From Actinopolyspora xinjiangensis (GTDB lineage: Bacteria; Actinomycetota; Actinomycetes; Mycobacteriales; Pseudonocardiaceae): a DNA stretch of 64,000 bases. How positions within the stretch are numbered: the first letter of the stretch is position 1; each line of letters starts with the position of its first letter. Both the position numbers and the translations under genes were made by a program. The notes beneath the pieces are model-generated. The model was not told the DNA's origin, did not search any database, and was given only the letters and a program-made list of their open reading frames with translations. Positions 1-64,000 of the stretch are shown one piece after another. The stretch spans positions 173,629 to 237,628 of the forward strand of contig NZ_FNJR01000001.1 of assembly GCF_900104475.1 (NCBI RefSeq), in the 5' to 3' direction.

Positions 1-678
1 AGGATCGCGATACCGGAGGTGGTGGGTTTCAGGCGTAGTTGGGCCCGGCCGTGCCGCTGCTGGCGACACGGCACCACCGACCACTCCGACACGTCGTCCA
101 CGGTGGCCGAATCGTCGAGCGCGGCGAGTTCGCGCAGCCAGGACTCATAGGTGTTGGTGGGGCTGGGCGGGTGGTGATTACTGGCGGCGAGCAGGTGTTG
201 GGGGCACACGCGGCAGTAGTGGTGCCACCCGGCCAGCACCCGCTCCGGCGGGTGCGGGGCCAGCTCGATGGCCTGCCCGCACAGGCAGGCCACCAAGCCT
301 CGGCCCGCACGAGCGCTGGCCTGGCGCTGGTAAGGGGCGGTGGCGTGGATCTCGCCCGAACCAAGCCCGGTGACGAACCGAGGCGGGGGAACAGGGCGTT
401 CATTGGTGGGCATGGCGCACCACCCGTCCCCGGAAACTCGACACCGCGATCGTGGAGCAGCACGGCGCGCACAACTCGGGATCAACCTCCGGGGCAGTGA
501 TACCGAGCATCTCCCCGAGTCCGAGCCGCATGTGGCACAGACTCAGCACCCACGAGGCCGTGTACTCGCTCGGATGATGCTCGATCGCGTGCATCCGGGG
601 CGACTGGCCGTAGTAATAGTCGGCCTCGGTGGCGGCCAGCACCACAAACACCGGGCTCCGCGGACACAACGGCCGCAC
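1..678 (-). pseudogene. Decayed zinc-ribbon-like protein, relic copy 1
   Basis: Reading the minus strand gives pieces of one protein in two frames. The upstream part contains ADYYYGQSPRMHAIEHHPSE and GLGEMLGITAPEVDPELCA. After a shift, DRGVEF is followed by CLCGQAIELAPHPPERVLAG, then WHHYCRVCPQHLLAA. Comparison with the relic at 2815-3022 shows about 5 extra bases near 465, which breaks the frame. Cys pairs around CLCG and YCRVC suggest a zinc-binding fold. I do not recognise the family, and function is unknown. The true start cannot be fixed, and the 3' end may run off the window edge. Confidence 0.45.
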
Positions 679-1234
679 TCACACCACCCCCACCGGGCGG
701 ACAGAGCACGACGAGTCGAGACGCGCAGCGACACGTCTCCTCCCAAGCGATAGCATCAACAACGCTCCACATCAGTAGTAACTGGCTGAGGGAGCCATCC
801 CCGCGTGATGCTTGCCGGCGTACGCGGGAAAGGCTGCTCGTCCGGTGGTGACCGCCACCGGACGAGTGGTCAGAGACTGAAAAATGTGCCGGATGCGCTG
901 TACGGGAGCACACGAACGCAGTTAGTGCGGCACACGTGAACTTCGTCAGTCGGCGATAGCCCGGTCGTTCGGTGCTGAAACCGGGACCACGTTCCGGCTG
1001 TCTCCGACGAACCTGACTCTCTTTCGAAAAACTGGGCTAGTCATACGTGTCATGTCGCACTTCCGAACCAGATGGGTAGACCCAGTGAAGGTTCTTCCCT
1101 GTGAGGTATTCAGGTTTCTCCGTAAGGTTCATCAAATCAACCTCCTAACGTGTATCCATACTGGAGTGAAACTCTCACCTGTGCAACCCTGATCAACAGG
1201 AAGTCTCACTAATACACCTGATTGGGGTAACAGG
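679..1234. other. Intergenic region upstream of the XRE gene
   Basis: No convincing gene is seen. Base composition is more AT-rich toward 1020-1230 than in the flanking genes, as expected of a promoter region for the XRE gene at 1235. I could not assign -35/-10 boxes with confidence. Confidence 0.4.
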
Positions 1235-2143
1235 ATGAGCACATCGGCAGATAGTCTCTACTCGGACCATGCGCGGGAGGCAGCGGTGAACGAACGCATC
1301 AGCCCAACAGTCCGACTTCGAAAGCTCGTTCGACGCCTGCGTAGCTGGCGAGAACACGCGCGGATGCGCCAGGAAGACGTGGCTGATGTGCTCGGATGGT
1401 CGAAGGCCAAGGTCAGCAGGTACGAGAACGCCGAGCAGATTCCCGGAACCGCCGAGATCATTGCTCTGGCAACCATCTACGGCATATCCGAGCAGGAGCG
1501 CGATCAGTACATGGCTCTTGCCGTCCAAGCACGTCAACGGGGCTGGTGGCAAAGCTACGGCACGGAAGCACTGAAACAGGATTTCGATGAGTACGTAGGA
1601 CTCGAATCGGAAGCCTCCTTGCTCAAGGAGTACTGCTTCGAGCTGATCCCCGGTCTACTCCAGACCGAGTCCTACGCCACCGAACTCATGCGGGCATGGC
1701 TGCCAAGCGTGGAGCCTTCGGTGGCTGAGGAGCGAGCCGCGCTACGCGCTCAACGCCAAGCCAACCTCTACGGTGAGCAACCCCTCGCTCTGCACGCGGT
1801 CCTACACGAGTGCGCTCTTCGCCAACAGGTGGGTGGCCCCGACGTAATGCGGCCCCAGCTCCAACACCTGCTGTCCATGTCCGAGCTTTCGCACGTGACC
1901 ATCCAGGTCTTGCCGTTCACAGCAGGGGCGCATCCGGCGATGGACTCACCGTTCATCATCCTCTCGTTCCCCGATCCCGAGTTCACGGATGTCGGCTTCG
2001 CCGAATACCTCACCGGCTGCGTCTACGTGGAAGCCCCGAAGGAAGTCGAATCATATAGCCTGAACTTCACCGCCATAGCCGATCAGGCACTGGCACCGAG
2101 GGCATCCATCGACCTTATCCGTACGCTTGTCGATGAAGGATGA
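1235..2143 (+). CDS. XRE-family regulator with DUF5753 domain
   Basis: This is a 302-residue DNA-binding regulator. Residues about 27-84 form an XRE helix-turn-helix (MRQEDVADVLGWSKAKVSRYE), and about 100-290 match the DUF5753 domain common in actinomycetes (RGWWQSYG, then LIPGLLQTESYA). Such proteins are typically encoded beside a DUF397 partner, as here, and are thought to act as paired developmental or secondary-metabolism switches. The start is the ATG after a GGGG-rich leader. The DUF397 gene follows 19 bp downstream, and a strong terminator closes the pair. The DNA target cannot be told from sequence. Confidence 0.9.
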   Translation: MSTSADSLYSDHAREAAVNERISPTVRLRKLVRRLRSWREHARMRQEDVADVLGWSKAKVSRYENAEQIPGTAEIIALATIYGISEQERDQYMALAVQARQRGWWQSYGTEALKQDFDEYVGLESEASLLKEYCFELIPGLLQTESYATELMRAWLPSVEPSVAEERAALRAQRQANLYGEQPLALHAVLHECALRQQVGGPDVMRPQLQHLLSMSELSHVTIQVLPFTAGAHPAMDSPFIILSFPDPEFTDVGFAEYLTGCVYVEAPKEVESYSLNFTAIADQALAPRASIDLIRTLVDEG

Positions 2144-2162
2144 GCACGGCAAGGGAGCAGTC

Positions 2163-2372
2163 ATGACCACCGCTGACTTCAGGTATGCGCGCTGGTACAA
2201 GTCCAGCCGCAGCAACGGCGGCGGTGGAGCGTGCGTCATGGTGGCGCACGTGCCCACCGCCACCGGTGTCGCCGACAGCAAGCTCGGCGAGGACAGCCCC
2301 GTGCTGCCGTTCGGCAAGGCCGCGTGGTCCTCGTTCGTCGAAGCGCTCAAAAGTGACCGCTTCGGTGGCTGA
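2163..2372 (+). CDS. DUF397 small protein, partner of the XRE regulator
   Basis: A 69-residue protein with the hallmark DUF397 order: WYKSSRSNGGGGACVMVA, then a VADSK segment, then LPFGKAAWSSFVEAL. The family is widespread in actinomycetes and normally lies next to an XRE/DUF5753 regulator, whose activity it is thought to modulate. The ATG at 2163 is chosen because GGGAG lies about 7 bp upstream. An ATG at 2127 would overlap the regulator and is less likely. Confidence 0.9.
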   Translation: MTTADFRYARWYKSSRSNGGGGACVMVAHVPTATGVADSKLGEDSPVLPFGKAAWSSFVEALKSDRFGG

Positions 2373-2384
2373 TCCGGTCTCGTG

Positions 2385-2420
2385 AAGTCCCGCTCGGTGT
2401 GCCATCGGGCGGGACTTTTC
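2385..2420 (+). terminator. Rho-independent terminator after the XRE/DUF397 pair
   Basis: A perfect 9-bp stem, AAGTCCCGC (2385-2393) with GCGGGACTT (2409-2417), closes a 15-nt loop and runs into TTTTC. It lies 13 bp past the DUF397 stop codon. Confidence 0.85.
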
Positions 2421-2613
2421 GTGTCTCCGGCCGTGCTGGTTTGTCGTGGTGCACGGGGAGTGTGCCGGTGCTCCGGGCAGACAACTGCCCTGCCCTCGCC
2501 ACGACGTGATCGGGAAGCTCGGTTGCCGAGGCTACGATGGCTCTTGGCCGGAACCGGTCGAGAAGTACTGAGCCCACGGTCGATGTACGGTGTCCCGATG
2601 TCGCGGCGGTGTG

Positions 2614-2654
2614 AAAACGTGCAACGCCGGTTGTAACGTCGCAGGTCGCAGAGG
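2614..2654 (+). promoter_or_regulatory. CRISPR leader-proximal element, array 1
   Basis: AAAACGTGCA at 2614-2623 lies 31 bp before the first repeat, and GCAGAGG abuts the repeat. The same two blocks with the same spacing precede the array at 53279. This marks the leader side and gives both arrays the same orientation. Confidence 0.7.
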
Positions 2655-2805
2655 GTGCTCTCCACGCACGTGGAGGTGGACCGGACGCGCAGCGGTGGAA
2701 CGTCCCCCGGTGGATGTGCTCTCCACGCGTGTGGAGGTGGACCGGCCATACGTCGCAGCCTGATGGTGTTCGAGGAGTTCTCTCCACACGTGTTGACCGG
2801 GCTGG
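2655..2805 (+). CRISPR. CRISPR mini-array 1: two spacers, degenerate last repeat
   Basis: 29-nt repeats lie at 2655-2683 and 2716-2744. They begin GTGCTCTCCACGC and end GTGGAGGTGGACCG, with an inner palindrome, resembling type I-E repeats of actinobacteria. The spacer at 2684-2715 is 32 nt. A third, decayed repeat starts exactly in register at 2777 (GTTCTCTCCACACGTG), giving a second 32-nt spacer at 2745-2776. A worn terminal repeat is typical of the trailer end. No cas gene is present in the window, so any Cas proteins must act in trans. Confidence 0.85.
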
Positions 2806-2814
2806 GCGGCACAT

Positions 2815-3022
2815 GGTCACCGCAGCGTTCAGGTACTCGGTACACATCCGGCAGTAGTGGTGCCACCCGCCCAGCACCCCTCCGGCCGGTGCTGGGCCAG
2901 GTCGATCGCCTCGCCGCAGAACTCGACTCCACGATCACGGAGCAGCGCACACGTCTCGGGATCAGCCTCCGGTGAGGCGATCCCGGACATCTCGCCCAAC
3001 CCGGGCAGGACGTGACACCGGT
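2815..3022 (-). pseudogene. Decayed zinc-ribbon-like protein, relic copy 2
   Basis: The minus strand reads GLGEMSGIASPEADPETCAL, LRDRGVEFCGEAIDLAQHRP, then after a one-base loss VLGGWHHYCRMCTEYLNAA. It is a paralog of the relic at 1-678 and is also frameshifted. It is cut off at the dgoD stop on one side and near the CRISPR array on the other. No function can be assigned. Confidence 0.45.
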
Positions 3023-4168
3023 TCACCACTCGGCGAAGGCGCCGTCCGGGTGCCGCCAGACCGGTGAGCGCCAGCGGTGACCGCGCTCGGCGGCCTCACG
3101 GACCTTCGCCTCGTCGATCTCGACTCCGAGGCCGGGCCCCGGCGGGGCCGCGACCTCTCCCCCGTCGAACCGGAACGGACTCGGGTCGACCAGGTAGTCC
3201 AACAGGTCGGACCCCACGTTGTAGTGGATCCCCCGGCTCTGCTCCTGGATCAGGAAGTTGGGGGTCGCGAAGGCGACCTGCAGGCTCGCTGCCAACGCCA
3301 GCGGCCCCAGTGGGCAGTGCGGTGCCAGCGTCACATCGTGCGCCTCGGCCATCGCCGCGATCCGGCGCACCTCCGAGATCCCTCCCGCGTGTGACAGGTC
3401 GGGCTGGGCCACCGCGATCCCCGACCTCAGCACGTCGCGGAAGTCCCAGCGGGAGAACAACCTCTCCCCCAGCGCGATGGGGACGGAGGTGGAGGTGACG
3501 ACGTCGCGCACCTTGGCGGTGTTCTCGGGCAGCACCGGTTCCTCGACGAACATCGGAGAGAACGGCTCCAACCGGGGCAGCACCCTGCGGCTCATCGCGG
3601 TGGAGCACCGACCGTGGAAGTCCACCGCCACGTCGCGCTCGTCCCCGAGGACCTCCCGCACCGCCGCCACGCGGTCGACCACCGCGTCCAGCTCGGCCGG
3701 TGTGTCGATGTGCCGCATCCGGCCGCTGCCGTTCATCTTCACGGCGGTGAAACCGGCCTCGACCTGTTCGGCGGCCGCCTCGGCCACGGCGGAGGGCTCG
3801 TCACCGCCGATCCACTGGTAGACCCTCACCCGTTCCCGCACCGGACCGCCGAGCAGGCGGTGAACCGGAACACCGCGGGTCTTGCCCGCGATGTCCCACA
3901 GCGCCTGGTCGATACCGGCCACGGCGCTGGAGAGCACCGGGCCACCCCGGTAGAAACCACCCTTGGTCATCACCTGCCAGTGGTCCTCGATGGCCAGCGG
4001 ATCACGCCCCACCAGCAGTTCGGACAGCTCCTCGACGGCGGCCGCGACCGTGTGGGCCCGTCCTTCCACCACCGGCTCGCCCCAGCCCGCGATCCCCTCG
4101 TCGGTGGAGACCTTCAGAAACAGCCAGCGCGGCGGGACCGGGAAGGTCTCCAACCCCGTGATTCGCAT
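3023..4168 (-). CDS. dgoD: D-galactonate dehydratase (enolase superfamily)
   Basis: A 381-residue cytosolic enzyme that dehydrates D-galactonate to 2-dehydro-3-deoxy-galactonate. Enolase-superfamily metal ligands appear at D183 (VDFHG), E209 (VEEP) and E235 (GERL), with the paired histidines at H185 and about H284 (APHCPLGP). These positions closely match the E. coli DgoD layout. The ATG at 4168 is chosen over upstream starts because the protein proper begins MRITGLETFPVPPRW and GGAG lies upstream. It lies head-to-head with the regulator at 4723 and shares that control region. The kinase, aldolase and lactonase of the same pathway follow on the other strand. A closely related sugar-acid dehydratase activity cannot be excluded. 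Confidence 0.9.
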   Translation of the reverse strand: MRITGLETFPVPPRWLFLKVSTDEGIAGWGEPVVEGRAHTVAAAVEELSELLVGRDPLAIEDHWQVMTKGGFYRGGPVLSSAVAGIDQALWDIAGKTRGVPVHRLLGGPVRERVRVYQWIGGDEPSAVAEAAAEQVEAGFTAVKMNGSGRMRHIDTPAELDAVVDRVAAVREVLGDERDVAVDFHGRCSTAMSRRVLPRLEPFSPMFVEEPVLPENTAKVRDVVTSTSVPIALGERLFSRWDFRDVLRSGIAVAQPDLSHAGGISEVRRIAAMAEAHDVTLAPHCPLGPLALAASLQVAFATPNFLIQEQSRGIHYNVGSDLLDYLVDPSPFRFDGGEVAAPPGPGLGVEIDEAKVREAAERGHRWRSPVWRHPDGAFAEW

Positions 4169-4309
4169 GTTCGCCGTGCTCCTCTCCTCGAAGTTTCCAG
4201 TCGCTCCCCGGCGGCCACCCACTGCGGAGCTCCCGCCCGCGCCGGCCCCGAACGCCCCGGCACCGCGCGGGAGGACAGGGCGAGCCGACGTCCTGGACAG
4301 CTCGCCCGG

Positions 4310-4492
4310 TCAGGCCGAGTCCTCGGCGACCAGCCAGCCGCCGTCCACCGGCAGCTCCGCCCCGGTCGCGAAGGAGGCGTCGGAGGGGAGCACGGTGTTC
4401 GCGCCCTCCGCGACCAACCGCCGGGCCGTGGCGGCACCGATGCCGCGCGCCGCTCCGGTGAGCACCGCGACCCCGCCTTCGAACCGGTTCAT
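4310..4492 (-). pseudogene. SDR dehydrogenase reduced to its two ends
   Basis: Only about 60 codons remain. The N-terminal cofactor motif VLTGAARGIGAATARRL is joined directly to the C-terminal signature SDASFATGAELPVDGGW. The roughly 190 residues between, including the catalytic Ser-Tyr-Lys, are missing. This is what an in-frame internal deletion of a 250-residue short-chain dehydrogenase leaves. It sits upstream of dgoD on the same strand, so it may once have supplied the first oxidation step (galactose or galactonate dehydrogenase); that is inference. Confidence 0.75.
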
Positions 4493-4546
4493 CGATTCCG
4501 CGTGCTCCTCGCTCCTCCCGGACAGCACCGAATCGAGCGAGGGATT

Positions 4547-4557
4547 CTGTCTGACAG
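4547..4557. promoter_or_regulatory. Candidate operator in the dgoD/regulator divergent region
   Basis: CTGTCTGACAG is palindromic around its central base and lies 55 bp upstream of the SDR remnant, inside the divergent promoter region. A second inverted repeat, TCGTGC-N10-GCACGA, lies at 4652-4673 before the regulator. Either could be the site of the FadR-type regulator at 4723. Assignment is by position only. Confidence 0.4.
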
Positions 4558-4722
4558 GTGACTCGAAGTCAACGGCTCGATCGGAGCAATATCAGCGCGG
4601 CCATCGGGCCAATATGCTGGTCCTAACCGGTCGTTCGCCGACAGGGTCAATTCGTGCTGGTACTGTCGCACGAGCAACGTATCTGATACGTTTCCGTTCC
4701 GAACGCCGGGGATACTCGGCGG

Positions 4723-5520
4723 ATGCCGAGCAGCGACACCCCGAGGACACGGATGAGCGATCCCGAGCACGGCGAACCGGAACCCGCCGGACGCCGGGAC
4801 GCCGCCACCGAGCTCGAAGAGCTGGTCTTCGAACGGTTCGGGGTCGGCGAGCTGCTGCCCTCCGAGTCGGAGCTGGCGACCCGGCTGGGAGTGAGCAGGC
4901 TGACCGTGCGCGAGGCGATCCGCTCCCTGCGGGCACGAGGTCTGGTGGAGATCCGGAAGGGGCGGCGCCCCCGGGTCACCACCCCCGGCGGGGACCAGAT
5001 CGGGGACTTCTTCAGCACTCTGCTCCGCCGCAATCCGGGATCGGCCTTCGAACTGCTCGAAGTCAGGCACGGGCTGGAGACCCAGACCAGCACGCTCGCC
5101 GCGAACAACGCGGGGTCGAGCGAGGTGTCCACGATGGAGATGGCGATCCGGGCCATGGAGCGCGCCGAGGACGCGGCCGAGTACCACGACGCGGACCTGC
5201 GGTTCCACGAACTGCTGGCACGCGCTTCGGGGAACCGGATGCTGACGCTGCTCATCGAGGCGCTGGCGGGCAGTCTGCGCGACAGTATGATCACGAGCTA
5301 CCGGGGTCACCTGAAACTGGGCGGTTCGCACGCCGACGCGGTCGAGCAGCACCGCGAGGTGCTCGAACGGATCCGGGAACGCGACCCCGGCGGAGCCGCC
5401 GAGGCGATGCGCAGGCACCTGCGGACCACCGAGCGGGACCTGCGCGCGATGTTCACCAGCACGAGCTCCGGGGAACCGACGGACGGCGCCCCGGCCGAGC
5501 GGGAGACTCCCGAGTCATGA
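4723..5520 (+). CDS. GntR/FadR-family regulator of the galactonate cluster
   Basis: A 265-residue repressor-type protein. Residues about 30-95 are a GntR winged helix (LPSESELATRLGVSRLTVREAIRSL). About 105-240 form an FCD ligand domain with DLRFHELLARASGNRML and a late HADAVEQHREVL helix, whose Asp/His residues usually hold a metal and a sugar acid. It overlaps or directly precedes the lactonase gene and faces dgoD, so it most likely senses galactonate or a downstream keto-deoxy acid (inference). The start may be the ATG at 4723 or the one at 4753. Confidence 0.85.
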   Translation: MPSSDTPRTRMSDPEHGEPEPAGRRDAATELEELVFERFGVGELLPSESELATRLGVSRLTVREAIRSLRARGLVEIRKGRRPRVTTPGGDQIGDFFSTLLRRNPGSAFELLEVRHGLETQTSTLAANNAGSSEVSTMEMAIRAMERAEDAAEYHDADLRFHELLARASGNRMLTLLIEALAGSLRDSMITSYRGHLKLGGSHADAVEQHREVLERIRERDPGGAAEAMRRHLRTTERDLRAMFTSTSSGEPTDGAPAERETPES

Positions 5521-5600
5521 GGCGGGGAGGGTGGCGGTGCCCGCACGGCGGGAGACCACCCTCCACTCCGGAAGAACCCAGCGCGAAAGGATCCGTCGGC

Positions 5601-6494
5601 TTGCACAGCGAATCGACAGTCGCCAACCACCGTGCCGAACAGGTGACCGAGAACTGCGCCGAACACGGCGAGGGACCGGTCTGGGACGAGACGACCGGCC
5701 AACTGCACTGGGTGGACATGCTCGCCGGTGATCTGCTGACCATGGCGCCGGGCGGCGTCGTCGGGCGCACCAAGGTCGGAACGGTGGCCGCCGTGGCACG
5801 ACCGGTGGCCGGGGGAGGTCTGGTACTGGCGCTGGAGCGGGGGTTCGCGTTGCTGCGGCCGGGCAGGCAGACCCCCGATTCGCTGCCCGAGCTCTGGAGC
5901 GATCCCTCAGTGCGTATGAACGACGGCGGCTGCGACGCCCTGGGCAGATTCTACGCGGGCTCCATGGCCTACGACGAGTCGCCGGGGCGCGGGACGCTCT
6001 GGCGGCTGGACGGCGGACTGCGCGCCGAACCGGTCCTCGAGGGAGTAACCATCTCGAACGGTCTGGTGTGGACCCCGGACGGCGGAACCGCGTACTACGT
6101 GGACACACCCACCCGGCGCGTCGACCGGTTCGACGTCGCCCCGGAGAGCGGTGAGCCACACGGCAGGCGTCCCGCCGTGCGCGTGCCCGAGGAACTCGGC
6201 GCACCGGACGGACTCACGCTGGACGCGGAGGGGTGCCTGTGGGTCGCGCTCTGGCAGGGTGGCGCGGTGCACCGCTACAGCCCCGACGGCGAGCTGCTCA
6301 CCAGGGTCGAGCTGCCCACTCCGCAGGTCACCGCCTGCGCTTTCGGCGGCCCCGCGCTGGACACCCTCTACATCACCACTTCCCGGCAGGGAATCGAGGG
6401 CCGCGAGGACCCCTACGCGGGCGCGCTGTTCCGGTTCACACCCGGTGTCCGGGGTAACCCCGTACATCCCTTCCGCCCCGAGGAGGACGTGTGA
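5601..6494 (+). CDS. SMP-30/gluconolactonase-family sugar lactonase
   Basis: A 297-residue beta-propeller lactonase that should open an aldonolactone to the free acid before dehydration. Family residues are visible: HGEGPVW with the metal Glu, NDGGCD, SNGLVWTPDG with the metal Asn, and APDGLTLDAEG with the catalytic Asp. TTG at 5601 is chosen because AAAGGA lies about 10 bp upstream and the protein then starts close to the family N-terminus. An ATG at 5517 that overlaps the regulator stop is the alternative. Its stop overlaps the kinase start (GTGA), so the two are translationally coupled. Galactonolactone is the likely substrate by context. Confidence 0.85.
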   Translation: MHSESTVANHRAEQVTENCAEHGEGPVWDETTGQLHWVDMLAGDLLTMAPGGVVGRTKVGTVAAVARPVAGGGLVLALERGFALLRPGRQTPDSLPELWSDPSVRMNDGGCDALGRFYAGSMAYDESPGRGTLWRLDGGLRAEPVLEGVTISNGLVWTPDGGTAYYVDTPTRRVDRFDVAPESGEPHGRRPAVRVPEELGAPDGLTLDAEGCLWVALWQGGAVHRYSPDGELLTRVELPTPQVTACAFGGPALDTLYITTSRQGIEGREDPYAGALFRFTPGVRGNPVHPFRPEEDV

Positions 6495-7441
6495 TCCCCG
6501 AGGTGATCACCTTCGGCGAGACGATGGGGCTGCTGCTGGCCCAGCCGGGACAACCGCTGGAGCACGCGACCGGATTCCGGCGTTCGCTCGCCGGGGCCGA
6601 GTCGAACACGGCCGTGGGACTGGCCCGGCTGGGCCACCGGGTGGGCTGGTTCGGGCGCGTCGGCGACGACCCGTTCGGCCGTTCCGCGCTGCGCACGCTG
6701 CGCGGCGAGGGGGTGGACGTCTCCCGAGTGGTGGTGGACGGCTCGCTGCCCACCGGACTGCTCGTCCGCGACGCGCACGCGCACCGCCCCATCGAGGTCT
6801 GCTACTACCGGAGCGGCTCGGCGGGCAGCGCGCTGTGCGACGGCGACGTGGACGGGGAGTGGATCGGCCGGGCACGACTGCTGCACCTGACCGGGATCAC
6901 CGCCGCGCTGTCCGACTCCGCGAGATCCGCCACCGAGCGGGCGGTGCGGGCGGCCGCCGAGGCCGGTGTCCCGGTGAGCCTGGATCCGAACATCCGGCGC
7001 AAGCTGGCGGGCACCGAACAGTGGGGCGAGCTGCTCCGCCCGCTCGCGGACCACGCCGAACTGGTGCTCACCGGCCTGGACGAGGCGGAAACGGTCAGCG
7101 ACCGCTCCGGCGAACGCGCCGCGGCGACGTGGTTCCTGGAACGTGGGGCGAAGTTCGTGGTGGTCAAGCTGGGCTCGCGCGGTGCCTGGGCTACCGACGG
7201 GGCCGAGGAGTGGTTCCAGCCTGCCGCCGAGGTCCCGGCGGTGGACCCGGTGGGGGCGGGTGACGCGTTCAACGCCGGGTTCCTCTCCGGACACCTGCGC
7301 GGACTGCCGGTCCCCGAGTCGCTGGCCGAGGCGGCCACCGTGGCGGGCAGCGCGGTGCAGATCCCGGGGGACATGGACGGGTTGCCCGACGCGAGGCTCC
7401 GCGACCTGTCGCTCGGGGACGAGCAGGTCACCGCCCGCTGA
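6491..7441 (+). CDS. PfkB-family 2-keto-3-deoxy sugar-acid kinase
   Basis: A 316-residue ribokinase-fold kinase, expected to phosphorylate 2-dehydro-3-deoxy-galactonate or -gluconate with ATP. It shows the N-terminal substrate region (GETMGLLLAQPG, AGAESNTAVGLARLG) and the C-terminal PfkB signature DPVGAGDAFNAGFL with the catalytic Asp. It starts at GTG 6491 with AGGAGG about 5 bp upstream, overlapping the lactonase stop. E. coli uses an unrelated DgoK for this step. Here a KdgK-like PfkB protein fills the slot, and its exact epimer preference is open. Confidence 0.87.
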   Translation: MIPEVITFGETMGLLLAQPGQPLEHATGFRRSLAGAESNTAVGLARLGHRVGWFGRVGDDPFGRSALRTLRGEGVDVSRVVVDGSLPTGLLVRDAHAHRPIEVCYYRSGSAGSALCDGDVDGEWIGRARLLHLTGITAALSDSARSATERAVRAAAEAGVPVSLDPNIRRKLAGTEQWGELLRPLADHAELVLTGLDEAETVSDRSGERAAATWFLERGAKFVVVKLGSRGAWATDGAEEWFQPAAEVPAVDPVGAGDAFNAGFLSGHLRGLPVPESLAEAATVAGSAVQIPGDMDGLPDARLRDLSLGDEQVTAR

Positions 7442-7599
7442 CGTCGTCCGAACGCGCGGGGCGGAGTCGATACGGCGCGGTGGGCGTCGATTTCTCGCGG
7501 AGTCGCCGGGCCGCTTCGGCGCAGGGCCGAACTCCTACCACTCCCGCGGACCGAACTCCGACCGTGCCCGTAATCGGCACCGCCGCGGGTTCTCCCGTG

Positions 7600-7670
7600 C
7601 GGCTCTCGCGAGGACGCCGGAGACGTCGCGTAGTACCTACCCGATGTCTCCGGCCCCGCGGCGAGAGCCG
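7600..7670. promoter_or_regulatory. Large nested hairpin upstream of the aldolase gene
   Basis: CGGCTCTCGC (7600-7609) pairs with GCGAGAGCCG (7661-7670). Inside it GCCGGAGAC (7616-7624) pairs with GTCTCCGGC (7646-7654). The two stems are separated by a symmetric 6x6 internal loop and closed by a 21-nt loop. It lies in the 298-bp gap between kinase and aldolase, 70 bp before the aldolase start. It could be a partial terminator, a processing site, or an operator. Confidence 0.6.
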
Positions 7671-7739
7671 TGCGAGAGGTTCCGCCACGAAACCACCCAC
7701 GGAAACCGACCTGGCGCGATATTCGTACGGAGGAGAGAG

Positions 7740-8363
7740 ATGTTCCGCTGGCAAGTGAGCAGCACCATCGCCGAGCACGGGGTCGTGGGGATCATCCGGG
7801 CCGCCGACGCGGAACAGGCACGGCAGCGGGCCGAGTCCTGTCTGAACGCGGGACTCGGCGTGCTGGAGGTCTCGCTGACCACCCCGGACGCCCTGGAAGT
7901 GCTGCGCGGTCTCCGGGACGCGCACCAGCACGCCCTGCTGGGCGCGGGGACCGTGCTGGACGCGGCCTCGGCACGGCTCGCGGTGGACGCGGGAGCGCGG
8001 TTCCTGGTCTCCCCCTCGCTGCACGAGGAGGTGATCTCCACCGGCCACCGCTACGGGGCAGCCGTGCTGCCCGGTGTCGAGACGCCGAGCGAACTGGTAC
8101 GAGCCCTGGAGGCGGGGGCGGACGCGATCAAGCTGTTCCCCGCCAGCAGGTGGACGCCGGAGAGTATGCGCGACGTGCTGGGCGCGCTGCCGCAGGCCCC
8201 GCTGGTGCCCACCGGTGGGATCTCGGTGGACCGCGCTCCCGACTGGATAGCGGCGGGGGCCGTCGCGGTCGGCATGGGATCGGCACTGTCCGAGGGCGGC
8301 CAGGCGGAGGCCGCCGAACGGATATCCGGCCTGCTGCGGCACATCCGGCAGGCCCGCGACTGA
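7740..8363 (+). CDS. KDPG/KDPGal aldolase
   Basis: A 207-residue class I aldolase that cleaves a 2-keto-3-deoxy-6-phospho sugar acid to pyruvate and glyceraldehyde 3-phosphate. It has E43 (LEVSLTTP), GAGTVL at 69-73, and the Schiff-base lysine K131 in DAIKLFPA. The ATG at 7740 follows a strong GGAGGAGAGAG. It completes the dehydratase-kinase-aldolase route. Separation from the kinase by a structured gap suggests its own control. Whether the galacto or gluco isomer is preferred cannot be read from sequence. Confidence 0.88.
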   Translation: MFRWQVSSTIAEHGVVGIIRAADAEQARQRAESCLNAGLGVLEVSLTTPDALEVLRGLRDAHQHALLGAGTVLDAASARLAVDAGARFLVSPSLHEEVISTGHRYGAAVLPGVETPSELVRALEAGADAIKLFPASRWTPESMRDVLGALPQAPLVPTGGISVDRAPDWIAAGAVAVGMGSALSEGGQAEAAERISGLLRHIRQARD

Positions 8364-8434
8364 CCCGCCGGGACCACCGGATGCCGCCGTGCTCGCCGCC
8401 CGCGGCACCGGGCAACGATAATCACAGTGGACGG

Positions 8435-10042
8435 TCACTCCGGACGCTGCTCCGGACGCCTCCTCAGGAACCTCGGACCGCCGCCGGGGACGGTGCGGCG
8501 ATCGCAGTTCCGGGACTCGCCGGAGGCGGCGCATCCCGCTCCCGGCCCGGGAGAAGGCGCTACCGGCCCGGGAGAAGGGCCGCCACGCGCCACCCGTCGA
8601 GCGCGACCGGTGAACGAGAGGGCCACCAGGACCAGTGGCACGAGCCCGGCGGCCACCGCCCCGAGCCAGGACACGGCGGTGGACATGGGAAGCCAGCGGG
8701 TCAGCAGGCCGACGACCACGGCGGGCAGTCCGGATCCGGCGTAGAAGGCGATGTAGAGCGCGGAGGTGATCGCCGCGCGCTGCTGTTCGGGGGCGACCGC
8801 GTCGACCGTGGCGGCGGCACCGCCGTAGGTGAGTCCGTGCCCGACTCCGCTGGCCGCCGCCGCGAGCACGGTGATCGACAACGACCCCCCACCGGTCAGC
8901 GCGAGCAGCACGAGTCCGGCCGCCAGCGCGGCCAGTCCGAGCAGTTGCGCGAGACGGGGACCGAGCCGGACCACGAGTGGCTGGGTCAACACGGAACAGG
9001 TCAACACCGCGCAGAGCAACGCACCCGTCACGGCCGGGTTCTCGATCCCGGCCTCCCTGCCGAGCACCACCGGCACCACCGCCAGGAACAGCCCCGCGGC
9101 GGTCCAGGCCAGAAAGCCCGCCGAGGCCGCGACGGCGAACAGCGAGCGCAGCCCGGCGGGTACGCGCGGGCACGTGGGGCGCCAGCGGCGCGAGGTCCCC
9201 TCGGGGGCGGGCAGCGCCGAGACCAGGAACCATCCCCCGAGCAGCAGCGCCAGGTGCACGAGGTAAGGGATGTGCCTCGGTGCCGGGGCGTAGTGCGCCA
9301 GCACTCCCGCCACGAGCGGCCCTGCGGCGGTACCCGCGACGAACCCGATGCTGGCCAGCACCGAGGCGCGCGGTCTCTGCCCGCTCGCGGCACGTTCGAT
9401 GATCAACAGGGTCGTGGCGCCTGTGAGCGCCCCCAGGGCGAGCCCCTGCGCGGCGCGGCCCGCCAACAACCACACCGGGCCGGAGGCGAGCAGGAAGCAG
9501 CACGAACCGAGCGCGGCGGACAGCAGGCCCGCACGCAGCACCGTCCGCGGCCCCAGCGCGTCCGAGGCCGGCCCGAACAGCAACAACGCGGGGGCGCTCA
9601 CCAGCGCGAAGGTCGCGTAGACCGAGGTCATCGTCAGATCGCCGAACCCGAATGCCTGTTGGTAATCCGGGTACAGCGGACTGGGCAGGTAGGCCCCGGC
9701 CGTGAACACGAGCAGCAGGTACATCGCGGTGCGCACCTCGTACGCCCTGCCGCGCCCGTGCCAGTTCCCATCGGCGTCCACGGGCGCGGGCCCGCCGGGG
9801 CCGTGCACCCGCCAGCCGGGCCCGTTCGCCGAGAAGCCACCCCGTCGCGTGCCACGCCGTTCGGAGGTCGTTCCGCTCGCCCCTCCGGTCGGCGACACGT
9901 CCGCGTCGCGCGCCGGAGCACCGCCTGCCGGGTGAGTGGAGCGACCGAGTCGAGAAATTCCACCGGAACTTCCGGGGGAGAATCCGGCACCACCTTCGTC
10001 GGAGAACCTTTCGAACAGCACGTCCACAGCTTGCCCCGACAC
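8435..10042 (-). CDS. Major facilitator superfamily transporter
   Basis: A drug/metabolite exporter-type MFS protein with about 12 hydrophobic segments, starting at TAMYLLLVFTAGAYLPSPLY. The loop between helices 2 and 3 carries FGPASDALGPRTVLRAG, the classical motif A region. It converges with the aldolase gene and diverges from the LysR gene at 10095, which probably controls it. The first ~100 codons of the open frame are low-complexity Gly/Arg/Pro-rich and unlike the family, so the true start may lie near 9740; I cannot pick it with confidence. Substrate is unknown. Confidence 0.8.
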   Translation of the reverse strand: MSGQAVDVLFERFSDEGGAGFSPGSSGGISRLGRSTHPAGGAPARDADVSPTGGASGTTSERRGTRRGGFSANGPGWRVHGPGGPAPVDADGNWHGRGRAYEVRTAMYLLLVFTAGAYLPSPLYPDYQQAFGFGDLTMTSVYATFALVSAPALLLFGPASDALGPRTVLRAGLLSAALGSCCFLLASGPVWLLAGRAAQGLALGALTGATTLLIIERAASGQRPRASVLASIGFVAGTAAGPLVAGVLAHYAPAPRHIPYLVHLALLLGGWFLVSALPAPEGTSRRWRPTCPRVPAGLRSLFAVAASAGFLAWTAAGLFLAVVPVVLGREAGIENPAVTGALLCAVLTCSVLTQPLVVRLGPRLAQLLGLAALAAGLVLLALTGGGSLSITVLAAAASGVGHGLTYGGAAATVDAVAPEQQRAAITSALYIAFYAGSGLPAVVVGLLTRWLPMSTAVSWLGAVAAGLVPLVLVALSFTGRARRVARGGPSPGPVAPSPGPGAGCAASGESRNCDRRTVPGGGPRFLRRRPEQRPE

Positions 10043-10063
10043 GAATGCCGCAGAGAAGCAAAC

Positions 10064-10091
10064 ATTATTGCAACCAACCGTGCAAAATAAT
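10064..10091. promoter_or_regulatory. Inverted repeat between MFS and LysR genes
   Basis: ATTATTGCA and TGCAAAATAAT face each other around an 8-bp spacer. The core is TTGCA-N8-TGCAA at 10068-10085. It is a local AT-rich spot in the divergent region and ends 3 bp before the LysR start codon. This is the expected place for a LysR autoregulatory and target operator. Confidence 0.6.
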
Positions 10092-10094
10092 TAC

Positions 10095-11045
10095 ATGATT
10101 GATCCGAAGCTACGGGTGCTCCAGCTGGTGGCCCACCACGGCACGGTCACCGCCGCCGCCCAGGCCTCGCACTACACCCCGTCGGCCGTCTCGCACCAAC
10201 TGCGCCAGCTGGCCGCCGAGCTCGGTGTCGAGCTGTTCACCCAGTCGGGGCGAGGTATCCGGTTGACGGCGGCGGCGAACACCGTGCTGCGACACACCGA
10301 GGTGCTGTCCGCGCAGGCCGAACGGGCACGCGCCGAACTGGCCGCGGCCACCGACGAGCCCGAGGGGTCGTTCACGCTGTGCGGCTTCTCCACCGCCGCC
10401 ACCCACCTGCTTCCCCCGGCCGCGGCCGCGTTGCGGGACCGCTACCCCCACCTCACGGTGCGGGTCATCGAGGCCGAGCCCGCTCGCTGCTTCGACCTGC
10501 TGCTGGCGGGCGAGGCCGACCTGGCACTGCTGATAGCCACCGACGAGACGCCACCGGCCTCGGACACGCGCTTCGACCAGCACCCGCTGCTCGACGACCC
10601 CCTGGACCTGGTGGTGCCCGAACGGCATCCGCTGACCGAACGCCGAGCGGTGACCCTCGCCGACGCGGCCGACGAGTCGTGGATTCTGGGGCGGCCGGGC
10701 AGCACCTACCATCACCTGGTCAGAACCGCCTGCACGGCGGCCGGGTTCACACCCAACATCGCGCACTACGCCGACGAGTGGGAGACCGGGACCGCTCTGG
10801 TGGCCCACCGCTTCGGCATCATCCTGGTGCCCCGGCTCGCACGACTGCACCAGGACTGGCCCGTCACCCGCATCCCGCTGCGCGGGGAACCGGCCCCGGC
10901 CCGGCGCATCCTCGCCACCAACCGCCTCGGCAGTCGCGAGCGCCCCGCCATCACGACCGCGCTGGACACGATCACCGAGACGGCGACGGGGCTCCTCCCG
11001 CCGCCTCCCGGGGCATCCGACTCCGAACCGGCCGAACCGCGATGA
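10095..11045 (+). CDS. LysR-family regulator, divergent to MFS gene
   Basis: A 316-residue LysR protein. The N-terminal winged helix is LRVLQLVAHHGTVTAAAQAS followed by YTPSAVSHQLRQLAAELG, and residues about 90-295 form the periplasmic-binding-like effector domain. The ATG at 10095 fits the family start. No ribosome site precedes it, so the message may be leaderless. Divergence from the MFS transporter, with an inverted repeat between, suggests control of that exporter. The effector is unknown. Confidence 0.88.
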   Translation: MIDPKLRVLQLVAHHGTVTAAAQASHYTPSAVSHQLRQLAAELGVELFTQSGRGIRLTAAANTVLRHTEVLSAQAERARAELAAATDEPEGSFTLCGFSTAATHLLPPAAAALRDRYPHLTVRVIEAEPARCFDLLLAGEADLALLIATDETPPASDTRFDQHPLLDDPLDLVVPERHPLTERRAVTLADAADESWILGRPGSTYHHLVRTACTAAGFTPNIAHYADEWETGTALVAHRFGIILVPRLARLHQDWPVTRIPLRGEPAPARRILATNRLGSRERPAITTALDTITETATGLLPPPPGASDSEPAEPR

Positions 11046-11235
11046 CGAGCGCTGCCGCGAAGGCGCACCGACCGGGAAACCGGAACTTCGGTTCCGGCGG
11101 GCACGGCTGCTCCGGCAAGGGGGGCTGCTCCGGCGAGCGCGGCGGGAGAACCGGAGCACGGCGTTCGGCGACCGTTCCGCCGAGAACCACACCGGAGCAA
11201 GGATGCCGGTACCGCGTACTCGTTCGACAACATCC

Positions 11236-11252
11236 TGTTACCCGTGGTAACA
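11236..11252. promoter_or_regulatory. 17-bp palindrome upstream of the EphD-like gene
   Basis: TGTTACC-cgt-GGTAACA is a perfect 7-bp inverted repeat 79-95 bp before the hydrolase start. It looks like a TetR-type operator. No TetR gene lies nearby, so the regulator would act from elsewhere. Confidence 0.5.
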
Positions 11253-11330
11253 CTTACTTTCGCCCCGGGAAGCTCGCCCGGCCCCTCCGGACGAGCCGAC
11301 CGCCCCCGGAGACCCGCCGAGGACGTGATC

Positions 11331-13058
11331 ATGACGACGAGTCCGCGAGTGAACACCACCGACGGAATCCGGCTCGCGGTGCGCGAGCACGGGGACCGCT
11401 CCCGCCCGTGCGTCGTGTGCGTACACGGGTACCCGGACAACCGGCGCGTGTGGGACGAGGTGGTCGCACATCTCGCGGAGCGCTACCACGTGGTCACCTA
11501 CGACGTGCGCGGCGCGGGGGAGTCGGACCGCCCGCGCGATGACGCCGCCTACGACATCGACCAGCTCGCTGACGACCTCGAACGGGTGATGGACGCGGTA
11601 AGCCCGGACCGTCCCGTACACCTGCTCGCCCACGACTGGGGATCCGTGCAGGCATGGCAGGCCGTCACCGAACCACGGCTGCGGGAACGCATCCGCTCCT
11701 TCACCACGATCTCCGGCCCCTCGCTGGACCACGCGGGCGAGTGGCTGCGGAGCCGACTGCGCCGCCCCACGCCTCGACGACTCCGCGACCTGGTGAGTCA
11801 ACTCGCCCATTCCGGCTACATCGGCTTCTTCCAGCTCCCCGTCCTGCCGGAGCTGACCTGGCGCACCGGCCTCATGCGGCGGCTGATACGGCTGCTGGAC
11901 CCCAGCGCCCGGCACACCTCTTCCGAAACCGGTGACGGCCTGGCCGGGCTCGCGCTGTACCGCAGGAACACCGGACGGCGCTTCCGCACGCCGAACCCCC
12001 GCCCCACCTCGGTGCCGGTCCAGGTGCTCGCACCCACCGACGACCCCTTCGTCGGAGCCCCCATGCAGACCGAGATCGGACGGTGGGTCGAGAACCTGCG
12101 AGTACGGCACCTCCGGGGAGGGCACTGGCTGCCGCGCAGCGCACCCCTGCGCGTCGTCCGCGCCACCGAGGAGTTCGTGGACTACCTGGAGGGCGGCGAG
12201 CAGTCCCGCGGTCTGCGTCGGGCCCGAGCCTCGGTCGAGCGGCGGGGGTTCGCGGACCAGCTCGTGGTGGTTACCGGCGCGGGCAACGGTATCGGACGCG
12301 CCACCGCGGCGGCTTTCGCCGCGTCGGGCGCCGAAGTGGTGGCGGCCGATGTGGACGAGCAGGCGGCCCGGCTGACCGCGGCGCGGCTGCGCGAGCGGGG
12401 TGCCACGGCGGCGGGATACGGGGTGGACGTGGCCGACGGCCCCTCGGTACGGAAACTCGCCGAGCGGGTCCGGGAGGAGCACGGCATCGCCGACGTGGTG
12501 GTCAACAACGCGGGGATCGGCATGTCCGGCTCCTTCATGGACACCACCGAGGGGGACTGGCAACGGGTGCTGGACGTGAACCTGTGGGGCGTGATCCACG
12601 GCTGCCGGGCGTTCGGCGAGCAGTTGATCGAACGCGGCGAAGGGGGTCGGATCGTCAACGTCGCCTCCGCGGCGGCCTATCTGCCCGTCCCCGGCCTGTC
12701 GGCCTACGCCACCTCGAAGGCCGCCGTGCTGACCCTCTCCGAACGACTCCGGGGCGAGCTGGCCGCCCACGGCATCGGTGTCACCGCCGTGTGCCCCGGC
12801 GTCGTCGACTCCGGCATCACCGACACCACCACTTTCACCGGCAGCTCGCCGGAGGAGCAGCGGCGGCTGCGCGAGCGGGCGAGTCGGCTCTACCGGCGTC
12901 GTAACTTCACCCCCGAGGCGGCGGCGAAGGAGATCCTGCTGGCCCTGCGGCGCGACCGGGCGGTCGCCCCGGTCACCGCGGAGGCCTCGGTGGGGCTGCT
13001 GCTGTCGCGGCTGGCGCCCGGCCCGCTGCGAGCGGTGGGGCGCTTCCGCTCGACCTGA
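11331..13058 (+). CDS. ephD: EphD-like alpha/beta hydrolase-SDR fusion
   Basis: A 575-residue two-domain protein. Residues 1-290 are an epoxide-hydrolase-type alpha/beta hydrolase: HGYPDN oxyanion loop, nucleophile D102 in LLAHDWGS, late His in GGHWLPR. From about 300 follows a complete short-chain dehydrogenase with VTGAGNGIGRA, NNAG and SAYATSK. The same order and length occur in mycobacterial EphD, which acts in envelope-lipid (mycolate) metabolism. Here the substrate is unknown. The ATG at 11331 follows GAGGA. No obvious operon partner exists; a palindromic operator lies upstream. Confidence 0.88.
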   Translation: MTTSPRVNTTDGIRLAVREHGDRSRPCVVCVHGYPDNRRVWDEVVAHLAERYHVVTYDVRGAGESDRPRDDAAYDIDQLADDLERVMDAVSPDRPVHLLAHDWGSVQAWQAVTEPRLRERIRSFTTISGPSLDHAGEWLRSRLRRPTPRRLRDLVSQLAHSGYIGFFQLPVLPELTWRTGLMRRLIRLLDPSARHTSSETGDGLAGLALYRRNTGRRFRTPNPRPTSVPVQVLAPTDDPFVGAPMQTEIGRWVENLRVRHLRGGHWLPRSAPLRVVRATEEFVDYLEGGEQSRGLRRARASVERRGFADQLVVVTGAGNGIGRATAAAFAASGAEVVAADVDEQAARLTAARLRERGATAAGYGVDVADGPSVRKLAERVREEHGIADVVVNNAGIGMSGSFMDTTEGDWQRVLDVNLWGVIHGCRAFGEQLIERGEGGRIVNVASAAAYLPVPGLSAYATSKAAVLTLSERLRGELAAHGIGVTAVCPGVVDSGITDTTTFTGSSPEEQRRLRERASRLYRRRNFTPEAAAKEILLALRRDRAVAPVTAEASVGLLLSRLAPGPLRAVGRFRST

Positions 13059-13447
13059 CCCGGTTCCGCGCGTTCCGTTGTCGTCGCCGCTCGGCGCGGC
13101 TTCCCGTTGCGTCGGGATGGCCCACCGAGCGGCGATGTGCGGACACCGGCCCGCCGGACGGATCGGACGATCGCGGACAGCGGCGAGTGCTCACCGCTCA
13201 ACCGTTCCTCCATTCGAGTGACTTCCGGCTCGCCTGATTGTCACTTTCGAGTGACGACGACTACGTTCGATTAAAGCTCTACTGGGAAATCAAGCTTCAT
13301 TCTGGAGGGAAACCACCTTTTCTGAGGCGATTCAGGAAAAGGTGATCACAGGCACATCGGACAGACCGAACGCCTGTTCATGGGGGGCGACGGCATTCGA
13401 TCCTCTCACGATGTCCGCCGCATGGAAGCCGGCGCAGGAGTTTGTTC
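13059..13447. promoter_or_regulatory. Intergenic control region of the heme peroxidase
   Basis: The 389-bp gap holds no gene. TTCGAGTGAC occurs twice (13213-13222, 13246-13255). The second copy is part of a perfect hairpin, GTCACT-ttcg-AGTGAC (13240-13255). The stretch around 13255-13310 is AT-rich for this genome and is the likely promoter. Confidence 0.45.
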
Positions 13448-14914
13448 ATGACGGTACACGGATCACAGCACCGGGGGCAGTCCGCCGCGCAGACCGGAGA
13501 GGTTCCCGGAAGATTCGGCAAAATGTTTCCGACGATCGAACCGCGAAAGGCCACCGGCCTGCGGCTCGCCGAGGAGTTCGGCCTGCCCGGCGGCAGGATG
13601 GACGCCGGAACCACCACGGACGAACAGCAGAACCCCGTACTCGACTCGGGGTTCACCTTCCTCGGACAGTTCATCGACCACAACATCACGTTCGACCCGA
13701 CGAGCAGCCTGGAACAGCGAGTAGATCCCAACGCCCTGCGCAGCTTCCGGTCACCACGCCTCGATCTCGACCACGTGTACGGGGGCGGGCCCGCCGTCAA
13801 CGAATTCCTCTACGACGGCGAGTCGCGACAGACCAAACTCGCGCTGGACCCGGAGGGACACGACCACGCCCGGACCTCGGACGGAGTGGCGCTGATCGGC
13901 GATCCGCGCAACGACGAGAACCTGATCATCTCGCAGCTCCACCTGGCGTTCGCGAAGTTCCACAACAAGGTCGTGGACGACCTCCGGGCGGGGGAGATCA
14001 CCGACGTCTTCGGCACGAGGTTCCCCGGTGCGCCCGAACCGCCCGACGACAGCCGTTCGGTCACCGAGCTGCTGACGCTGAGCAACTACTACGACGATCT
14101 GCTGGCCAGCGCTCAACAACTGGTGCGCTGGCACTTCCAGTGGATCGTGCGCAACCAGTTCCTGCCGCTGATCGTCGGCGAGGACCTGATGAACGACATC
14201 GCCGAGAACGGGCTGCGGTTCTTCGACCCGAACGGCACCCCGTTCATCCCGGTCGAGTTCGCGGTGGCCGGTTTCCGGTTCGGGCACGCCACGATCCGCT
14301 CGCACTACCGGGTCAACGACTCCTTCTTCGCACCGATCTTCCCGCCGGGGCCGGAGGACGCCGACGCCGGTCGGACCGACCTCAACGGCGGTCCGGTCGC
14401 CCCGGAGCACACGGTGGACTGGCGCCACTTCTTCCAGGCGGACGAGGACGTGCGCGCCACCCAGGCCAAACGGTTCGAGGCGGCGATCAACACCCGACTG
14501 CTGGACCTGCCGGTGCGCGCGGTTCCCGGCGCTGTCGAGGAGGCACTGCCCTCACAGCTGCGCTCACTGGTGGTGCGCAACCTGCTGCGCAGCGAGACCC
14601 AGCTCCTCCCGTCCGGTCAGGACGTCGCCCGCAGGATCGGCGAGATCCCCCTCAGCGACGAGGAGCTGGAAAGCGAGGGGCCGATCTACCTCTGGTACTA
14701 CCTGCTGAAAGAGGCCGAGGTGCTGCGCGGCGGACGTCGGCTCGGGCCGGTCGGGGGCCGCATCGTGGCCGAGACGCTGGTGGGTCTGCTGGAGGCCGAT
14801 CCGACCTCCTACCTCTCGGTGTTCCCGCGCTGGGAGCCCACCATCGGGGGCGCCGGACGCGAGTTCGGCATCACCGACCTCCTCCGCTACGCCGGGGTCC
14901 TCTCGGAGGAGTGA
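13448..14914 (+). CDS. Animal-type heme peroxidase
   Basis: A 488-residue member of the peroxidase-cyclooxygenase superfamily. The distal His lies in FLGQFIDHNITFD and the proximal His in FRFGHATIRSHY. Between them is the conserved GDPRNDENLIISQLHLAF helix with the catalytic Arg/Glu region. No signal peptide is visible, so it is probably cytosolic. ATG 13448 follows CAGGAG. A perfect hairpin ends the gene. The enzyme would oxidise halides, phenols or fatty acids with peroxide; the substrate is not predictable. A catalase is encoded nearby, but in a separate unit. Confidence 0.88.
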   Translation: MTVHGSQHRGQSAAQTGEVPGRFGKMFPTIEPRKATGLRLAEEFGLPGGRMDAGTTTDEQQNPVLDSGFTFLGQFIDHNITFDPTSSLEQRVDPNALRSFRSPRLDLDHVYGGGPAVNEFLYDGESRQTKLALDPEGHDHARTSDGVALIGDPRNDENLIISQLHLAFAKFHNKVVDDLRAGEITDVFGTRFPGAPEPPDDSRSVTELLTLSNYYDDLLASAQQLVRWHFQWIVRNQFLPLIVGEDLMNDIAENGLRFFDPNGTPFIPVEFAVAGFRFGHATIRSHYRVNDSFFAPIFPPGPEDADAGRTDLNGGPVAPEHTVDWRHFFQADEDVRATQAKRFEAAINTRLLDLPVRAVPGAVEEALPSQLRSLVVRNLLRSETQLLPSGQDVARRIGEIPLSDEELESEGPIYLWYYLLKEAEVLRGGRRLGPVGGRIVAETLVGLLEADPTSYLSVFPRWEPTIGGAGREFGITDLLRYAGVLSEE

Positions 14915-14919
14915 CGCGC

Positions 14920-14953
14920 GGATCGGCGTCGCGCGGGAGCGCGGCGCCGATCC
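14920..14953. terminator. Hairpin between convergent genes
   Basis: GGATCGGCG (14920-14928) pairs perfectly with CGCCGATCC (14945-14953), with a GC-rich loop. It lies 5 bp past the peroxidase stop and about 55 bp past the end of the convergent gene, so it may serve both strands. Confidence 0.65.
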
Positions 14954-15006
14954 CCGGTGACGCGTGCGCACTGCCACCGACACACAGCCACCGAACCGCG
15001 CGGAAC

Positions 15007-15810
15007 CTAGCGGAACCAGACGGTCACGCGCTCCAACCAGCCGCGCAGCAGCCCGGTGTCGCCGACGATTTCGAGGTCCGAATCGGACAGCGGCTTTCGC
15101 AGGTAGACGGCCAGCAGCAATCCCGTCAGCGATCCCCGCAGCGCCACGGTCGCCCTCTCGTGCGCCCGACGCCAGGTGATCGACTCTCCGGTGAGATCGA
15201 CCAGCCACTCCGCCGCGAGCTCGTCGGGCACGTCGGTGGCGTGCAGGTGCACCGTGTTCCCGCCGCCGAGCAGCCGCCGCAGCTCGGGATCGGCGCGCGA
15301 CAACCCCGGCAGCGCGCACAGCAGCATCCACTCGTCCAGCGCGTCCACCGCGATCTCCGGTTCGACGAGGTACTCAGCCCCGACCGCGAAACCGGCATCG
15401 GCCCGGTGCAGCAGGGTCTCGTGCGTCATCCGACGCGCCCAGGACAGCGCGCTCGGCTCCACCTCCTCGACCGGGTTCCACACCACCGCGTCCGGCCCGG
15501 CGGCACGCAGGGCATCCACGAGGCTCTCGGCGCCCTCGACCAACCACGCCCCGAGGGAAGCCGAGTCCTGCCCGGTGGGCTCGGGACTTCCCCCGGCATG
15601 GGCGGCACAGATCTCCACCTGATCACGGGTGCGCACGATCCGCTCCACCCAGCGGTACTGCCCACCGAGGTGCAGCATCAGCTGCTCCAGGTTCCAGTCC
15701 GGGCAGGTCGGCACGCCCGTGCCCGGCGCGGCGCCCTCGACCACCTCCCCCAGCAGCCTGGCCTGCGTGACGATCTCCGAGCAGTAGCTCTCGTGGTCCG
15801 GTAAACCCAT
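15007..15810 (-). CDS. Maleylpyruvate isomerase-family (mycothiol-type) enzyme
   Basis: A 267-residue protein of the DinB-like maleylpyruvate isomerase family. The N-terminal metal site is visible in TCPDWNLEQLMLHLGGQYRW and the second in MTHETLLHRADA, whose histidines usually bind a divalent metal. Members act with mycothiol, the actinobacterial thiol. It is a single gene converging with the peroxidase. The substrate is unknown; a thiol-transfer or isomerase role is inferred from family only. Confidence 0.8.
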   Translation of the reverse strand: MGLPDHESYCSEIVTQARLLGEVVEGAAPGTGVPTCPDWNLEQLMLHLGGQYRWVERIVRTRDQVEICAAHAGGSPEPTGQDSASLGAWLVEGAESLVDALRAAGPDAVVWNPVEEVEPSALSWARRMTHETLLHRADAGFAVGAEYLVEPEIAVDALDEWMLLCALPGLSRADPELRRLLGGGNTVHLHATDVPDELAAEWLVDLTGESITWRRAHERATVALRGSLTGLLLAVYLRKPLSDSDLEIVGDTGLLRGWLERVTVWFR

Positions 15811-15972
15811 GGGTACACAGTAGAGCCCAACTACCGCCGCCGGGAGTACTCGGATGATTCCGCACCACCCGGAGTGCCGCGATCCACCGTGAGTTCGCCG
15901 CTCCGGTACGGCCGGGCGGAGTGGGCGACGTCGATTTCCCGCCGAGTCACCCGTCGAGCCCGGACGAGAAGC

Positions 15973-16011
15973 GCTCGGTGGCGCTCCGGCCGAGCCGGAG
16001 CGTCACCGAGC
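15973..16011 (-). terminator. Strong hairpin after the catalase gene
   Basis: GCTCGGTG pairs with CACCGAGC and CGCTCCGGC with GCCGGAGCG, separated by one mismatch and closed by a 3-nt loop. The stem is about 18 bp and lies 45 bp past the catalase stop. No T-run follows, as is common in actinomycetes. Confidence 0.7.
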
Positions 16012-16055
16012 AGCGGGACGTGCCGAACACCGACGCGCGAGGAGGAACCGCGCGA

Positions 16056-17519
16056 TCAGCCGTTGTGGTTGCGGACCGCCCGCTCGATCCGCTTGCCGAT
16101 GTCCTCGTCGATGTTGCGCCAGTACTCGAAGGCGCGCTGCAGGATCGGCTCGGTGACACCGTCGAGCAGGTGCCCGGCGACGTTGTTGACCAGCCGCTCG
16201 CGCGCGGCGTCGTCCATCACCTCGCGCACCAGCGTGCCCGCCTGGCCGAAGTCGTCGTCGTCCCGGCGCGGCGTGTAGGCCTCGTGCACGATCTGCCCGC
16301 TGGTGTACCAGCCTGCGGGCTCGCCGAACCGATCCGTGTCCGCCTCCGGACCGCCGTAGGAATTCGGCGCGTACACCGGGTCCGAGACCTTCTCGATCCG
16401 CATGTTGCCGTCCTTGCTGTAGCTGTGGACGGGAACTTCGGCCGAGTTCACCGGGATCTGCTTGTAGTTGGCCCCCAACCGGGCCCGGTGGGCGTCGGCG
16501 TAGGAGAACAACCGGGCCAGCAGCATCTTGTCCGGGCTCGGACCGATGCCCGGAACCAGGTTGTTCGGCTCGAAGGCGGCCTGCTCGATCTCGGTGTGGT
16601 GGTCGGTCGGATTGCGATCCAGGGTCATCCTGCCCACCTCGGTGAGGGGGTAGTCCCCGTGCGGCCACACCTTGGTCAGGTCGAAGGGGTTGAACCGGTA
16701 GGTCTCGGCCTCGGCGAACGGCATGATCTGCACGTACAGCGTCCAGCTCGGGTGGTTCCCGCTCTCGATCGCCTGGAACAGGTCCCGCTGGTGGTAGTCA
16801 CCGTCCGCGCCCGCCAGGTGATCGGCCTCCTGCTGGGTGAGGAAGTCGATGCCCTGGTCCGTCTTGAAGTGGTACTTGACCCAGAACTTCTCGCCCCTCG
16901 CGTTGATCCACATGTAGGTGTGGCTGGAGTAGCCGTTCATGTGCCGCCAGGTCCGCGGGATCCCCCGGTCACCCATGAGCCAGGTGACCTGGTGCGCCGA
17001 CTCCGGCGAGAGCGTCCAGAAGTCCCACTGCATGTCCTTGTCGCGCGAGTTCGTGTCCGCGCGGCGCTTCTGGGAGCGGATGAAGTGCTGGAACTTCATC
17101 GGATCGCGGACGAAGAACACCGGCGTGTTGTTGCCGACCATGTCGTAGTTGCCGTCGCTGGTGTAGAACTTCACCGCGAAACCGCGCGGGTCGCGCCAGG
17201 TGTCCGGGCTGCCGCGCTCACCGGCGACCGTGGAGAAACGGATCATCATCTCCGTCTCGGTGCCCGGCTGGAACACGGACGCCTTGGTGTAGGCGCTGAC
17301 GTCGTTGGTGACGACGAACCTGCCGAACGCGCCGTTCCCCTTGGCGTGCGGCTGGCGCTCCGGGATTCGTTCCCGGTTGAACTGCGCCATCTGCTCGATG
17401 AGGTAGTTGTCCTGCAGCAGGATCGGCCCGTTGGGTCCGACCGTCAACGAGTGCTCGTCGCTCTCGACCGGAATCCCGGCGTCGGTGGTCGTCGGTGGTT
17501 TCGGTTTCTCTTGCGTCAC
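16056..17519 (-). CDS. katA: Monofunctional heme catalase
   Basis: A 487-residue small-subunit catalase that dismutates hydrogen peroxide in the cytosol. The distal His is in [15 protein letters not shown], the distal Asn in [12 protein letters not shown], and the proximal heme-ligand Tyr in [14 protein letters not shown]. The length fits clade 3 enzymes. GTG at 17519 is chosen because GAGGAGG lies about 9 bp upstream. The upstream gap shows no clear Fur or OxyR box that I can identify. Confidence 0.95.
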
Positions 17520-18430
17520 TGCTGTTGCCTCCTCGCGGTGGATTCGAGAGGCGGATTGATCACGCTCGTCGAGCCGGACCCATCGGGACCGGGCTGCCGC
17601 GCTCACCGGCGACCGGGCGAGCCGACCTCGACCCCGGTGATCAGCTACACGCCGTACTCGCGTCGGGTTCGAAGCGAACGGCGCACTCCCCGGCACACTT
17701 CCGGGCGGCTCGGCGGGAAGCACCGACGAAGCGGCGAAACCCACCGGGACGGCACCGGTCGGGGACGGGCCGCCCACCCGATCGCCGTCACTCCCTCACG
17801 GATCACACACGTCCGCCCCGACGAGCTCGGCCCCGCTGTCGGCCGACCGGCCCGGGGTGAGCTCTCGTGTACCGGCATACCGCCGTGCCCCATACCCCCA
17901 GTGCACTCCCGCATCCGGAACGGAGCAACTCGGGACACGCGGAAGGGCGCTGATCGTCCCGATCCGGGTGAACGACGACGCGCGGTGGAGTCGGGCACCA
18001 CAAGCGATATCGCGCTCCGCGAGACGGTACGGGAGTAGCCGAACGAGCCCGAGAAAACAGAGGGTGCCGCGGCAGGAGTGGTGCCACCGTACTCGAACCC
18101 CGAGCCACGGGGCTTTCCGGACGGCTACCGCCGAACCCCGGGTTCCGTGGGTGTTCGCCACCGATGGAGCCGAGTGCCCCGCACCACGCTTGGACCGGCC
18201 TCACCCGGTCGGCGCCTGCCGGGGGTGTTCCGCCGACCGCCCTCTACTGGATTCACTGCCCCCTACTGGGTTCGAGGCGAGGAAGCGCCAGAGTTGTCCT
18301 GCTAGAAAACACCGCAGGGGATCGTCCGAGCTCTCCGCTCGTCCTGAAGTGTGAACAGCCGAACGGTGGAAGAAAAAACACGGGGCCGATGCCGACTCCG
18401 GCACCAGCCCCGTGAACTACGATTCTCCGG
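17520..18430. other. Long intergenic region between catalase and tRNA-Ala
   Basis: About 900 bp with no gene I can support. Several open frames exist in both directions, but none has a family-like composition or a good ribosome site. A short direct repeat CTACTGGRTTC occurs around 18243-18275. The part nearest 17520 should hold the catalase promoter. Confidence 0.4.
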
Positions 18431-18503
18431 TGGAGCTGCGGGGAATCGAACCCCGGACCTTCTCGATGCGAACGAGACGCGCTACCAACTGCGCTACAGC
18501 CCC
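18431..18503 (-). tRNA. tRNA-Ala (CGC)
   Basis: A 73-nt cloverleaf. Acceptor GGGGCTG pairs with CAGCTCC and includes the G3-U70 alanine identity pair. The anticodon stem-loop is TCTCG-TTCGCAT-CGAGA, giving anticodon CGC. The T arm is CGGGG-TTCGATT-CCCCG. CCA is not encoded. Confidence 0.95.
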
Positions 18504-18594
18504 TGGCGCTCCCGGCCTTCCGACCGAGTGCGCGATTAGCATAGCAACCGCCTCAGGCGGATGAGCACACCCCCCACCCATCCGCCGTTGGACG

Positions 18595-19410
18595 TTATTC
18601 TCCCACCGCACGGCGGTACGGTTGCCACAACCTGTCGTCGAGTTCGTCGAACTCGGGGTCATCGTCGTCGATGTCGAGCACCTCGGTGTCATCGGAGTGC
18701 GCCCGCCCGGAGCGCGCCGCCGAGGGCGTCTCCGCCTCCGGGACGAACCCCTCGGCCGGAACGTCGGGCTCGACCGAGGACACGGACTCACCGCGCGGCG
18801 CGTCGGACTCGCCGGACAACCGGGCGAGCCTGCGGTTGCGAACGTCCTCCTCGATCCGCACCTGCTTGCGCAGGTACCCCAGGTATCCGACCAGCAGCAG
18901 ATCGGTGAGCCCGTGCGCCCACCACAGCACCGACCAGAACAGCCCGGCCAGGACGGCGGTCACCACCGCCACGACGAGCATGGCGAGCACGATCCGCTGT
19001 CTGCGCGCGTACTTGGTACGCGCCGCCAGCGCGGCCGCGTCCGGGTCGAACCCGCCACGACCGGGTCGATAACGCCGCCCGGTCCTGGCGTCGTCGCCGT
19101 CCAGGCCTCGCCACCGCTCCCGTTCGGGAGCGTCGAACTCGTCGTCGACGTCGGTCGCCTCCGAGTCCTCCCGCGCGGCTGCCGAACGGGACTCGCCCGC
19201 TGTGCTGTCAGGCATCGTGAGCGCCTCCTTGCTTCCACTGCCGCTCGCTCCACCCGCTCCGGCCCGGGACTGACCACCCCGCCGAACCACTCGCGAGTTC
19301 AGCGCGGCGTCCGTCGTACGTGAGTCTCGCCGACCACGGCGGACGAACATGGGCACCAGAACGATGAGCCAAGCCGCTGCCAACCCCACGAAAATCAGTG
19401 CGCTGAGCAC
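18595..19410 (-). CDS. sepX: SepX/GlpR divisome membrane protein
   Basis: A 271-residue protein with one N-terminal membrane helix (LSALIFVGLAAAWLIVLVPM), a long acidic/basic linker, and a second hydrophobic hairpin near residues 150-185 (IVLAMLVVAVVTAVLAGLFW). This layout and the nearby glp gene match actinobacterial SepX, also called GlpR, the membrane receptor of the gephyrin-like protein Glp that works with FtsZ and Wag31. GTG at 19410 is chosen: GGAGG precedes it and the helix then begins at residue 2. It ends the galU-glp-acetyltransferase-sepX group. Confidence 0.8.
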   Translation of the reverse strand: MLSALIFVGLAAAWLIVLVPMFVRRGRRDSRTTDAALNSRVVRRGGQSRAGAGGASGSGSKEALTMPDSTAGESRSAAAREDSEATDVDDEFDAPERERWRGLDGDDARTGRRYRPGRGGFDPDAAALAARTKYARRQRIVLAMLVVAVVTAVLAGLFWSVLWWAHGLTDLLLVGYLGYLRKQVRIEEDVRNRRLARLSGESDAPRGESVSSVEPDVPAEGFVPEAETPSAARSGRAHSDDTEVLDIDDDDPEFDELDDRLWQPYRRAVGE

Positions 19411-19774
19411 ACCCTGCCACCTCCCCCTGGCAAACGGCGGCACACACCTGCACTGTCCACGTTATCCAGAACGCTCATCGCTGTCTTGGAGCCACGCCGA
19501 ACCGAGCTCGCTCCGAGCACGCACGAAAATCCCACGAACAGGGGAAAATGCGACACGCAGTGATCATTTTTCGTAGATCGATTTCACCTGGAAGGACCAG
19601 CGATCCCTAATGAGATCGTGTGATCACCAGTACACGACATCATCAGAGCGCATCCGGAGGAAACACCACCCCGTCGTCCCGACACGGAACCAGCTTCCAC
19701 CGGATCGGAGGATCCGCGGGCCGCCCACCTCGTTCACGACACGAAAACCCGTCCGCGACCTACGGCGAACGCCG
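19411..19774. other. Intergenic region between acetyltransferase and sepX
   Basis: 364 bp without a gene. The middle (about 19520-19640) is AT-richer and should contain the sepX promoter. No clear motif was found. Confidence 0.35.
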
Positions 19775-20449
19775 TCAGGGCCGTTCGGCCCGCCCCGCGC
19801 GGATCAGCGCTGGCACCGCGCCTTCCGGGATTTCCTCCCTGGTCAGCGCATAGACCAAGTGGTCGCGCCAGGCACCGGCGACATCCAGGTAGCGCTCGAA
19901 CAACCCCTCGCGCCGGAACCCGGACTTCTCCAGCACGCGCACGCTGGGGGTGTTCTCCGGGCGGACCGTGGCCTCCAGCCGGTGAAGCCCGACCGGTCCG
20001 AAGCAGTGATCGACCGCCAGAGCCACGGCGGTGGTGGCCACTCCCGCCCCCGCACTCGACCGGGAGACCCAGTAACCGATCCAGCCGGAGCGGAGAGCGC
20101 CGCGAATGATGTTTCCGACCGTGAGCTGCCCCACCAGCGCATCGTCCAGGGTTATGACGAACGGCAGCACGTGGCCGCGTCTGGCCATCCTGCGCAGCGC
20201 GCCCCACTGCCCGAACCAGGCGGTGCTCGTGTTGCGCTGGTTCCAGTCACCACCCGTGGGCTCCCAACGCCGCAGGTAGTCCCTGTCCCGAAGCCGCACC
20301 TCGCTCCACGCCGCCGCGTCCCGCAGCCGGGGCGGGCGCAACGCCACCCTGCCCGCCGTCACCAGCAACGGGCCGAGTCTGGCGGGCCAACCGGGATGTC
20401 TCCCCTCGGCTAGCTCGAACTCCGGGACAGCTCCCGTCATAACGACCAC
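19775..20449 (-). CDS. GNAT acetyltransferase, RimJ/RimL-like
   Basis: About 224 residues. GNAT hallmarks are visible: WIGYWVSRSSAGAGVATTA, the acetyl-CoA loop region, then LHRLEATVRPENTPSVRVLE, typical of the RimJ/RimL N-terminal ribosomal-protein or amino-acid acetyltransferases. It lies between glp and sepX in the same direction, a synteny common in actinobacteria. The start may be 20449 or the next ATG at 20437. The substrate is unknown. Confidence 0.85.
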   Translation of the reverse strand: MVVMTGAVPEFELAEGRHPGWPARLGPLLVTAGRVALRPPRLRDAAAWSEVRLRDRDYLRRWEPTGGDWNQRNTSTAWFGQWGALRRMARRGHVLPFVITLDDALVGQLTVGNIIRGALRSGWIGYWVSRSSAGAGVATTAVALAVDHCFGPVGLHRLEATVRPENTPSVRVLEKSGFRREGLFERYLDVAGAWRDHLVYALTREEIPEGAVPALIRAGRAERP

Positions 20450-20520
20450 CGGCTCCCATCGGTCGTCACGCTGACCGTCGAAATGGGCCCCGCTCGGGCT
20501 CTTCCAGGACCACCGCCGCC

Positions 20521-21744
20521 TCAGGACCGCTGGGACAGGAAACTGACCTGGAGCCGCTCCCCCGCTACCGCCTGGGTGACGTCCTCGTCCAGCACCATCA
20601 GGCAGTTGGCCTCGGCCAGCGAGGCCAACAGGTGTTCACCGGAACCCCCCACGGGCTGCACCAGGTAGGAGCCACCCTCGGAGTCCCGCAACAGCCTGCC
20701 GCGCACGTAACCGCGCCGCCCCTTGGTGGAGGAGACCGGCGAGACCAGCTCCGCCGATATGGCACGCCGGTGCGGATTGGCCTTGCCCAACGCCGAGCGC
20801 AGCAACGGCCGGACCAGCACTTCGAAGACGACGAGAGCGCTCACGGGATTGGCGGGCAGCAGGAAGGTGGGTACCCGGTCGGGCCCCAGGCGCCCGAAAC
20901 CCTGGGTGGAGCCGGGGTGCATGGCCACTCGCGTGGTGTCGAGGTCACCCAGCTCCTCCAGGCAGGAACGGACCTCGGCACCGGCCGAACCGCCCGAGGC
21001 GCCCGCTATGACCACCACCTCGGAAAGCAGCAGCCTGCCCTCCACCACCTCGCGCAGGCGCCGGGGGTCGGAATCGACGATCCCGACCCTGGTCACATCG
21101 GCGCCCGCGTCCCTGGCCGCCGCCGCCAACGCGTAGGAGTTCACGTCGTAGACCTGGCCCGCTCCCGGAGTGCGGTCCACATCGACCAGTTCCGGCCCCA
21201 ACGAGATCAACGACACCCTCGGTCTGGGGTGCACCAGCACCTTGCTCCGGCCGATGGCGGCCAGCAGTCCCACCTGAGCGGGACCGATCGCCGTCCCACG
21301 GCGTACCACGACATCACCGGAGCGCACGTCCGCACCCTCCCGCCGGACGAAGGCGGCCGAAGGCACCGAACGCCAGATCGTGACCTTGGCGGGGTGCTGG
21401 TCGGTGTCCGACGCGGGGACCACCGCGTCGGCCAGGGTCGGCAACGGCGCTCCGGTGGCCACGTAGACCGTCTGTCCCGGCTGCAGTCGGCGGGGCTGCC
21501 GTGAGCCGGCGGCCACCTCGCCCACGACGGGCAGCTCCACCGGCTCGCTGTCGGCATGGCGCACGTCGACGCCGCGGACCGCGTAACCGTCCACGGCTGC
21601 CTGGTCCGCTCCCGGCAGCGCCCGCTCGGCCACTACCTCCTCCGCGCACAACAGCCCCTGCGCCTCCGCTATCGCCACCCGAACAGGTGAAGGCCGCACG
21701 GCGGCCGCGAGTACCCGTGCAAGCTGTTCATCAACTGATCTCAT
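20521..21744 (-). CDS. glp: Gephyrin-like molybdotransferase Glp (MoeA-like)
   Basis: A 407-residue MoeA-fold protein. It has DGYAVRG in domain I, PASDTDQ, then the MPT-binding domain with VIAGASGGSAGAEV, the PGSTQGFGRLG loop and LPANPVSALVVFEVL. Domain IV follows. Canonical MoeA inserts molybdate into molybdopterin. In Corynebacterium the copy paired with GlpR/SepX is a divisome component that binds FtsZ. The presence of sepX two genes away favours that role. ATG at 21744 is chosen from the family start MRSVDEQL; the earlier in-frame ATG adds an unlike leader. Confidence 0.85.
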   Translation of the reverse strand: MRSVDEQLARVLAAAVRPSPVRVAIAEAQGLLCAEEVVAERALPGADQAAVDGYAVRGVDVRHADSEPVELPVVGEVAAGSRQPRRLQPGQTVYVATGAPLPTLADAVVPASDTDQHPAKVTIWRSVPSAAFVRREGADVRSGDVVVRRGTAIGPAQVGLLAAIGRSKVLVHPRPRVSLISLGPELVDVDRTPGAGQVYDVNSYALAAAARDAGADVTRVGIVDSDPRRLREVVEGRLLLSEVVVIAGASGGSAGAEVRSCLEELGDLDTTRVAMHPGSTQGFGRLGPDRVPTFLLPANPVSALVVFEVLVRPLLRSALGKANPHRRAISAELVSPVSSTKGRRGYVRGRLLRDSEGGSYLVQPVGGSGEHLLASLAEANCLMVLDEDVTQAVAGERLQVSFLSQRS

Positions 21745-21809
21745 GGCTGTCGACCTCTTCGGCGAAGACACTGTTGACCGGTAGGAACACGGGACCGCGG
21801 GTACGGAAG

Positions 21810-22733
21810 TCAGCTCCGGTTCAACCGTTCGCCCAGCCACTCCCGCAGGTCGGTCCCGTACTCGGAGTCCCGTAGCGCGAAGTCAACCGCGGCTTTCAGG
21901 AAACCGCCGGGATTTCCCAGATCGTGTCGCGTCCCGCGGTGGACCACGACGTGAACCGGGTGTCCCTCGGCGATCAGCAACGCTACGGCATCGGTCAGTT
22001 GCAGTTCACCGCCGGCACCCGGTTCGATGCGCCGCAACGCGTCGAATATCCCTCGGTCCAGCAGGTATCGACCCGCGGCGGCGAGGTTGGAGGGCGCTTC
22101 CGCCGGGGCGGGCTTCTCCACCATGCCGTGCACCCGTTTGACATCGGGCTCGTCGGTGTCCGAAACGTTGAACACGCCGTAGGAGGTGGTCTGCTCGGGA
22201 GGTATGTCGAAGGCACACAGCACGCTACCGCCGTAGCGGTCACGTATCTCGGACATCCTGCTCAGCACGCCCGTCTCGTCGGCGCTCTCGGGATAGACCA
22301 GGTCGTCGGGGAGCAGCACCGCCACCGCGTCCTCGTCCTCGTCGAGGTTCGACTCGGCGCACGCCACCGCGTGTCCCAGTCCCAGCGCCTTGTCCTGGAT
22401 GGCGGATTCGGCTGTGATCAGTTCCGGACCTCTGCGCACCTTGCGCAGCAGTTGTCGCTTGTCCCTCGCCTCCAGGGTCGCTTCCAGTTCCGGTTGGGGC
22501 CGGAAGTACTCGATCACCGAGCGCTTGTCCGGGGCGGTGACCACGACCAGCCGGTCGGCGCCCGCCTCGGCCGCCTCGGAGGCGACCAGCTCGATACCCG
22601 GCGTGTCGACGACCGGCAGCAGTTCCTTGGGCACGGATTTCGTGGTCGGCAGAAAGCGAGTTCCCAGACCCGCCGCCGGAACGATCGCGGTGCGGAATGC
22701 CGCAGCCGCCTGCGAGCTCGTCAGGCTACTCAT
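21810..22733 (-). CDS. galU: UTP-glucose-1-phosphate uridylyltransferase
   Basis: A 307-residue nucleotidyltransferase that makes UDP-glucose from UTP and glucose 1-phosphate. The nucleotide loop is IVPAAGLGTRFLPTTKSVPKE-like near the N-terminus, followed by VLLPDDLVY and GMVEKPAPAEAPSN. It supplies UDP-glucose for envelope polymers and for the Leloir pathway, to which the galT gene in this window belongs. Its start faces the folate gene across a 38-bp divergent region. Confidence 0.95.
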   Translation of the reverse strand: MSSLTSSQAAAAFRTAIVPAAGLGTRFLPTTKSVPKELLPVVDTPGIELVASEAAEAGADRLVVVTAPDKRSVIEYFRPQPELEATLEARDKRQLLRKVRRGPELITAESAIQDKALGLGHAVACAESNLDEDEDAVAVLLPDDLVYPESADETGVLSRMSEIRDRYGGSVLCAFDIPPEQTTSYGVFNVSDTDEPDVKRVHGMVEKPAPAEAPSNLAAAGRYLLDRGIFDALRRIEPGAGGELQLTDAVALLIAEGHPVHVVVHRGTRHDLGNPGGFLKAAVDFALRDSEYGTDLREWLGERLNRS

Positions 22734-22771
22734 AAACGCGAGCCTAGCGATATTGACTACCCTTCGTCGCT

Positions 22772-23368
22772 GTGACGCTCTCAGCTGACGAACTGAACCT
22801 GAAAGAACAGTGGCGGCGCAGGCTGACCTCGGAGCGCGACGCCCTATCCGAACCTGCTCGCGCCGAGGAGGACCGCGCGCTGCGGGCGGGGATACTCGGT
22901 TGGCTGGCCGAGGCCGGTATCGGCACGGTCTGCGCCTACGTTCCGGTGGGCTCCGAGCCGGGATCCCCGGAGCTGCTCGACGACCTCGTGGCTCGGGGGC
23001 ACAGGGTGCTGCTTCCCGTGGTGGCGGGCAGGAATCCCTTGGAGTGGGCCGAGTACCACGGCCCGGAGTCGCTGCGGCGCGCCACCTACGGGCTGCTGGA
23101 ACCGAGCACCCCCCACCTGGGCGTGCGGGCCGTCGCGGAGGCAGGGGCGGTGCTGGTACCGGCACTGGCCGTGGACCGCGAGGGGGTACGCTTGGGCAAG
23201 GGCGCCGGTTTCTACGACCGCTCGTTGCCGCTGGCCGAGGAGTCGGCCGAGCTCACGGCGGTGGTCCGCGACTCGGAGTTCGTCGAACGGCTGCCCGCCG
23301 AGTCGCACGACGTGCGCGTCGCCGGAGTCATCACCCCCGCGCGGGGATTCACCCGCCTGCCGGTGTGA
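22772..23368 (+). CDS. 5-formyltetrahydrofolate cyclo-ligase
   Basis: A 198-residue enzyme converting 5-formyl-THF to 5,10-methenyl-THF with ATP. It has the N-terminal KEQWRRRLTSERDAL basic helix and the C-terminal signature RLGKGAGFYDRSLP that binds the nucleotide. GTG 22772 has no evident ribosome site, and the gap to galU is very short, so leaderless translation is likely. The galU/cyclo-ligase/fmdB order is usual in actinobacteria. Confidence 0.92.
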   Translation: MTLSADELNLKEQWRRRLTSERDALSEPARAEEDRALRAGILGWLAEAGIGTVCAYVPVGSEPGSPELLDDLVARGHRVLLPVVAGRNPLEWAEYHGPESLRRATYGLLEPSTPHLGVRAVAEAGAVLVPALAVDREGVRLGKGAGFYDRSLPLAEESAELTAVVRDSEFVERLPAESHDVRVAGVITPARGFTRLPV

Positions 23369-23479
23369 TTCACGCGGCGGGGCACCCCCACCGGACACGT
23401 CCGGGCACGTGACATTATCGAGGTCGCATTGTGACACAGGCCCGATTGCGTCGGTGCCCTGCCGTACCGCATCATCGTG

Positions 23480-23506
23480 TTGGCACTCTCCAAGGCCGAG
23501 TGCCAA
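23480..23506. promoter_or_regulatory. CIRCE-like HrcA operator upstream of fmdB
   Basis: TTGGCACTC-N9-GAGTGCCAA is a perfect 9-bp inverted repeat. It matches the CIRCE architecture (TTAGCACTC-N9-GAGTGCTAA) in arm length and spacing, with only the compensating G/C pair changed. It lies 88 bp before the fmdB start, so heat-shock repression by HrcA is suggested. Confidence 0.75.
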
Positions 23507-23593
23507 TTTCCGTGTTCGGGGACCCGGCACCGCGTGTGTCACCGAGCGCGACGCCGTCGTGCGTCGCCGTCCGATTCCGGAGGTATGAGACCC

Positions 23594-23932
23594 GTGCCCA
23601 CTTACCAGTACGCCTGCACCGCCTGCGGGCACGATTTCGAGACCTTCCAGTCGCTGAGCGAGGACTCGCTCACCGAGTGCCCGGAGTGCGCGGGCAGGCT
23701 GCGGAAGAAGTTCAACGCGGTGGGCGTCGTCTTCAAGGGCAGCGGGTTCTACCGCACCGACAGCCGTGGCTCGAACTCCTCGAGCGAGTCGAGCTCCTCC
23801 TCCGGTTCGGGGAACGACTCCACCACGAGCTCGGGTTCCAACGGGTCCGACTCGTCGAACGGAAGTTCCGGCGGCTCCTCGGAGTCGAGTTCGTCCGGAG
23901 CCCAGGCGCAGACCTCGGCCGCCTCGAGCTGA
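23594..23932 (+). CDS. FmdB-family zinc-ribbon protein with Ser-rich tail
   Basis: 112 residues. The N-terminal zinc ribbon is PTYQYACTACGHDFE plus CPECAGRLRKKF, followed by the conserved VVFKGSGFYRTDSR. The last ~55 residues are almost only Ser, Gly, Asn and Glu. GTG 23594 is chosen because GGAGG is 10 bp upstream; the ATG at 23585 sits too close to it. The molecular role of the family is unclear. A CIRCE-like operator upstream suggests stress control. Confidence 0.88.
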   Translation: MPTYQYACTACGHDFETFQSLSEDSLTECPECAGRLRKKFNAVGVVFKGSGFYRTDSRGSNSSSESSSSSGSGNDSTTSSGSNGSDSSNGSSGGSSESSSSGAQAQTSAASS

Positions 23933-24167
23933 GGCGGTCCCCTCCGCCGCGCTCCCCGAGCGTTCGTTCCACCAACCATCGGGGCGGCCCCACTCGAGCA
24001 TCCGCGCCTCACCGTCGTACGGGAGGCACGCGCGAGACCGGACGACCGAGGATTTCCACAGCCGGCTCAGCGGTCCACAGCGGGAGCGATCGAAGGGGCC
24101 GGGACCGCCGAGACCGCTCTAGGCTCAAGGTGACCGATATCACCACGAGCCGAGCGGGGAGGCCGTC

Positions 24168-24827
24168 TTGCGACAGGGTGGGGCCGTTGGACAACTGTGG
24201 CGACGGGCGCGGGAGCGCACTGGCGAAATGCTGCGGATGCACGCCAGACGGATCGTGCTGCTGCGTCGTGCCCTGGTGGTGGCACTGCTGTTGACGGCGG
24301 GCTGGTACGCCTTGCCCGCCGTGTCCGGGACGACGCCGAGCGGAGTGGCGGTGCTGACCGCCTCACACGACCTCGAACCGGGGCACCGTCTCACCTCCGA
24401 AGACGTGAGCATGATTCGGATGCCTCCCGAGTTCGCCCCCGATGGGGCGCTGCGACAGCGAGGACGAGCCACGGGCAGTGTGCTGGCGCGTGCCGCTCGC
24501 AGGGGCGAACCCCTGACCGATCTGAGTCTGCTCGACGAACCGCTCGTCGAGCTCACCTCGGGCGACGCGGACGAAGCCGCCGTCGCGATCCGTCCCGCCG
24601 ACGACGCGACGGCGAAGCTGCTGCACCCCGGACGGCACGTCGACGTGGTGGGCAACCGGAACGGGAAGGCCGAGGTGCTGGCCGAACGCGCGGCGGTGCT
24701 GGCCGTCCGCACTCGGGAACGCGGTTCGGAACGCGGACCACTGGTCGTAGTGGGGCTCGACCAGCATCGCGCCGCCACCGTGGCCGCCGCCACACTCCGC
24801 GAGAGGGTGGCGATGACGCTACGTTGA
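24168..24827 (+). CDS. SAF-domain membrane protein, CpaB/RcpC-like
   Basis: 219 residues. One membrane helix near residues 33-52 (ALVVALLLTAGWYALPAV) is followed by a SAF domain (VAVLTASHDLEPGHRLTSED) and a second domain with HPGRHVDVVG. This is the layout of CpaB/RcpC proteins of Flp pilus systems, yet no other pilus gene is near. Synteny with the folate cyclo-ligase and fmdB is typical of actinobacteria. TTG 24168 is used because GGGGAGG lies 6 bp upstream. Confidence 0.8.
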   Translation: MRQGGAVGQLWRRARERTGEMLRMHARRIVLLRRALVVALLLTAGWYALPAVSGTTPSGVAVLTASHDLEPGHRLTSEDVSMIRMPPEFAPDGALRQRGRATGSVLARAARRGEPLTDLSLLDEPLVELTSGDADEAAVAIRPADDATAKLLHPGRHVDVVGNRNGKAEVLAERAAVLAVRTRERGSERGPLVVVGLDQHRAATVAAATLRERVAMTLR

Positions 24828-24917
24828 GCCTCCGCACTCTCCCGCACCGACCAGCTCGTGCCCCGTCCGGAATCTCCGGGGACGCTCCGGACATCGCGCC
24901 GCCCGCTCGGGAGACGG

Positions 24918-25103
24918 TCAGGAGTCGTGGTGGGGCGGTCGGTTCCACCGGTACCAGTCGTCCCGGTCCTCCGCCGGAACGGGACCACGCTCGTCCGCGG
25001 TGGTCTCCGGCAACACATCGCCGAAGACCTCCGCGAGATACCGAGCACGTCGCCGCCTGTCTTCGTCCCCGGCGGCCGGGCTCACGGGTTCCTCAGATGC
25101 CAT
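24918..25103 (-). CDS. Small charged protein coupled to moaB2
   Basis: 61 residues, very hydrophilic, with RRRRARYLAEVFGDVLPE and a Trp/Tyr/Pro-rich end (DDWYRWNRPPHHD). Its ATG overlaps the last codons of moaB2, so translation is coupled. I do not recognise a domain. Confidence 0.6.
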   Translation of the reverse strand: MASEEPVSPAAGDEDRRRRARYLAEVFGDVLPETTADERGPVPAEDRDDWYRWNRPPHHDS

Positions 25104-25698
25104 CGATACCGGAAAGCTGCTCGATCACGTGCGTCACCAGCGGGGTCAACGTGGCCATACCGTCCCGGATGGCCGCCCGTGAACCGGCCAGGTTGACGAC
25201 CAGCGTGCTGCCGGACACACCGACCAGCCCTCGGGAGACCCCGGCGTCGACCGCCCCGGCCGCCAGTCCGGAGGCCCGCAGGGCCTCGGCGATCCCGGGA
25301 ACCGGCCGGTCCAGTACTCCGGAGGTGGCGTCGGGGGTGACGTCCCGGGGCGAGACTCCCGTCCCACCGACGGTGATCACCATGTCCACCCCGCCGATCA
25401 CCGCCGTGTTCAGCGCGTTCCTGATCTCCACGGTCTCACCCGCGACGGCGACGCTGCCGTCGACGATGAACCCGGCCTCCTCCAACAGCTCGGTCACCAG
25501 CGGACCGATGGTGTCCTCGTGCTCGCTCTGGGCGACCCGGTCGTCGACCACGACCACCAGCGCCCGTCCCAACCGCTGCGCGTTGCGTTCCATATCGCTC
25601 ACCGTAGCGGCCAGCGAATCGGCGCTCGGATCCAGTGGATCCGCCCCCACCACCCCGCGCAGCGGGTGGTCTACGACACGGCCCTCGCGACCGTTCAT
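25093..25698 (-). CDS. moaB2: MoaB/MogA-family molybdopterin protein
   Basis: 201 residues. The MPT-binding core VITVGGTGVSPRDVTPDAT and GSTLVVNLAGSRAAI mark a MoaB/Mog protein, which adenylylates molybdopterin. It follows pepD on the same strand, as in the mycobacterial mprAB-pepD-moaB2 order. ATG 25698 has AGGAG 6 bp upstream; a later ATG at 25593 would remove a 35-residue leader that is not part of the fold. Confidence 0.88.
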   Translation of the reverse strand: MNGREGRVVDHPLRGVVGADPLDPSADSLAATVSDMERNAQRLGRALVVVVDDRVAQSEHEDTIGPLVTELLEEAGFIVDGSVAVAGETVEIRNALNTAVIGGVDMVITVGGTGVSPRDVTPDATSGVLDRPVPGIAEALRASGLAAGAVDAGVSRGLVGVSGSTLVVNLAGSRAAIRDGMATLTPLVTHVIEQLSGIDGI

Positions 25699-25948
25699 GT
25701 GATTCTCCTGCTCGTCGGAAGTTCACCGGTGTGCCGGATCCGGCACTCGCTTCCGGGACACGTCCCGCACGGCCCGGTGAGCACGACCTCGCCCCGCTGG
25801 GACGACACCGGCACAGCACACGCCCCGGAACGTTCGGACCACCCCGACTCCGGCGGCAACCCACCTCGCGTTCCGCCGGTCATCGCCCACCGGAAGACCC
25901 GCTCGACGGCAGCGGGCCGCCGCGCCACCGGGCGTGGTCTAAGGACGC

Positions 25949-27700
25949 TCACTGTTCCTCCCCGGCCAGTGTGACCTCGACCTCGTGCTCGTTGCCGCCC
26001 TGCCTGTCGGTGACGGTCAATGTGACCGTATCGCCGGGCGCGTAGGAGCGAATGGCCGCGATCAGCTCGTCACCGCTGGTGATGGTGCGGTCGTTGACCT
26101 TGGTGATGACGTCGCCGCTCTCGATCCCGGCCTTCGCGGCGGGACCACCCGAGGGGACCCCCACCACGAGACCACCGTTGACGTTTCCGACGACCCTCAC
26201 CTGCACGCCGAGGGTGGTGCGGGCAGCCGAACCGTCCTCGATGAGCTGCTTGCCGATCCTGCGGGCCTGGTCGACCGGGATGGCGAAGCCGAGCCCCACC
26301 GAACCGGCCTGCCCGCTTGAGGTACTCGGGCTGTAGATCGCGGAGTTGATTCCGATCACACGACCGTTCATGTCGACGAGCGGGCCACCCGAGTTACCGG
26401 GGTTGATCGCGGCGTCGGTCTGCAGCGCGTTGAGCACCGTGGCCTGCGAGCCGTTCTCACCGCCCGCGCGGACCGGGCGGTCCTTGGCACTGATGATTCC
26501 GCTGGTCACCGTACCCGAGAGCCCGTAGGGCGAACCGATCGCCACCACTCCGGAACCGACCTGGGTGTCCTCGGAGTTGCCCAGCTGCGCCGGGGTGAGT
26601 CCGTTGACGTCGGCCTTGACCACGGCCAGGTCGGACCACGGGGCGGTGCCGACCACGGACAGGTCGCTGACCTGTCCGTCGTTGAAACGCGCGACGAGTC
26701 CTCCGCCCGCGCCGGAGGCTCCCTCGACGACGTGGTTGTTGGTCAGGATGTAGCCGTCCTCGCTGATGATGATCCCCGAACCGGAGCCCGAGGTACCTCG
26801 GACGGTCCGCACCTGGATCTGCACCACACTGGGCAGCACCTTGTCCGCGACGGACTGCACCGAGCCCGAGGGCGCACTGCTGCTGTTGCTGGAAGCCGGG
26901 GTCCGCTGGTCGAAGGAGGTGACCGAACCGGAACCACCGGTGGCCTGGTACACGGCGTAGCCCCCTCCGGCGCCTCCCAACAGACCGGCCACCAGCGCCA
27001 CCGCGGTCATGCCGACGAGCAGCTTGCCTCGGCCTCCGCCGTTGCCCCGCGCCAGGGGCGGCTGGGGGTACTGCTGGGACGCGTAAGGCTGGTTCGGATC
27101 GGCCTGCGGCGGCAGCTGCCACGCGCCGTACTCGTACTGTCCCGGTTGCTGCGTGTTCGCGGCGATACCGGGTTGGCCCGGATACTGCCCACCGGAGTAC
27201 TGACCGGGCTGGTTCGGCTGTCCGCCCTGCCCCGACTGCTGACCGGGGTACTGCGGCGGATTACCGATCCCGTAGGGATACTGGGCCTGCGGCGCGGACT
27301 GTTGCGGGCCGTGGGGCTGCTGGGGCTGGGTGCCCGAGTAAGGCCCCCACGGTTGGCCATGGGGCGCGTCGGGGTGCGCGGCGGAGACGTTGGGCTCCGT
27401 CCCGGATGTGGAACCGGTGGGAGCGGTGTGCTCGGCTCCCGCCTGCCACTGATCCGGTTGCCCCGCACCGCCCTGTCCGGCATCCTGCTGGGAAGCGGGT
27501 CCGGCGGCCTCGTCCCGACCGGTTCGGGCCGAGGTTTCCGCGGTGGAGCTCTCCCCGGACTGTGGGGACTCCGCGACTCCTTCCGGTGGATGACCGGCCG
27601 TGCCGTTCTCGTCGGCCCCCGTCCGCCACGGGCCGTCCTCGCCCGGCGTGTTGGAACGCTCCTGACCTTCGTCGGGAGAACCAGGGTGCTGTTCGCTCAT
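25949..27700 (-). CDS. pepD: PepD/HtrA-family membrane-anchored serine protease
   Basis: 583 residues. A ~220-residue cytoplasmic Gln/Pro/Gly-rich tail precedes one membrane helix (LLVGMTAVALVAGLLGGAGG). A trypsin-like protease domain follows with the triad His in TNNHVV, Asp in WSDLAVV and Ser in GNSGGPL, then a PDZ domain (VVGVPSGGPAAKAGIESGD). The protease faces outside the membrane and degrades damaged envelope proteins. In mycobacteria it is controlled by MprAB; the same promoter repeat is found here. Confidence 0.93.
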   Translation of the reverse strand: MSEQHPGSPDEGQERSNTPGEDGPWRTGADENGTAGHPPEGVAESPQSGESSTAETSARTGRDEAAGPASQQDAGQGGAGQPDQWQAGAEHTAPTGSTSGTEPNVSAAHPDAPHGQPWGPYSGTQPQQPHGPQQSAPQAQYPYGIGNPPQYPGQQSGQGGQPNQPGQYSGGQYPGQPGIAANTQQPGQYEYGAWQLPPQADPNQPYASQQYPQPPLARGNGGGRGKLLVGMTAVALVAGLLGGAGGGYAVYQATGGSGSVTSFDQRTPASSNSSSAPSGSVQSVADKVLPSVVQIQVRTVRGTSGSGSGIIISEDGYILTNNHVVEGASGAGGGLVARFNDGQVSDLSVVGTAPWSDLAVVKADVNGLTPAQLGNSEDTQVGSGVVAIGSPYGLSGTVTSGIISAKDRPVRAGGENGSQATVLNALQTDAAINPGNSGGPLVDMNGRVIGINSAIYSPSTSSGQAGSVGLGFAIPVDQARRIGKQLIEDGSAARTTLGVQVRVVGNVNGGLVVGVPSGGPAAKAGIESGDVITKVNDRTITSGDELIAAIRSYAPGDTVTLTVTDRQGGNEHEVEVTLAGEEQ

Positions 27701-27722
27701 GTCTCCACTCTGCGTTATTCGA

Positions 27723-27739
27723 CTGAGAACCGCCTGAGA
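27723..27739. promoter_or_regulatory. Probable MprA box upstream of pepD
   Basis: CTGAGA-N5-CTGAGA, a direct repeat with an 11-bp period, lies 23 bp before the pepD start. The identical arrangement at the same distance precedes the response-regulator gene at 32138. Confidence 0.65.
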
Positions 27740-27774
27740 TCAGGCTTGGAGTCGAACGATGAATAGCACTCGAC

Positions 27775-28899
27775 TCAGGCCGTCTCGTACGGATGAGCGG
27801 TTCCGGAGACCGCGCGGAGCCGTTCGGCGACCTGTTCCGGGGTCACATCGCTGATCCAGACTCCCATCCCGGACTCCGAACCGGCCAGGTACTTGAGCTT
27901 GTCCGGGGACCGCAGCACCGAGAACAGGTTCAGGTGCAACCAGGAGAGATCCCTGCCGGAGCGCACGGGAGCCTGCTGCCACGCCGCGATGTAGGGCAGC
28001 GGTCGGTCGTGGAGGCGGTCCAGTCGCCGCAACGTGTCGAGGTAGACCACCGCGAGGTCGTCCCGTTCCTCGTCGGTGAGGGCGGTGAGGTCGGGGACCC
28101 GGCGGTTCGGGACCACCATCAGCTCCACGGGCCAGCGGGCGGCGGGCGGCACGAACACGGTCCAGTACCGGGACTCGTGGATCACACGCCGTCCGGAGGA
28201 GCGCTCGGCCTCGAGCACGTCCCCCAGCACGTGACCGCCGTGGGTCCGCCGGTACTCCTCGGCGTTGCGCAGCAGCTGGTTCGTCCTGGGGGTGACGAAG
28301 GGGTAGGCGTAGATCTGGCCGTGCGGATGGTGCAGTGTCACGCCGATCTCCTCGCCCCGGTTCTCGAAGCAGAAAACCTGCTCGACTCCGTCGAGTTCGG
28401 CGAGTTCGGCGGTCCGGTCGGCCCAGGCGTCCACGACCGTCCGCGCCTGTCGCGGGCTCAGCTCCGCGAACGCGCTGCGGTGCTCGGAGGTGAAGCAGAC
28501 GACCTCGCACCTGCCGCTGGCGGGCGCGCGCCGGACCAGTGGGTCCGTGTCGAGCACACCGGTGGCCGCCTCGGGCGGTTCCCCGCCCGGCCGCGCGAAC
28601 GAGGGGAACCGGTTCTCGAACACGGCCACCTCGTAGTCGGGTTCCGGGATCTCGCTGGGCTTGCCCGGTTCACTGGGGCACAGCGGACACAGGTCGGCAG
28701 GCGGCTTGTACGTGCGGCTCTGCCGGTGCGCCGCCATGGCGATCCACTCCCCGGTCAAGGGGTCGCGTCGCATCTCGGGCGCCGTCGGTGCGCCGTCGAG
28801 CTCACGAAGGTCCTCGGCGGTCCGCTCGGGTGCCGTGTCCGCCGAGTCGAAGTAGATGATCTCCCGCCCGTCGGCCAGTCGCCGTGCGGTTCGCCTCAC
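27775..28899 (-). CDS. galT: Galactose-1-phosphate uridylyltransferase
   Basis: 374 residues, Leloir-pathway enzyme exchanging UMP between UDP-glucose and galactose 1-phosphate. The HIT-type nucleophile motif is in TLHHPHGQIYAYPF. CPLCPSEPG near residue 72 gives a zinc site and ENRFPSFARPG is also conserved. GTG 28899 overlaps the DeoR stop (GTGA). galK and galE are not in the window. It sits between pepD and the DeoR gene, splitting an otherwise conserved stress locus. Confidence 0.93.
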   Translation of the reverse strand: MRRTARRLADGREIIYFDSADTAPERTAEDLRELDGAPTAPEMRRDPLTGEWIAMAAHRQSRTYKPPADLCPLCPSEPGKPSEIPEPDYEVAVFENRFPSFARPGGEPPEAATGVLDTDPLVRRAPASGRCEVVCFTSEHRSAFAELSPRQARTVVDAWADRTAELAELDGVEQVFCFENRGEEIGVTLHHPHGQIYAYPFVTPRTNQLLRNAEEYRRTHGGHVLGDVLEAERSSGRRVIHESRYWTVFVPPAARWPVELMVVPNRRVPDLTALTDEERDDLAVVYLDTLRRLDRLHDRPLPYIAAWQQAPVRSGRDLSWLHLNLFSVLRSPDKLKYLAGSESGMGVWISDVTPEQVAERLRAVSGTAHPYETA

Positions 28900-29732
28900 T
28901 GCTCACTCTCCACCCGCGTGGTCTCCCCGCGACCGGTGTCGGCCGGTTCGTGCTGTTCACCCCCGACGGGAGCGATCGACAACTCCGCGATCCGCTCCCC
29001 GAGCACTCGGCGCGCCTCCTCCGGCAAACCGTCGTCGCTGATCAGCACGTCGGCCTCCTCGAGTCCGACGATGGTGGAGATGCCGACCGTGGACCACTTG
29101 GCGTGGTCGGCCACCACGACCAGCCGGTTGGCCGCGCGGGCGAGCGCACGGTTGGTCTCGCTCTCGTCGAGGTTGGGCGTGGTGAATCCCGCCCGGGTGC
29201 TCATCCCGTGCACGCCGAGGAAAACGAGATCCAGGTGCAGCGAGTGCAGCGTGCGCACGGCCACCGGCCCGACGAGCGCGTCGGAGGGGGTGCGGACCCC
29301 GCCGGTGAGGATCACGGTGCGGTCGGTGCGCCCCCGCTGCTGCAGCACGTCCGCGATTCGAACGGAGTTGGTGACCACGGTCAGATCCGCGACCTCGTCC
29401 AGGTGACGCGCCAACGTCCAGGTGGTGGTGCCCGCGGAGAGCCCGATGGCCGAGCCCGGGCGGACCAGCCGAGCCGCGCGGTTGGCTATGGCCTCCTTCT
29501 CGGCGGGTTGGTACACCGACTTCGCCTCGAACCCGGGCTCGTCGGTGCTGCGGTCCACCACCGAGGTGGCACCACCGTAGACCTTCTCGACCGCACCGCG
29601 CGCCGCCAGGGTGTCGAGATCCCTGCGGATGGTCATGTCGGACACACCCAGGCGTTGCACGAGGTCGCTCACCTGCACCGCGCCCGTTCTGCGAACCTCG
29701 TCCAGTATCATGTCCTGGCGCTGACGTGCCAG
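28896..29732 (-). CDS. DeoR-family regulator of galT
   Basis: 278 residues. DeoR winged helix RQRQDMILDEVRRTGAVQVS with SDMTIRRDLDTL, then a sugar-phosphate isomerase-like effector domain with GLSAGTTTWTLARHL and TNSVRIADVL. ATG 29732 gives the normal family start. Translationally coupled to galT, so it most likely represses galactose use and responds to a sugar phosphate. Confidence 0.9.
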   Translation of the reverse strand: MARQRQDMILDEVRRTGAVQVSDLVQRLGVSDMTIRRDLDTLAARGAVEKVYGGATSVVDRSTDEPGFEAKSVYQPAEKEAIANRAARLVRPGSAIGLSAGTTTWTLARHLDEVADLTVVTNSVRIADVLQQRGRTDRTVILTGGVRTPSDALVGPVAVRTLHSLHLDLVFLGVHGMSTRAGFTTPNLDESETNRALARAANRLVVVADHAKWSTVGISTIVGLEEADVLISDDGLPEEARRVLGERIAELSIAPVGGEQHEPADTGRGETTRVESEQ

Positions 29733-29811
29733 CATCGCCACTCCAACCCGGCCGTGCTCATCACCGGTCCGACGCGAGCGCCGCACCCGAAATCATCACG
29801 ATTCCACGCGA

Positions 29812-29830
29812 ACTTGACTCATCAAGTCAA
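29812..29830. promoter_or_regulatory. Inverted repeats upstream of the DeoR-galT pair
   Basis: Two overlapping palindromes: ACTTGA-ctca-TCAAGT (29812-29827) and TTGACT-N5-AGTCAA (29814-29830). They lie about 80 bp upstream of the regulator start in the only AT-rich part of this gap, and are the likely DeoR operator. Confidence 0.55.
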
Positions 29831-29988
29831 CACAAACCAACAATACCCTACACGAAGCAGCACAGAAACCGCGTGAAGTCAGCATCACTCGACCGGGAGA
29901 CAGCCCGCCCCCGGCCGGGGGCACCAGAGCACGGCCTCCGAGCCCCGCACCCGACCGACCCCGGCGAGGGGGACCCAGCGGCCCGTCC

Positions 29989-31449
29989 TCACCCGGCTTC
30001 GGCTCCGCCTCCCCGGGACTGTTCGGGGTCGACGTGTCCGGGCAGGTACACCGAGATCAGCGCTCCCCCCTCCGGGGCCTCTCCGGCACTGACGCTCCCT
30101 CCGTGCCGCTCGGCGACCTGCTTGACGATCGCCAGGCCGAGACCGGAGCCACGCAGCGGCCTGGCCTCGGTGGACCGGTAGAAGCGCTCGAACACGTGGG
30201 GACGGTCCTCCTCCGGGATACCCGGACCACCGTCGGCGACCTCGAACACCGCGAACCCCGCGTCGAGCTGTCGTGACTCCACCCGGACGGTGCCGCCGGG
30301 CGGGCTCCACTTGGCCGCGTTGTCCAGCAGGTTCAACACAGCGCGCTCCAGGGCGGTGGCATCGCCGAGCATCGACCACTGCCGCAGCCGAACGTCGAAC
30401 TCGACGTCGGAAGCACGCCGCCTCGCCCTGCTCAACGCCCGCTCGACGACGTCGACGAGCTCCAGCGGCTCGTGCACCGCGTTGGGCGCGTCCTCCCGCG
30501 CCAGCTCCACCAGGTCCCCCACCAGCGCGGACAGCTCCGTGATCTGGGCCTGGACATCGCTGAGCATCTCGGCGCGATCCTCGTCGGACAGCTGGGGACT
30601 GCCCGGCTGATCGGAAGCGATGAGCAGTTCGAGATTCGTGCGCAACGAGGTCAGCGGGGTACGGAGCTCGTGCCCCGCGTCCGCGACCAACCTCCGCTGC
30701 TGCTCCTGGGACTCGGCCAACGCCCCCAGCATCCTGTTGAAGCTGGTGGTCAGGCGCGCCAGCTCGTCGTCACCACTCACCGGAATCGGACGCAAATCGC
30801 CCGTACGAGCGATACGTTCGGTCGCCGCGGTGAGCCGCTGCACCGGCCGCAGCGCCGTCCGCGCCACGGCGGTACCGGCCGCGGCGGCCAGCAGGATGCC
30901 GGCACCACCGATGACGACCAGCACGACGCTGAGCTGGGCCAGCGTGGCCTTGGTCGGAGCGAGTGACTGCGACATGACCAGGGCCCGGTCGTCCCCGGAG
31001 GGCAGCGCCACCACCCTGCTGTTCGTCGCGTCGTCGGTCCGCAGCGAGGAGGACGTCAGACCGCGCGCCACGGCCAGCTCGGCCGAGCCCCAGGGCGGGG
31101 CCTTGCCCGGCCCGGTCAGCGCCCTGCCGTCCGCCGTGACCAGACAGATCCGCAGGTTGGCGGCCGCGTAGAACGCTGCGGGCACCGAACGCAGGTTGGG
31201 CTCCAGCACCTGCGGGCCGGAGACGGCCTGGCTGGCGCGCTCCCGCAGGTTCTGGTCGACCTGCTCGTAGAGGCTGTCCCGAACCGTCAGGAAAGCCCCG
31301 ACGGAGACCAGCGCGACGGCCCCGGCGACGCAGATGGCCGCCAGCAGCGTCACCCTGTTCCGCAGCGAAGCCCGCTGCCACCTGCCGCTCTGACCGCCGG
31401 AGGACGGCGACTCGATCAGTTCCGGGGGTGGAGGTGCGGGCGTGGTCAC
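29989..31449 (-). CDS. mprB: MprB-like sensor histidine kinase
   Basis: 486 residues. Two membrane helices (about 36-57 and 165-190) enclose an extracytoplasmic sensor. HAMP region, then the H-box [15 protein letters not shown]-box [13 protein letters not shown] and G-box [17 protein letters not shown] follow. The GTG start overlaps the response-regulator stop (GTGA). With pepD and moaB2 downstream it corresponds to MprB, an envelope-stress sensor. Confidence 0.88.
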
Positions 31450-32138
31450 GGTGGAGTCTCCCGAAGTACGTATCCGACTCCTCGGACGGTGTGGATCAGG
31501 CGCGGCTCCCCCGAGGCCTCGGTCTTGCGTCGCAGGTAACCGATGTAGACCTCCAGGGCGTTGCCCGTCGTGGGGAAATCGTAGCCCCAGACGTCCTCCA
31601 ACAACCGGCTGCGAGTGAGCACCTGCTTGGGGTGAGCCATGAGCAGTTCGAGCAGCGCGAACTCGGTGCGCGTCAGGCTGATCTCGCGGCTCCCCCTGCG
31701 CACCTCCCTGGTGCCGGGGTCCAGCTCCAGATCGGCGAACCGCAGCGACTCCGGCGTGTCCGCCTCGGGGTCGGGCGGGCTCGCCCTGCGCAGCAGTGCC
31801 CGCAGCCGAGCCAGCAGCTCCTCCAGCGCGAAGGGCTTGGGCAGGTAGTCGTCGGCACCCGCGTCCAGCCCGGCCACCCGGTCCGAAACGGCCTCACGCG
31901 CGGTGAGCACCAGGATCGGCAGGTCGTCGCCGGTCCCCCGTAGTCTGCGCGCGACCTCCAGACCGTCCACCTTGGGCATCATGACGTCGAGAACCATCGC
32001 ATCCGGTCGTGCGGCGGCGAGCGAGTCCAGGGCCTGCCGACCGTCCGAGGCCAGCTCCACCTGGTAACCGTTGAATTCGAGAGATCTCCGCAACGATTCC
32101 CGAACGGCACGGTCGTCGTCGACGACGAGTATGCGCAT
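31446..32138 (-). CDS. mprA: MprA-like OmpR-family response regulator
   Basis: 230 residues. Receiver domain with VVDDDRAVR acidic pair and the phospho-Asp in [15 protein letters not shown]-terminal OmpR-type winged helix ([22 protein letters not shown]). It precedes the kinase and is preceded itself by the CTGAGA direct repeat, consistent with autoregulation. Confidence 0.9.
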
Positions 32139-32161
32139 GTTCCCCAGTCTTACCGGACGCC

Positions 32162-32178
32162 CTGAGAAAGGACTGAGA
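32162..32178. promoter_or_regulatory. Probable MprA box upstream of mprA
   Basis: CTGAGA-N5-CTGAGA, 11-bp period, 24 bp before the mprA start. Same motif and spacing as at pepD (27723-27739). Confidence 0.65.
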
Positions 32179-32350
32179 AGCGGGGGTGATCGCCGACGGC
32201 GAGTCGGGTTTCTGTGCCCGGCATCACACGGAATCAGCTCCCTCCGGTCCGGCGCGGCCGATCACCGGACCTGGTCACGAAACGACCCGAGAGTGTGCGG
32301 AGTCATGTCGACACCGGGCCGCTGGGAACCCCACCGGGGAGCACGGCAGG

Positions 32351-33040
32351 ATGGCGAGGATGACAACCGCCGACCGATCCGACCGCGCCGACACCTCGCG
32401 GCCGATGGCCGACCTCTACGACGTGATCAACCGGCGACGCGACGTGCGCTCCGAGTTCACCGGCGAGGAGATCGACACCGAGACGCTGTACCGCGTGCTT
32501 GGCGCCGCGCACAGCGCCCCCAGCGTGGGTCTCTCCCAACCGTGGGACTTCGTCCTGGTTCGCGACGAGGCGACCCGCCGCGCCTTCCGCGAACACGTGC
32601 TGGGCGAGCGCAACGTGTTCGCCGCGGAACTGAGCGGGGAGCGCGCCAAGACGTTCTCCAAGATCAAGGTCGAGGGCATCGTGGAGTCCTCCCTCGGCAT
32701 CACCGTCACCTACGATCCGGATCGGGGCTCACCCGCGGTGCTCGGCAGGCACGCGATCGCCGACGCCGGGCTGTACTCGGTGTGCCTGGCGATCCAGAAC
32801 CTCTGGCTGGCCGCGACGGCGGAAGGGCTCGGCGTGGGCTGGGTGAGCTTCTATCGGGAGGACTTCCTGCGCAGACTGCTGGACATTCCCTCCGGGATAC
32901 GGCCGGTCGCCTGGCTGTGCGTGGGACCGGTGCGCGAGCTCGCCGAGACTCCCGACCTGGAACGGCACGGCTGGCGCAGCAGGCTCCGACTGGAGGATGT
33001 TGTACACGACGGCAAGTACCGGCACGATTTCACCCGGTAA
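32351..33040 (+). CDS. bluB: 5,6-dimethylbenzimidazole synthase-like flavoenzyme
   Basis: 229 residues of the nitroreductase fold. BluB-specific features are visible: RRRDVRSEFTGEEID, GLSQPWDFVLV, GRHAIADAGLYSVCLAIQN and GLGVGWVSFY. BluB breaks down FMN to make the lower ligand of cobalamin. No cobalamin riboswitch or other B12 gene is adjacent. The start may be ATG 32351 or ATG 32360. Confidence 0.85.
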   Translation: MARMTTADRSDRADTSRPMADLYDVINRRRDVRSEFTGEEIDTETLYRVLGAAHSAPSVGLSQPWDFVLVRDEATRRAFREHVLGERNVFAAELSGERAKTFSKIKVEGIVESSLGITVTYDPDRGSPAVLGRHAIADAGLYSVCLAIQNLWLAATAEGLGVGWVSFYREDFLRRLLDIPSGIRPVAWLCVGPVRELAETPDLERHGWRSRLRLEDVVHDGKYRHDFTR

Positions 33041-33145
33041 CCTGTTGCTCGAAAAGCAGGTAATCGATGCGGAAACTCCGGGTGCCCGAGCCTCGCGGGT
33101 TCGGTGGAAGCCCGCAGCCCCGCGATCTGCGAGTGCGAGGACGCC

Positions 33146-34639
33146 GTGGAACAGGACGATCCGCTGCTGGCGGGCCAGATACCCGAGCAAGACCGTCACG
33201 TGCGGTTACTGCTCGACTCCGGCCTGATCGAGCAGTGCGAGGCGGCCTTCGACGACTCGGTGGCCAGCGCCCCGAACCTGGTCGGCGGCGAGTGGAACCG
33301 CCCCATCGTTCTCGTGCACCGGGCGATCCTCGCCTGGCGGTTGGGGCGGATATCGCTGGCCCTCGAACTGGCCGCCGACGCCTGGACCGAGCTCGACGCG
33401 GACAAGCACCGCGACCAGGAGACCGCCCACGCGCTGAGCATGCTGGGCTACCTGCTCGAAGGACACAGCGCCCCGGCCCTGGAGCTGCTCAGCAGAGCGG
33501 TGCGCATCGCGCGGGACGTGGGGGAGCCGAACACCCTCGCGCACTGCCTGCTGCGTGAGGGGATGACCCTGGCGTCGCGGGTGCTCGTCTCGGGGGTCTC
33601 GCTGGAGCGCTACCTCTCCGAGGCGCTGGAGCGGTTGGACGAGGTGCTCGCCCTGGAGACCGAGGGCTCGACGCACCGGCGGGCACTGGCGGGCAGCGGG
33701 CGGGTTCTGGTGGAGCTGGCCGAGGTCGACGAGGCACAGCGGCGCGCCACCGAGGCGGTCGCGGACGCCGAGAGTTCCGGGGACATGTTCGCCCAGTCCA
33801 TCGCCAACTGGACGTTGGCCGAGGTGCACCGGCGGCGGAGCCTGCTCGACCTCGGGAGAACGATGGCCAGCCGGGCCCTGCACCAGGCGGAAACGATCAG
33901 GGAGACCATGCTGATCAACCGCATCTCCACCGACCTGGCCTCGATCTGCCAGCGGCTCGGCGATCACGTCGGCGAGTCCGCCGCACTGCGCCGTGCGGTA
34001 CGCGCGGGCAACGAGACCATCCACATCCTGCAGGAGGGGCTCGGACAGGCCCTCGAACAACGCCGCATCGCGATACACGCGCAGCGCAAGGCGAACGCGG
34101 CCGAGGCGGCAGCGCTGCGTGATCCGCTCACCGGGTTGGCCAACCGGTTGGGGATGGAGCGCTACGCCCCGGGCCTGCTGGAGCGCAGTGCCGCACGGGG
34201 CGGCATACCCTGGCTGCTGTTGCTGGACGTGGACTGGTTCAAGGACGTCAACGACGGTGCGGGGCACTCGATGGGCGACGCCGCGCTGCGCGAGGTGGCC
34301 TCGCTGCTGCGGGCCGAGTGCCGCGCCGAGGACCTGATCTGTCGCTGGGCGGGCGACGAGTTCGTGGTGGTGCTGGCCGCTTACTCGGCGGATTCGCGGG
34401 CGGCCGGTCCGGCCGTGGCCGAACGCATCCGGGCGGCGGTGGACGGGCACGACTGGCGGCAGGTCCTCGGCGAGATAGAGCGCCGCCCCACGGTCAGCAT
34501 CGGTGCCGCCGCGGGGCCCGCCCGGCTGAACGAGCTGTTCACGGCCGCGGACGTAGCGCTCTACCGCGCGAAGCACGGTGGCCGCAACCGGGTGGAGGTC
34601 GACGACTCGGAGCGCCGCGAGCCGCTGCCCGCCGAGTGA
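33146..34639 (+). CDS. TPR-GGDEF diguanylate cyclase
   Basis: About 497 residues, soluble. Residues 1-325 are helical tetratricopeptide-like repeats. The C-terminal GGDEF domain begins at DPLTGLANRLGMERY. Its active loop reads AGDEF, a tolerated variant, and the RxxD inhibitory site (RAED) sits five residues before it, so product feedback is likely retained. It should make cyclic di-GMP. GTG 33146 after GAGGA is chosen; an earlier GTG at 33104 is possible. Confidence 0.85.
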   Translation: MEQDDPLLAGQIPEQDRHVRLLLDSGLIEQCEAAFDDSVASAPNLVGGEWNRPIVLVHRAILAWRLGRISLALELAADAWTELDADKHRDQETAHALSMLGYLLEGHSAPALELLSRAVRIARDVGEPNTLAHCLLREGMTLASRVLVSGVSLERYLSEALERLDEVLALETEGSTHRRALAGSGRVLVELAEVDEAQRRATEAVADAESSGDMFAQSIANWTLAEVHRRRSLLDLGRTMASRALHQAETIRETMLINRISTDLASICQRLGDHVGESAALRRAVRAGNETIHILQEGLGQALEQRRIAIHAQRKANAAEAAALRDPLTGLANRLGMERYAPGLLERSAARGGIPWLLLLDVDWFKDVNDGAGHSMGDAALREVASLLRAECRAEDLICRWAGDEFVVVLAAYSADSRAAGPAVAERIRAAVDGHDWRQVLGEIERRPTVSIGAAAGPARLNELFTAADVALYRAKHGGRNRVEVDDSERREPLPAE

Positions 34640-34693
34640 GCGGGGCCTTCGGTCGGGGAACAGGGCGTCCGCCCGGCGATAGGATCGGGACTC

Positions 34694-35983
34694 ATGGCGG
34701 CAACTGCTGGACCGGAGCCGGCTCGTCGCGAAGGGGTCTGCGACCCGCCGTCGGATACAATCACCGGCCGGGAGCCGGGAGCCGGGAGCCGGGAGCCGGG
34801 AGCCGGGAGCCGGGAGCCGGGAGCCGGGAGCCGGGAGCCGTGGGGCACCGTTCCGGTACGTCGCCGCGTGTTGGGGGTCGTGCGCAACCTGACCGCGCTG
34901 GACCGGCTCGGTGATGTGCTCCCGCTGCTCGCCGACGACTTCCGCGTGGAGACCCGCTTCACCCGCGCGACGGGCTCGGCGTTCGATACCGACCTGTCCG
35001 ATCACTTCCGCCGGGCGGGGATGCGCGTGGTGCCGTGGGAGCGGGCGAGCTCGACGGAGTTCGCCCTCGCGGTATCCCCCAGCGGCAACGGTGCGCTGCA
35101 CGAACTCGACATGCCGGTGCTCACCCTCTCGCACGGCGCGGGGCACCACAAACACCTGCCCTCCGCCGCCGGGTTCGGCCCGGCGGTGGCGGGGTTGTCC
35201 GAGGAGCAGCTACTGCGGGACGGCGAGCCGATCCCCACTTCGGTGTGCCTGACGCACCACGACCAGCTGGAGCTGCTTCCCCCGGACAGCCCCTCACTGC
35301 GGTCTCTGGCCCGCGTGGTGGGCGATCCCTGCTTCGACCGGCTGCGGGCCAGCCTCCCTGCCCGGAAGCGGTACCGGGAGGCGCTGGGGGTCGGCGACCG
35401 GGAACTCGTCGTGCTCACCTCCACCTGGGGAAGTCGCGCGCTGTTCGCCCGCAGGCCGGAGCTGCCCCGGGAACTGGTGGGGGCGTTGCCCTCCGAAACC
35501 CACGCGGTCGCGCTGGTGCTGCACCCGAACGTCTGGGACTGGCACGGCTCCTGGCAGATCGAACACTGGACACGACGGGCACGGGAGGCGGGGCTGGTAC
35601 TGATCCCGCCGGATCGGGGCTGGAAGGCCGCGCTGGTCGCCGCGGACACCGTGATCGCCGACCACGGCTCCCTGGGACTCTACGCGGCGACGTTGGGAAA
35701 ACGGCTGCTGCTGGGAAGCTTCGGTACCCGGGAGGTGATCGCCGACACGCCGAGGCACGAACTCGGGAGACGGGCCGAGTACCTGCGCGACGACGCGGAG
35801 CTGACGGCACAGATCGCGGCCGCCGCACCGGTGCCGGAGTACGAGAAGCTGGCCGCCGAGACGTTCGCCCACCAGGACCGGGCGGCGGGCGAGTTGCGGC
35901 GCGCCCTCTACGAGCTGCTGGAACTGCCCGAACCGCCGTGGCGAGCCACCGCACGACCCGTGGACCCGTTCGTGCCCGAGTGA
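34694..35983 (+). CDS. Glycosyltransferase-like protein with 7-bp repeat near its start
   Basis: Up to 429 residues. The C-terminal half shows a GT-B-like pattern (LVVLTSTWGSRALFARR, VLHPNVWDWHG, ADTVIADHGSLGLYAATLGK), like CDP-glycerol- or glycosyl-transferase proteins. Codons about 26-49 are encoded by ten tandem 7-bp units, giving REPGAGS repeats. If translation starts at ATG 34694, a change in unit number would switch the frame. If it starts at a later GTG near 34868, the repeat is upstream leader. No membrane helix is seen. Confidence 0.65.
   Translation: MAATAGPEPARREGVCDPPSDTITGREPGAGSREPGAGSREPGAGSREPWGTVPVRRRVLGVVRNLTALDRLGDVLPLLADDFRVETRFTRATGSAFDTDLSDHFRRAGMRVVPWERASSTEFALAVSPSGNGALHELDMPVLTLSHGAGHHKHLPSAAGFGPAVAGLSEEQLLRDGEPIPTSVCLTHHDQLELLPPDSPSLRSLARVVGDPCFDRLRASLPARKRYREALGVGDRELVVLTSTWGSRALFARRPELPRELVGALPSETHAVALVLHPNVWDWHGSWQIEHWTRRAREAGLVLIPPDRGWKAALVAADTVIADHGSLGLYAATLGKRLLLGSFGTREVIADTPRHELGRRAEYLRDDAELTAQIAAAAPVPEYEKLAAETFAHQDRAAGELRRALYELLELPEPPWRATARPVDPFVPE
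34770..34839. repeat. Ten tandem copies of GGGAGCC
   Basis: Perfect 7-bp units, 70 bp in total, in the 5' part of the gene at 34694. Successive GGG runs with 4-nt loops also satisfy a G-quadruplex pattern on the plus strand. Confidence 0.95.
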
Positions 35984-36182
35984 CTCACCCACCGGCGCTT
36001 TCCCCATCGCACGGTTCCTCCCGACCCGTCGGCGTCGTGGGAGGTCACTCACGCGGTTAAGCCCCACACGGACGTCCGTCTCGGATTCTCACGAGGGCGG
36101 CGGTACCCGCTCGATGGCTCCGCGACCGAGGCGAGCGCGAGTCGGGGCCGCCGGGAAACACGTCGAGGAGAAAGGACTTCGA

Positions 36183-38294
36183 TCAGTCCAGTTCGGCGCG
36201 GACACGCTCGGCTTCCGGGCTGCCCGCCCGTTCGTAGATCGCGGCGGCCTCCCGCAGGCACTTCTCGGCCCTTTCCCCCTCGCCGAGCTCGCGCAGCGAC
36301 CGCGCCAGCCCCTCGAACGGCGAGGCCAGTTCGAACAGCAGTTTCTCGTCGTGCTCCTCGCAGCGGTGAGCGCTCAGTTCCGCGATCGCCAGTTCGAGTC
36401 GTTCGACGGCCTGCCGGTGCCGTCCCATGCGCCGCAGCACGGTTCCGGTGGTCACCTTCACCTTGGCGGAGGTGCGCCAGTCGTTCGGGAAGTCCGCCAG
36501 CCGTGCCGCCGCGGTCTCCAGGTACTCCAGGGCCTTCTCCTGCTCGCCGAGTCCGCTGTGGGCCTGGGCGGTGAAGTGCTCCACCAGGGCCATGCCCCGG
36601 GGTTTGCCCAGCTGCTCACTGATCTCCCACGCGGAGCGGAACAGCTCCGTCGCGGACTCGTAGTCCCGCTGCTCCAGGTAGACCCGCCCGTGGAACTCGT
36701 AGGCCGAGGCCAACACCTGGCGGTGGCCCGCGCTCGCGGCCGCCTCCCGAGCTCGGTCGGCCTGTTCGTGGGCCTCGGCGAAGCGGTGGCACTCCATCAG
36801 CACCCTGGTGCGCAGGATCCGCGTCCTGGCCAGCGCCACAGGATCGTCCAACCGGGACGCCGCCCCGGTCGCCGCCTCGAAGGCCCGCAGCGTCTCCTCG
36901 TAGTGCTTGTGATGGTTGTGCAGCGTCCACAACGGACCGTCGCAGAGCGCGAGGACCGTTTCGGCGTCACCGCGGTGACGGGCGTCGTGGACCAGCGCGA
37001 GGATGTTCGGGAACTCGGCCTCCAGCCAACGCAGCGCGCCCGGCTTCGTGAACGGGTTGTCCTCGCCGCGCACGAGATCCTCATCACCGGCCACCCGCAG
37101 TCTGGTCGGTTCCATCACGGCCCGGTCGGCGTGAGCACCCAGGCGGCGGTAGTGGGTGACCAGCCGCCGGTGGGCCGCCTCGGAGCTCTCGCCGTCGAGG
37201 TCCGCCGCGCGTTCGCCGGCGTGGACGCGCACCAGGTCGTGCAGGTGGAAACGGCCATTGTCGGGGCCCCGCACCAGGTTGGCGGCACGCAGCTCGTGAA
37301 GCAGATCCTCGGCCTCCTCGGGATCGGTGTCGAGCAGCGCGGCGACCGCCCCCGCCTCGAAGGTGAGGCAGGGGCTCGCCCCGAGCAGCCGGTAGAGCAC
37401 GGCCTGTTCGGCGGGCAGATCGGTGACGGCGAGCTCCAGGGTGTCGCGAACCTCGGGGTTGTCGTGCAGGACCTGGAGTCCGTGCTCGGGGTCGGCGAGC
37501 CAGTCGGCTGCGCGTCGCGGGGTCCAGTGCGCGAGCCTGCGGATCTTCCTCCCCACGAACTCCAGTGCCAGCGGGGTGCGGCCGCAGCGCTCGACGAGCC
37601 GCACCACGTCCGGATCCGTCGCGTCGAGGTCCGTCTCCGTGATCCGGGCGAGCAGCTCGACCGCGTGCTCGTGGGAGAGCCGATCGAGGTCGATCGAGCT
37701 CACCTCGGTGGAGGGGAACTCGGCCGCGCGGTGCTGGCTGGTGAACAGGATCATGCTCTCCGGGGCAGCGAGCCTGAGCTCGCGCAGCTGGTGCGGGCGC
37801 ACCAGGCCGTCGAAGACGAAACCCATCCTGCGACCACGGGTGCGGTCCCGCAGCAGCTGCACCGCGTCCTTGTCCAGGGCCGGAATGTCACGATCGGCGA
37901 TGCCGATCCTGCGCAGGCACGATCGTGCGAGTTCGCCGTAACCCGCGTCGGGGCGGGCGTGGCAGTCGATGTAGCAGAAGCCGTCCTCGAACCGCTCGTG
38001 CACCTGCCACGAGAAGCTCCGCGCGAGCGTGCTCTTGCCAATGCCGCTGAGACCGCACAGGGCTATGAGCGCGGCGCCCGACGAGCCGTTCGCCCGCGGA
38101 GGATTCTCGAGGGCACTGTGCAGCCTGTCGCGCTCGCACTGCCGGTCGACCAGCAGCACGGGCTCGGCGGGGACGCTCACCGGACGTTCGGGGGTGGGCG
38201 TGCCCGCCCCGTGGAAGTGCAGGTGCTGCTCGAAGCTGCCCACCTGTCCCGCCTGCACGACGTTGTGGGCGTCGCCGCGGTACTCGTTGGTCAT
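36183..38294 (-). CDS. NB-ARC NTPase with TPR repeats
   Basis: 703 residues. A short N-terminal segment (NVVQAGQVGSFEQHLHFHG) precedes an NB-ARC/STAND ATPase: P-loop CGLSGIGKSTLA, Walker B region GFVFDGLV, sensor ILFTSQHR and GRTPLALEF. Residues about 420-700 are TPR repeats (ALEYLETAAARLADF and others). Such proteins act as ligand-triggered switches; many regulate antibiotic genes, others are immune sensors. No DNA-binding domain is visible. ATG 38294 or GTG 38300. Next to a tRNA that hosts a mobile element. Confidence 0.8.
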   Translation of the reverse strand: MTNEYRGDAHNVVQAGQVGSFEQHLHFHGAGTPTPERPVSVPAEPVLLVDRQCERDRLHSALENPPRANGSSGAALIALCGLSGIGKSTLARSFSWQVHERFEDGFCYIDCHARPDAGYGELARSCLRRIGIADRDIPALDKDAVQLLRDRTRGRRMGFVFDGLVRPHQLRELRLAAPESMILFTSQHRAAEFPSTEVSSIDLDRLSHEHAVELLARITETDLDATDPDVVRLVERCGRTPLALEFVGRKIRRLAHWTPRRAADWLADPEHGLQVLHDNPEVRDTLELAVTDLPAEQAVLYRLLGASPCLTFEAGAVAALLDTDPEEAEDLLHELRAANLVRGPDNGRFHLHDLVRVHAGERAADLDGESSEAAHRRLVTHYRRLGAHADRAVMEPTRLRVAGDEDLVRGEDNPFTKPGALRWLEAEFPNILALVHDARHRGDAETVLALCDGPLWTLHNHHKHYEETLRAFEAATGAASRLDDPVALARTRILRTRVLMECHRFAEAHEQADRAREAAASAGHRQVLASAYEFHGRVYLEQRDYESATELFRSAWEISEQLGKPRGMALVEHFTAQAHSGLGEQEKALEYLETAAARLADFPNDWRTSAKVKVTTGTVLRRMGRHRQAVERLELAIAELSAHRCEEHDEKLLFELASPFEGLARSLRELGEGERAEKCLREAAAIYERAGSPEAERVRAELD

Positions 38295-38557
38295 GGTCAC
38301 CCCAGTGCCGTCGTCTCGCACACGGTAACGGGAAGTTGACCATACGCGCGAACCCTCCGGGAAGAACCGGGCGAGGCGGGACGGTGAGGGAGCGGACCGG
38401 GTGGGCGCGGGCCCTGGCTCGGCGGCTCCCCAGCCTCGGGCCTCCGGGAACGTCCCCGAGGGTGAGTCCGGGCGATGGGGGCGGTGTCGAGCGGGTTCGG
38501 CGAGCCGGTATCCTTTGGTGCGGAACCGGGTCGTTGATCCGGCGGACAATCGCACAG

Positions 38558-38630
38558 GCCCTCGTAGCTCAGGGGATAGAGCACCGCTCTCCTAAAGCGG
38601 GTGTCGCAGGTTCGAATCCTGCCGAGGGCG
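38558..38630 (+). tRNA. tRNA-Arg (CCT), integration site of the AICE
   Basis: 73-nt cloverleaf: acceptor GCCCTCG/CGAGGGC, anticodon arm CCGCT-CTCCTAA-AGCGG with anticodon CCT, T arm GCAGG-TTCGAAT-CCTGC. Its 3' part from 38589 is the att core; the element starts inside the gene and restores it. Confidence 0.95.
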
Positions 38631-38633
38631 CCC
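38589..38633. other. attL core
   Basis: 45 bp running from the tRNA-Arg anticodon loop to three bases past the gene end; identical to 53679-53723. Beyond it, both sites share a further diverged stretch containing the hairpin at 38656-38681. Confidence 0.9.
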
Positions 38634-38655
38634 TTCGTCATCTCTGGGAAAGGCC

Positions 38656-38681
38656 CTGTGAGCTGCACGGACAGCCCACAG
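38656..38681. terminator. Hairpin between attL and int
   Basis: CTGTG-a-GCTG pairs with CAGC-c-CACAG around a 6-nt loop. It lies past the int stop and may terminate int or mark an integrase arm site. A copy lies at 53746-53771 beyond attR. Confidence 0.5.
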
Positions 38682-38766
38682 AGCCAGTTCGCGACTACCT
38701 GGCTGTACCCAGCTGTACCTACTTCACTACAGCTTTGCGCGGACAATGTACGGACAGAGTCCGCGT

Positions 38767-40140
38767 CTACTGGCCGCCGAGGGCATCCTCCACTTGGCGT
38801 CGGGCCTGCACTTCTTGACCATCGACGCAGGCCGCGTACACGTCCAGCAGTACTGCCACGGAGTGTCCGGCCCATTTGGCGACGGTCGTCGGGGCCACTC
38901 CCCCGTTGAGCCAGGTCGACACGGCGGCGTGCCGCAGGTCGTACGGTCGTTTCGCCAACGGGGAGTTGAACGCTTGTGTAGTCAGTGCCGCTTTCCGCGC
39001 CGCCCGCCACGCCCGCATGTAGGTGATCTGCGGAATCCGACCGCCCTTCTCCCCGTAGAACACGCGGTCGTCGCCGTCGGGCGGGTACATCCGCGAATGC
39101 TCCAGCAGGATCCCCACGAGTTCCGGCGGACACGGCACGGGCCTTCCCTCACCTGGCTCCCGGTGTTTGAGCGGACGGGCATCCCGTGTCTCGCCGGAGT
39201 CGGTCCACTGGGATCCCGCGTGCGGACTCGCCTTGTCCAAGATGATCTCGCCCCATCCCTTGCTCGGAAGAGTCAGGTTCGACGCCTTCAACGTGACCAC
39301 CTCTTCGGGGCGCAGGGCGGCGAAGTACATCACCGCGAAGAACGCGTAGAGACGTGGGCCGCTGCGCTGGACCTCTTTCACCGCGTTGAGGATCGTGCGT
39401 GCCTGAATCGGGTTGGGCACTGAGCGGCGGTCAACCGCCCGAGTTGCTTTGGGGGCCGACCACTTGACTTCCGGCACGGGGTTGCGGGGTAGCTTCTCCC
39501 ACTCGACAGCGTGGTTCAGGGAGTTGGACAGCACCATTCGCTTCTGTCGAGCGACGCTGGAGGCAGCCTTCGAACCGTCGACATTGGTGGACAGGGCATC
39601 GAGCATCGCCCGAACGGTGCGCAGGTCCAGAACATCGGACAGCGGCCTGGAGTTCTTCGCGATCCACCGCAGAGTCCGGGTTACGTGCTCAGGTTGCTCG
39701 ACGGAGTCCCGCCGGGCGGTGTTGAAGGCCCAGAGGGTCAGTGCGGAGCGGATGGCCTTGTCGTCGGGCTTGCCACGGCGGGTGGAGAACATCACCGGAG
39801 TGACGCTGGTCAGGGATTCCGCGATGGTTCTGCGGTAGGTCGCGGCCGCGAAGTCCCACTTCGCGTCGACATACTGGCAAGCGAACTCGTACCACGTTAC
39901 GTCGACCTGCTGCCGACTCATCGACACAGGCCTACCCGTCGCTTTGACGAATGCCTCACCCTTTCGAGCGGCACTCATCAACTCCGAGCGAAAGCTGTCG
40001 GCGAGCGCTGAGTTCTTGAACGACTCGTAGAACTCTTCACCAGCGACGATCCAGCGGACTCCGTAGCTGGTGATTTTGCCCTTGTCGTTCTTGCGCACCT
40101 TCAGCTGCCAGATGCGGACGTCGTAGGTGGTGTCGGTCAT
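38767..40140 (-). CDS. int: Tyrosine integrase of the AICE
   Basis: 457 residues. Catalytic residues are visible: Arg in ALRPEEVV, His-x-x-Arg in YDLRHAAVS, the late His in KWAGHSV, and the nucleophile Tyr in LDVYAAC. It recombines the element with the tRNA-Arg site. Its ATG overlaps the xis stop (ATGA), so the two are made together. Confidence 0.95.
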   Translation of the reverse strand: MTDTTYDVRIWQLKVRKNDKGKITSYGVRWIVAGEEFYESFKNSALADSFRSELMSAARKGEAFVKATGRPVSMSRQQVDVTWYEFACQYVDAKWDFAAATYRRTIAESLTSVTPVMFSTRRGKPDDKAIRSALTLWAFNTARRDSVEQPEHVTRTLRWIAKNSRPLSDVLDLRTVRAMLDALSTNVDGSKAASSVARQKRMVLSNSLNHAVEWEKLPRNPVPEVKWSAPKATRAVDRRSVPNPIQARTILNAVKEVQRSGPRLYAFFAVMYFAALRPEEVVTLKASNLTLPSKGWGEIILDKASPHAGSQWTDSGETRDARPLKHREPGEGRPVPCPPELVGILLEHSRMYPPDGDDRVFYGEKGGRIPQITYMRAWRAARKAALTTQAFNSPLAKRPYDLRHAAVSTWLNGGVAPTTVAKWAGHSVAVLLDVYAACVDGQEVQARRQVEDALGGQ

Positions 40141-40331
40141 GCGGCGTTATCCTCCAGTGTGTCGAGCCAGGTGTCGAAGTCGGTGCGGCGGATGCGCAGT
40201 GATCCGTTGGGCAGGCGGATGCATCTCGGGGCAGTGCCCTTGGCACGCCAGAGATCAAAGGTGGACCGAGCGATGCCGAGCTCTTCGCAGAACTCGGCGA
40301 CGGTCATCCAGTTGCCGCTGCGTTTGGGCAT
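40137..40331 (-). CDS. xis: Excisionase-like MerR/HTH_17 protein
   Basis: 64 residues with one winged HTH (MTVAEFCEELGIARSTFDLWRA) and an RRTDFDTWLDTLE end. Size, domain and overlap with int are those of AICE Xis, which drives excision. GGAGA precedes ATG 40331. Confidence 0.85.
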   Translation of the reverse strand: MPKRSGNWMTVAEFCEELGIARSTFDLWRAKGTAPRCIRLPNGSLRIRRTDFDTWLDTLEDNAA

Positions 40332-40348
40332 GGGTGTCTCCTTTCCGG

Positions 40349-40765
40349 TCAGGCTGCTTCCTGGTGTGGGTGGGTTCGTGTCTCGTGGCAGTCGAGGCAT
40401 TCGCCCCGCAGTGGTGGGGTGGTTGGGATGCGGTAGCCGACGTCGCGTCGGCAGGTGTCGCAGATGCGGTGGGCGCGGTTCATGGCCGTGACGGCGGCCA
40501 GTTGGGCGGGGCTGGGGGTGCGTTTCTCGGTGGCCAGTCGGGCGTCGTAGAGCCAGGCTCGGAGCGGTTGGGTGGGGCGGCGTTTGCGGGGGCGCAGGCA
40601 TTGGGCCGCGGGTGGGTGTCCGCCGGGGCAGAGTCCGGCTTCGCGGAGCTGGCGGCGGGTGACCAGGTGCAGCGGTGCCTGTTTCCAGGGGTAGGTCGGG
40701 AGTGGGTGGCGTTCGGCGTTCGGGTCGTAGCAGTCGAGGCTGGTTTCGTAGCGGCGTTTGGGCAT
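40349..40765 (-). CDS. RRQRL-motif zinc-binding AICE protein
   Basis: 138 residues. RRQLREAGLCPGGHPPAAQC starts the conserved part, followed by RICDTCRRDVGYRIPTT and GECLDCHE, giving two Cys-x2-Cys pairs. Proteins of this kind are common in AICEs between xis and the replication genes. Function is unknown. GGGAGA precedes ATG 40765. Confidence 0.75.
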   Translation of the reverse strand: MPKRRYETSLDCYDPNAERHPLPTYPWKQAPLHLVTRRQLREAGLCPGGHPPAAQCLRPRKRRPTQPLRAWLYDARLATEKRTPSPAQLAAVTAMNRAHRICDTCRRDVGYRIPTTPPLRGECLDCHETRTHPHQEAA

Positions 40766-40800
40766 GGGTGTCTCCCGGTCGGTGAGCACACGCGGGGCCT

Positions 40801-41101
40801 GGACAGAATGGACAGAATTGACAGAATCCGGGTTTCAGCCGTGTTTATGCTGGTCACCGGGCCGAAGTGCGGTGGCTACCGGTTTGGACAGTATTGGACA
40901 GAATTTGGACAGAATTAGGTCGAGGCCTGCGCGGAGCCCGGATCGGGCCGGGTGGGATGCCTGCCTGACGGGGGCGACCGGTGATTTGTGTCCAGATTCT
41001 GTCCAGTTGTGTCCAGCGGGACGCCGATAGTTTTGTAAGGCTGTGCGCTGGAGGTTCGCCACTGTTGGCGGGGTTGTGTCAATTGTGTCCATTCTGTCCA
41101 G
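40801..41101. repeat. Iteron-like TGGACAGAAT repeat region, candidate replication origin
   Basis: Four clusters of a short repeat. Three tandem 9-bp units lie at 40801-40827 (GGACAGAAT twice, then TGACAGAAT). Three TTGGACAGWAT units lie at 40884-40915. Inverted copies occur at 40987-41016 (TGTCCAGATTCTGTCCAG) and 41065-41101. The first two clusters read one way and the last two the other. It lies next to the replication genes, so it may be the origin or a Rep operator. Confidence 0.65.
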
Positions 41102-42644
41102 GGTTCTGGCGTCGGTGGATGGGGTGTGTGTAGTAACGGGGGCTGGGTGGGCGTCCCGGGCCGGTGCGGGTGGGTTCGACGTAGGCGATGTGGCCGTGGT
41201 CTTCCAGCAGCGCCAGGGCGGGGTTGAGGTCGTTGGCCTGGCGGAAGCGTTCGCCGCGGTTGGCTCGGTGGGCCTCGCGCTTGGTGAAGCTTTCCTGCCC
41301 GGTGCGTTGGATCCAGTCGAGCAGGGTGCGGGCGGCTTCCAGGTCGGGGTCGGCGCCGAGCCGGTCGAACACGGCCAGGGCGTGGGCGGTGAAGTAGCGG
41401 GTCAGTTCGCGGGCGCGGCTGACGGTGTCGGCCTCGACGGGTACGGTCCAGGGTTCGTTCGGGTGGGCGGCCAGGTGCAGCAGCGCGGCCAGCCGCACGG
41501 TTTGCCCGATCTGTTTGCCCGCCCAGTCGCCGATGTGGGCCCATTCGCCGCGTTGGGGGTCGAGTTTGGGTTCGATCTCGTTGTGCATCTCGATGAGTAC
41601 CTGGTTGGCCTCGGCGGTGAAGGCCAGCACGGCGGGGTCGGTCCAGCTGTTGAGGGTGTGGACGAGGTTGCGGAGCCGTTCGTCGTAGACGTTGGCGGTG
41701 TGCTCGGGCACGGGTGGTGGATCGGCGAGCCGGCGGCCGACGCGGCTGTCGGGCAGGGAGTACAGGAACCGCGCCAGCAGCCCGGAGCCGCGGAACAGCG
41801 CGGTCTGGGACAGCTCGTCGATGATGGCCGGTTGCACGGTCAGCCCGAGGGTGATGGCGGGGTTGTCGATGCATTCCGAGGGTCGGCCCTTGCGGTCGAT
41901 GCGGATCATGTCGCCGCCGTGGCCTTTCAGGAACACGTCCAGGTTGGGAGTGCCGGAGTAGCGCCCGGCCAGGATGGCGAAGATGCCGCCTTCGGCCGAG
42001 AGCACGGCGATGCGCCCGTTCTGCTGGGCCAGCATCGAGGCCGCGGTTTCCGGGGTGAGGTCGTCGGCGATCAGTCGTGGCTCGTCGGGCACCTCGGTGC
42101 CTTGGGCCTGCAACGCCGCGTCGAGCGCATCGGCCATGGCCTGCTCGTGTTCGTCGCCGTCTTTGCTCACCGCCTGCCGTTCGGCCTTTTCCTGGGTGGC
42201 CTCGGCGGTTTTGCGTTCCAGCCGTGCTTGTTCGATGACCGGGCGCGCTTTTTCCAGCAGTTCGGCTTCGGCGCGCTGCAACGGGCGGGTCATGGCGCGA
42301 AACACCGGAGTCTTGCGGGTCGCCGGGGGCAGGGCCACCACGGTGTAGATGTTGACCGGCTCGTCCCAGCCGGTACGGGGGCGTGCGAGGGCACGGCCTC
42401 CGGCGGCGGTGGACAGCGCGGCCAGGCCGACGCAACCGGCCAGGTCGGGCGGTGTCTGGGTCGCCTCGGCCACGGCTTCGACCATCTCGCCGAGCCAGCC
42501 CGTCAATGTGTGGGTGGGAAACTCCGGCCGCGTGCGGGTCTCGCCCAGCGACACCGGAGGCTCCCAACCTGCGGCGGAGCGGGTGGCGGTCTGGGTGTGG
42601 TCAGGCTCGGTTGGGTTGGGGATGGCGGTGAGGTGTGTGGGCAT
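41079..42644 (-). CDS. DUF3987 replication-associated protein
   Basis: 521 residues. DUF3987 features: LAGCVGLAALSTAAGGRA, ALPPATRKTPVFRAM (a P-loop-like region lacking the usual GKS), LSAEGGIFAILAGRYSG and DMIRIDRKGRP. The family accompanies prim-pol proteins on plasmids and is probably a helicase-like partner. Its last codons run into the inverted iteron cluster. ATG 42644 is taken as start; longer frames upstream are not family-like. Confidence 0.8.
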   Translation of the reverse strand: MPTHLTAIPNPTEPDHTQTATRSAAGWEPPVSLGETRTRPEFPTHTLTGWLGEMVEAVAEATQTPPDLAGCVGLAALSTAAGGRALARPRTGWDEPVNIYTVVALPPATRKTPVFRAMTRPLQRAEAELLEKARPVIEQARLERKTAEATQEKAERQAVSKDGDEHEQAMADALDAALQAQGTEVPDEPRLIADDLTPETAASMLAQQNGRIAVLSAEGGIFAILAGRYSGTPNLDVFLKGHGGDMIRIDRKGRPSECIDNPAITLGLTVQPAIIDELSQTALFRGSGLLARFLYSLPDSRVGRRLADPPPVPEHTANVYDERLRNLVHTLNSWTDPAVLAFTAEANQVLIEMHNEIEPKLDPQRGEWAHIGDWAGKQIGQTVRLAALLHLAAHPNEPWTVPVEADTVSRARELTRYFTAHALAVFDRLGADPDLEAARTLLDWIQRTGQESFTKREAHRANRGERFRQANDLNPALALLEDHGHIAYVEPTRTGPGRPPSPRYYTHPIHRRQNPGQNGHN

Positions 42645-42733
42645 GGTCGTGTCGGTGGTGTCCTTGTCGGAGGTGGGGTCTGGGCTGGGGCGTTGGATGC
42701 GCCCCAGCCCGGGTGTTTGGGGTTGTGGCAGGC

Positions 42734-43936
42734 TCACGCGGCCTCCTGGTGGTGGCCTGTGGCTGGGGTGTTCGGCGGGTGGGCCGATGCCCCGGTGCCG
42801 TCCGAGGTGTCCGTTGTGGAGGCTCTCGGCGGCCCGGAACCCCTGTTCGGTTGCTGGCTGAGTGGGCCTGTGTCGGCTCGGGACGGTGCTGCCGGTGTCT
42901 CGGCCCGGCCGGTGGGCCGTGTTCGGCCGAGTCCGTGGAGGCTGTCGGGGGTGTCGTGGGTGCCGCGTAGCCAGCCGCGGGCGATGTTGCGGCGGGCGGT
43001 GGACTCCTCGGTGGGTTTGCCGGTGCGCTGTCGGCGGCGCAGCGCGGCGGCCAGCAGTGCGTCGGTGGTCTCGGTTTCGCTCCAGGGTGCGTGGTCGTGG
43101 GTGGCGAGGTTGGCCAGCCGGCGGGCGGCGGCATACAGCAGGCGCCACCGTTCGCCGGGGCGGGTTTCGACCTTGTCGAGCTCGTCGTGCCAGATGCGGC
43201 GCCAGTAGGCGGCGGTGTGCTGCCCGCTCCGCCCCGCGCCGAGGTTGGGAGCCTGTCGGGGCGCGGGCTCGGCCGGTGCCGGGGCCGGTGGCAGCACCCG
43301 GTGGCGCAGCCAGTCGGGAAGCTCGGCGATGCCGGTGGTGGGCGAGCAGCGTTGGTAGGTGCCGTCCCGGTCTTCGGGTGGGGCGTGGATCGCACAGCCG
43401 GGGGCGACGACGTAGCCGCCGTCGGCGCGCAGGTCGATCTGGTGCCCCACCCGGCCGGTGGCGTCGCTGGAGACCGACAGGCCCTCGGGGCAGCGGAAGT
43501 ACAGGTGCCGTCCCTGCGAGGGGGTTTTGACCGTGAGCGTGTCCGGCCAGGTCACCTGCTCGGCGGCTGTCAGGGCGTCGAGGGCGTGCAGCCCGTCGGT
43601 GACCGGGGTGGGGATGTCGGGGGCGGCTGGGGCGGGTGGTTCGGGTTTGCGGTCGAGGTCGAGCACCACCAGCCCGGACCGTCCGGTGTGGATACCGACG
43701 TTGGCCCGCGGGGTGTGGCGCCACCACCGGGCGAGCTGGCCGAGGTCGGTGGTGGCGGCCAGCAGCCCGTGACACGGGCGAGCCTTCGTCAGACACGGGC
43801 ATTCGTGGGGTGTGGTGCAGCGGCCGTGGCCACAGGCGCGGCAGTTGCCGAACGGGCGTTTGCTGTGCGGGCGCAGCGGGAACACGGCGAAGCCGTGCCA
43901 GGCCAGCCAACAGGCCACCTGATAGGGACTACTCAC
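42734..43936 (-). CDS. Bifunctional DNA primase/polymerase (prim-pol)
   Basis: 400 residues. Prim-pol domain at about 5-215: YQVACWLAWHGFAVFPLRP, metal-binding LVVLDLDRK, and PSQGRHLYF with the catalytic His. An inserted Cys-rich loop (CRACGHGRC, CPCLTKARPC) is a zinc site. The C-terminal part is hydrophilic. It would initiate and extend DNA for AICE replication. Confidence 0.88.
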   Translation of the reverse strand: MSSPYQVACWLAWHGFAVFPLRPHSKRPFGNCRACGHGRCTTPHECPCLTKARPCHGLLAATTDLGQLARWWRHTPRANVGIHTGRSGLVVLDLDRKPEPPAPAAPDIPTPVTDGLHALDALTAAEQVTWPDTLTVKTPSQGRHLYFRCPEGLSVSSDATGRVGHQIDLRADGGYVVAPGCAIHAPPEDRDGTYQRCSPTTGIAELPDWLRHRVLPPAPAPAEPAPRQAPNLGAGRSGQHTAAYWRRIWHDELDKVETRPGERWRLLYAAARRLANLATHDHAPWSETETTDALLAAALRRRQRTGKPTEESTARRNIARGWLRGTHDTPDSLHGLGRTRPTGRAETPAAPSRADTGPLSQQPNRGSGPPRASTTDTSDGTGASAHPPNTPATGHHQEAA

Positions 43937-43994
43937 TGCGACTCACCTCCGTGAACAGCGCTGTGCGTAGGCGACAGACGGGCGGAGTGGGGGC

Positions 43995-44603
43995 TCATGC
44001 GGCGTGACCTCCGTGGGGGTGTTGGTCGCGGGGCCGGGTGGAGCGGGTGGGCAGCACGGTGAGTTTTCGGGTGGCTTTGACCTGGTACATGTGCGCATCG
44101 GCCTGGGCCAGTAGCTCGGACAAGGGGGTGCCCGCTGGGGCGGTGGCCAGTCCGACGCTGCCGAGCACACTCAGCCGGTGCCCGTCGATCCAGAGCGGTT
44201 CAGCCAGGGCTCGGGTGATGGCCTCGGCGCGGGCTTCGGCGTGGCCGAGGGTGGTGGTCGGTCCGAGCCAGATGGCGAATTCGTCGCCGTGCAGCCGTAC
44301 CGTTCGTTCCCGCGGCTGAGTCGTTTCGGCCAGCCGGGTGGCCACGGCGGCCAGCACGCGGTTGCCGAAGGCGTGGCCGTGGGTGTCGTTGAGGGCTTTG
44401 AAGTGGTCCAGGTAGACCATGAGCAGCCCCACCGCGCCCCGGCGCGGGCGGAAGCAACGTCGGGCGGTGCGGTACAGCGCGGCGCGGTTGCCGAGCCCGG
44501 TCAGCGGGTCGGTGTGCAGCCGGGCGTGGTAGCGACAGGCCAGCATGGTGGCGGCCGTGGCCCATCCGGCGGTGCCCAGCGTCAGGGCGATGTCTGGCAG
44601 CAT
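43995..44603 (-). CDS. Degenerate GGDEF protein encoded by the AICE
   Basis: 202 residues. A hydrophobic N-terminus (IALTLGTAGWATAATMLAC) is followed by a GGDEF domain, DPLTGLGNRAALYRT. The active loop reads HGDEF and no RxxD inhibitory site stands before it. It may be a weak or inactive cyclase, or a cyclic-di-GMP or GTP sensor. It lies between prim-pol and ssb. Confidence 0.8.
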   Translation of the reverse strand: MLPDIALTLGTAGWATAATMLACRYHARLHTDPLTGLGNRAALYRTARRCFRPRRGAVGLLMVYLDHFKALNDTHGHAFGNRVLAAVATRLAETTQPRERTVRLHGDEFAIWLGPTTTLGHAEARAEAITRALAEPLWIDGHRLSVLGSVGLATAPAGTPLSELLAQADAHMYQVKATRKLTVLPTRSTRPRDQHPHGGHAA

Positions 44604-44634
44604 GGGTACTTCCCTTCCATGTGGGAGTGGGAAC

Positions 44635-44673
44635 CCGGCCAGGCCGTTGCTGGCAGGCGAGGGGCCTGGCCGG
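44635..44673. terminator. 11-bp hairpin between ssb and the GGDEF gene
   Basis: CCGGCCAGGCC pairs perfectly with GGCCTGGCCGG around an 17-nt loop. It could end the ssb message or attenuate the genes behind it. Confidence 0.6.
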
Positions 44674-44692
44674 GCTGTGACAAATCCGTGGG

Positions 44693-45112
44693 TCAGAACG
44701 GGGGCGGCCCGGCGGGCTGCGCCGCGGGCTCACCGGTGGCGGTGTCGCGGGTGGCTTTGCGGACGGTGGCGGTGGCGAACTTCAGGCTGGCCCCGATCTC
44801 GGTGACCGCGAGTTCCATGAGGCTGCGTTTCTCGCCGTGCTCGGTCTCCCACGAGCGCTGTTTCAACGCTCCGGTGACCAGCACGCGGTCGCCTTTCGAC
44901 AGCGACTCGACCACGTTCTCGGCCTCCTGGCGCCAGATCTGGCACCGCAGGAAGGTGGCCGAGGCATCCACCCACGCCCCGCGGTCGCGGTCGTACTTGC
45001 GGTCGTTGGCGGCCACGGTGAAGTTGGCGACGCACACCCCGGAATCGAAGTACTTGATCTCAGGGTCGGCGACCATCGTCGCGGCCACGGTCACCTCGGG
45101 CAGTCCCGGCAT
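44693..45112 (-). CDS. ssb: Single-stranded DNA-binding protein
   Basis: 139 residues. OB-fold SSB core (ANFTVAANDRKYDRDRGAWV, TFLRCQIWRQEAENV, GDRVLVTGALKQRSWE) and a short tail ending GPPPF, the acidic-poor version of the partner-binding tip. Protects ssDNA during AICE replication or transfer. Confidence 0.92.
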   Translation of the reverse strand: MPGLPEVTVAATMVADPEIKYFDSGVCVANFTVAANDRKYDRDRGAWVDASATFLRCQIWRQEAENVVESLSKGDRVLVTGALKQRSWETEHGEKRSLMELAVTEIGASLKFATATVRKATRDTATGEPAAQPAGPPPF

Positions 45113-45150
45113 GAGCAGGCTCCTTGTCGATGTGCGGGAGTGATTCGGGG

Positions 45151-45510
45151 TTACAGACCGGCGGTGGTGTCTCGGGTGGTGCGGTCGAGTCCGTCGAGGG
45201 CGCGGGCCACACCCTGCAGCCCGGCGGTCATGCCGATGCAGTCACGGACGAGCTTGTGGAAGGCCTCGAAGGTCTCCGCATAGGCGGCGCGCTGCTGGTT
45301 GGTGAGACCGTTGTCGGGATCTTCGGCGCGGTCGCGGGCGCGGCGGCGCAGCACGTCGGCCATGTCCTGCAGAGCGAGCGTCATCTGCATGGAGCGGTCA
45401 AAGGCGCGGGCCGCCTCGTAGGGGTTGCTCACGGTGCGGGAGGCGTGGCGCAACTCGTGGGCGGTCTCAACGAGATGGTCGAGGGCGGTCGGCAGTGCGT
45501 CTTGAGGCAT
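45151..45510 (-). CDS. Hypothetical helical AICE protein
   Basis: 119 residues, mainly amphipathic helices (LDHLVETAHELRHASRTV, MADVLRRRARDRAED). No known domain. Lies between tra and ssb. ATG 45510 gives MPQDALPTALD; an upstream frame extends but looks non-coding. Confidence 0.6.
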   Translation of the reverse strand: MPQDALPTALDHLVETAHELRHASRTVSNPYEAARAFDRSMQMTLALQDMADVLRRRARDRAEDPDNGLTNQQRAAYAETFEAFHKLVRDCIGMTAGLQGVARALDGLDRTTRDTTAGL

Positions 45511-45700
45511 GGCGTGGTCCTTCCCGTTCTCCATTTGATTACTCTCTGTGTGTGCACTGGGGTGTGCAGTGTCGCCACCGCGTCGGGTGTGCATGATCAA
45601 CTAGGGTTTTCGCGCGCGTGCGCGCGCTCGCGCGTAGGGCCGGGCTGGCGGGGTGTGTGGCTGTGCGGGCTGTGTACACAGCCACGCCCCCGGCGGGTGG
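45511..45700. other. Gap holding an alternating CG tract
   Basis: 45611-45634 is an almost perfect alternating C/G tract (CGCGCGCGTGCGCGCGC), able to form Z-DNA or a cruciform. It lies just past the tra stop; a clt transfer locus is often near tra in AICEs, but no sequence proof exists. Confidence 0.45.
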
Positions 45701-47767
45701 TTACGCGGCGTGTTGCTCGTCGTCGGGGTGCGGGTGGTAGCTGCCGGTCTCCTCGGCGGGGGTGATCAGTCCCTCGTCGGCCAGGCGGGCCAGTTCGCGG
45801 GAGGCCCAGGAGCGGTCGCGGCCGTGTAGCTCGGTGGGCACGTCTTTGGGGCCGAACACGGTGGTTTGTCGACCGATCCAGTCGTGCAGGTTGGCCCGTG
45901 CCTGGGCCAGGCTCGGCCGGGGCTGTGGGAGTGCGGTGGTGTTGGTTTCGGGGGGTAGTTCGGCGTCGGGGTCGACCTCCAGGTCGGGTTCGTGGGGTTC
46001 GGGCAGTGCGAGGACGTTCTCGTCGGGGTCGTCCTCGTCGTGGTCTTCGAGCTGGTCGAGTTGGTCGAGGTCGTCTTCGACCGTGGTGTCGTGGTTGGTG
46101 GGCTCGGTGCTGCGGCCGGTGGTGTGTAGGGGCACGACGGTTCCTCCGTCCTGCTGGGTCGTGCTGTGCTGGTTGGAGTCGTGGTCGTGGCGTGGGCTCC
46201 TCGGTAGGCCGAGCGTTGCGGCGGTGGCCGCTTCCAACTCCGCGGCTTGCGGGGCGTGCTCGACGATGGCGGCGGTCAGGTCCGCATCGTGGTGGGTGTA
46301 GGTGCGTGCCGGGGTGGCGAACAGCTCCTCGTCGATGCCCGGGCCTTCCAGGTACAGGCAGCCCGGGCGGCGGTTCTGCCACTGTTCGGGCCGCGCCCCG
46401 GCGTCGATCGTGGTGTCGGACAGGGAGAACCCGGCGTCCTCGCCCGTTTTGACGCCGAAGCACAGCGCCGCGCCAAGTTGGGAGCGCACGTCGGTGCTCA
46501 TCTGCCGGTAGCTGGACTTCTGTTGCGAGAGCACCAGCGAGATCCCGGCCGAGCGGGCTTCCTGGGCGATGGTGTCGAACTGGTCGACGTCTTTGAGCAG
46601 CTTGGAGGCTTCCTCGACCCACACCACGATGTAGGGCATGCCGTGCTGGTCGTAGGCGGCCGGTTCCCACTGGTCCATGCCCCACTGGCCCAGCTGGGAG
46701 GCCCGGTCGGTGATCGCCTGGGGCAGTTTTTTGAGCAGTTTCTTGCACCGCCCCGTCTCGGTGAGCAGGTGCGCTGTCGAGTCCTGCAGGAAACTGACGG
46801 TCTGATCACCCTTGGACGGGTCCAGCACGATCAGCACCACGTCGCGGCGGGTGAGGATCTCGGTGGCGGCGAGCTTGAACCCGCCAGACTTGCCGGAGCC
46901 GTTCATCCCGTTGACCTGCACATGCGTCGCGTTGCGCGGGACCGAAGGGTCACCGGGCAGCCACAGCCGCACCACCTCGGCGTTCTCGTAGACGCCCAGC
47001 TGGAGCGGCTCCAGAATCGACCCGCCCGAGGCCGAGGGGCCCGGCCATGCCTGGGGGTCTTTGAGTACGTCCTCGGCCACCACCGTCAACTGGGCCTTCG
47101 ACGCGTCGGTGGGGTCTTCGGTGACGCGCACCGCGCCTTTGCGCAGCCCCAGCATCGCCGCGATCTTGTCCGAGGCCTTCTGCACATCGGCCACCTCGAC
47201 CTCCCCGGCGGGAAGCCGCAACGGGCCGGTGACCTTGTTCGGCTGCACCTCCAGCTTGCCGGTCTTGACGCCGGAGAGTTTGACCTTGTCGAACAGATCC
47301 GAGGTGGCCGATCCCCCGGATTCGGAGTCGCCACCGCGTTTGAGGGTCTTGTGGATGCTCCAGGCCACCGCGACACCACCGCCGCCGAAAGCCCACAGCT
47401 CCAACAACGGGCTCTGCCACGGCCCGGCGATGGTGGCCGCCGTGGTCCAGGCGGCTGTGACCCCGACGGTGGCGGTGGCGAACTGGCGCACCACCGCCGC
47501 CCGAGCCCTGGCGCAGTAGTAGGTCACCCCCGTCAGCCCGGCACCCAGCAGCGTCAGCCCCGAACTGGCCCAGGGCATCACCTCCGCCGAGGCGAACCAC
47601 AGGTGCGCCCCAGCAGAGACCGGCCACACCGCCAACCCGCCGACCCACTCGGGCGCGTAGGGAGCCAAACGGGAGGCCCAGTGGCCCTTCGGCTTCTGAT
47701 ACCCGAACTCCGAGAGGGTGCCGCCGGTGACCGCGAGGTCACCGCCACGCTTACGCTGACTGGCCAT
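45701..47767 (-). CDS. tra: FtsK/SpoIIIE-type conjugative translocase
   Basis: 688 residues. Four hydrophobic N-terminal segments (up to about residue 130), then the motor domain with Walker A VNGMNGSGKSG and Walker B PYIVVWVEEASKLL, and a C-terminal acidic linker ending in a winged helix (SWASRELARLADEGLIT). AICEs use one such hexameric pump to move double-stranded DNA between mycelia. ATG 47767 (MASQRKRGG) is preferred to the one three codons upstream. Confidence 0.92.
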   Translation of the reverse strand: MASQRKRGGDLAVTGGTLSEFGYQKPKGHWASRLAPYAPEWVGGLAVWPVSAGAHLWFASAEVMPWASSGLTLLGAGLTGVTYYCARARAAVVRQFATATVGVTAAWTTAATIAGPWQSPLLELWAFGGGGVAVAWSIHKTLKRGGDSESGGSATSDLFDKVKLSGVKTGKLEVQPNKVTGPLRLPAGEVEVADVQKASDKIAAMLGLRKGAVRVTEDPTDASKAQLTVVAEDVLKDPQAWPGPSASGGSILEPLQLGVYENAEVVRLWLPGDPSVPRNATHVQVNGMNGSGKSGGFKLAATEILTRRDVVLIVLDPSKGDQTVSFLQDSTAHLLTETGRCKKLLKKLPQAITDRASQLGQWGMDQWEPAAYDQHGMPYIVVWVEEASKLLKDVDQFDTIAQEARSAGISLVLSQQKSSYRQMSTDVRSQLGAALCFGVKTGEDAGFSLSDTTIDAGARPEQWQNRRPGCLYLEGPGIDEELFATPARTYTHHDADLTAAIVEHAPQAAELEAATAATLGLPRSPRHDHDSNQHSTTQQDGGTVVPLHTTGRSTEPTNHDTTVEDDLDQLDQLEDHDEDDPDENVLALPEPHEPDLEVDPDAELPPETNTTALPQPRPSLAQARANLHDWIGRQTTVFGPKDVPTELHGRDRSWASRELARLADEGLITPAEETGSYHPHPDDEQHAA

Positions 47768-47817
47768 TGTTCGCACACTCCTTTCCCGATGGCCTCGCGG
47801 TCACCGCGATCACTGGC

Positions 47818-48174
47818 TTACTGGTCGGTGACGTCGAACTGACGGCGTGGCCGCGACCTGGCGTTCGCCTCGGCCAAATAGTGCTTGCGGAAGGACTGAT
47901 ACGTCCGCGCCAACGAGGCCGAGGCCACCTCGACCGCCTCGGCCGACTGCCGCAGATGCTTGGCCACGATCCGAGCCCGCACCTTCGAGTCCTGCCCGAA
48001 CAGCTGAGGATTGGCGCTTTGCACGTCACGCAGCACCATCTCCAGCTCCTCCGCCGAGACGTGCAACTCGTGATACAGCGGCCGAATCAACTTGCGCCCG
48101 TTCTCGCAGTACTCCCGAACCGCCCGCGGCGAAAAGAACTCCGGCTCACCCAAGCTGAAACCCTGCTCTGCCAT
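47818..48174 (-). CDS. Small transfer-region protein
   Basis: 118 residues, helical (KLIRPLYHELHVSAEELEMV, SAEAVEVASASLARTYQSF). It sits just upstream of tra on the same strand, where Streptomyces elements often have small tra or spd genes. I do not recognise the family for certain. Confidence 0.6.
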   Translation of the reverse strand: MAEQGFSLGEPEFFSPRAVREYCENGRKLIRPLYHELHVSAEELEMVLRDVQSANPQLFGQDSKVRARIVAKHLRQSAEAVEVASASLARTYQSFRKHYLAEANARSRPRRQFDVTDQ

Positions 48175-48266
48175 GACAAACCCGCCTTTCTCGAAAACAC
48201 CAGGGACTTACCGACCAGACAGCCCGGACGGCTGCCGAATCTGGGAATCCGCCGTAGCGGAGTGGG

Positions 48267-49388
48267 TTACGCGGCTACCTCGCTCGGCCCGTCGCCGTGG
48301 TTGCGGCGTAGTGCTCGTAGCACTCGTTGGGCGGTGGTGGCGCGGACTCCGAGGTGCTGTTGCACCCGGCGTCGGGTCGGGTTCGGTTCCAGTTCGCCGG
48401 ACGCGATGGCCCGGCGAATCTCGGCCAGGTACTCGCTGGTTCCCGACTGGCTCTCACTGCCGTTGTGTGAGCGTGTTTTCGCTGTTCCCGCCGGTTCCGT
48501 CGCCCCCGGCAGACCGTGGGCCGCAGTGGACAACCAGTCGGTGATCTCGGCGGCCAACTGCTCCCCGGTGCCGGGTTCTTCGGTCTGGTGGGAACCACGC
48601 GGAACCAACCCCGGAACCACCGCCGGACGCAGCCGGCGGCCCCACCGGGACAGGGTGACCACACCGGGGGCGTACCGCAGTCGCACCGAACCGTCGGTGG
48701 CCAGTTCGCCGATGGCGTGCCGCACCGCGGCCCGTTCCATGCGCACCGCCCGCCGGTGGGCGATCCGCTGGGTGCGGGCGTGGTCCTTGTCCGCCCGGCT
48801 GCGGCGGGTGCGCATCGGTGCGGCCGTAATCAACTGGTGCGCCACGACACCGCCGACCGCGACCAGCGCCATGACCACTCCGACGAGCACGCCGGAGACG
48901 TCGAGGCCGTGCAGGAAGTTCAACGTCGCGTTGACCGCGGCGAACGTCCACACCCCGACGTGCAGCCACCCCACCGGGCGTCCCTGACGGCGGGCCAGGT
49001 GCACCGCGAACGCGAACGCCCACATCGCGCCCTCGGAAAACAGCGGCAACACCCCGCCGAGCGGGCCGTAGATCTCGACGCCGTAAGCGGCCATCGCCGA
49101 CCACGCCAGCAGCCCCGGCACCACCACGATCAGGCTCATCAACAGCTCGATCTGATGCGAGCCCACCCAGCGGGCCATCGTGGCCAGCTGCTGCCGACGC
49201 TCCGCCCGGCGCCACCGCACCCGCTCGGCCCGTTCGGCCCGCTGGGCCCGCCGACGCTCGTCCACGGCTTCGGCCGCCGCACGCTGCGTCTCGGCCCTGA
49301 CCGCCTCGGCATCCGCCCGAGCCCGTTCCGCCTCAGCCTTGGCCGCCGTCCGCGCCGCACGCGGATCCCGATACGACATCTGCGTCAC
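48267..49388 (-). CDS. DUF2637/SpdB-like membrane protein
   Basis: 373 residues. A charged coiled-coil start (about 1-65, Ala/Arg/Glu) leads to four membrane helices (ELLMSLIVVVPGLLAWSAMA onward), and a C-terminal HTH-like part (RRVQQHLGVRATTAQRVLRAL). This is the SpdB/DUF2637 type of actinomycete plasmids, thought to help spread of the element inside mycelium. GTG start overlapping the next gene is usual here. Confidence 0.75.
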   Translation of the reverse strand: MTQMSYRDPRAARTAAKAEAERARADAEAVRAETQRAAAEAVDERRRAQRAERAERVRWRRAERRQQLATMARWVGSHQIELLMSLIVVVPGLLAWSAMAAYGVEIYGPLGGVLPLFSEGAMWAFAFAVHLARRQGRPVGWLHVGVWTFAAVNATLNFLHGLDVSGVLVGVVMALVAVGGVVAHQLITAAPMRTRRSRADKDHARTQRIAHRRAVRMERAAVRHAIGELATDGSVRLRYAPGVVTLSRWGRRLRPAVVPGLVPRGSHQTEEPGTGEQLAAEITDWLSTAAHGLPGATEPAGTAKTRSHNGSESQSGTSEYLAEIRRAIASGELEPNPTRRRVQQHLGVRATTAQRVLRALRRNHGDGPSEVAA

Positions 49389-49654
49389 TGCTGCTCACCT
49401 CCCGAACCAGCAAGACTGATCACCTGTTCGGCCCGCTGCCGGGCCTCGACCGCCGCCTGACGACTCCGCTCCGCCTCACGAGCGGCCAACTCGGATCCCG
49501 CAGCGGCTTCGACGTCGTAGTCGGCCGCGATCAGCTCCAACACGCGGGCCTTGTCCCGCAGCCACCCGGCCCGCTCGGCCGCCGCAGCGAACGGGCGCGG
49601 CATCCTTCCCAGCAGATCCACCAAGGCTCGGCTCGCCATCGACATCGCGCTCAC
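49385..49654 (-). CDS. Hypothetical Spd-region protein
   Basis: 89 residues: a hydrophobic-amphipathic N-terminus (ALVDLLGRMPRPFAAAAERA) then an Ala/Glu/Arg coiled coil. It overlaps neighbours at both ends by 4 bp, so it is part of a tightly coupled operon. Unknown function. Confidence 0.6.
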   Translation of the reverse strand: MSAMSMASRALVDLLGRMPRPFAAAAERAGWLRDKARVLELIAADYDVEAAAGSELAAREAERSRQAAVEARQRAEQVISLAGSGGEQQ

Positions 49655-49938
49655 CTCCGGCCCTTCCGGCTCGGCCCGGCATCGGCCTCGGCCTGGGTAC
49701 GCACATCGACCGTTCCCCGGCCCAGCGAACGCAGCTCACCCACGGTGTGCAGCCACCACAGCCGCACCACCCCAGCAGTCCACACACCACACACCGCGGC
49801 GATCCCGAGAAACCACCGCGACTCGACACCGAGAACCATCCACGCCAGCCCGGTGATCAGCACCGGCAGAAACAGCAACTTCACCAGTCGCCACGCCACC
49901 CGGAACGGAAACGTCGCGATCCGCACCGCCGTCGCCAT
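49651..49938 (-). CDS. Small two-helix membrane protein (Spd region)
   Basis: 95 residues with two membrane segments (LLFLPVLITGLAWMVLGV, FLGIAAVCGVWTAGVVRLWW) and a basic tail. Overlaps both neighbours. Probably belongs to the spread (Spd) set. Confidence 0.65.
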   Translation of the reverse strand: MATAVRIATFPFRVAWRLVKLLFLPVLITGLAWMVLGVESRWFLGIAAVCGVWTAGVVRLWWLHTVGELRSLGRGTVDVRTQAEADAGPSRKGRR

Positions 49939-50324
49939 CAGCGACCACCTCCCTCAGCGGCGTTGGCCCGCTCCACCCAAGCCATCGCCCACGACTCGAG
50001 CTCGGCCTCCGCACTGCCCCAACCGATGCCCGGATCATCCAGAAACTCCCTGGCCGCCCGCGTGGCCGTGGCCATGTCCACCAGCCGCATCGGCAACTGG
50101 CGCTTGCCCTCCACCCGCATCACCAGCCAGCGATCCAGCCGCAGCGACAACGCCCGCCCCGACTCGTCCACCTCGATATCCGGGGTGACCACCACCGAGC
50201 CCTGCACCTGATGCAGCGGACGCGGAACCTGAAACACCGCACCGCCCACCTCGAACGACGTCATCAACCCCAGCGCCCCCGCAGGGGTGTGCACCATCGG
50301 CATCAACGCGACCTCAGCCTTCAT
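49938..50324 (-). CDS. Hypothetical AICE protein
   Basis: 128 residues, no membrane helix, beta-rich (FEVGGAVFQVPRPLHQVQGS, VVVTPDIEVDESGRALSL). Coupled to its neighbours by overlapping starts and stops. No family recognised. Confidence 0.6.
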   Translation of the reverse strand: MKAEVALMPMVHTPAGALGLMTSFEVGGAVFQVPRPLHQVQGSVVVTPDIEVDESGRALSLRLDRWLVMRVEGKRQLPMRLVDMATATRAAREFLDDPGIGWGSAEAELESWAMAWVERANAAEGGGR

Positions 50325-50608
50325 GCCGCCTCACCCCCAACGAAGCCCTCACCAGAGCCAGCGGCCCGGCCACGCACCAGCCGCAGCACAGCCCCCGACG
50401 ACGTCCGCCGCACCGGCAGCCCCTCGCCTGCGGCCTCGACCGCCTCCAGAGCACCCACACGCAGCTCCTCGGCGATCAGACGGTCGTAAAACCGCCGCAC
50501 ACGAAGCAGATCCCACTCAGGCAACGGAGCCTCGACCGCAGCGAGCTCTTCGGCGGTCGGCTCCAGGTCATCCGATATTCGGTCCGGTTGTTCTGGGAAA
50601 ATGTTCAT
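50321..50608 (-). CDS. DUF6284-like first gene of the transfer operon
   Basis: 95 residues. The N-terminus EPTAEELAAVEAPLPEWDLL resembles DUF6284 proteins of actinomycete elements. ATG 50608 has GAGGAG upstream. It is the first gene of the overlapping series running to tra, and the operator at 50685-50713 lies in front of it. Confidence 0.6.
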   Translation of the reverse strand: MNIFPEQPDRISDDLEPTAEELAAVEAPLPEWDLLRVRRFYDRLIAEELRVGALEAVEAAGEGLPVRRTSSGAVLRLVRGRAAGSGEGFVGGEAA

Positions 50609-50684
50609 CGGGTCGGCTCCTCTCGTCTGGCCCGATTCCGGTTCCCCGCAGTGGCGGCTGTGGGGAACCTCGCCTTGTTTCTGA

Positions 50685-50713
50685 ACAGGTACCCAACCTG
50701 TTAAGTACAGGTA
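50685..50713. promoter_or_regulatory. Three-half-site operator of the transfer operon
   Basis: AACAGGT-N5-ACCTGTT (50685-50703) overlaps ACCTGT-N5-ACAGGT (50697-50713): three half-sites alternating in direction. It lies between the transfer operon and the divergent XRE gene. Likely target of the XRE-TPR or the GntR regulator of the element. Confidence 0.6.
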
Positions 50714-50900
50714 TGGCACATGTCTTCTTGCTCTGTCAACCCTCCGGCTTGAACCGACTCATCGCGTCGACGTCTCCGAGATTGGCCGCTCGGACGGCTC
50801 ATCAACACGGGACGAGAGGGGGACCGAAGGGGACGGACCTGCTTGCTTGGCCGGTCCTCCCCTGTGCAGAGTGAGAGCGAACAGGCACCTGGAGGGATTC

Positions 50901-52028
50901 ATGGAAGCCACGCCACTGCTGCGTGTGCGACAGGAGCTCGGTCTCACGAAACAGCAGGCCATACGCAAGCTGAAGCGTTCAGCCGAAGAGCTGGGGCAAC
51001 CGCTGTTCGTCACCGACGAAAGCATCAATCGTCAGATGCGCTACTGGGAACAGGGTTCACGGATCGTTCCGGAGCAGTACCACGCACCGTTCTGCGCAGC
51101 TTACGGCCGCTCTCCTGCCGAGCTCGGTTTTACACCGATCGACTCTCAGGAATTCGACGAAACGTCGAGCGATCTGAACGAACGTCTTCAGTTCACGGAG
51201 GTCGATTCGTCCCTGGTAGAGCTCTTCGAGAACCAGACACAGAACTTTCGACTGCTCGACCGCAGGTTGGGAGCAGAACGTCTCTTCGAACAGACCAGTA
51301 GTCACGTTCAGCAAATAGAGGAAATGCTGAAGTACGCCGTCCCCGGAGACGCTCGGGAGATGCTGGCCGCCGCCCTCGCGGAAGCTTCCGCACTCTCCGG
51401 TTGGCAAGCTCTGGACATGCGTAACGCACGAGATGCTTGGCAGATGCATGAAATCGCGAAAACCGGAGCACGAGAGTCGGAAAACCCTTCCATTCTCGCG
51501 CACGTGACAGCGCAGCAGGGCTACGTTCTGCTGGACGCGGAACGTCCATCCGAAGCGCTCACGCTCGTACAGCGAGCCCGCTCGAAAGACCAGGACAAAA
51601 TCCACCCTCGGATGCGTAGCTGGCTCGCTGCGGCCGAAGGGGAAATGCGCGCAGCCGCTGGCGACGTCAGCGGCACTTACAAGGCACTCGACGAAGCCGA
51701 CCGGCTCCTGCCGAATGAGCCAGGAGACAGTGATCCTGAACTTCCGTTCCTCGCGCTGAACAGTACGCACCTGGCCCGCTGGCGTGGCCACTGCTTGGCG
51801 CGTCTGGGAGCGGCCGAAGCGGTCAATGATCTGAACTCCGCCCTATCAGGGCTCGCTGGTGGAGACTTTCGACGTGCGGAGGCTGGGGCGCGAGTGGACC
51901 TCGCGATGGCTCTCAAAGCACGGGGCGAGGAAGAGGAAGCACGAAAGCACGCGAAACGCGCTGACGAACTGGCCGGAAACACCGGATCTGCTCGCCAGCG
52001 CGCACGCATCCAAAAACTTCAGAACTAA
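50901..52028 (+). CDS. XRE-type regulator with TPR domain
   Basis: 375 residues. An N-terminal HTH-like part (LLRVRQELGLTKQQAIRKL) and helical TPR-like repeats from about 120 (AREMLAAALAEASALSGWQA, EALTLVQRARSK, ALDEADRLLP). This architecture is common in actinomycete elements and is often ligand-responsive. ATG 50901 has GGAGG 5 bp upstream. Divergent to the transfer operon; possibly its activator, in the place of pSAM2 Pra. Confidence 0.7.
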   Translation: MEATPLLRVRQELGLTKQQAIRKLKRSAEELGQPLFVTDESINRQMRYWEQGSRIVPEQYHAPFCAAYGRSPAELGFTPIDSQEFDETSSDLNERLQFTEVDSSLVELFENQTQNFRLLDRRLGAERLFEQTSSHVQQIEEMLKYAVPGDAREMLAAALAEASALSGWQALDMRNARDAWQMHEIAKTGARESENPSILAHVTAQQGYVLLDAERPSEALTLVQRARSKDQDKIHPRMRSWLAAAEGEMRAAAGDVSGTYKALDEADRLLPNEPGDSDPELPFLALNSTHLARWRGHCLARLGAAEAVNDLNSALSGLAGGDFRRAEAGARVDLAMALKARGEEEEARKHAKRADELAGNTGSARQRARIQKLQN

Positions 52029-52582
52029 TAACCACCTGAGCTGAACGCCAGGTAGTGCAGCACCGCAACCAGCGTTCCGGAATTGACGATCTGGCCGGAT
52101 GACACCAGGTTCCGCAGCTCGCTGACCGGAACCCAGTGGAACTTTCCCTCGTCCAGTTCCGAAACGTCGCCGACCGTCTCGATGTCACGGCCGAGGTACA
52201 CGTGATGCGGATTGGTGACGGTGCCGATCATCGGCTCGAACGTCACGAGGTGCTCGACCGAGCGGGCGCGGTAACCGGTCTCCTCCTCCAGTTCACGCGC
52301 TGCTGTCTCGGCCGCGGGTTCGTCCTCGTTGAGCAGCCCACCGGGCAGCTCGTAGTTCCACACGTTCGACACGAAACGATGACGGTAGGAGAGCAGGACG
52401 TGGCTCTCGTCCTCGTTCAGCACGAGGATCATCGCCGCCGGTGGGAGCCACACCTTGTGGTGCTCGAACCGTTCCCCGGAAGGCACCGTGATGTCGGCCA
52501 GCCCGAGGCGGACCCACTCGCTCTCGTAGATCGTCCGTTCACCGTGCACAAGCCACTCGCCGCTCTTGTTCGGCTGCTCCAT
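52025..52582 (-). CDS. Nudix hydrolase, Pif-like
   Basis: 185 residues. Nudix box GGLLNEDEPAAETAARELEE followed by ETGY, with all Glu ligands. ADP-ribose pyrophosphatase-like overall. In pSAM2 the Nudix protein Pif, encoded by the regulatory block, prevents transfer between cells that both carry the element. The same place beside a GntR gene supports that role here. Converges with the XRE gene, overlapping by 4 bp. Confidence 0.75.
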   Translation of the reverse strand: MEQPNKSGEWLVHGERTIYESEWVRLGLADITVPSGERFEHHKVWLPPAAMILVLNEDESHVLLSYRHRFVSNVWNYELPGGLLNEDEPAAETAARELEEETGYRARSVEHLVTFEPMIGTVTNPHHVYLGRDIETVGDVSELDEGKFHWVPVSELRNLVSSGQIVNSGTLVAVLHYLAFSSGGY

Positions 52583-52621
52583 CTCGGGCTGTTCCCACCG
52601 ATCTGCCGCTGTGCGGTCGTC

Positions 52622-53074
52622 TCACTCGTCCGGCTGGGCCACGAAGGCACCAGCCCCGTGCCGAATCACGATCGTGCCCTCGTCCGCCAGCAAGCGATAA
52701 GCTCGACGGACCGTATTCCGCGAAACGCCGTGCTGTTTGGCCAACCGTGCCTCACCGGGAAGCGGCATCTCAGACCGAAACTCCCCGGCCGCTATCCGCT
52801 CCCGGAACTCAGCGGCCAACCGCTCGTACGCGGTCGTGGCATCACCCGGAGATGCGGGCTCCCCTACGACTCGGCGACCATGACCGGGCAGCACCTCGAC
52901 AAGCCCGGACTCTTCGAGTACATCGAGCGCGGAGCGAACCGTGTTCCGAGCCACCGAGTGCTCGCCTGCCAGACTCGACTCCGACGGCAGCAGGGTGCCA
53001 GGAGCGTAGTGCCCTGCCTTGATCTGCCGCTCCAGCTCAGAAGCGATCACACGGTACGTTCCACGGTCAGCCAC
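52622..53074 (-). CDS. KorSA-like regulator with two GntR helices
   Basis: 150 residues made of two tandem GntR winged helices: LLPSESSLAGEHSVARNTVR and PLPGEARLAKQHGVSRNTVR. No effector domain follows. KorSA of pSAM2 is a GntR repressor of replication and transfer genes; the adjacent Nudix gene matches its partner Pif. The doubled domain could bind paired sites as a monomer. Confidence 0.8.
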   Translation of the reverse strand: MADRGTYRVIASELERQIKAGHYAPGTLLPSESSLAGEHSVARNTVRSALDVLEESGLVEVLPGHGRRVVGEPASPGDATTAYERLAAEFRERIAAGEFRSEMPLPGEARLAKQHGVSRNTVRRAYRLLADEGTIVIRHGAGAFVAQPDE

Positions 53075-53123
53075 GCTCGCCCCTTACTGCGGCCCCTATG
53101 CTTCCGCGACAGGAATTTCCTTC

Positions 53124-53139
53124 CATGCATGCATGCATG
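53124..53139. promoter_or_regulatory. CATG x4 palindrome upstream of the GntR gene
   Basis: Four CATG units in a row, a 16-bp perfect palindrome, 50 bp before the GntR start. Likely its autoregulatory operator. Confidence 0.55.
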
Positions 53140-53237
53140 ACAACCAGTATTGCGCACATATGCCAAGAGCGTGCTTACGGAGGAACCAAGCCATCTAGCA
53201 GCGTCGTCTTGCCCCTTCGTGTATTGTCAATGCCTCC

Positions 53238-53278
53238 AAAACGTGCAGAAGGCTTTCCAAAACTCCTGCTCGCAGAGG
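53238..53278 (+). promoter_or_regulatory. CRISPR leader-proximal element, array 2
   Basis: AAAACGTGCA (53238-53247), 31 bp, then the first repeat; GCAGAGG abuts it. Identical in both blocks and spacing to the leader of array 1 at 2614. Confidence 0.75.
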
Positions 53279-53490
53279 GTGCTCTCCACGCTCGTGGAGG
53301 TGGTCCGCTGCTGACGAGCATCATCGACGAGACCGGGGAGTGCTCTCCATGCTCGTGGAGGTGGTCCGCTGAAATCCGTGACGATGGGGCACACGCATCG
53401 GTGCTCTCCACGCTCGTGGAGGTGGTCCGTCGATGTGCCCACCAGGGATCGCCCAGTGCCCGTGCTCTCCGCACCCGTGGAGATGGTCCG
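53279..53490 (+). CRISPR. CRISPR mini-array 2 carried by the AICE
   Basis: Four 29-nt repeats at 53279-53307, 53340-53368, 53401-53429 and 53462-53490, with three spacers of exactly 32 nt. Repeats read GTGCTCTCCACGC to GTGGAGGTGGTCCG; the last one has three or four changes, marking the trailer end. Type I-E-like. The array lies inside the element, 188 bp from attR. No cas gene exists in the window. Spacer targets are unknown. Confidence 0.92.
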
Positions 53491-53678
53491 CTACCGCCCA
53501 ATGGTTCTCTGATGAGCTCCCGAGGGGAGTCCTATCTTCCGTAGTGCGTACGACGCTTCGAGTCACCTACGTCAAACACACCCGTGCGGACAATGCGTGG
53601 ACACAGCACTTCTGCTCGCTCTCCGGAATGGCAGTTTCTCCAGCACAACAGGCATTCGATTCAAGACAGCGAAGCCCG

Positions 53679-53723
53679 CTCCTAAAGCGGGTGTCGCAGG
53701 TTCGAATCCTGCCGAGGGCGCCC
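53679..53723. other. attR core
   Basis: 45-bp copy of the tRNA-Arg 3' region, identical to 38589-38633. It lacks the 5' half of the tRNA, so it is not a gene. Confidence 0.9.
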
Positions 53724-53850
53724 CTCACCAGCCCCGGAAAAGGCCCTGTGAGCTGCACGGACAGCCCACAGAGCTATTTCACGGTTACCTGGTTGTACCC
53801 AACTCAGCTCAGGTTTCTACGACGCTCCACGTACAGTGTGCGTACACGGC

Positions 53851-54010
53851 TCACGTGCGTTGCCCACCCAGGGCGGATTCGACCTGAGCTCGGGCGCGAA
53901 CCTCCTCACCGTCCAGGCAGGCCGCGTACACGTCCAGCAGCACCGCCACGGAGTGTCCGGCCCACTTCGCGACGGTGGTCGGGGCCACTCCCCCGTTGAG
54001 CCAGGTCGAC
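53851..54010 (-). pseudogene. 3' stub of a second, related integrase
   Basis: The last ~52 codons of an AICE integrase (STWLNGGVAPTTVAKWAGHS, LLDVYAACLDGEEVRARAQV), about 80% like int at 38767. The non-coding stretch 53724-53850 also matches that beyond attL. Homology stops abruptly at 54010 (CCAGGTCGAC), where a recombinase gene in the opposite direction begins. It is the remnant of a second element once inserted in tandem. Confidence 0.85.
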
Positions 54011-55261
54011 GAGAAGCGGCACCCGCGCAGCAACGTCACGGTCTCGCAGGTGCTGGAGCAGTGGCTGGAGGTCGCGCGGCACGAGGACAGCACCCGCGAG
54101 CGTTACCAGGATCTGATCCGGCTCTACATCGAACCGACCTTCGGCACCACGACCGCGGCGAAGATCGACGCCGAACTGCTGGAGCGCTGCTACGCCCGGC
54201 TGCGCGCCTGCAAGGACCTGTGCGGCGGTAAACGCGCGAAGGACCACGAGTGCACCCCGCTGGCGTCGAACACCGTGCGCAAGATTCACTTCATCTTCCG
54301 CTCCGCCTTCGACCGGGCGGTGCGCTGGCGCTACCTCTCGGTCAACCAGGCCGAAATCGCCCAGCCGCCGTCGTTCGAACACAGCGAACCCGACCCGCCG
54401 TCGGCCGCCGAGGCCGCGAGTCTGTTGCGGGAAGCCTCGGAGGATCCACAGTGGTGTCTGCTGTTGTGGTTGACCATGGTCACCGGGTGCCGCAGGGGTG
54501 AGCTGTGCGCGCTGCGGTGGGGCGATGTGGACCTCGCGGCAGGGATGCTGTCCATCGAGCGCAGCTACTCCAAGACGCGCGAGCGTGCCCGGGAGAAGAG
54601 CACCAAGACGCGGCAGCGTCGCCGCATCGCGCTGGACACGCACACCGTCGAGCTGCTGCGGGAGCATCGAGAGCAGGCGCGGTCGAACTGCGCCGCCCTC
54701 GGCACGGGTTTCGACGACAACGCGTTCGTCTTCAGCACCGAACCCGACGGGTCCGCTCCGCTGTTGCCCCGAAGCGTCAGCCAGCGCTACCGACGCCTGG
54801 CCCAACGCCTCGAACTGCGCAGCACCCGGCTGCACGCACTACGGCACTACTCCGCGACCGAATTGCTGGCCAACGGCACCGACCTGCGCACCGTCGCGGG
54901 TCGCCTCGGCCACGTCGACGGCGGCGTGACCACGCTGAACACCTACGCCGGCTGGGTCACCGAAGCCGACCGCAAAGCGGCCAACACCATCGCCGACACC
55001 GTCCCCAGACCCGAGCCCGCCAACCGCCGACCCCGCAGCCCCTACGAACACCTCGCCGCCGAACTCCGCGACGCCATCACCACCGGCACCTACTCCCCCG
55101 GCGACGAACTCCCCACCGTCACCGACCTCGCCACCACCCACGACCTCTCCACCGGGACCGTGCAGCGAGCAATCACACTGCTCAGGCAGGAAGGACTCAT
55201 CGACGTCGCCCGCGGACGACGTGCGACAGTTGCTCATAGGGGTCCCCAAGCAGCTCACTAG
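53975..55261 (+). pseudogene. 5'-truncated tyrosine recombinase with GntR C-terminus
   Basis: From 54011 on, the frame encodes a core-binding domain (VTVSQVLEQWLEVAR), a full catalytic domain (Arg in TGCRRGELCAL, HALRHYSATE, GHVDG, Tyr in NTYAGW), and then, after residue ~350, a GntR winged helix (AELRDAITTGTYSPGDELPT). The N-terminal arm domain is missing, and the first ~12 codons are antisense to the integrase stub. The catalytic part could still fold. Confidence 0.75.
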
Positions 55262-55547
55262 GTACACAGGTCCTTGCGCTGTGATCAAGGAGAAAAACTT
55301 TGCTTCAGACCTACGAAACCAGCTTCATGCGAAGCGGTCTGTCTGGCTGATCACTAGTGCTCAAGCACCGTCTCGCGGATCTTCAGTGCGGTTTGGTGCG
55401 GGTCTTCGGGCTGAGGAGTTGGGAAACGAACAGCGCGATCATGCCTGTACCCAGTCAGAGCAAGCGTGCATGATCAATGTCAAAGCTCGCCACCTCGGAC
55501 GGAAACTCAGAGTAGGCACAGCCCACATCCTGCTACGATCACTTTTC

Positions 55548-56135
55548 ATGTCTTGGCTCCAGTTCATAGCGGACCTGGTCGGGGTGCTGGCTTGGCCTGT
55601 TTTGGTATCCGTCGGTCTTGTGATATTCCGAAAGCCGATCACTGCGTTGGCTCAAGGGATGGCCGCAGGTCGTAGCCTGAAACGCGTGAAGGCTGGGCCC
55701 ATTGAAGCCGAGTGGGAACAGCAGCTGGACCAAACTGAACAGGCGATGGTGGGGGCGGCGCAACTTCAAAACGAACGCCCGGATTCGGATACTGCCGAGG
55801 ATCCCCATACCGAGGAGTTGCTGGCCTTGGCATCCAAATCTCCCACCGGTGCTCTCTTGAAGGCGTTCCAACTTCTGGAAATCGAACTGTCTCGTGTTGC
55901 AGAAGAGTCCGGAGTCCTTAAAGACTCCAAACGCCGCAGCACACCTCAGCTGTCAAGGCTCCTGCACGCCGATGGCCGTATTGATGACGAGACCATGACA
56001 AGCGTGCGTTCGGTCAGCGAGGTACGCAATCAGGTTGTTCATGAGGACGCAGACATTACGCCTGCTCGTGCGGCACAGTATGTGCTGGTAGCAATGGAAC
56101 TGCGATCACGAGTAGGAAGAATCTCGGGCCGGTGA
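55548..56135 (+). CDS. Membrane-anchored protein with HEPN-like R-x4-H motif
   Basis: 195 residues. One N-terminal helix (FIADLVGVLAWPVLVSVGLV), then a helical cytosolic domain with LLKAFQLLEIELSRVAEESG and, near the end, SVRSVSEVRNQVVHEDADIT. RNQVVH fits the R-x4-H signature of HEPN RNases. Such proteins are toxins or abortive-infection effectors in many systems. Lower GC than the chromosome. ATG 55548 begins just before the helix. Confidence 0.65.
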   Translation: MSWLQFIADLVGVLAWPVLVSVGLVIFRKPITALAQGMAAGRSLKRVKAGPIEAEWEQQLDQTEQAMVGAAQLQNERPDSDTAEDPHTEELLALASKSPTGALLKAFQLLEIELSRVAEESGVLKDSKRRSTPQLSRLLHADGRIDDETMTSVRSVSEVRNQVVHEDADITPARAAQYVLVAMELRSRVGRISGR

Positions 56136-56425
56136 TTCGCTTGCGCCAAGCAAAGGGGAACCTCGTCCTCATCCCGTCTGACCTGGCTTCGCCCGATCAG
56201 GCCATGTCAAGGGCGCAACCGCTGAACCCAGTAGTACACCCTAATGCCAGACTTGCGCCCCGACACGGCCTGATTCCTCTCGGGAAGGTCAGGGGATATG
56301 AGGACGCTAGGCTACTCCCGAACCGCAACCGATGTCGGGGCCTTTCCATCCCGGCGACCCGTCTGGAACCTGGGGACGGCGAGCTCCTCAAGGGTAGTCT
56401 ATGTCAACACGGCGGCTACGCCTGA
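56132..56425 (+). CDS. Possible small coupled open frame
   Basis: 97 codons, GTG start overlapping the stop of the HEPN-like gene (GTGA). Composition is not clearly coding and it runs into the convergent gene's end. No domain recognised. Confidence 0.25.
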   Translation: MIRLRQAKGNLVLIPSDLASPDQAMSRAQPLNPVVHPNARLAPRHGLIPLGKVRGYEDARLLPNRNRCRGLSIPATRLEPGDGELLKGSLCQHGGYA

Positions 56426-57423
56426 GGAATTGTCCGATATACAGCCATAGGAATTATCGAAAAACCAGGAAACGGTGGAGCGTCTGCAATTCCCTGTCCG
56501 GCGATATCTTCCATAACTGAATTTAGACCGGAAACAAACTTGTTTCGATCGATAACATCACCACTTGCGGCCATAAAGTCCATGTTCTTCATTTTTCCAA
56601 GATCAGGCTTCTTCGAAAAGAACCCTATGGTCCCTACTACAGTCCATTCTTGTTCCTGCCTGCCATAGCGCGAGAACAGAACTTCGGGCTCTGCATCAAG
56701 ATACCTTCGCCCCTGCTGAAGCCGTGCCGTAGCCGACCATTCTACCCCCTTTTGCGACGATAGCAGCAAGTGCAATCCATCCGTAAAGAGCGCTCTTGAC
56801 ACTTGCACAAAAGACCGGAGCTGTTCCGCATTAACAGCCTCGGAAAATATAGAGGAATCAAAGTCTTCTACAGCGTCTTCCAGCGTCTTATCTTCAGAAT
56901 TTTTGCTTTTTGCTGATTTTCCTTTTTGTGCATTCTTCGCATGAGGATTGGATGCCCTATTGAGGCGCCCCAGTCCTGCACCCAACGTGGACATACTTGC
57001 CAGTACCTGCGCTACGTGTTGGGAATCAAAGAGTTGACCATTGGCGGTTAGGCGAACTATCGATCCCTCTCGAGCTTGCTCTCGGAGTGCTTGCACATCT
57101 TTCACAGTTGAATCATCAAAAATGCCTGATATATCTCTTAGCCACCCTTCTGATTCGAGTATTTCTTCCAGTTCCGGAAATAGGGCATCAAGGAGCGTTC
57201 TTTGTTGTGAGTCTTCGGCTGTATGACCACTATCATGACCAAGCCATTTTTGCACTCCAGCGTGGAACTTCTTTGTGCTTGATACAGACTTGCTGTCTTG
57301 TTCTGGAACCCCACCGACGCGCTGCGCCAACAATGAGCGGACGCGGTCAATGTCGGCATATAGAAACTCGCGAAGTACTTGCGCATGAGCATCCTCGCTG
57401 GATTGTATATTGGACATAGTCAT
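56416..57423 (-). CDS. DUF6414-like protein
   Basis: 335 residues. The start LREFLYADIDRVRSLLAQRV with GGVPEQ resembles DUF6414 family proteins, as does the C-terminal part (EVLFSRYGRQEQEWTVVGTI, PPFPGFSIIPMAVYRTI). A Lys/Ser/Asn-rich linker near residue 180 is typical of lower-GC DNA. GC content is close to 45-50%, far below neighbours, so it was acquired recently. Its function is unknown; it converges with the HEPN-like gene. Start ATG 57423 or 57417. Confidence 0.6.
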   Translation of the reverse strand: MTMSNIQSSEDAHAQVLREFLYADIDRVRSLLAQRVGGVPEQDSKSVSSTKKFHAGVQKWLGHDSGHTAEDSQQRTLLDALFPELEEILESEGWLRDISGIFDDSTVKDVQALREQAREGSIVRLTANGQLFDSQHVAQVLASMSTLGAGLGRLNRASNPHAKNAQKGKSAKSKNSEDKTLEDAVEDFDSSIFSEAVNAEQLRSFVQVSRALFTDGLHLLLSSQKGVEWSATARLQQGRRYLDAEPEVLFSRYGRQEQEWTVVGTIGFFSKKPDLGKMKNMDFMAASGDVIDRNKFVSGLNSVMEDIAGQGIADAPPFPGFSIIPMAVYRTIPQA

Positions 57424-57724
57424 GTCCCACTTATCGAACCCGTGGTGGCGAACGTTACAGCTTTCCTTATTGAAAGGCGGCATCGCCGCGGTCTCTGGCC
57501 GCCTGCCTTCCACCCGGTATCTTGGGGATACCGCCCGCTCGTCCGCGTCACGCTCGGCTGCTGGCGCCGGGATCGGCGCCAGCCACACGCCCGTCGTCCG
57601 GCCCGAGCCAAGCGCACCAATCGCGAGCAGACTGCCCCGGCAGGGGCCCTCCCTTGATGAAGAATAGAAACTTTACACACACGCACACCGGGACTGGGCT
57701 GGTCGATGGTCCAGTCAGCGGCGG
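57424..57724. other. Intergenic region
   Basis: About 300 bp; GC returns to chromosomal level from 57500 on. No gene or clear motif seen. Confidence 0.35.
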
Positions 57725-58195
57725 TCAGCTGAGATACGGCTCGGAACGTTCCTGCAACGCGTGCTCGATGCGCATCCGCATCGTGGGGTGCATGGTCAAC
57801 GAATCCAGCTCCGCGGGATCGACCCAGTGCACGCGGCGGCTCTCACCGCTGGGCCGTAGTCGTCCTTCCACCGGTCGGGCGGTGAACACGATCGAGAACT
57901 CCTGGCGGACCTCGCCGTCGTCGTAGGCGATCACGTGTCGCGGGTCGGAGTAGATGCCGACGATGCCGGTGATCTCCACCGTCAGCCCGGTCTCCTCGGC
58001 AACCTCGCGCAGGGCGGCTTGGCGGGTGGTCTCGCCGAGGTCCTGCGCTCCGCCGGGCAGGGCCCACAGCTCGTTGTCGGTGCGCTCGATCAACAACACA
58101 CGACCGGACTCGTCACGAACCACCACGGCCACCGCCACCACCAGACTGTTGGCGGCCGGGGCCCGCGGATCGCCGTAGTAGTCCCGCTTGCTCAT
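57725..58195 (-). CDS. Nudix hydrolase
   Basis: 156 residues with box GGAQDLGETTRQAALREVAE then ETGL, MutT-like. Hydrolyses a nucleoside diphosphate derivative; substrate unknown. A lone gene between mobile-element relics. Confidence 0.85.
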   Translation of the reverse strand: MSKRDYYGDPRAPAANSLVVAVAVVVRDESGRVLLIERTDNELWALPGGAQDLGETTRQAALREVAEETGLTVEITGIVGIYSDPRHVIAYDDGEVRQEFSIVFTARPVEGRLRPSGESRRVHWVDPAELDSLTMHPTMRMRIEHALQERSEPYLS

Positions 58196-58212
58196 GGTCC
58201 CTGCCTCTCAGA

Positions 58213-58606
58213 TCAACGCCGAAACGGCGTCCCGCACAGCATCGGGTACTGGTGGCGCGCGGTACGGGAGGCAGCGGGCTGCGAAGACGTCCGCCGCCAC
58301 GACCTACGGCATTTCTACGCGAGCAGGCTGATCGCTTCGGGCTGTGACGTGGTGACCGTGCAGCGGGCGCTCGGCCACTCCACACCGTCGATCACCTTGC
58401 ACACCTACTCGCACTCGTGGCCGTCAGCCGAGGGCCGGACTCGCGAGGCAGCCGCCCGGACAGGCGCCGAAGTCTGGGGAGACGCTGACGAACACCTGAC
58501 GAACGACGAATCGAGTCAGGCCGCTGAACTGCCGAAACGGCGTCCACTACACGTTGAAGCGGAACAACTCACCGGGTTTCGTAACCAACACCGATGGTGT
58601 CAATAA
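58213..58606 (+). pseudogene. C-terminal fragment of a tyrosine integrase
   Basis: Reads GYWWRAVREAAGCEDVRRHD, LRHFYASRLIASGCDVVTVQ, ALGHSTPSITLHTYSHSW: the His-x-x-Arg, late His and Tyr of a phage-type integrase, without the N-terminal two thirds. It starts right behind the Nudix gene's start and differs from the two AICE integrases. Confidence 0.8.
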
Positions 58607-59156
58607 GCCAGTTGGCCTGGTCAAACGTTGTTCTTAACTTTCCGTAGCTTTATTGTCATTCTTGGTGTCCTGATGGCCAGCTGAGTGGCAGGACCTTGCC
58701 CACACTGGTTGGGGTTCGACCGGACGCCACTCTGAGTCAACTCTCCACCTCCCTGCACCCCGTGGATTACCGGCCGTACTCCTCGACATGATGCACTGAT
58801 CGCTGTCACCTCTTGCTATCTGACCGAATAGCGGGAGCAACTGATTAGTGAGAGCGGCCGTTGTGCGTCGTCTGTCGTTGTTTTCGGCCAGCCGTAGCTA
58901 GTCTGGGCCCAGTAACCGCCCAGCCGCGGCAGACGAGCACCAGCTCCCATCATCCTGCTGATCTGTGTTCCCTGGCGAAGACATCCTCGTAAGCCTTGGC
59001 GTAGCACCCCTTCAAGATGGTTTAATCCATCCTGTGGTGGATCAACCAGACGAATTCCTACTGGGCCAAAACGGAAGCCGCTTAAGCATTTCGTGAGCCT
59101 GGCTTGCAATTAGCCTTGGCATCCTGTCAATAACGGCACTGGGAACGCTAGTTGTT
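58607..59156. other. Intergenic region, low GC
   Basis: 550 bp with no convincing gene. A partial inverted repeat lies near 59018-59040 (GGTTTAATCCATCC/GGATCAACC). Confidence 0.3.
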
Positions 59157-59300
59157 GTGGCGAGCATACAAGGTGCGGATACTCTGTCGACTGTTGCCCT
59201 TGCGCTCGCCGTCCTAGCCTTCGCATCACAGCTAATTGTCTCCCTTGTTCAGACGAACTCTAACGCTCAACAGATTTCCCAATCGGAAAGAATTAATACT
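59157..59300 (+). pseudogene. Small membrane protein cut by an IS element
   Basis: 48 codons (a further hydrophobic run is open upstream) with a helix TLSTVALALAVLAFASQLIV then QTNSNAQQISQSERINT, broken at the left IS end. No clear continuation past 60178. Function unknown. Confidence 0.4.
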
Positions 59301-60178
59301 GAAGGCTATGCAAGTGAGCTGAAGATGAGGGCAGTTAATAAAAAGCAACGGCCTTTCCGGTACCATGCTGTTCGACCAAGAACAAGCTGTACGCCAAGGA
59401 AAGACCGTTGCGTTACGAGGATACCACAGGGCTGAGTGAGGACCAGCTGTGCTGGTTGACTGAGCGGATCAGTGGGTTGATTCGGTGGGACCCGAGGAAC
59501 ACGGTGTCGGTGTTCATGGCTCTGGTGGTGACACTGGAGTCCTACCGGACGAATCTGACCCAGAAACAACTGGCGGCGTTCCGGAACACGAGTCAGTCGA
59601 CAATCTCGCGGGTGCTGCGTCGGTTCGAGCCCGTCCTGGCCGAGCTCCTGGACGAGATACACGCCCCACTGGAGGAGTTCCACGGACGAGTCACCCTCGT
59701 CGACGGTGTACTCATCCCCACAGGAAACCGTCGTGACCAGGAGAGACCGTACTCGGGAAAACACCGACGCTACGGCGTGCGCCTGCAGCTGACCACCGAT
59801 CTCCACGGGAACCTTCTCACGTGTTCGGAGATCTTTCCCGGCGCCACCCATGACCTCACGGTGTTCCGGAACTCATCACTGCACGAGACGCTGAACCATG
59901 CCAACACCATCGGCGATCTCGGCTACCTGGGCAGCACCATCACCCACCCCACCAAAACACCGAAAAACGGAACACTCGACCCCGACAGAGAAAAATCCAA
60001 CACGACAATAGCGTTCCTACACTATCCGATCGAACGCGCCATCGCCCACCTGAAAAACTGGACCATCCTCGCCAGCCGATACCGCCGCCCACTCGTCCAA
60101 CTCCAACGAATCCTCCACATCATCACCGGACTCCAACGACTCCAAGAGACCTGGTAAACAGTTCAGTGCATAACCTTC
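59301..60178 (+). mobile_element. IS5-type insertion sequence, 878 bp
   Basis: Left end GAAGGCTATGCA (59301-59312), right end TGCATAACCTTC (60167-60178), 11 of 12 matching as inverted repeats. One transposase gene inside. A target duplication is not clear. Confidence 0.7.
59408..60157 (+). CDS. IS5/DDE_4-family transposase
   Basis: 249 residues. N-terminal HTH (LTQKQLAAFRNTSQSTISRV) and a DDE domain: Asp in TLVDGVLIP, Asp in TIGDLGYLG, Glu in YPIERAIAHLKNW. TTG start in the usual place. Looks full-length, so the element may be active. Confidence 0.88.
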   Translation: MRYEDTTGLSEDQLCWLTERISGLIRWDPRNTVSVFMALVVTLESYRTNLTQKQLAAFRNTSQSTISRVLRRFEPVLAELLDEIHAPLEEFHGRVTLVDGVLIPTGNRRDQERPYSGKHRRYGVRLQLTTDLHGNLLTCSEIFPGATHDLTVFRNSSLHETLNHANTIGDLGYLGSTITHPTKTPKNGTLDPDREKSNTTIAFLHYPIERAIAHLKNWTILASRYRRPLVQLQRILHIITGLQRLQETW

Positions 60179-60244
60179 AATAATTACAGATACAAATAGT
60201 ATCGCTCAAACTTCGCGTTCAATAAATACACCGACTCGGCTAAT

Positions 60245-60400
60245 GAAGGTTATGCAGGTGCGCGATTAAAAGCGGGAGACTTCGTTTATCCAGAGTTCCG
60301 CTCGGGGTTGTTCCCAGCGGGGAAGCCTTCTCCAGGGAGGAGTTTCCTGTCTCCTTCTCTGTGACAAACCCCCTGGTCAGCGATTCTGTGCATAACCTTC
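60245..60400. mobile_element. MITE related to the neighbouring IS
   Basis: 156 bp with ends GAAGGTTATGCA and TGCATAACCTTC. The left end resembles that of the IS for ~19 bp; the right end matches that of the IS at 24 of 29 positions. No coding capacity. An internal-deletion derivative that the IS transposase could move. Confidence 0.65.
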
Positions 60401-60642
60401 ATATGAATTTTTCTCAGTTTGTCTGGGCGTCCTATAAGTCGACTTCCGACATCGATCTCGACAGCAATGGTGGACCCGGTGCATATCCAGGAAATATCCG
60501 GGATTCCGTCTTCGCCGTCACTTATCGGACCCTCTGATTGACACAGCTCGCCCAGTAATGGGCAGGTATTCCATGCGGTAGGGTATTATCCGTGAAATTG
60601 CGGATGATGCTCTACCGCAGCTTCGTATATTTCGGGAGCCTC

Positions 60643-61896
60643 ATGACTCGATCTTCGTTCTCCTCTGCACGCGCAACGGTTGGGCTCGCCGTAGTCCTGC
60701 TGACCACGTCGGCATGCTTGGGTCCTTCGGCGGATGTCGAAGAGCCGCAGGATGTGACCTTGGACGGCGTTCGGGCTGCCGCCTACATTAGCTCTCCGGC
60801 GCAGGACGTCGGGGATTCGTCCGCGGGGCACCTCGTCCTGGTCGACGAGGCGGGAGAGATCAGCGTCGCCGAAACCTCCGGCATGGATACCGCGGCGATC
60901 GGGTGGTCGGAGGACGGGCTGTTCTTCTCCGACACTGAACAGGACTATCAGCTCACCGCTGAAGGACTCCGTACCACCGACAGCCCCAAGGCCCCATCAC
61001 AGCACGCGCTGTTCCCGACGGGCGATGGCGGCTTCATCGGCCTGTTCAATAAAGGAACCACAGGAGTCGGTTATACCGAGCAGCTGGTGACCCATACTGA
61101 CGGCGCATCAAGCCGGAAGAATGTCGAGGGCTACTATCAAGTAGCCGGCTCCTGCGATGGTGAGATCTACGGTCTGGCCCAGCCTTCCGGAGACTATGAA
61201 CAGGTAGCCGCCAAACAGGGACTCGAAATCCGGGGCACCCATGGGCCAGCGTCGTTCATGCTGACTCGTCTCTCAGGTGACGATTCCAGCTCATCAGACT
61301 TGCCCGAAGCGGATGCTGTCGGCCAGAACGAGCGACTCGTCGGGATGGCGCCGGTCTCGGGGTCCGCACAGCAGAACCACGATGCGCCCTGTCGAGAGGA
61401 GACGATGTACCACTTGGCTGCGGTTGCTGATGACAGCGGGAATCCTGAGCGGCCGGTTGTCCTTCGAGCCTGGGACGTCTCCACTGGTGAGGTGGTCGAG
61501 ACGCCACTCACTGATGCGAACGGAGAGAGCGTTCGACCGAACAGTTCTTACGGCCTTGCCATCCTCGACAGTACAGTTCTCTCGGACGACGGCCAGAGCT
61601 TTTTGTGGGCTTCGCTGGATCGCCAGGCGTTCATGCGGACCGACATCGACACGGGAAAGACGGTCGAAGAGTTCCCTCTCGAAGACGAGATCGTGCCGCG
61701 CAGCAGCGAGGTCAGCGCGACCATCCGTGACGACCGCTTGGCTCTGATTACACAGACCTCGGACGGGGACGAACCGGAGCTACGGATCTACGACCAGAGC
61801 ACCGGCGAGAGCCTCATGCACACGAGTCTGCCGGATATGTCTGATCTCCTCGAAGGCCCGCATCAGTTGCGTAGCATGGCACTCCGCCCCGAGTAA
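60643..61896 (+). CDS. Putative lipoprotein with propeller-like repeats
   Basis: 417 residues. Signal peptide SARATVGLAVVLLTTSAC with a lipobox TSAC. The rest alternates short beta motifs (HLVLVDEAGEISVAE, IGWSEDGLFFSD, LRAWDVSTGEVVETPL, LRIYDQSTGESLMH), like a beta-propeller. Exported and anchored outside. ATG 60643 is used since GGGAG precedes it. Unknown role. Confidence 0.75.
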   Translation: MTRSSFSSARATVGLAVVLLTTSACLGPSADVEEPQDVTLDGVRAAAYISSPAQDVGDSSAGHLVLVDEAGEISVAETSGMDTAAIGWSEDGLFFSDTEQDYQLTAEGLRTTDSPKAPSQHALFPTGDGGFIGLFNKGTTGVGYTEQLVTHTDGASSRKNVEGYYQVAGSCDGEIYGLAQPSGDYEQVAAKQGLEIRGTHGPASFMLTRLSGDDSSSSDLPEADAVGQNERLVGMAPVSGSAQQNHDAPCREETMYHLAAVADDSGNPERPVVLRAWDVSTGEVVETPLTDANGESVRPNSSYGLAILDSTVLSDDGQSFLWASLDRQAFMRTDIDTGKTVEEFPLEDEIVPRSSEVSATIRDDRLALITQTSDGDEPELRIYDQSTGESLMHTSLPDMSDLLEGPHQLRSMALRPE

Positions 61897-62448
61897 TCCC
61901 CTGGGGAACAATCATGACAAATTAAACGCCAGCGAGTATCGATGCTGCTCACAGCGTCAGAGATCAGCACTCGACCGGAATCTAGAGCAAGCTGAAGCAG
62001 CCTACCGACCAGCGACATCATTCAATCCTTCCGGGGTCTGAGCAGTAGGAGTGTAGGAACCTCCGGTAACGATCTTCCTTCCTGGTTACAGCAGCGAGAA
62101 CAGGGAGTCGGGACCGTCCCAGCCGCTCCACAGCTGTGTGTCGACACCTCGATCACCAGCCGAAACCGTGCCTAGCGCCAAATGCCGTACCGCTACTACT
62201 CAGACCCCCAATTGGCCCAGACTCCCGCATCCGTCAATGTGGCCGTCTATGGTCACCAAGTCGCCTACAGACTGTATGACACCGCCAAGCGACAAAAACA
62301 GCACTGACCAAAGAAGTGGCGTTTTCACTGGCCAGCATCACCAAGAAGACTATGAGGCCAGCTCTTCTTGATCTCCTAGAAGGGGTATCATTACTCCACG
62401 GTTCAGGGTCTACCCCTCGGGGCATCCCCACTTTACCCCCACTTTTGC
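61897..62448. other. Intergenic region
   Basis: 552 bp, moderate GC, no gene supported. CCCC/GGGG-rich short inverted repeats occur near 62412-62430. Confidence 0.3.
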
Positions 62449-62600
62449 TCAGTCTTCCCGGTGCAGGTCGGCCAGGGCTCTGGCCGCCGAGTCACAGGCC
62501 GTCTTCCGGTTCATGTACACGTCCAGGGTCAGGCTGCCTCCGATCGTGCCCGAGGTAGTCCGCGATCCCGCGGGCCGACACTCCGGCCTCGCCAAGGACG
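62449..62600 (-). pseudogene. Frameshifted end of a tyrosine integrase
   Basis: The minus strand reads GEAGVSARGIADYLGH and, in another frame, GSLTLDVYMNRKTACDSAAR ALADLHRED then stop. These are the last ~50 codons of an integrase, with the Tyr in DVYM. Frameshifted after the late His. Confidence 0.65.
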
Positions 62601-62808
62601 ATCCCGGTCAGAGCCACTGAGAATGCTCACCGCACGCACGTCAGTTCAGCCGGCACTGTGATCGGTCGGACACTCATCTCCACGAAGCTTTGTTCCACTG
62701 TGGATTCCTTGATCCAGACACTTCCCCCAGAGGCCACCACGCTTGCGACGTAGCAAACGCACTTGGCCGTGTTCGCCGAGAAAGGGCCAAAATCACTCAG
62801 ACGAGGGA

Positions 62809-62837
62809 TCGACAGAGATGATCTGTACGAGTATAAT
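62809..62837 (+). promoter_or_regulatory. Near-consensus promoter
   Basis: TCGACA (62809-62814), 17-bp spacer, TATAAT (62832-62837). The expected transcript start lies a few bases before the hairpin at 62846. Confidence 0.65.
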
Positions 62838-62845
62838 CAGAAAAA

Positions 62846-62882
62846 CATGTAGTACTCGCCGCCCCACGACGAGTACTACATG
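62846..62882. promoter_or_regulatory. 13-bp perfect hairpin at predicted transcript start
   Basis: CATGTAGTACTCG pairs with CGAGTACTACATG around an 11-nt loop. Lies right behind the promoter at 62809 and 150 bp ahead of the small peptide gene. Could be a 5' stabiliser, an attenuator, an operator, or part of a small RNA. Confidence 0.7.
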
Positions 62883-63031
62883 ACGTTGCAGTCGAAGACC
62901 GGAGGCCCTTTGACCAGTCTAAACATCCTCAGTGGGTTCCCACTATAGCAGGCTAGTCACCTTACTGTCTATCAGAGCTGAGAAACCTATCAGTCCTGAC
63001 AGGCAGCACGGGCCTCCGAACCGGAGGGCGT

Positions 63032-63220
63032 ATGGATCTAGGCAGCCTGCCAACCGACGTGTCCGATACCAAAGTAGCTACGCTGTGGTGTCTTGCCATC
63101 ACCATGTCTGGTGACGTGGCTGGAGCGAGTACGAGCACTACTGTCCTTGGGGGACTCATCGCGCTCCTCCTGGGAGTCGGTGCTACCGTACAGCTCTTTG
63201 CCGGAGGCGAAGAGGAGTGA
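63032..63220 (+). CDS. Small membrane peptide
   Basis: 62 residues. Soluble start MDLGSLPTDVSDTKVATLWC, a Thr/Ser stretch (TMSGDVAGASTSTT), then one hydrophobic segment (VLGGLIALLLGVGATVQLF) and an acidic end GGEEE. GGAGG lies 4 bp before the ATG. No family known. Might be a toxin-like or secreted peptide; inference only. Confidence 0.5.
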   Translation: MDLGSLPTDVSDTKVATLWCLAITMSGDVAGASTSTTVLGGLIALLLGVGATVQLFAGGEEE

Positions 63221-63441
63221 GCTGCTCTCAGCTCACGATTTTCGGACACGCCTCAGTACCTCATGCCAGAGGCACTGGCAGGCTCGTTTGACGTGGGAGT
63301 TCAGGTGCAAGACGTTGCGGCCTGAACTCCCACATGACGAATGAAGCTACTGTATTCGAAACCGGCCATCGGCGGTATCGCTTCCCACGCAGTCCCCACA
63401 CGAGTCAACGGCAACAGCCCGTTGCCACCGCTATGCAACAG

Positions 63442-63486
63442 CTCCTCGCCTACGGACTCCACAGTTCCGAACCCTGCCGAGGGCGC
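63442..63486. other. Possible degenerate att copy
   Basis: Ends with 14 bp identical to the att core (CCTGCCGAGGGCGC, 63473-63486), preceded by TTCcGAAc and, 30 bp upstream, CTCCT as in the core's first bases. The middle has diverged. Confidence 0.35.
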
Positions 63487-63487
63487 A

Positions 63488-64000
63488 CGACGAATCAGCC
63501 GGTTGACCTGCGACGGGATACCAGATCGATCACCGTCGCTTGATCGTCGCCTCCCGGTCCGCGGGCTCATCCGGGGCATGTCCGGTTTCGTGCATCCGCT
63601 TCGCGGTATCGTTCCGCTCCGTGCGGAAGCAGGCATCCGTACGATCCCGACGTGGAATGCCTCTCCTCTCCACGGGACCGAACGGCATCGAAGTTCCACC
63701 GTCCTGCCAACACCCCGCACGACGAGGCCCACGCCCTCCAACGACCATCGATATTAGTCCACAACGGATAGACCGCCGCCGGACAAGCCGTGGTCCTGCC
63801 GCCTTGGGAGAAGGAGCACCGACCTTCCCCGGTCGGACACTCACATTCGTCCCCCTGGCGGTTCGCGGCACCAGAGCAGCTCCCTGCAACGGCACCGCCG
63901 ATCTCGTTCCAGGACCATCGGAAAAGAGCTGCTCCAGCAGGATGGCTCACCCGACCGGCACGGCCGAACCGGCCCGCCCGCCGCGCACGACGCGCCAACC
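63488..64000. other. Unassigned end of window
   Basis: High-GC sequence returns here. Several open frames overlap on the minus strand but none shows a recognisable domain or start. Confidence 0.3.

Follow-up and report, generated by a model that had tools for sequence, protein, structure and literature searches.

A cas-less type I-E CRISPR array in the attR-proximal cargo region of an AICE in Actinopolyspora xinjiangensis

A Campylobacter ICE reportedly carries Cas9. Fcci3350 of Frankia, a T4SS-type ICE, contains parts of a CRISPR-Cas system including cas genes, according to the accessible text of the source (PMC3218068). Short arrays apart from cas genes occur on self-transmissible DNA of actinomycetes: in the accessible portion of PMC12231136, the Streptomyces plasmid SCP1 has a short array of four spacers without cas genes, and pSHK1 has seven arrays, five of which lie away from its cas genes. 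A survey of plasmids counted 207 orphan arrays, which are on average shorter than cas-linked arrays (PMC9071438, excerpt). Viruses have been reported to use mini-arrays against rival viruses; these consist of few spacers, come without cas genes and borrow the Cas proteins of the host (PMC11656645, excerpt).

Here we describe a small array on a different type of carrier. We analyzed a stretch of 64,000 nucleotides from the halophilic actinomycete Actinopolyspora xinjiangensis (the window; positions without contig label refer to it, and its own genome is designated G000) and found the array inside a 15.1-kb AICE. Like the arrays of SCP1 and pSHK1 it is short and separate from cas genes on self-transmissible actinomycete DNA, and like the orphan plasmid arrays it is a cas-less array on a mobile element. 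However, its carrier is a small tRNA-integrated element rather than a plasmid, and its host is without a detected cognate Cascade. It shares the low number of spacers and the lack of cas genes with virus mini-arrays, but not their host-identical repeats, and its spacers gave no convincing match of the kind that most virus spacers have to related viruses. Both Fcci3350 and the Campylobacter ICE are likewise integrative conjugative elements with CRISPR components, yet the former has cas genes and is of T4SS type rather than an AICE, and the latter is said to carry a cas gene. Cas-less arrays on plasmids and viruses are well known, and an AICE as carrier is new as far as we have searched: a preceding interpretation of the DNA letters (the sequence-only reading) knew of no array described on an AICE, and none appeared among the matches listed from the literature on AICE, ICE, pSE211/pMEA100 and Actinopolyspora in combination with CRISPR. 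If the array is active, element-borne CRISPR conflict would extend from plasmids and viruses to AICEs, one of the chief ways in which genes spread among antibiotic producers, and competition of AICE against AICE would become testable.

The array spans 53279-53490 and its repeats follow each other in steps of exactly 61, 61 and 61 nt (Table 1), in agreement with the four 29-nt repeats and three 32-nt spacers of the sequence-only reading. Repeat 3 is an exact copy of repeat 1, repeat 2 deviates by one base and the terminal repeat by four. With up to three mismatches the 29-mer matched the window five times, three times in the AICE array and twice at 2655-2744, compared to a mean of 0.00 in 100 shuffled controls. 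Folding yielded the same 6-bp stem with a 4-nt loop for each of the three repeat variants; in repeat 2 the altered base still pairs through G-U, and the stem of the terminal repeat persists despite its four changes. Since the folding energies of single repeats were unremarkable compared to shuffles (z -1.0 to -1.4), the stem rests on conservation and not on energy. Stem-bearing repeats of 28-29 nt, unique spacers of 32-33 nt and a regular period, the features of subtype I-E arrays, are all present, and the repeat family adjoins I-E cas operons in the genomes G050, G340, G332, G002, G204, G368 and G352. The array is a real CRISPR array of type I-E character. Type I-E cas genes were not found in the window by tblastn with eight Cas proteins of the host operon and four of a cognate operon (E 0.01), so that the statement that the window is without a cas gene was borne out for this type. 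A crude scan did not find a sigma-70-like promoter for the array.

Table 1. Coordinates of the AICE, its CRISPR array and related arrays (window positions unless a contig of G000 is given).
Feature	Position	Strand	Basis or remark
Chromosomal mini-array, GTGGACCG handle, 2 repeats	2655..2744	+	decayed third repeat at 2777
tRNA-Arg (CCT) gene, integration site	38558..38632	+	ARAGORN, Rfam
attL core, 45 nt	38589..38633	+	identical to 53679-53723
Tyrosine integrase, beside attL	38767..40140	-	PF00589, E 1e-8
Prim-Pol replication protein	42734..43936	-	PF09250; 59% to pCM32 Prim-Pol (tblastn)
Single-strand binding protein (SSB)	44693..45112	-	PF00436
TraB conjugative DNA translocase	45701..47776	-	NF041214, 808.8 bits vs cut-off 800
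NsdA-family regulator	50847..52028	+	NF053720 above cut-off
Nudix hydrolase	52025..52582	-	PF00293
GntR regulator	52622..53074	-	PF00392
Leader, 53 nt compared with other arrays	53226..53278	+	leader comparison
Repeat 1	53279..53307	+	
Spacer 1	53308..53339	+	
Repeat 2, one change, stem kept through G-U	53340..53368	+	
Spacer 2	53369..53400	+	
Repeat 3	53401..53429	+	
Spacer 3; reverse complement reads GHWAIPGGHI	53430..53461	+	
Terminal repeat, 4 changes, stem kept	53462..53490	+	
attR core, 45 nt	53679..53723	+	identical to attL core
Arrays of the AICE repeat family in G000	C7:1987, C14:88203, C16:252069, C19:176283, C19:226907 (AICE), C19:285222, C19:289920, C19:291142		

The element carrying the array is bounded by two identical tRNA-Arg cores that are 15,090 bp apart and to which about the last 42 bases of the tRNA belong. 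Judged from its predicted genes, it has the layout of an AICE: an integrase with att repeats in a tRNA gene, an own replication protein (Prim-Pol) and a single FtsK-like TraB scoring above the NCBI cut-off. The nearest plasmid Prim-Pol, with 59%, is that of pCM32 of Saccharopolyspora endophytica. The GntR regulator stands in what we take to be a KorSA-like position, and the array follows between its gene and the attR core, 188 bp before attR, inside the element as the sequence-only reading had placed it. A 202-aa GGDEF (diguanylate cyclase) protein is encoded between Prim-Pol and SSB (43995-44603).

The GntR protein has relatives with 95% identity in G047 and G049, both Actinopolyspora. The DNA identity of about 80% to the AICEs of these two genomes ends at 53134, beyond which they carry other cargo. 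The slot of G047 is occupied by a remnant, which had no match in Pfam and which we read as HD-type, and by a 769-aa gene without Pfam match, that of G049 by a pentapeptide-repeat gene, and in the slot of G202 a match to an Mrr-like nuclease lies slightly under the Pfam cut-off. The differing cargo of relatives past 53134 marks the region before attR as a variable cargo slot. A proposed check for arrays at the same place in related AICEs gave a negative result: none was found in seven flanks of related AICEs (L109-L115) or in nine stretches of other genomes that are flanked by the tRNA-Arg core on both sides (L208-L217; same-core intervals whose status as AICEs is putative). This search covered three regularly spaced repeats as well as the AICE repeat family, for which only single matches with 6 or 7 mismatches were obtained. 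A weak repeat signal in L215 was an 18-nt tandem repeat and not a CRISPR array.

The host genome (5.04 Mb, 33 contigs, 99.93% complete) contains one Cse1, two Cas1 and two Cas6e. The presence of a type I-E cas operon elsewhere in the genome, also proposed for checking, could be confirmed: contig C33 carries one complete operon with Cas3, Cas8e, Cas11e, Cas7e, Cas5e, Cas1e and Cas2e (PADLOC) plus Cas6e (Pfam), together with two long arrays whose repeats GGTTTCCCCGCTCGCGCGGGGGTGAGCC and GGTTTCCCCGCGCGAGCGGGGGTGAGCC differ from the AICE repeat. Contig C30 has a further Cas1 plus an array whose repeat is 37 nt long. The AICE repeat is identical to none of the repeats of these host Cas systems, whereas identity would be expected of a mini-array used in conflict between elements.

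The AICE repeat family (up to two mismatches) is present in 20 of 390 family genomes and in 6 of the 10 genomes of the genus. Two clades of I-E operons adjoin such arrays: the first in G050, G340, G332, G002 and G204 (Cas7e 59-65% to G050), the second in G368 and G352. Among the Actinopolyspora genomes, the first clade occurs in G050, and second-clade operons (46-57% to G368) occur in G047, G048 and G051; AICE-family repeats are absent from G047. Neither clade was detected in G000, G046 and G053 by Cse1 profile search and comparison, and the single Cse1 of G000 belongs to neither of these repeat-associated clades. The effector operons of G047, G048 and G051 (L147, L149, L151) showed neither an array nor a Cas1 match in the 19.5 kb fetched and may read dispersed arrays in trans.

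With neither clade detected in G000, the C33 system is the best candidate partner there. That its Cascade currently processes and uses the AICE array despite the different repeat is improbable in our estimation. The operon is complete, its repeats resemble the AICE repeat in stem-loop layout and in part of the handle (GTGGTCC against GTGAGCC), and its Cas8e, at 34-38%, resembles that of the cognate clade more than those of the remaining I-E clades in the comparison (26-29% or no match). On the other hand, C33 reaches only 34%, 45% and 42% identity to the Cas8e, Cas7e and Cas6e of G050 (for Cas6e, the G050 protein was compared against C33 DNA), two base pairs of the stem and two bases of the handle are different, and Cas6e is usually choosy about its repeat. 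Given that a cognate Cascade was not detected in G000, the array is probably silent in this host or weakly served by the divergent C33 Cascade. The proposal that the element borrows host Cas proteins thus holds in so far as a complete I-E operon exists, but the arrays of C33 use a different repeat and the cognate clades were not detected in G000; for other hosts, borrowing is a sound hypothesis. We also considered a solitary Cas6e (G000:C19:520950-521747; L070:10451-11248), which is 74-100% conserved in six repeat-bearing Actinopolyspora genomes and has no cas neighbors among nine ORFs scanned. We consider it an unlikely cognate nuclease and processing partner, as the relatives found in G002 and G352 (60% and 61%) adjoin arrays with another repeat, of GGCCCCGC core, and as it is only distantly related to the G050 Cas6e, which does lie beside the AICE repeat family.

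Base 26 of the repeat bears on the origin of the array. It is T in 4 of 4 AICE copies (GTGGTCCG array), whereas in Actinopolyspora A is found in 128 of 145 repeats and T in 3 (fetched loci from six genomes, up to three mismatches). T is present in 132/132 repeats of G332, 32/32 of G340, 8/8 of G352, 18/19 of G368 and 7/7 of G369, in 24/26 of Saccharopolyspora endophytica G348, and in 25/25 repeats of S. subtropica loci and 36/50 of S. endophytica loci, a 48,218-base contig being common to the latter set and G348. Further genomes gave T in 4/11 (G373), 1/44 (G204, Haloechinothrix; A in 43/44) and 0/13 (G002), and with G204 and G373 the handle base is no strict genus marker. Being rare in Actinopolyspora and usual in Saccharopolyspora, T at this position points to import of the array, and import together with the element would be the simplest reading; pCM32 and G348 come from the same species, S. 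endophytica.

Leader similarity does not point to one source of the array. Best agreement with the AICE leader was 33/53 in G002, G332 and G368 and 32/53 in G053 from the host's own genus. The mini-array 50 kb away consists of two full repeats (2 and 3 mismatches) plus a third, decayed one (11 mismatches), and its leader agrees with that of the AICE at 27/53 positions, mainly in the distal AAACGTGCA and in CGCAGAGG next to the junction. The sequence-only reading had described repeat and leader as matching this array; the repeat family is indeed the same, but the leader match is partial and the third repeat decayed. Copying from this array is disfavored by the different handle base and loop, the leader comparison being undecisive.

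In G000 the AICE repeat family forms no fewer than eight arrays with at least two repeats each and also occurs as single repeats. The seven arrays outside the AICE have most of the leader GAAAACGTGCAGCGGCGGTTGTAACGTCGCAGGTCGCAGAGG in common, of which the AICE leader retains mainly the two ends. The repeat family is not peculiar to the element: the genome contains no fewer than seven further arrays of it, and the flanks of related AICEs that were examined are without one. These other arrays would offer homology if the AICE array served as a recombination site, or was a chance passenger between element and host arrays, rather than a source of guides, and recombination is named as one idea for orphan arrays (PMC9071438, excerpt). 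We regard this as highly improbable because the AICE already owns an integrase and intact att cores and the homology is restricted to 29-nt repeats of differing sequence.

Small dispersed I-E-type arrays were observed at C19:283-295 kb (L052), C7, C14 and C16 of G000 and also in G046, G048, G050, G051 and G053. They hold 1 to 4 spacers in G000 and up to 11 in G050, and most have the same leader. Their loci are partly syntenic between species (L053 and L069: 94% over 9.4 kb) and the spacers differ. A fixed link to DUF397 was rejected: a motif search found a DUF397-like gene just upstream at 13/46 sites, so the association is not general. NZ_CP023977.1 and seven other Streptomyces plasmids have stretches without a listed gene that match the AICE array region; their number per plasmid ranges from one to several and reaches 15 in one case, and they may represent further arrays. 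A broader and in our view doubtful proposal is that AICEs carry a portable Cas-free guide cassette beside attR that the compatible Cascade of the next host reads and that in Actinopolyspora is part of a trans-acting network. Such a network would comprise the small one-family arrays, at least eight in one genome and most with a shared leader, and the array-less I-E effector operons of some sister species could read them.

For the three spacers, no full or convincing protospacer was found in phages, plasmids, viral contigs or family genomes, and the use against rival elements or phages suggested by the sequence-only reading did not gain a target from these searches. In 50,697 phage records, spacers 1, 2 and 3 matched 19, 1 and 0 records, none with 80% query coverage. 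In 72,556 plasmid records they matched 187, 14 and 16, with 80% covered in 87, 1 and 0; the best plasmid match of spacer 1 (90.6% over 32 nt, E 1e-3) is on a Sinorhizobium megaplasmid and was read as chance in coding DNA. Degenerate protein-level patterns (one chosen frame each) returned 0, 0 and 0 matches in viral contigs, and the first 20 nt of the spacers returned 0, 1 and 0. This partial match of spacer 2 is in the same reading frame and falls in a viral-contig gene of 1025 aa; of the remaining 12 positions, 2 agree. With the joined spacers as query, 74 of 386 family genomes matched at E 0.05 and the full exact match was found only in the window's own genome; as scoring was confined to two candidates in each genome and even spacer 2 of the host itself was missing from the list, misses are likely. 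A blank target search is usual for such spacers, since 99.5% of 2104 Streptomyces spacers are without a phage or plasmid match in the accessible portion of PMC12231136.

The reverse complement of spacer 3 translates as in Nudix hydrolases. It has weak matches in G254 (5 mismatches, reading GHWALPGGHVDAGE) and G220 (6 mismatches, reading GLWAIPGGHLDEGE), both presumably Nudix hydrolases as well. The AICE's own Nudix gene does not match spacer 3. Pif of pSAM2 is a Nudix protein acting against redundant element exchange (PMC3218068, accessible text). Given this role and the frequent occurrence of Nudix genes on AICEs, an AICE target of spacer 3 is possible; Nudix genes are, however, common everywhere. 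Comparison of 803 unique spacers from the fetched arrays with pCM32, AICE loci and the remainder of the window gave 166 matches versus 98 with reversed spacers (E 0.05); three of the 166 exceed the best score of the reversed control. Among these three is a spacer from a mini-array of A. mzabensis, which matches the Nudix gene of the G047 AICE at 23 of its first 24 positions but has 8 mismatches in 32. These sequence matches are only suggestive of related arrays targeting AICEs.

Taken as a whole, the chances appear about even that the cas-less array is guide cargo in the attR slot of the AICE, probably from another genus, and here silent or weakly served. Another genus of the family is its probable source, with the AICE as vehicle. 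Given a host with the cognate Cascade, the array would be transcribed from its leader and Cas6e would cleave the RNA at the stem base; the resulting 61-nt crRNAs with GUGGUCCG handle would guide host Cascade and Cas3 to DNA matching the three spacers. The 61-nt period, the kept stem, the identical att cores, the swap of cargo at 53134, T at position 26, the pCM32-like Prim-Pol and the cognate operons beside family arrays in other genera speak for such guide cargo; the lack of a convincing protospacer, of arrays in the relatives examined and of a sigma-70-like promoter in a crude scan, a handle base that is no strict genus marker and the undecided source of the leader speak against it. Its main rival is an inert relic, i.e. 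a fragment of an I-E array that was caught by the AICE and is neutral and decaying, which we consider possible but on the unlikely side. A relic would agree with the undetected cognate Cascade in G000, with just three spacers and with the array-less relatives examined, and in G053, where repeats are present without Cse1, several repeats are damaged. It agrees less well with repeats 1 to 3 being nearly perfect, spacers of exactly 32 nt and a kept leader-repeat junction. Even as a relic, the mismatch of repeat, handle and resident Cascade would provide a simple marker of arrays moving between genera without Cas genes.

The DNA to the right of attR resembles the left end of the AICE (76% over 300 nt), so that two elements or remnants lie in tandem here. 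Tandem elements have also been told of other tRNA-Arg AICEs (PMC3218068, accessible text). The second AICE-like remnant (53724-58200) includes an ORF in which an integrase domain is joined to a GntR domain (53975-55261) and a second Nudix gene (57725-58195). A spacer of the host's C30 array matches 57558-57595 with 5/38 mismatches; this stretch is G+C-rich and the match may be chance. The site 63520-63551 is matched, with 3/32 mismatches, by a G048 spacer from an array of C33 type.
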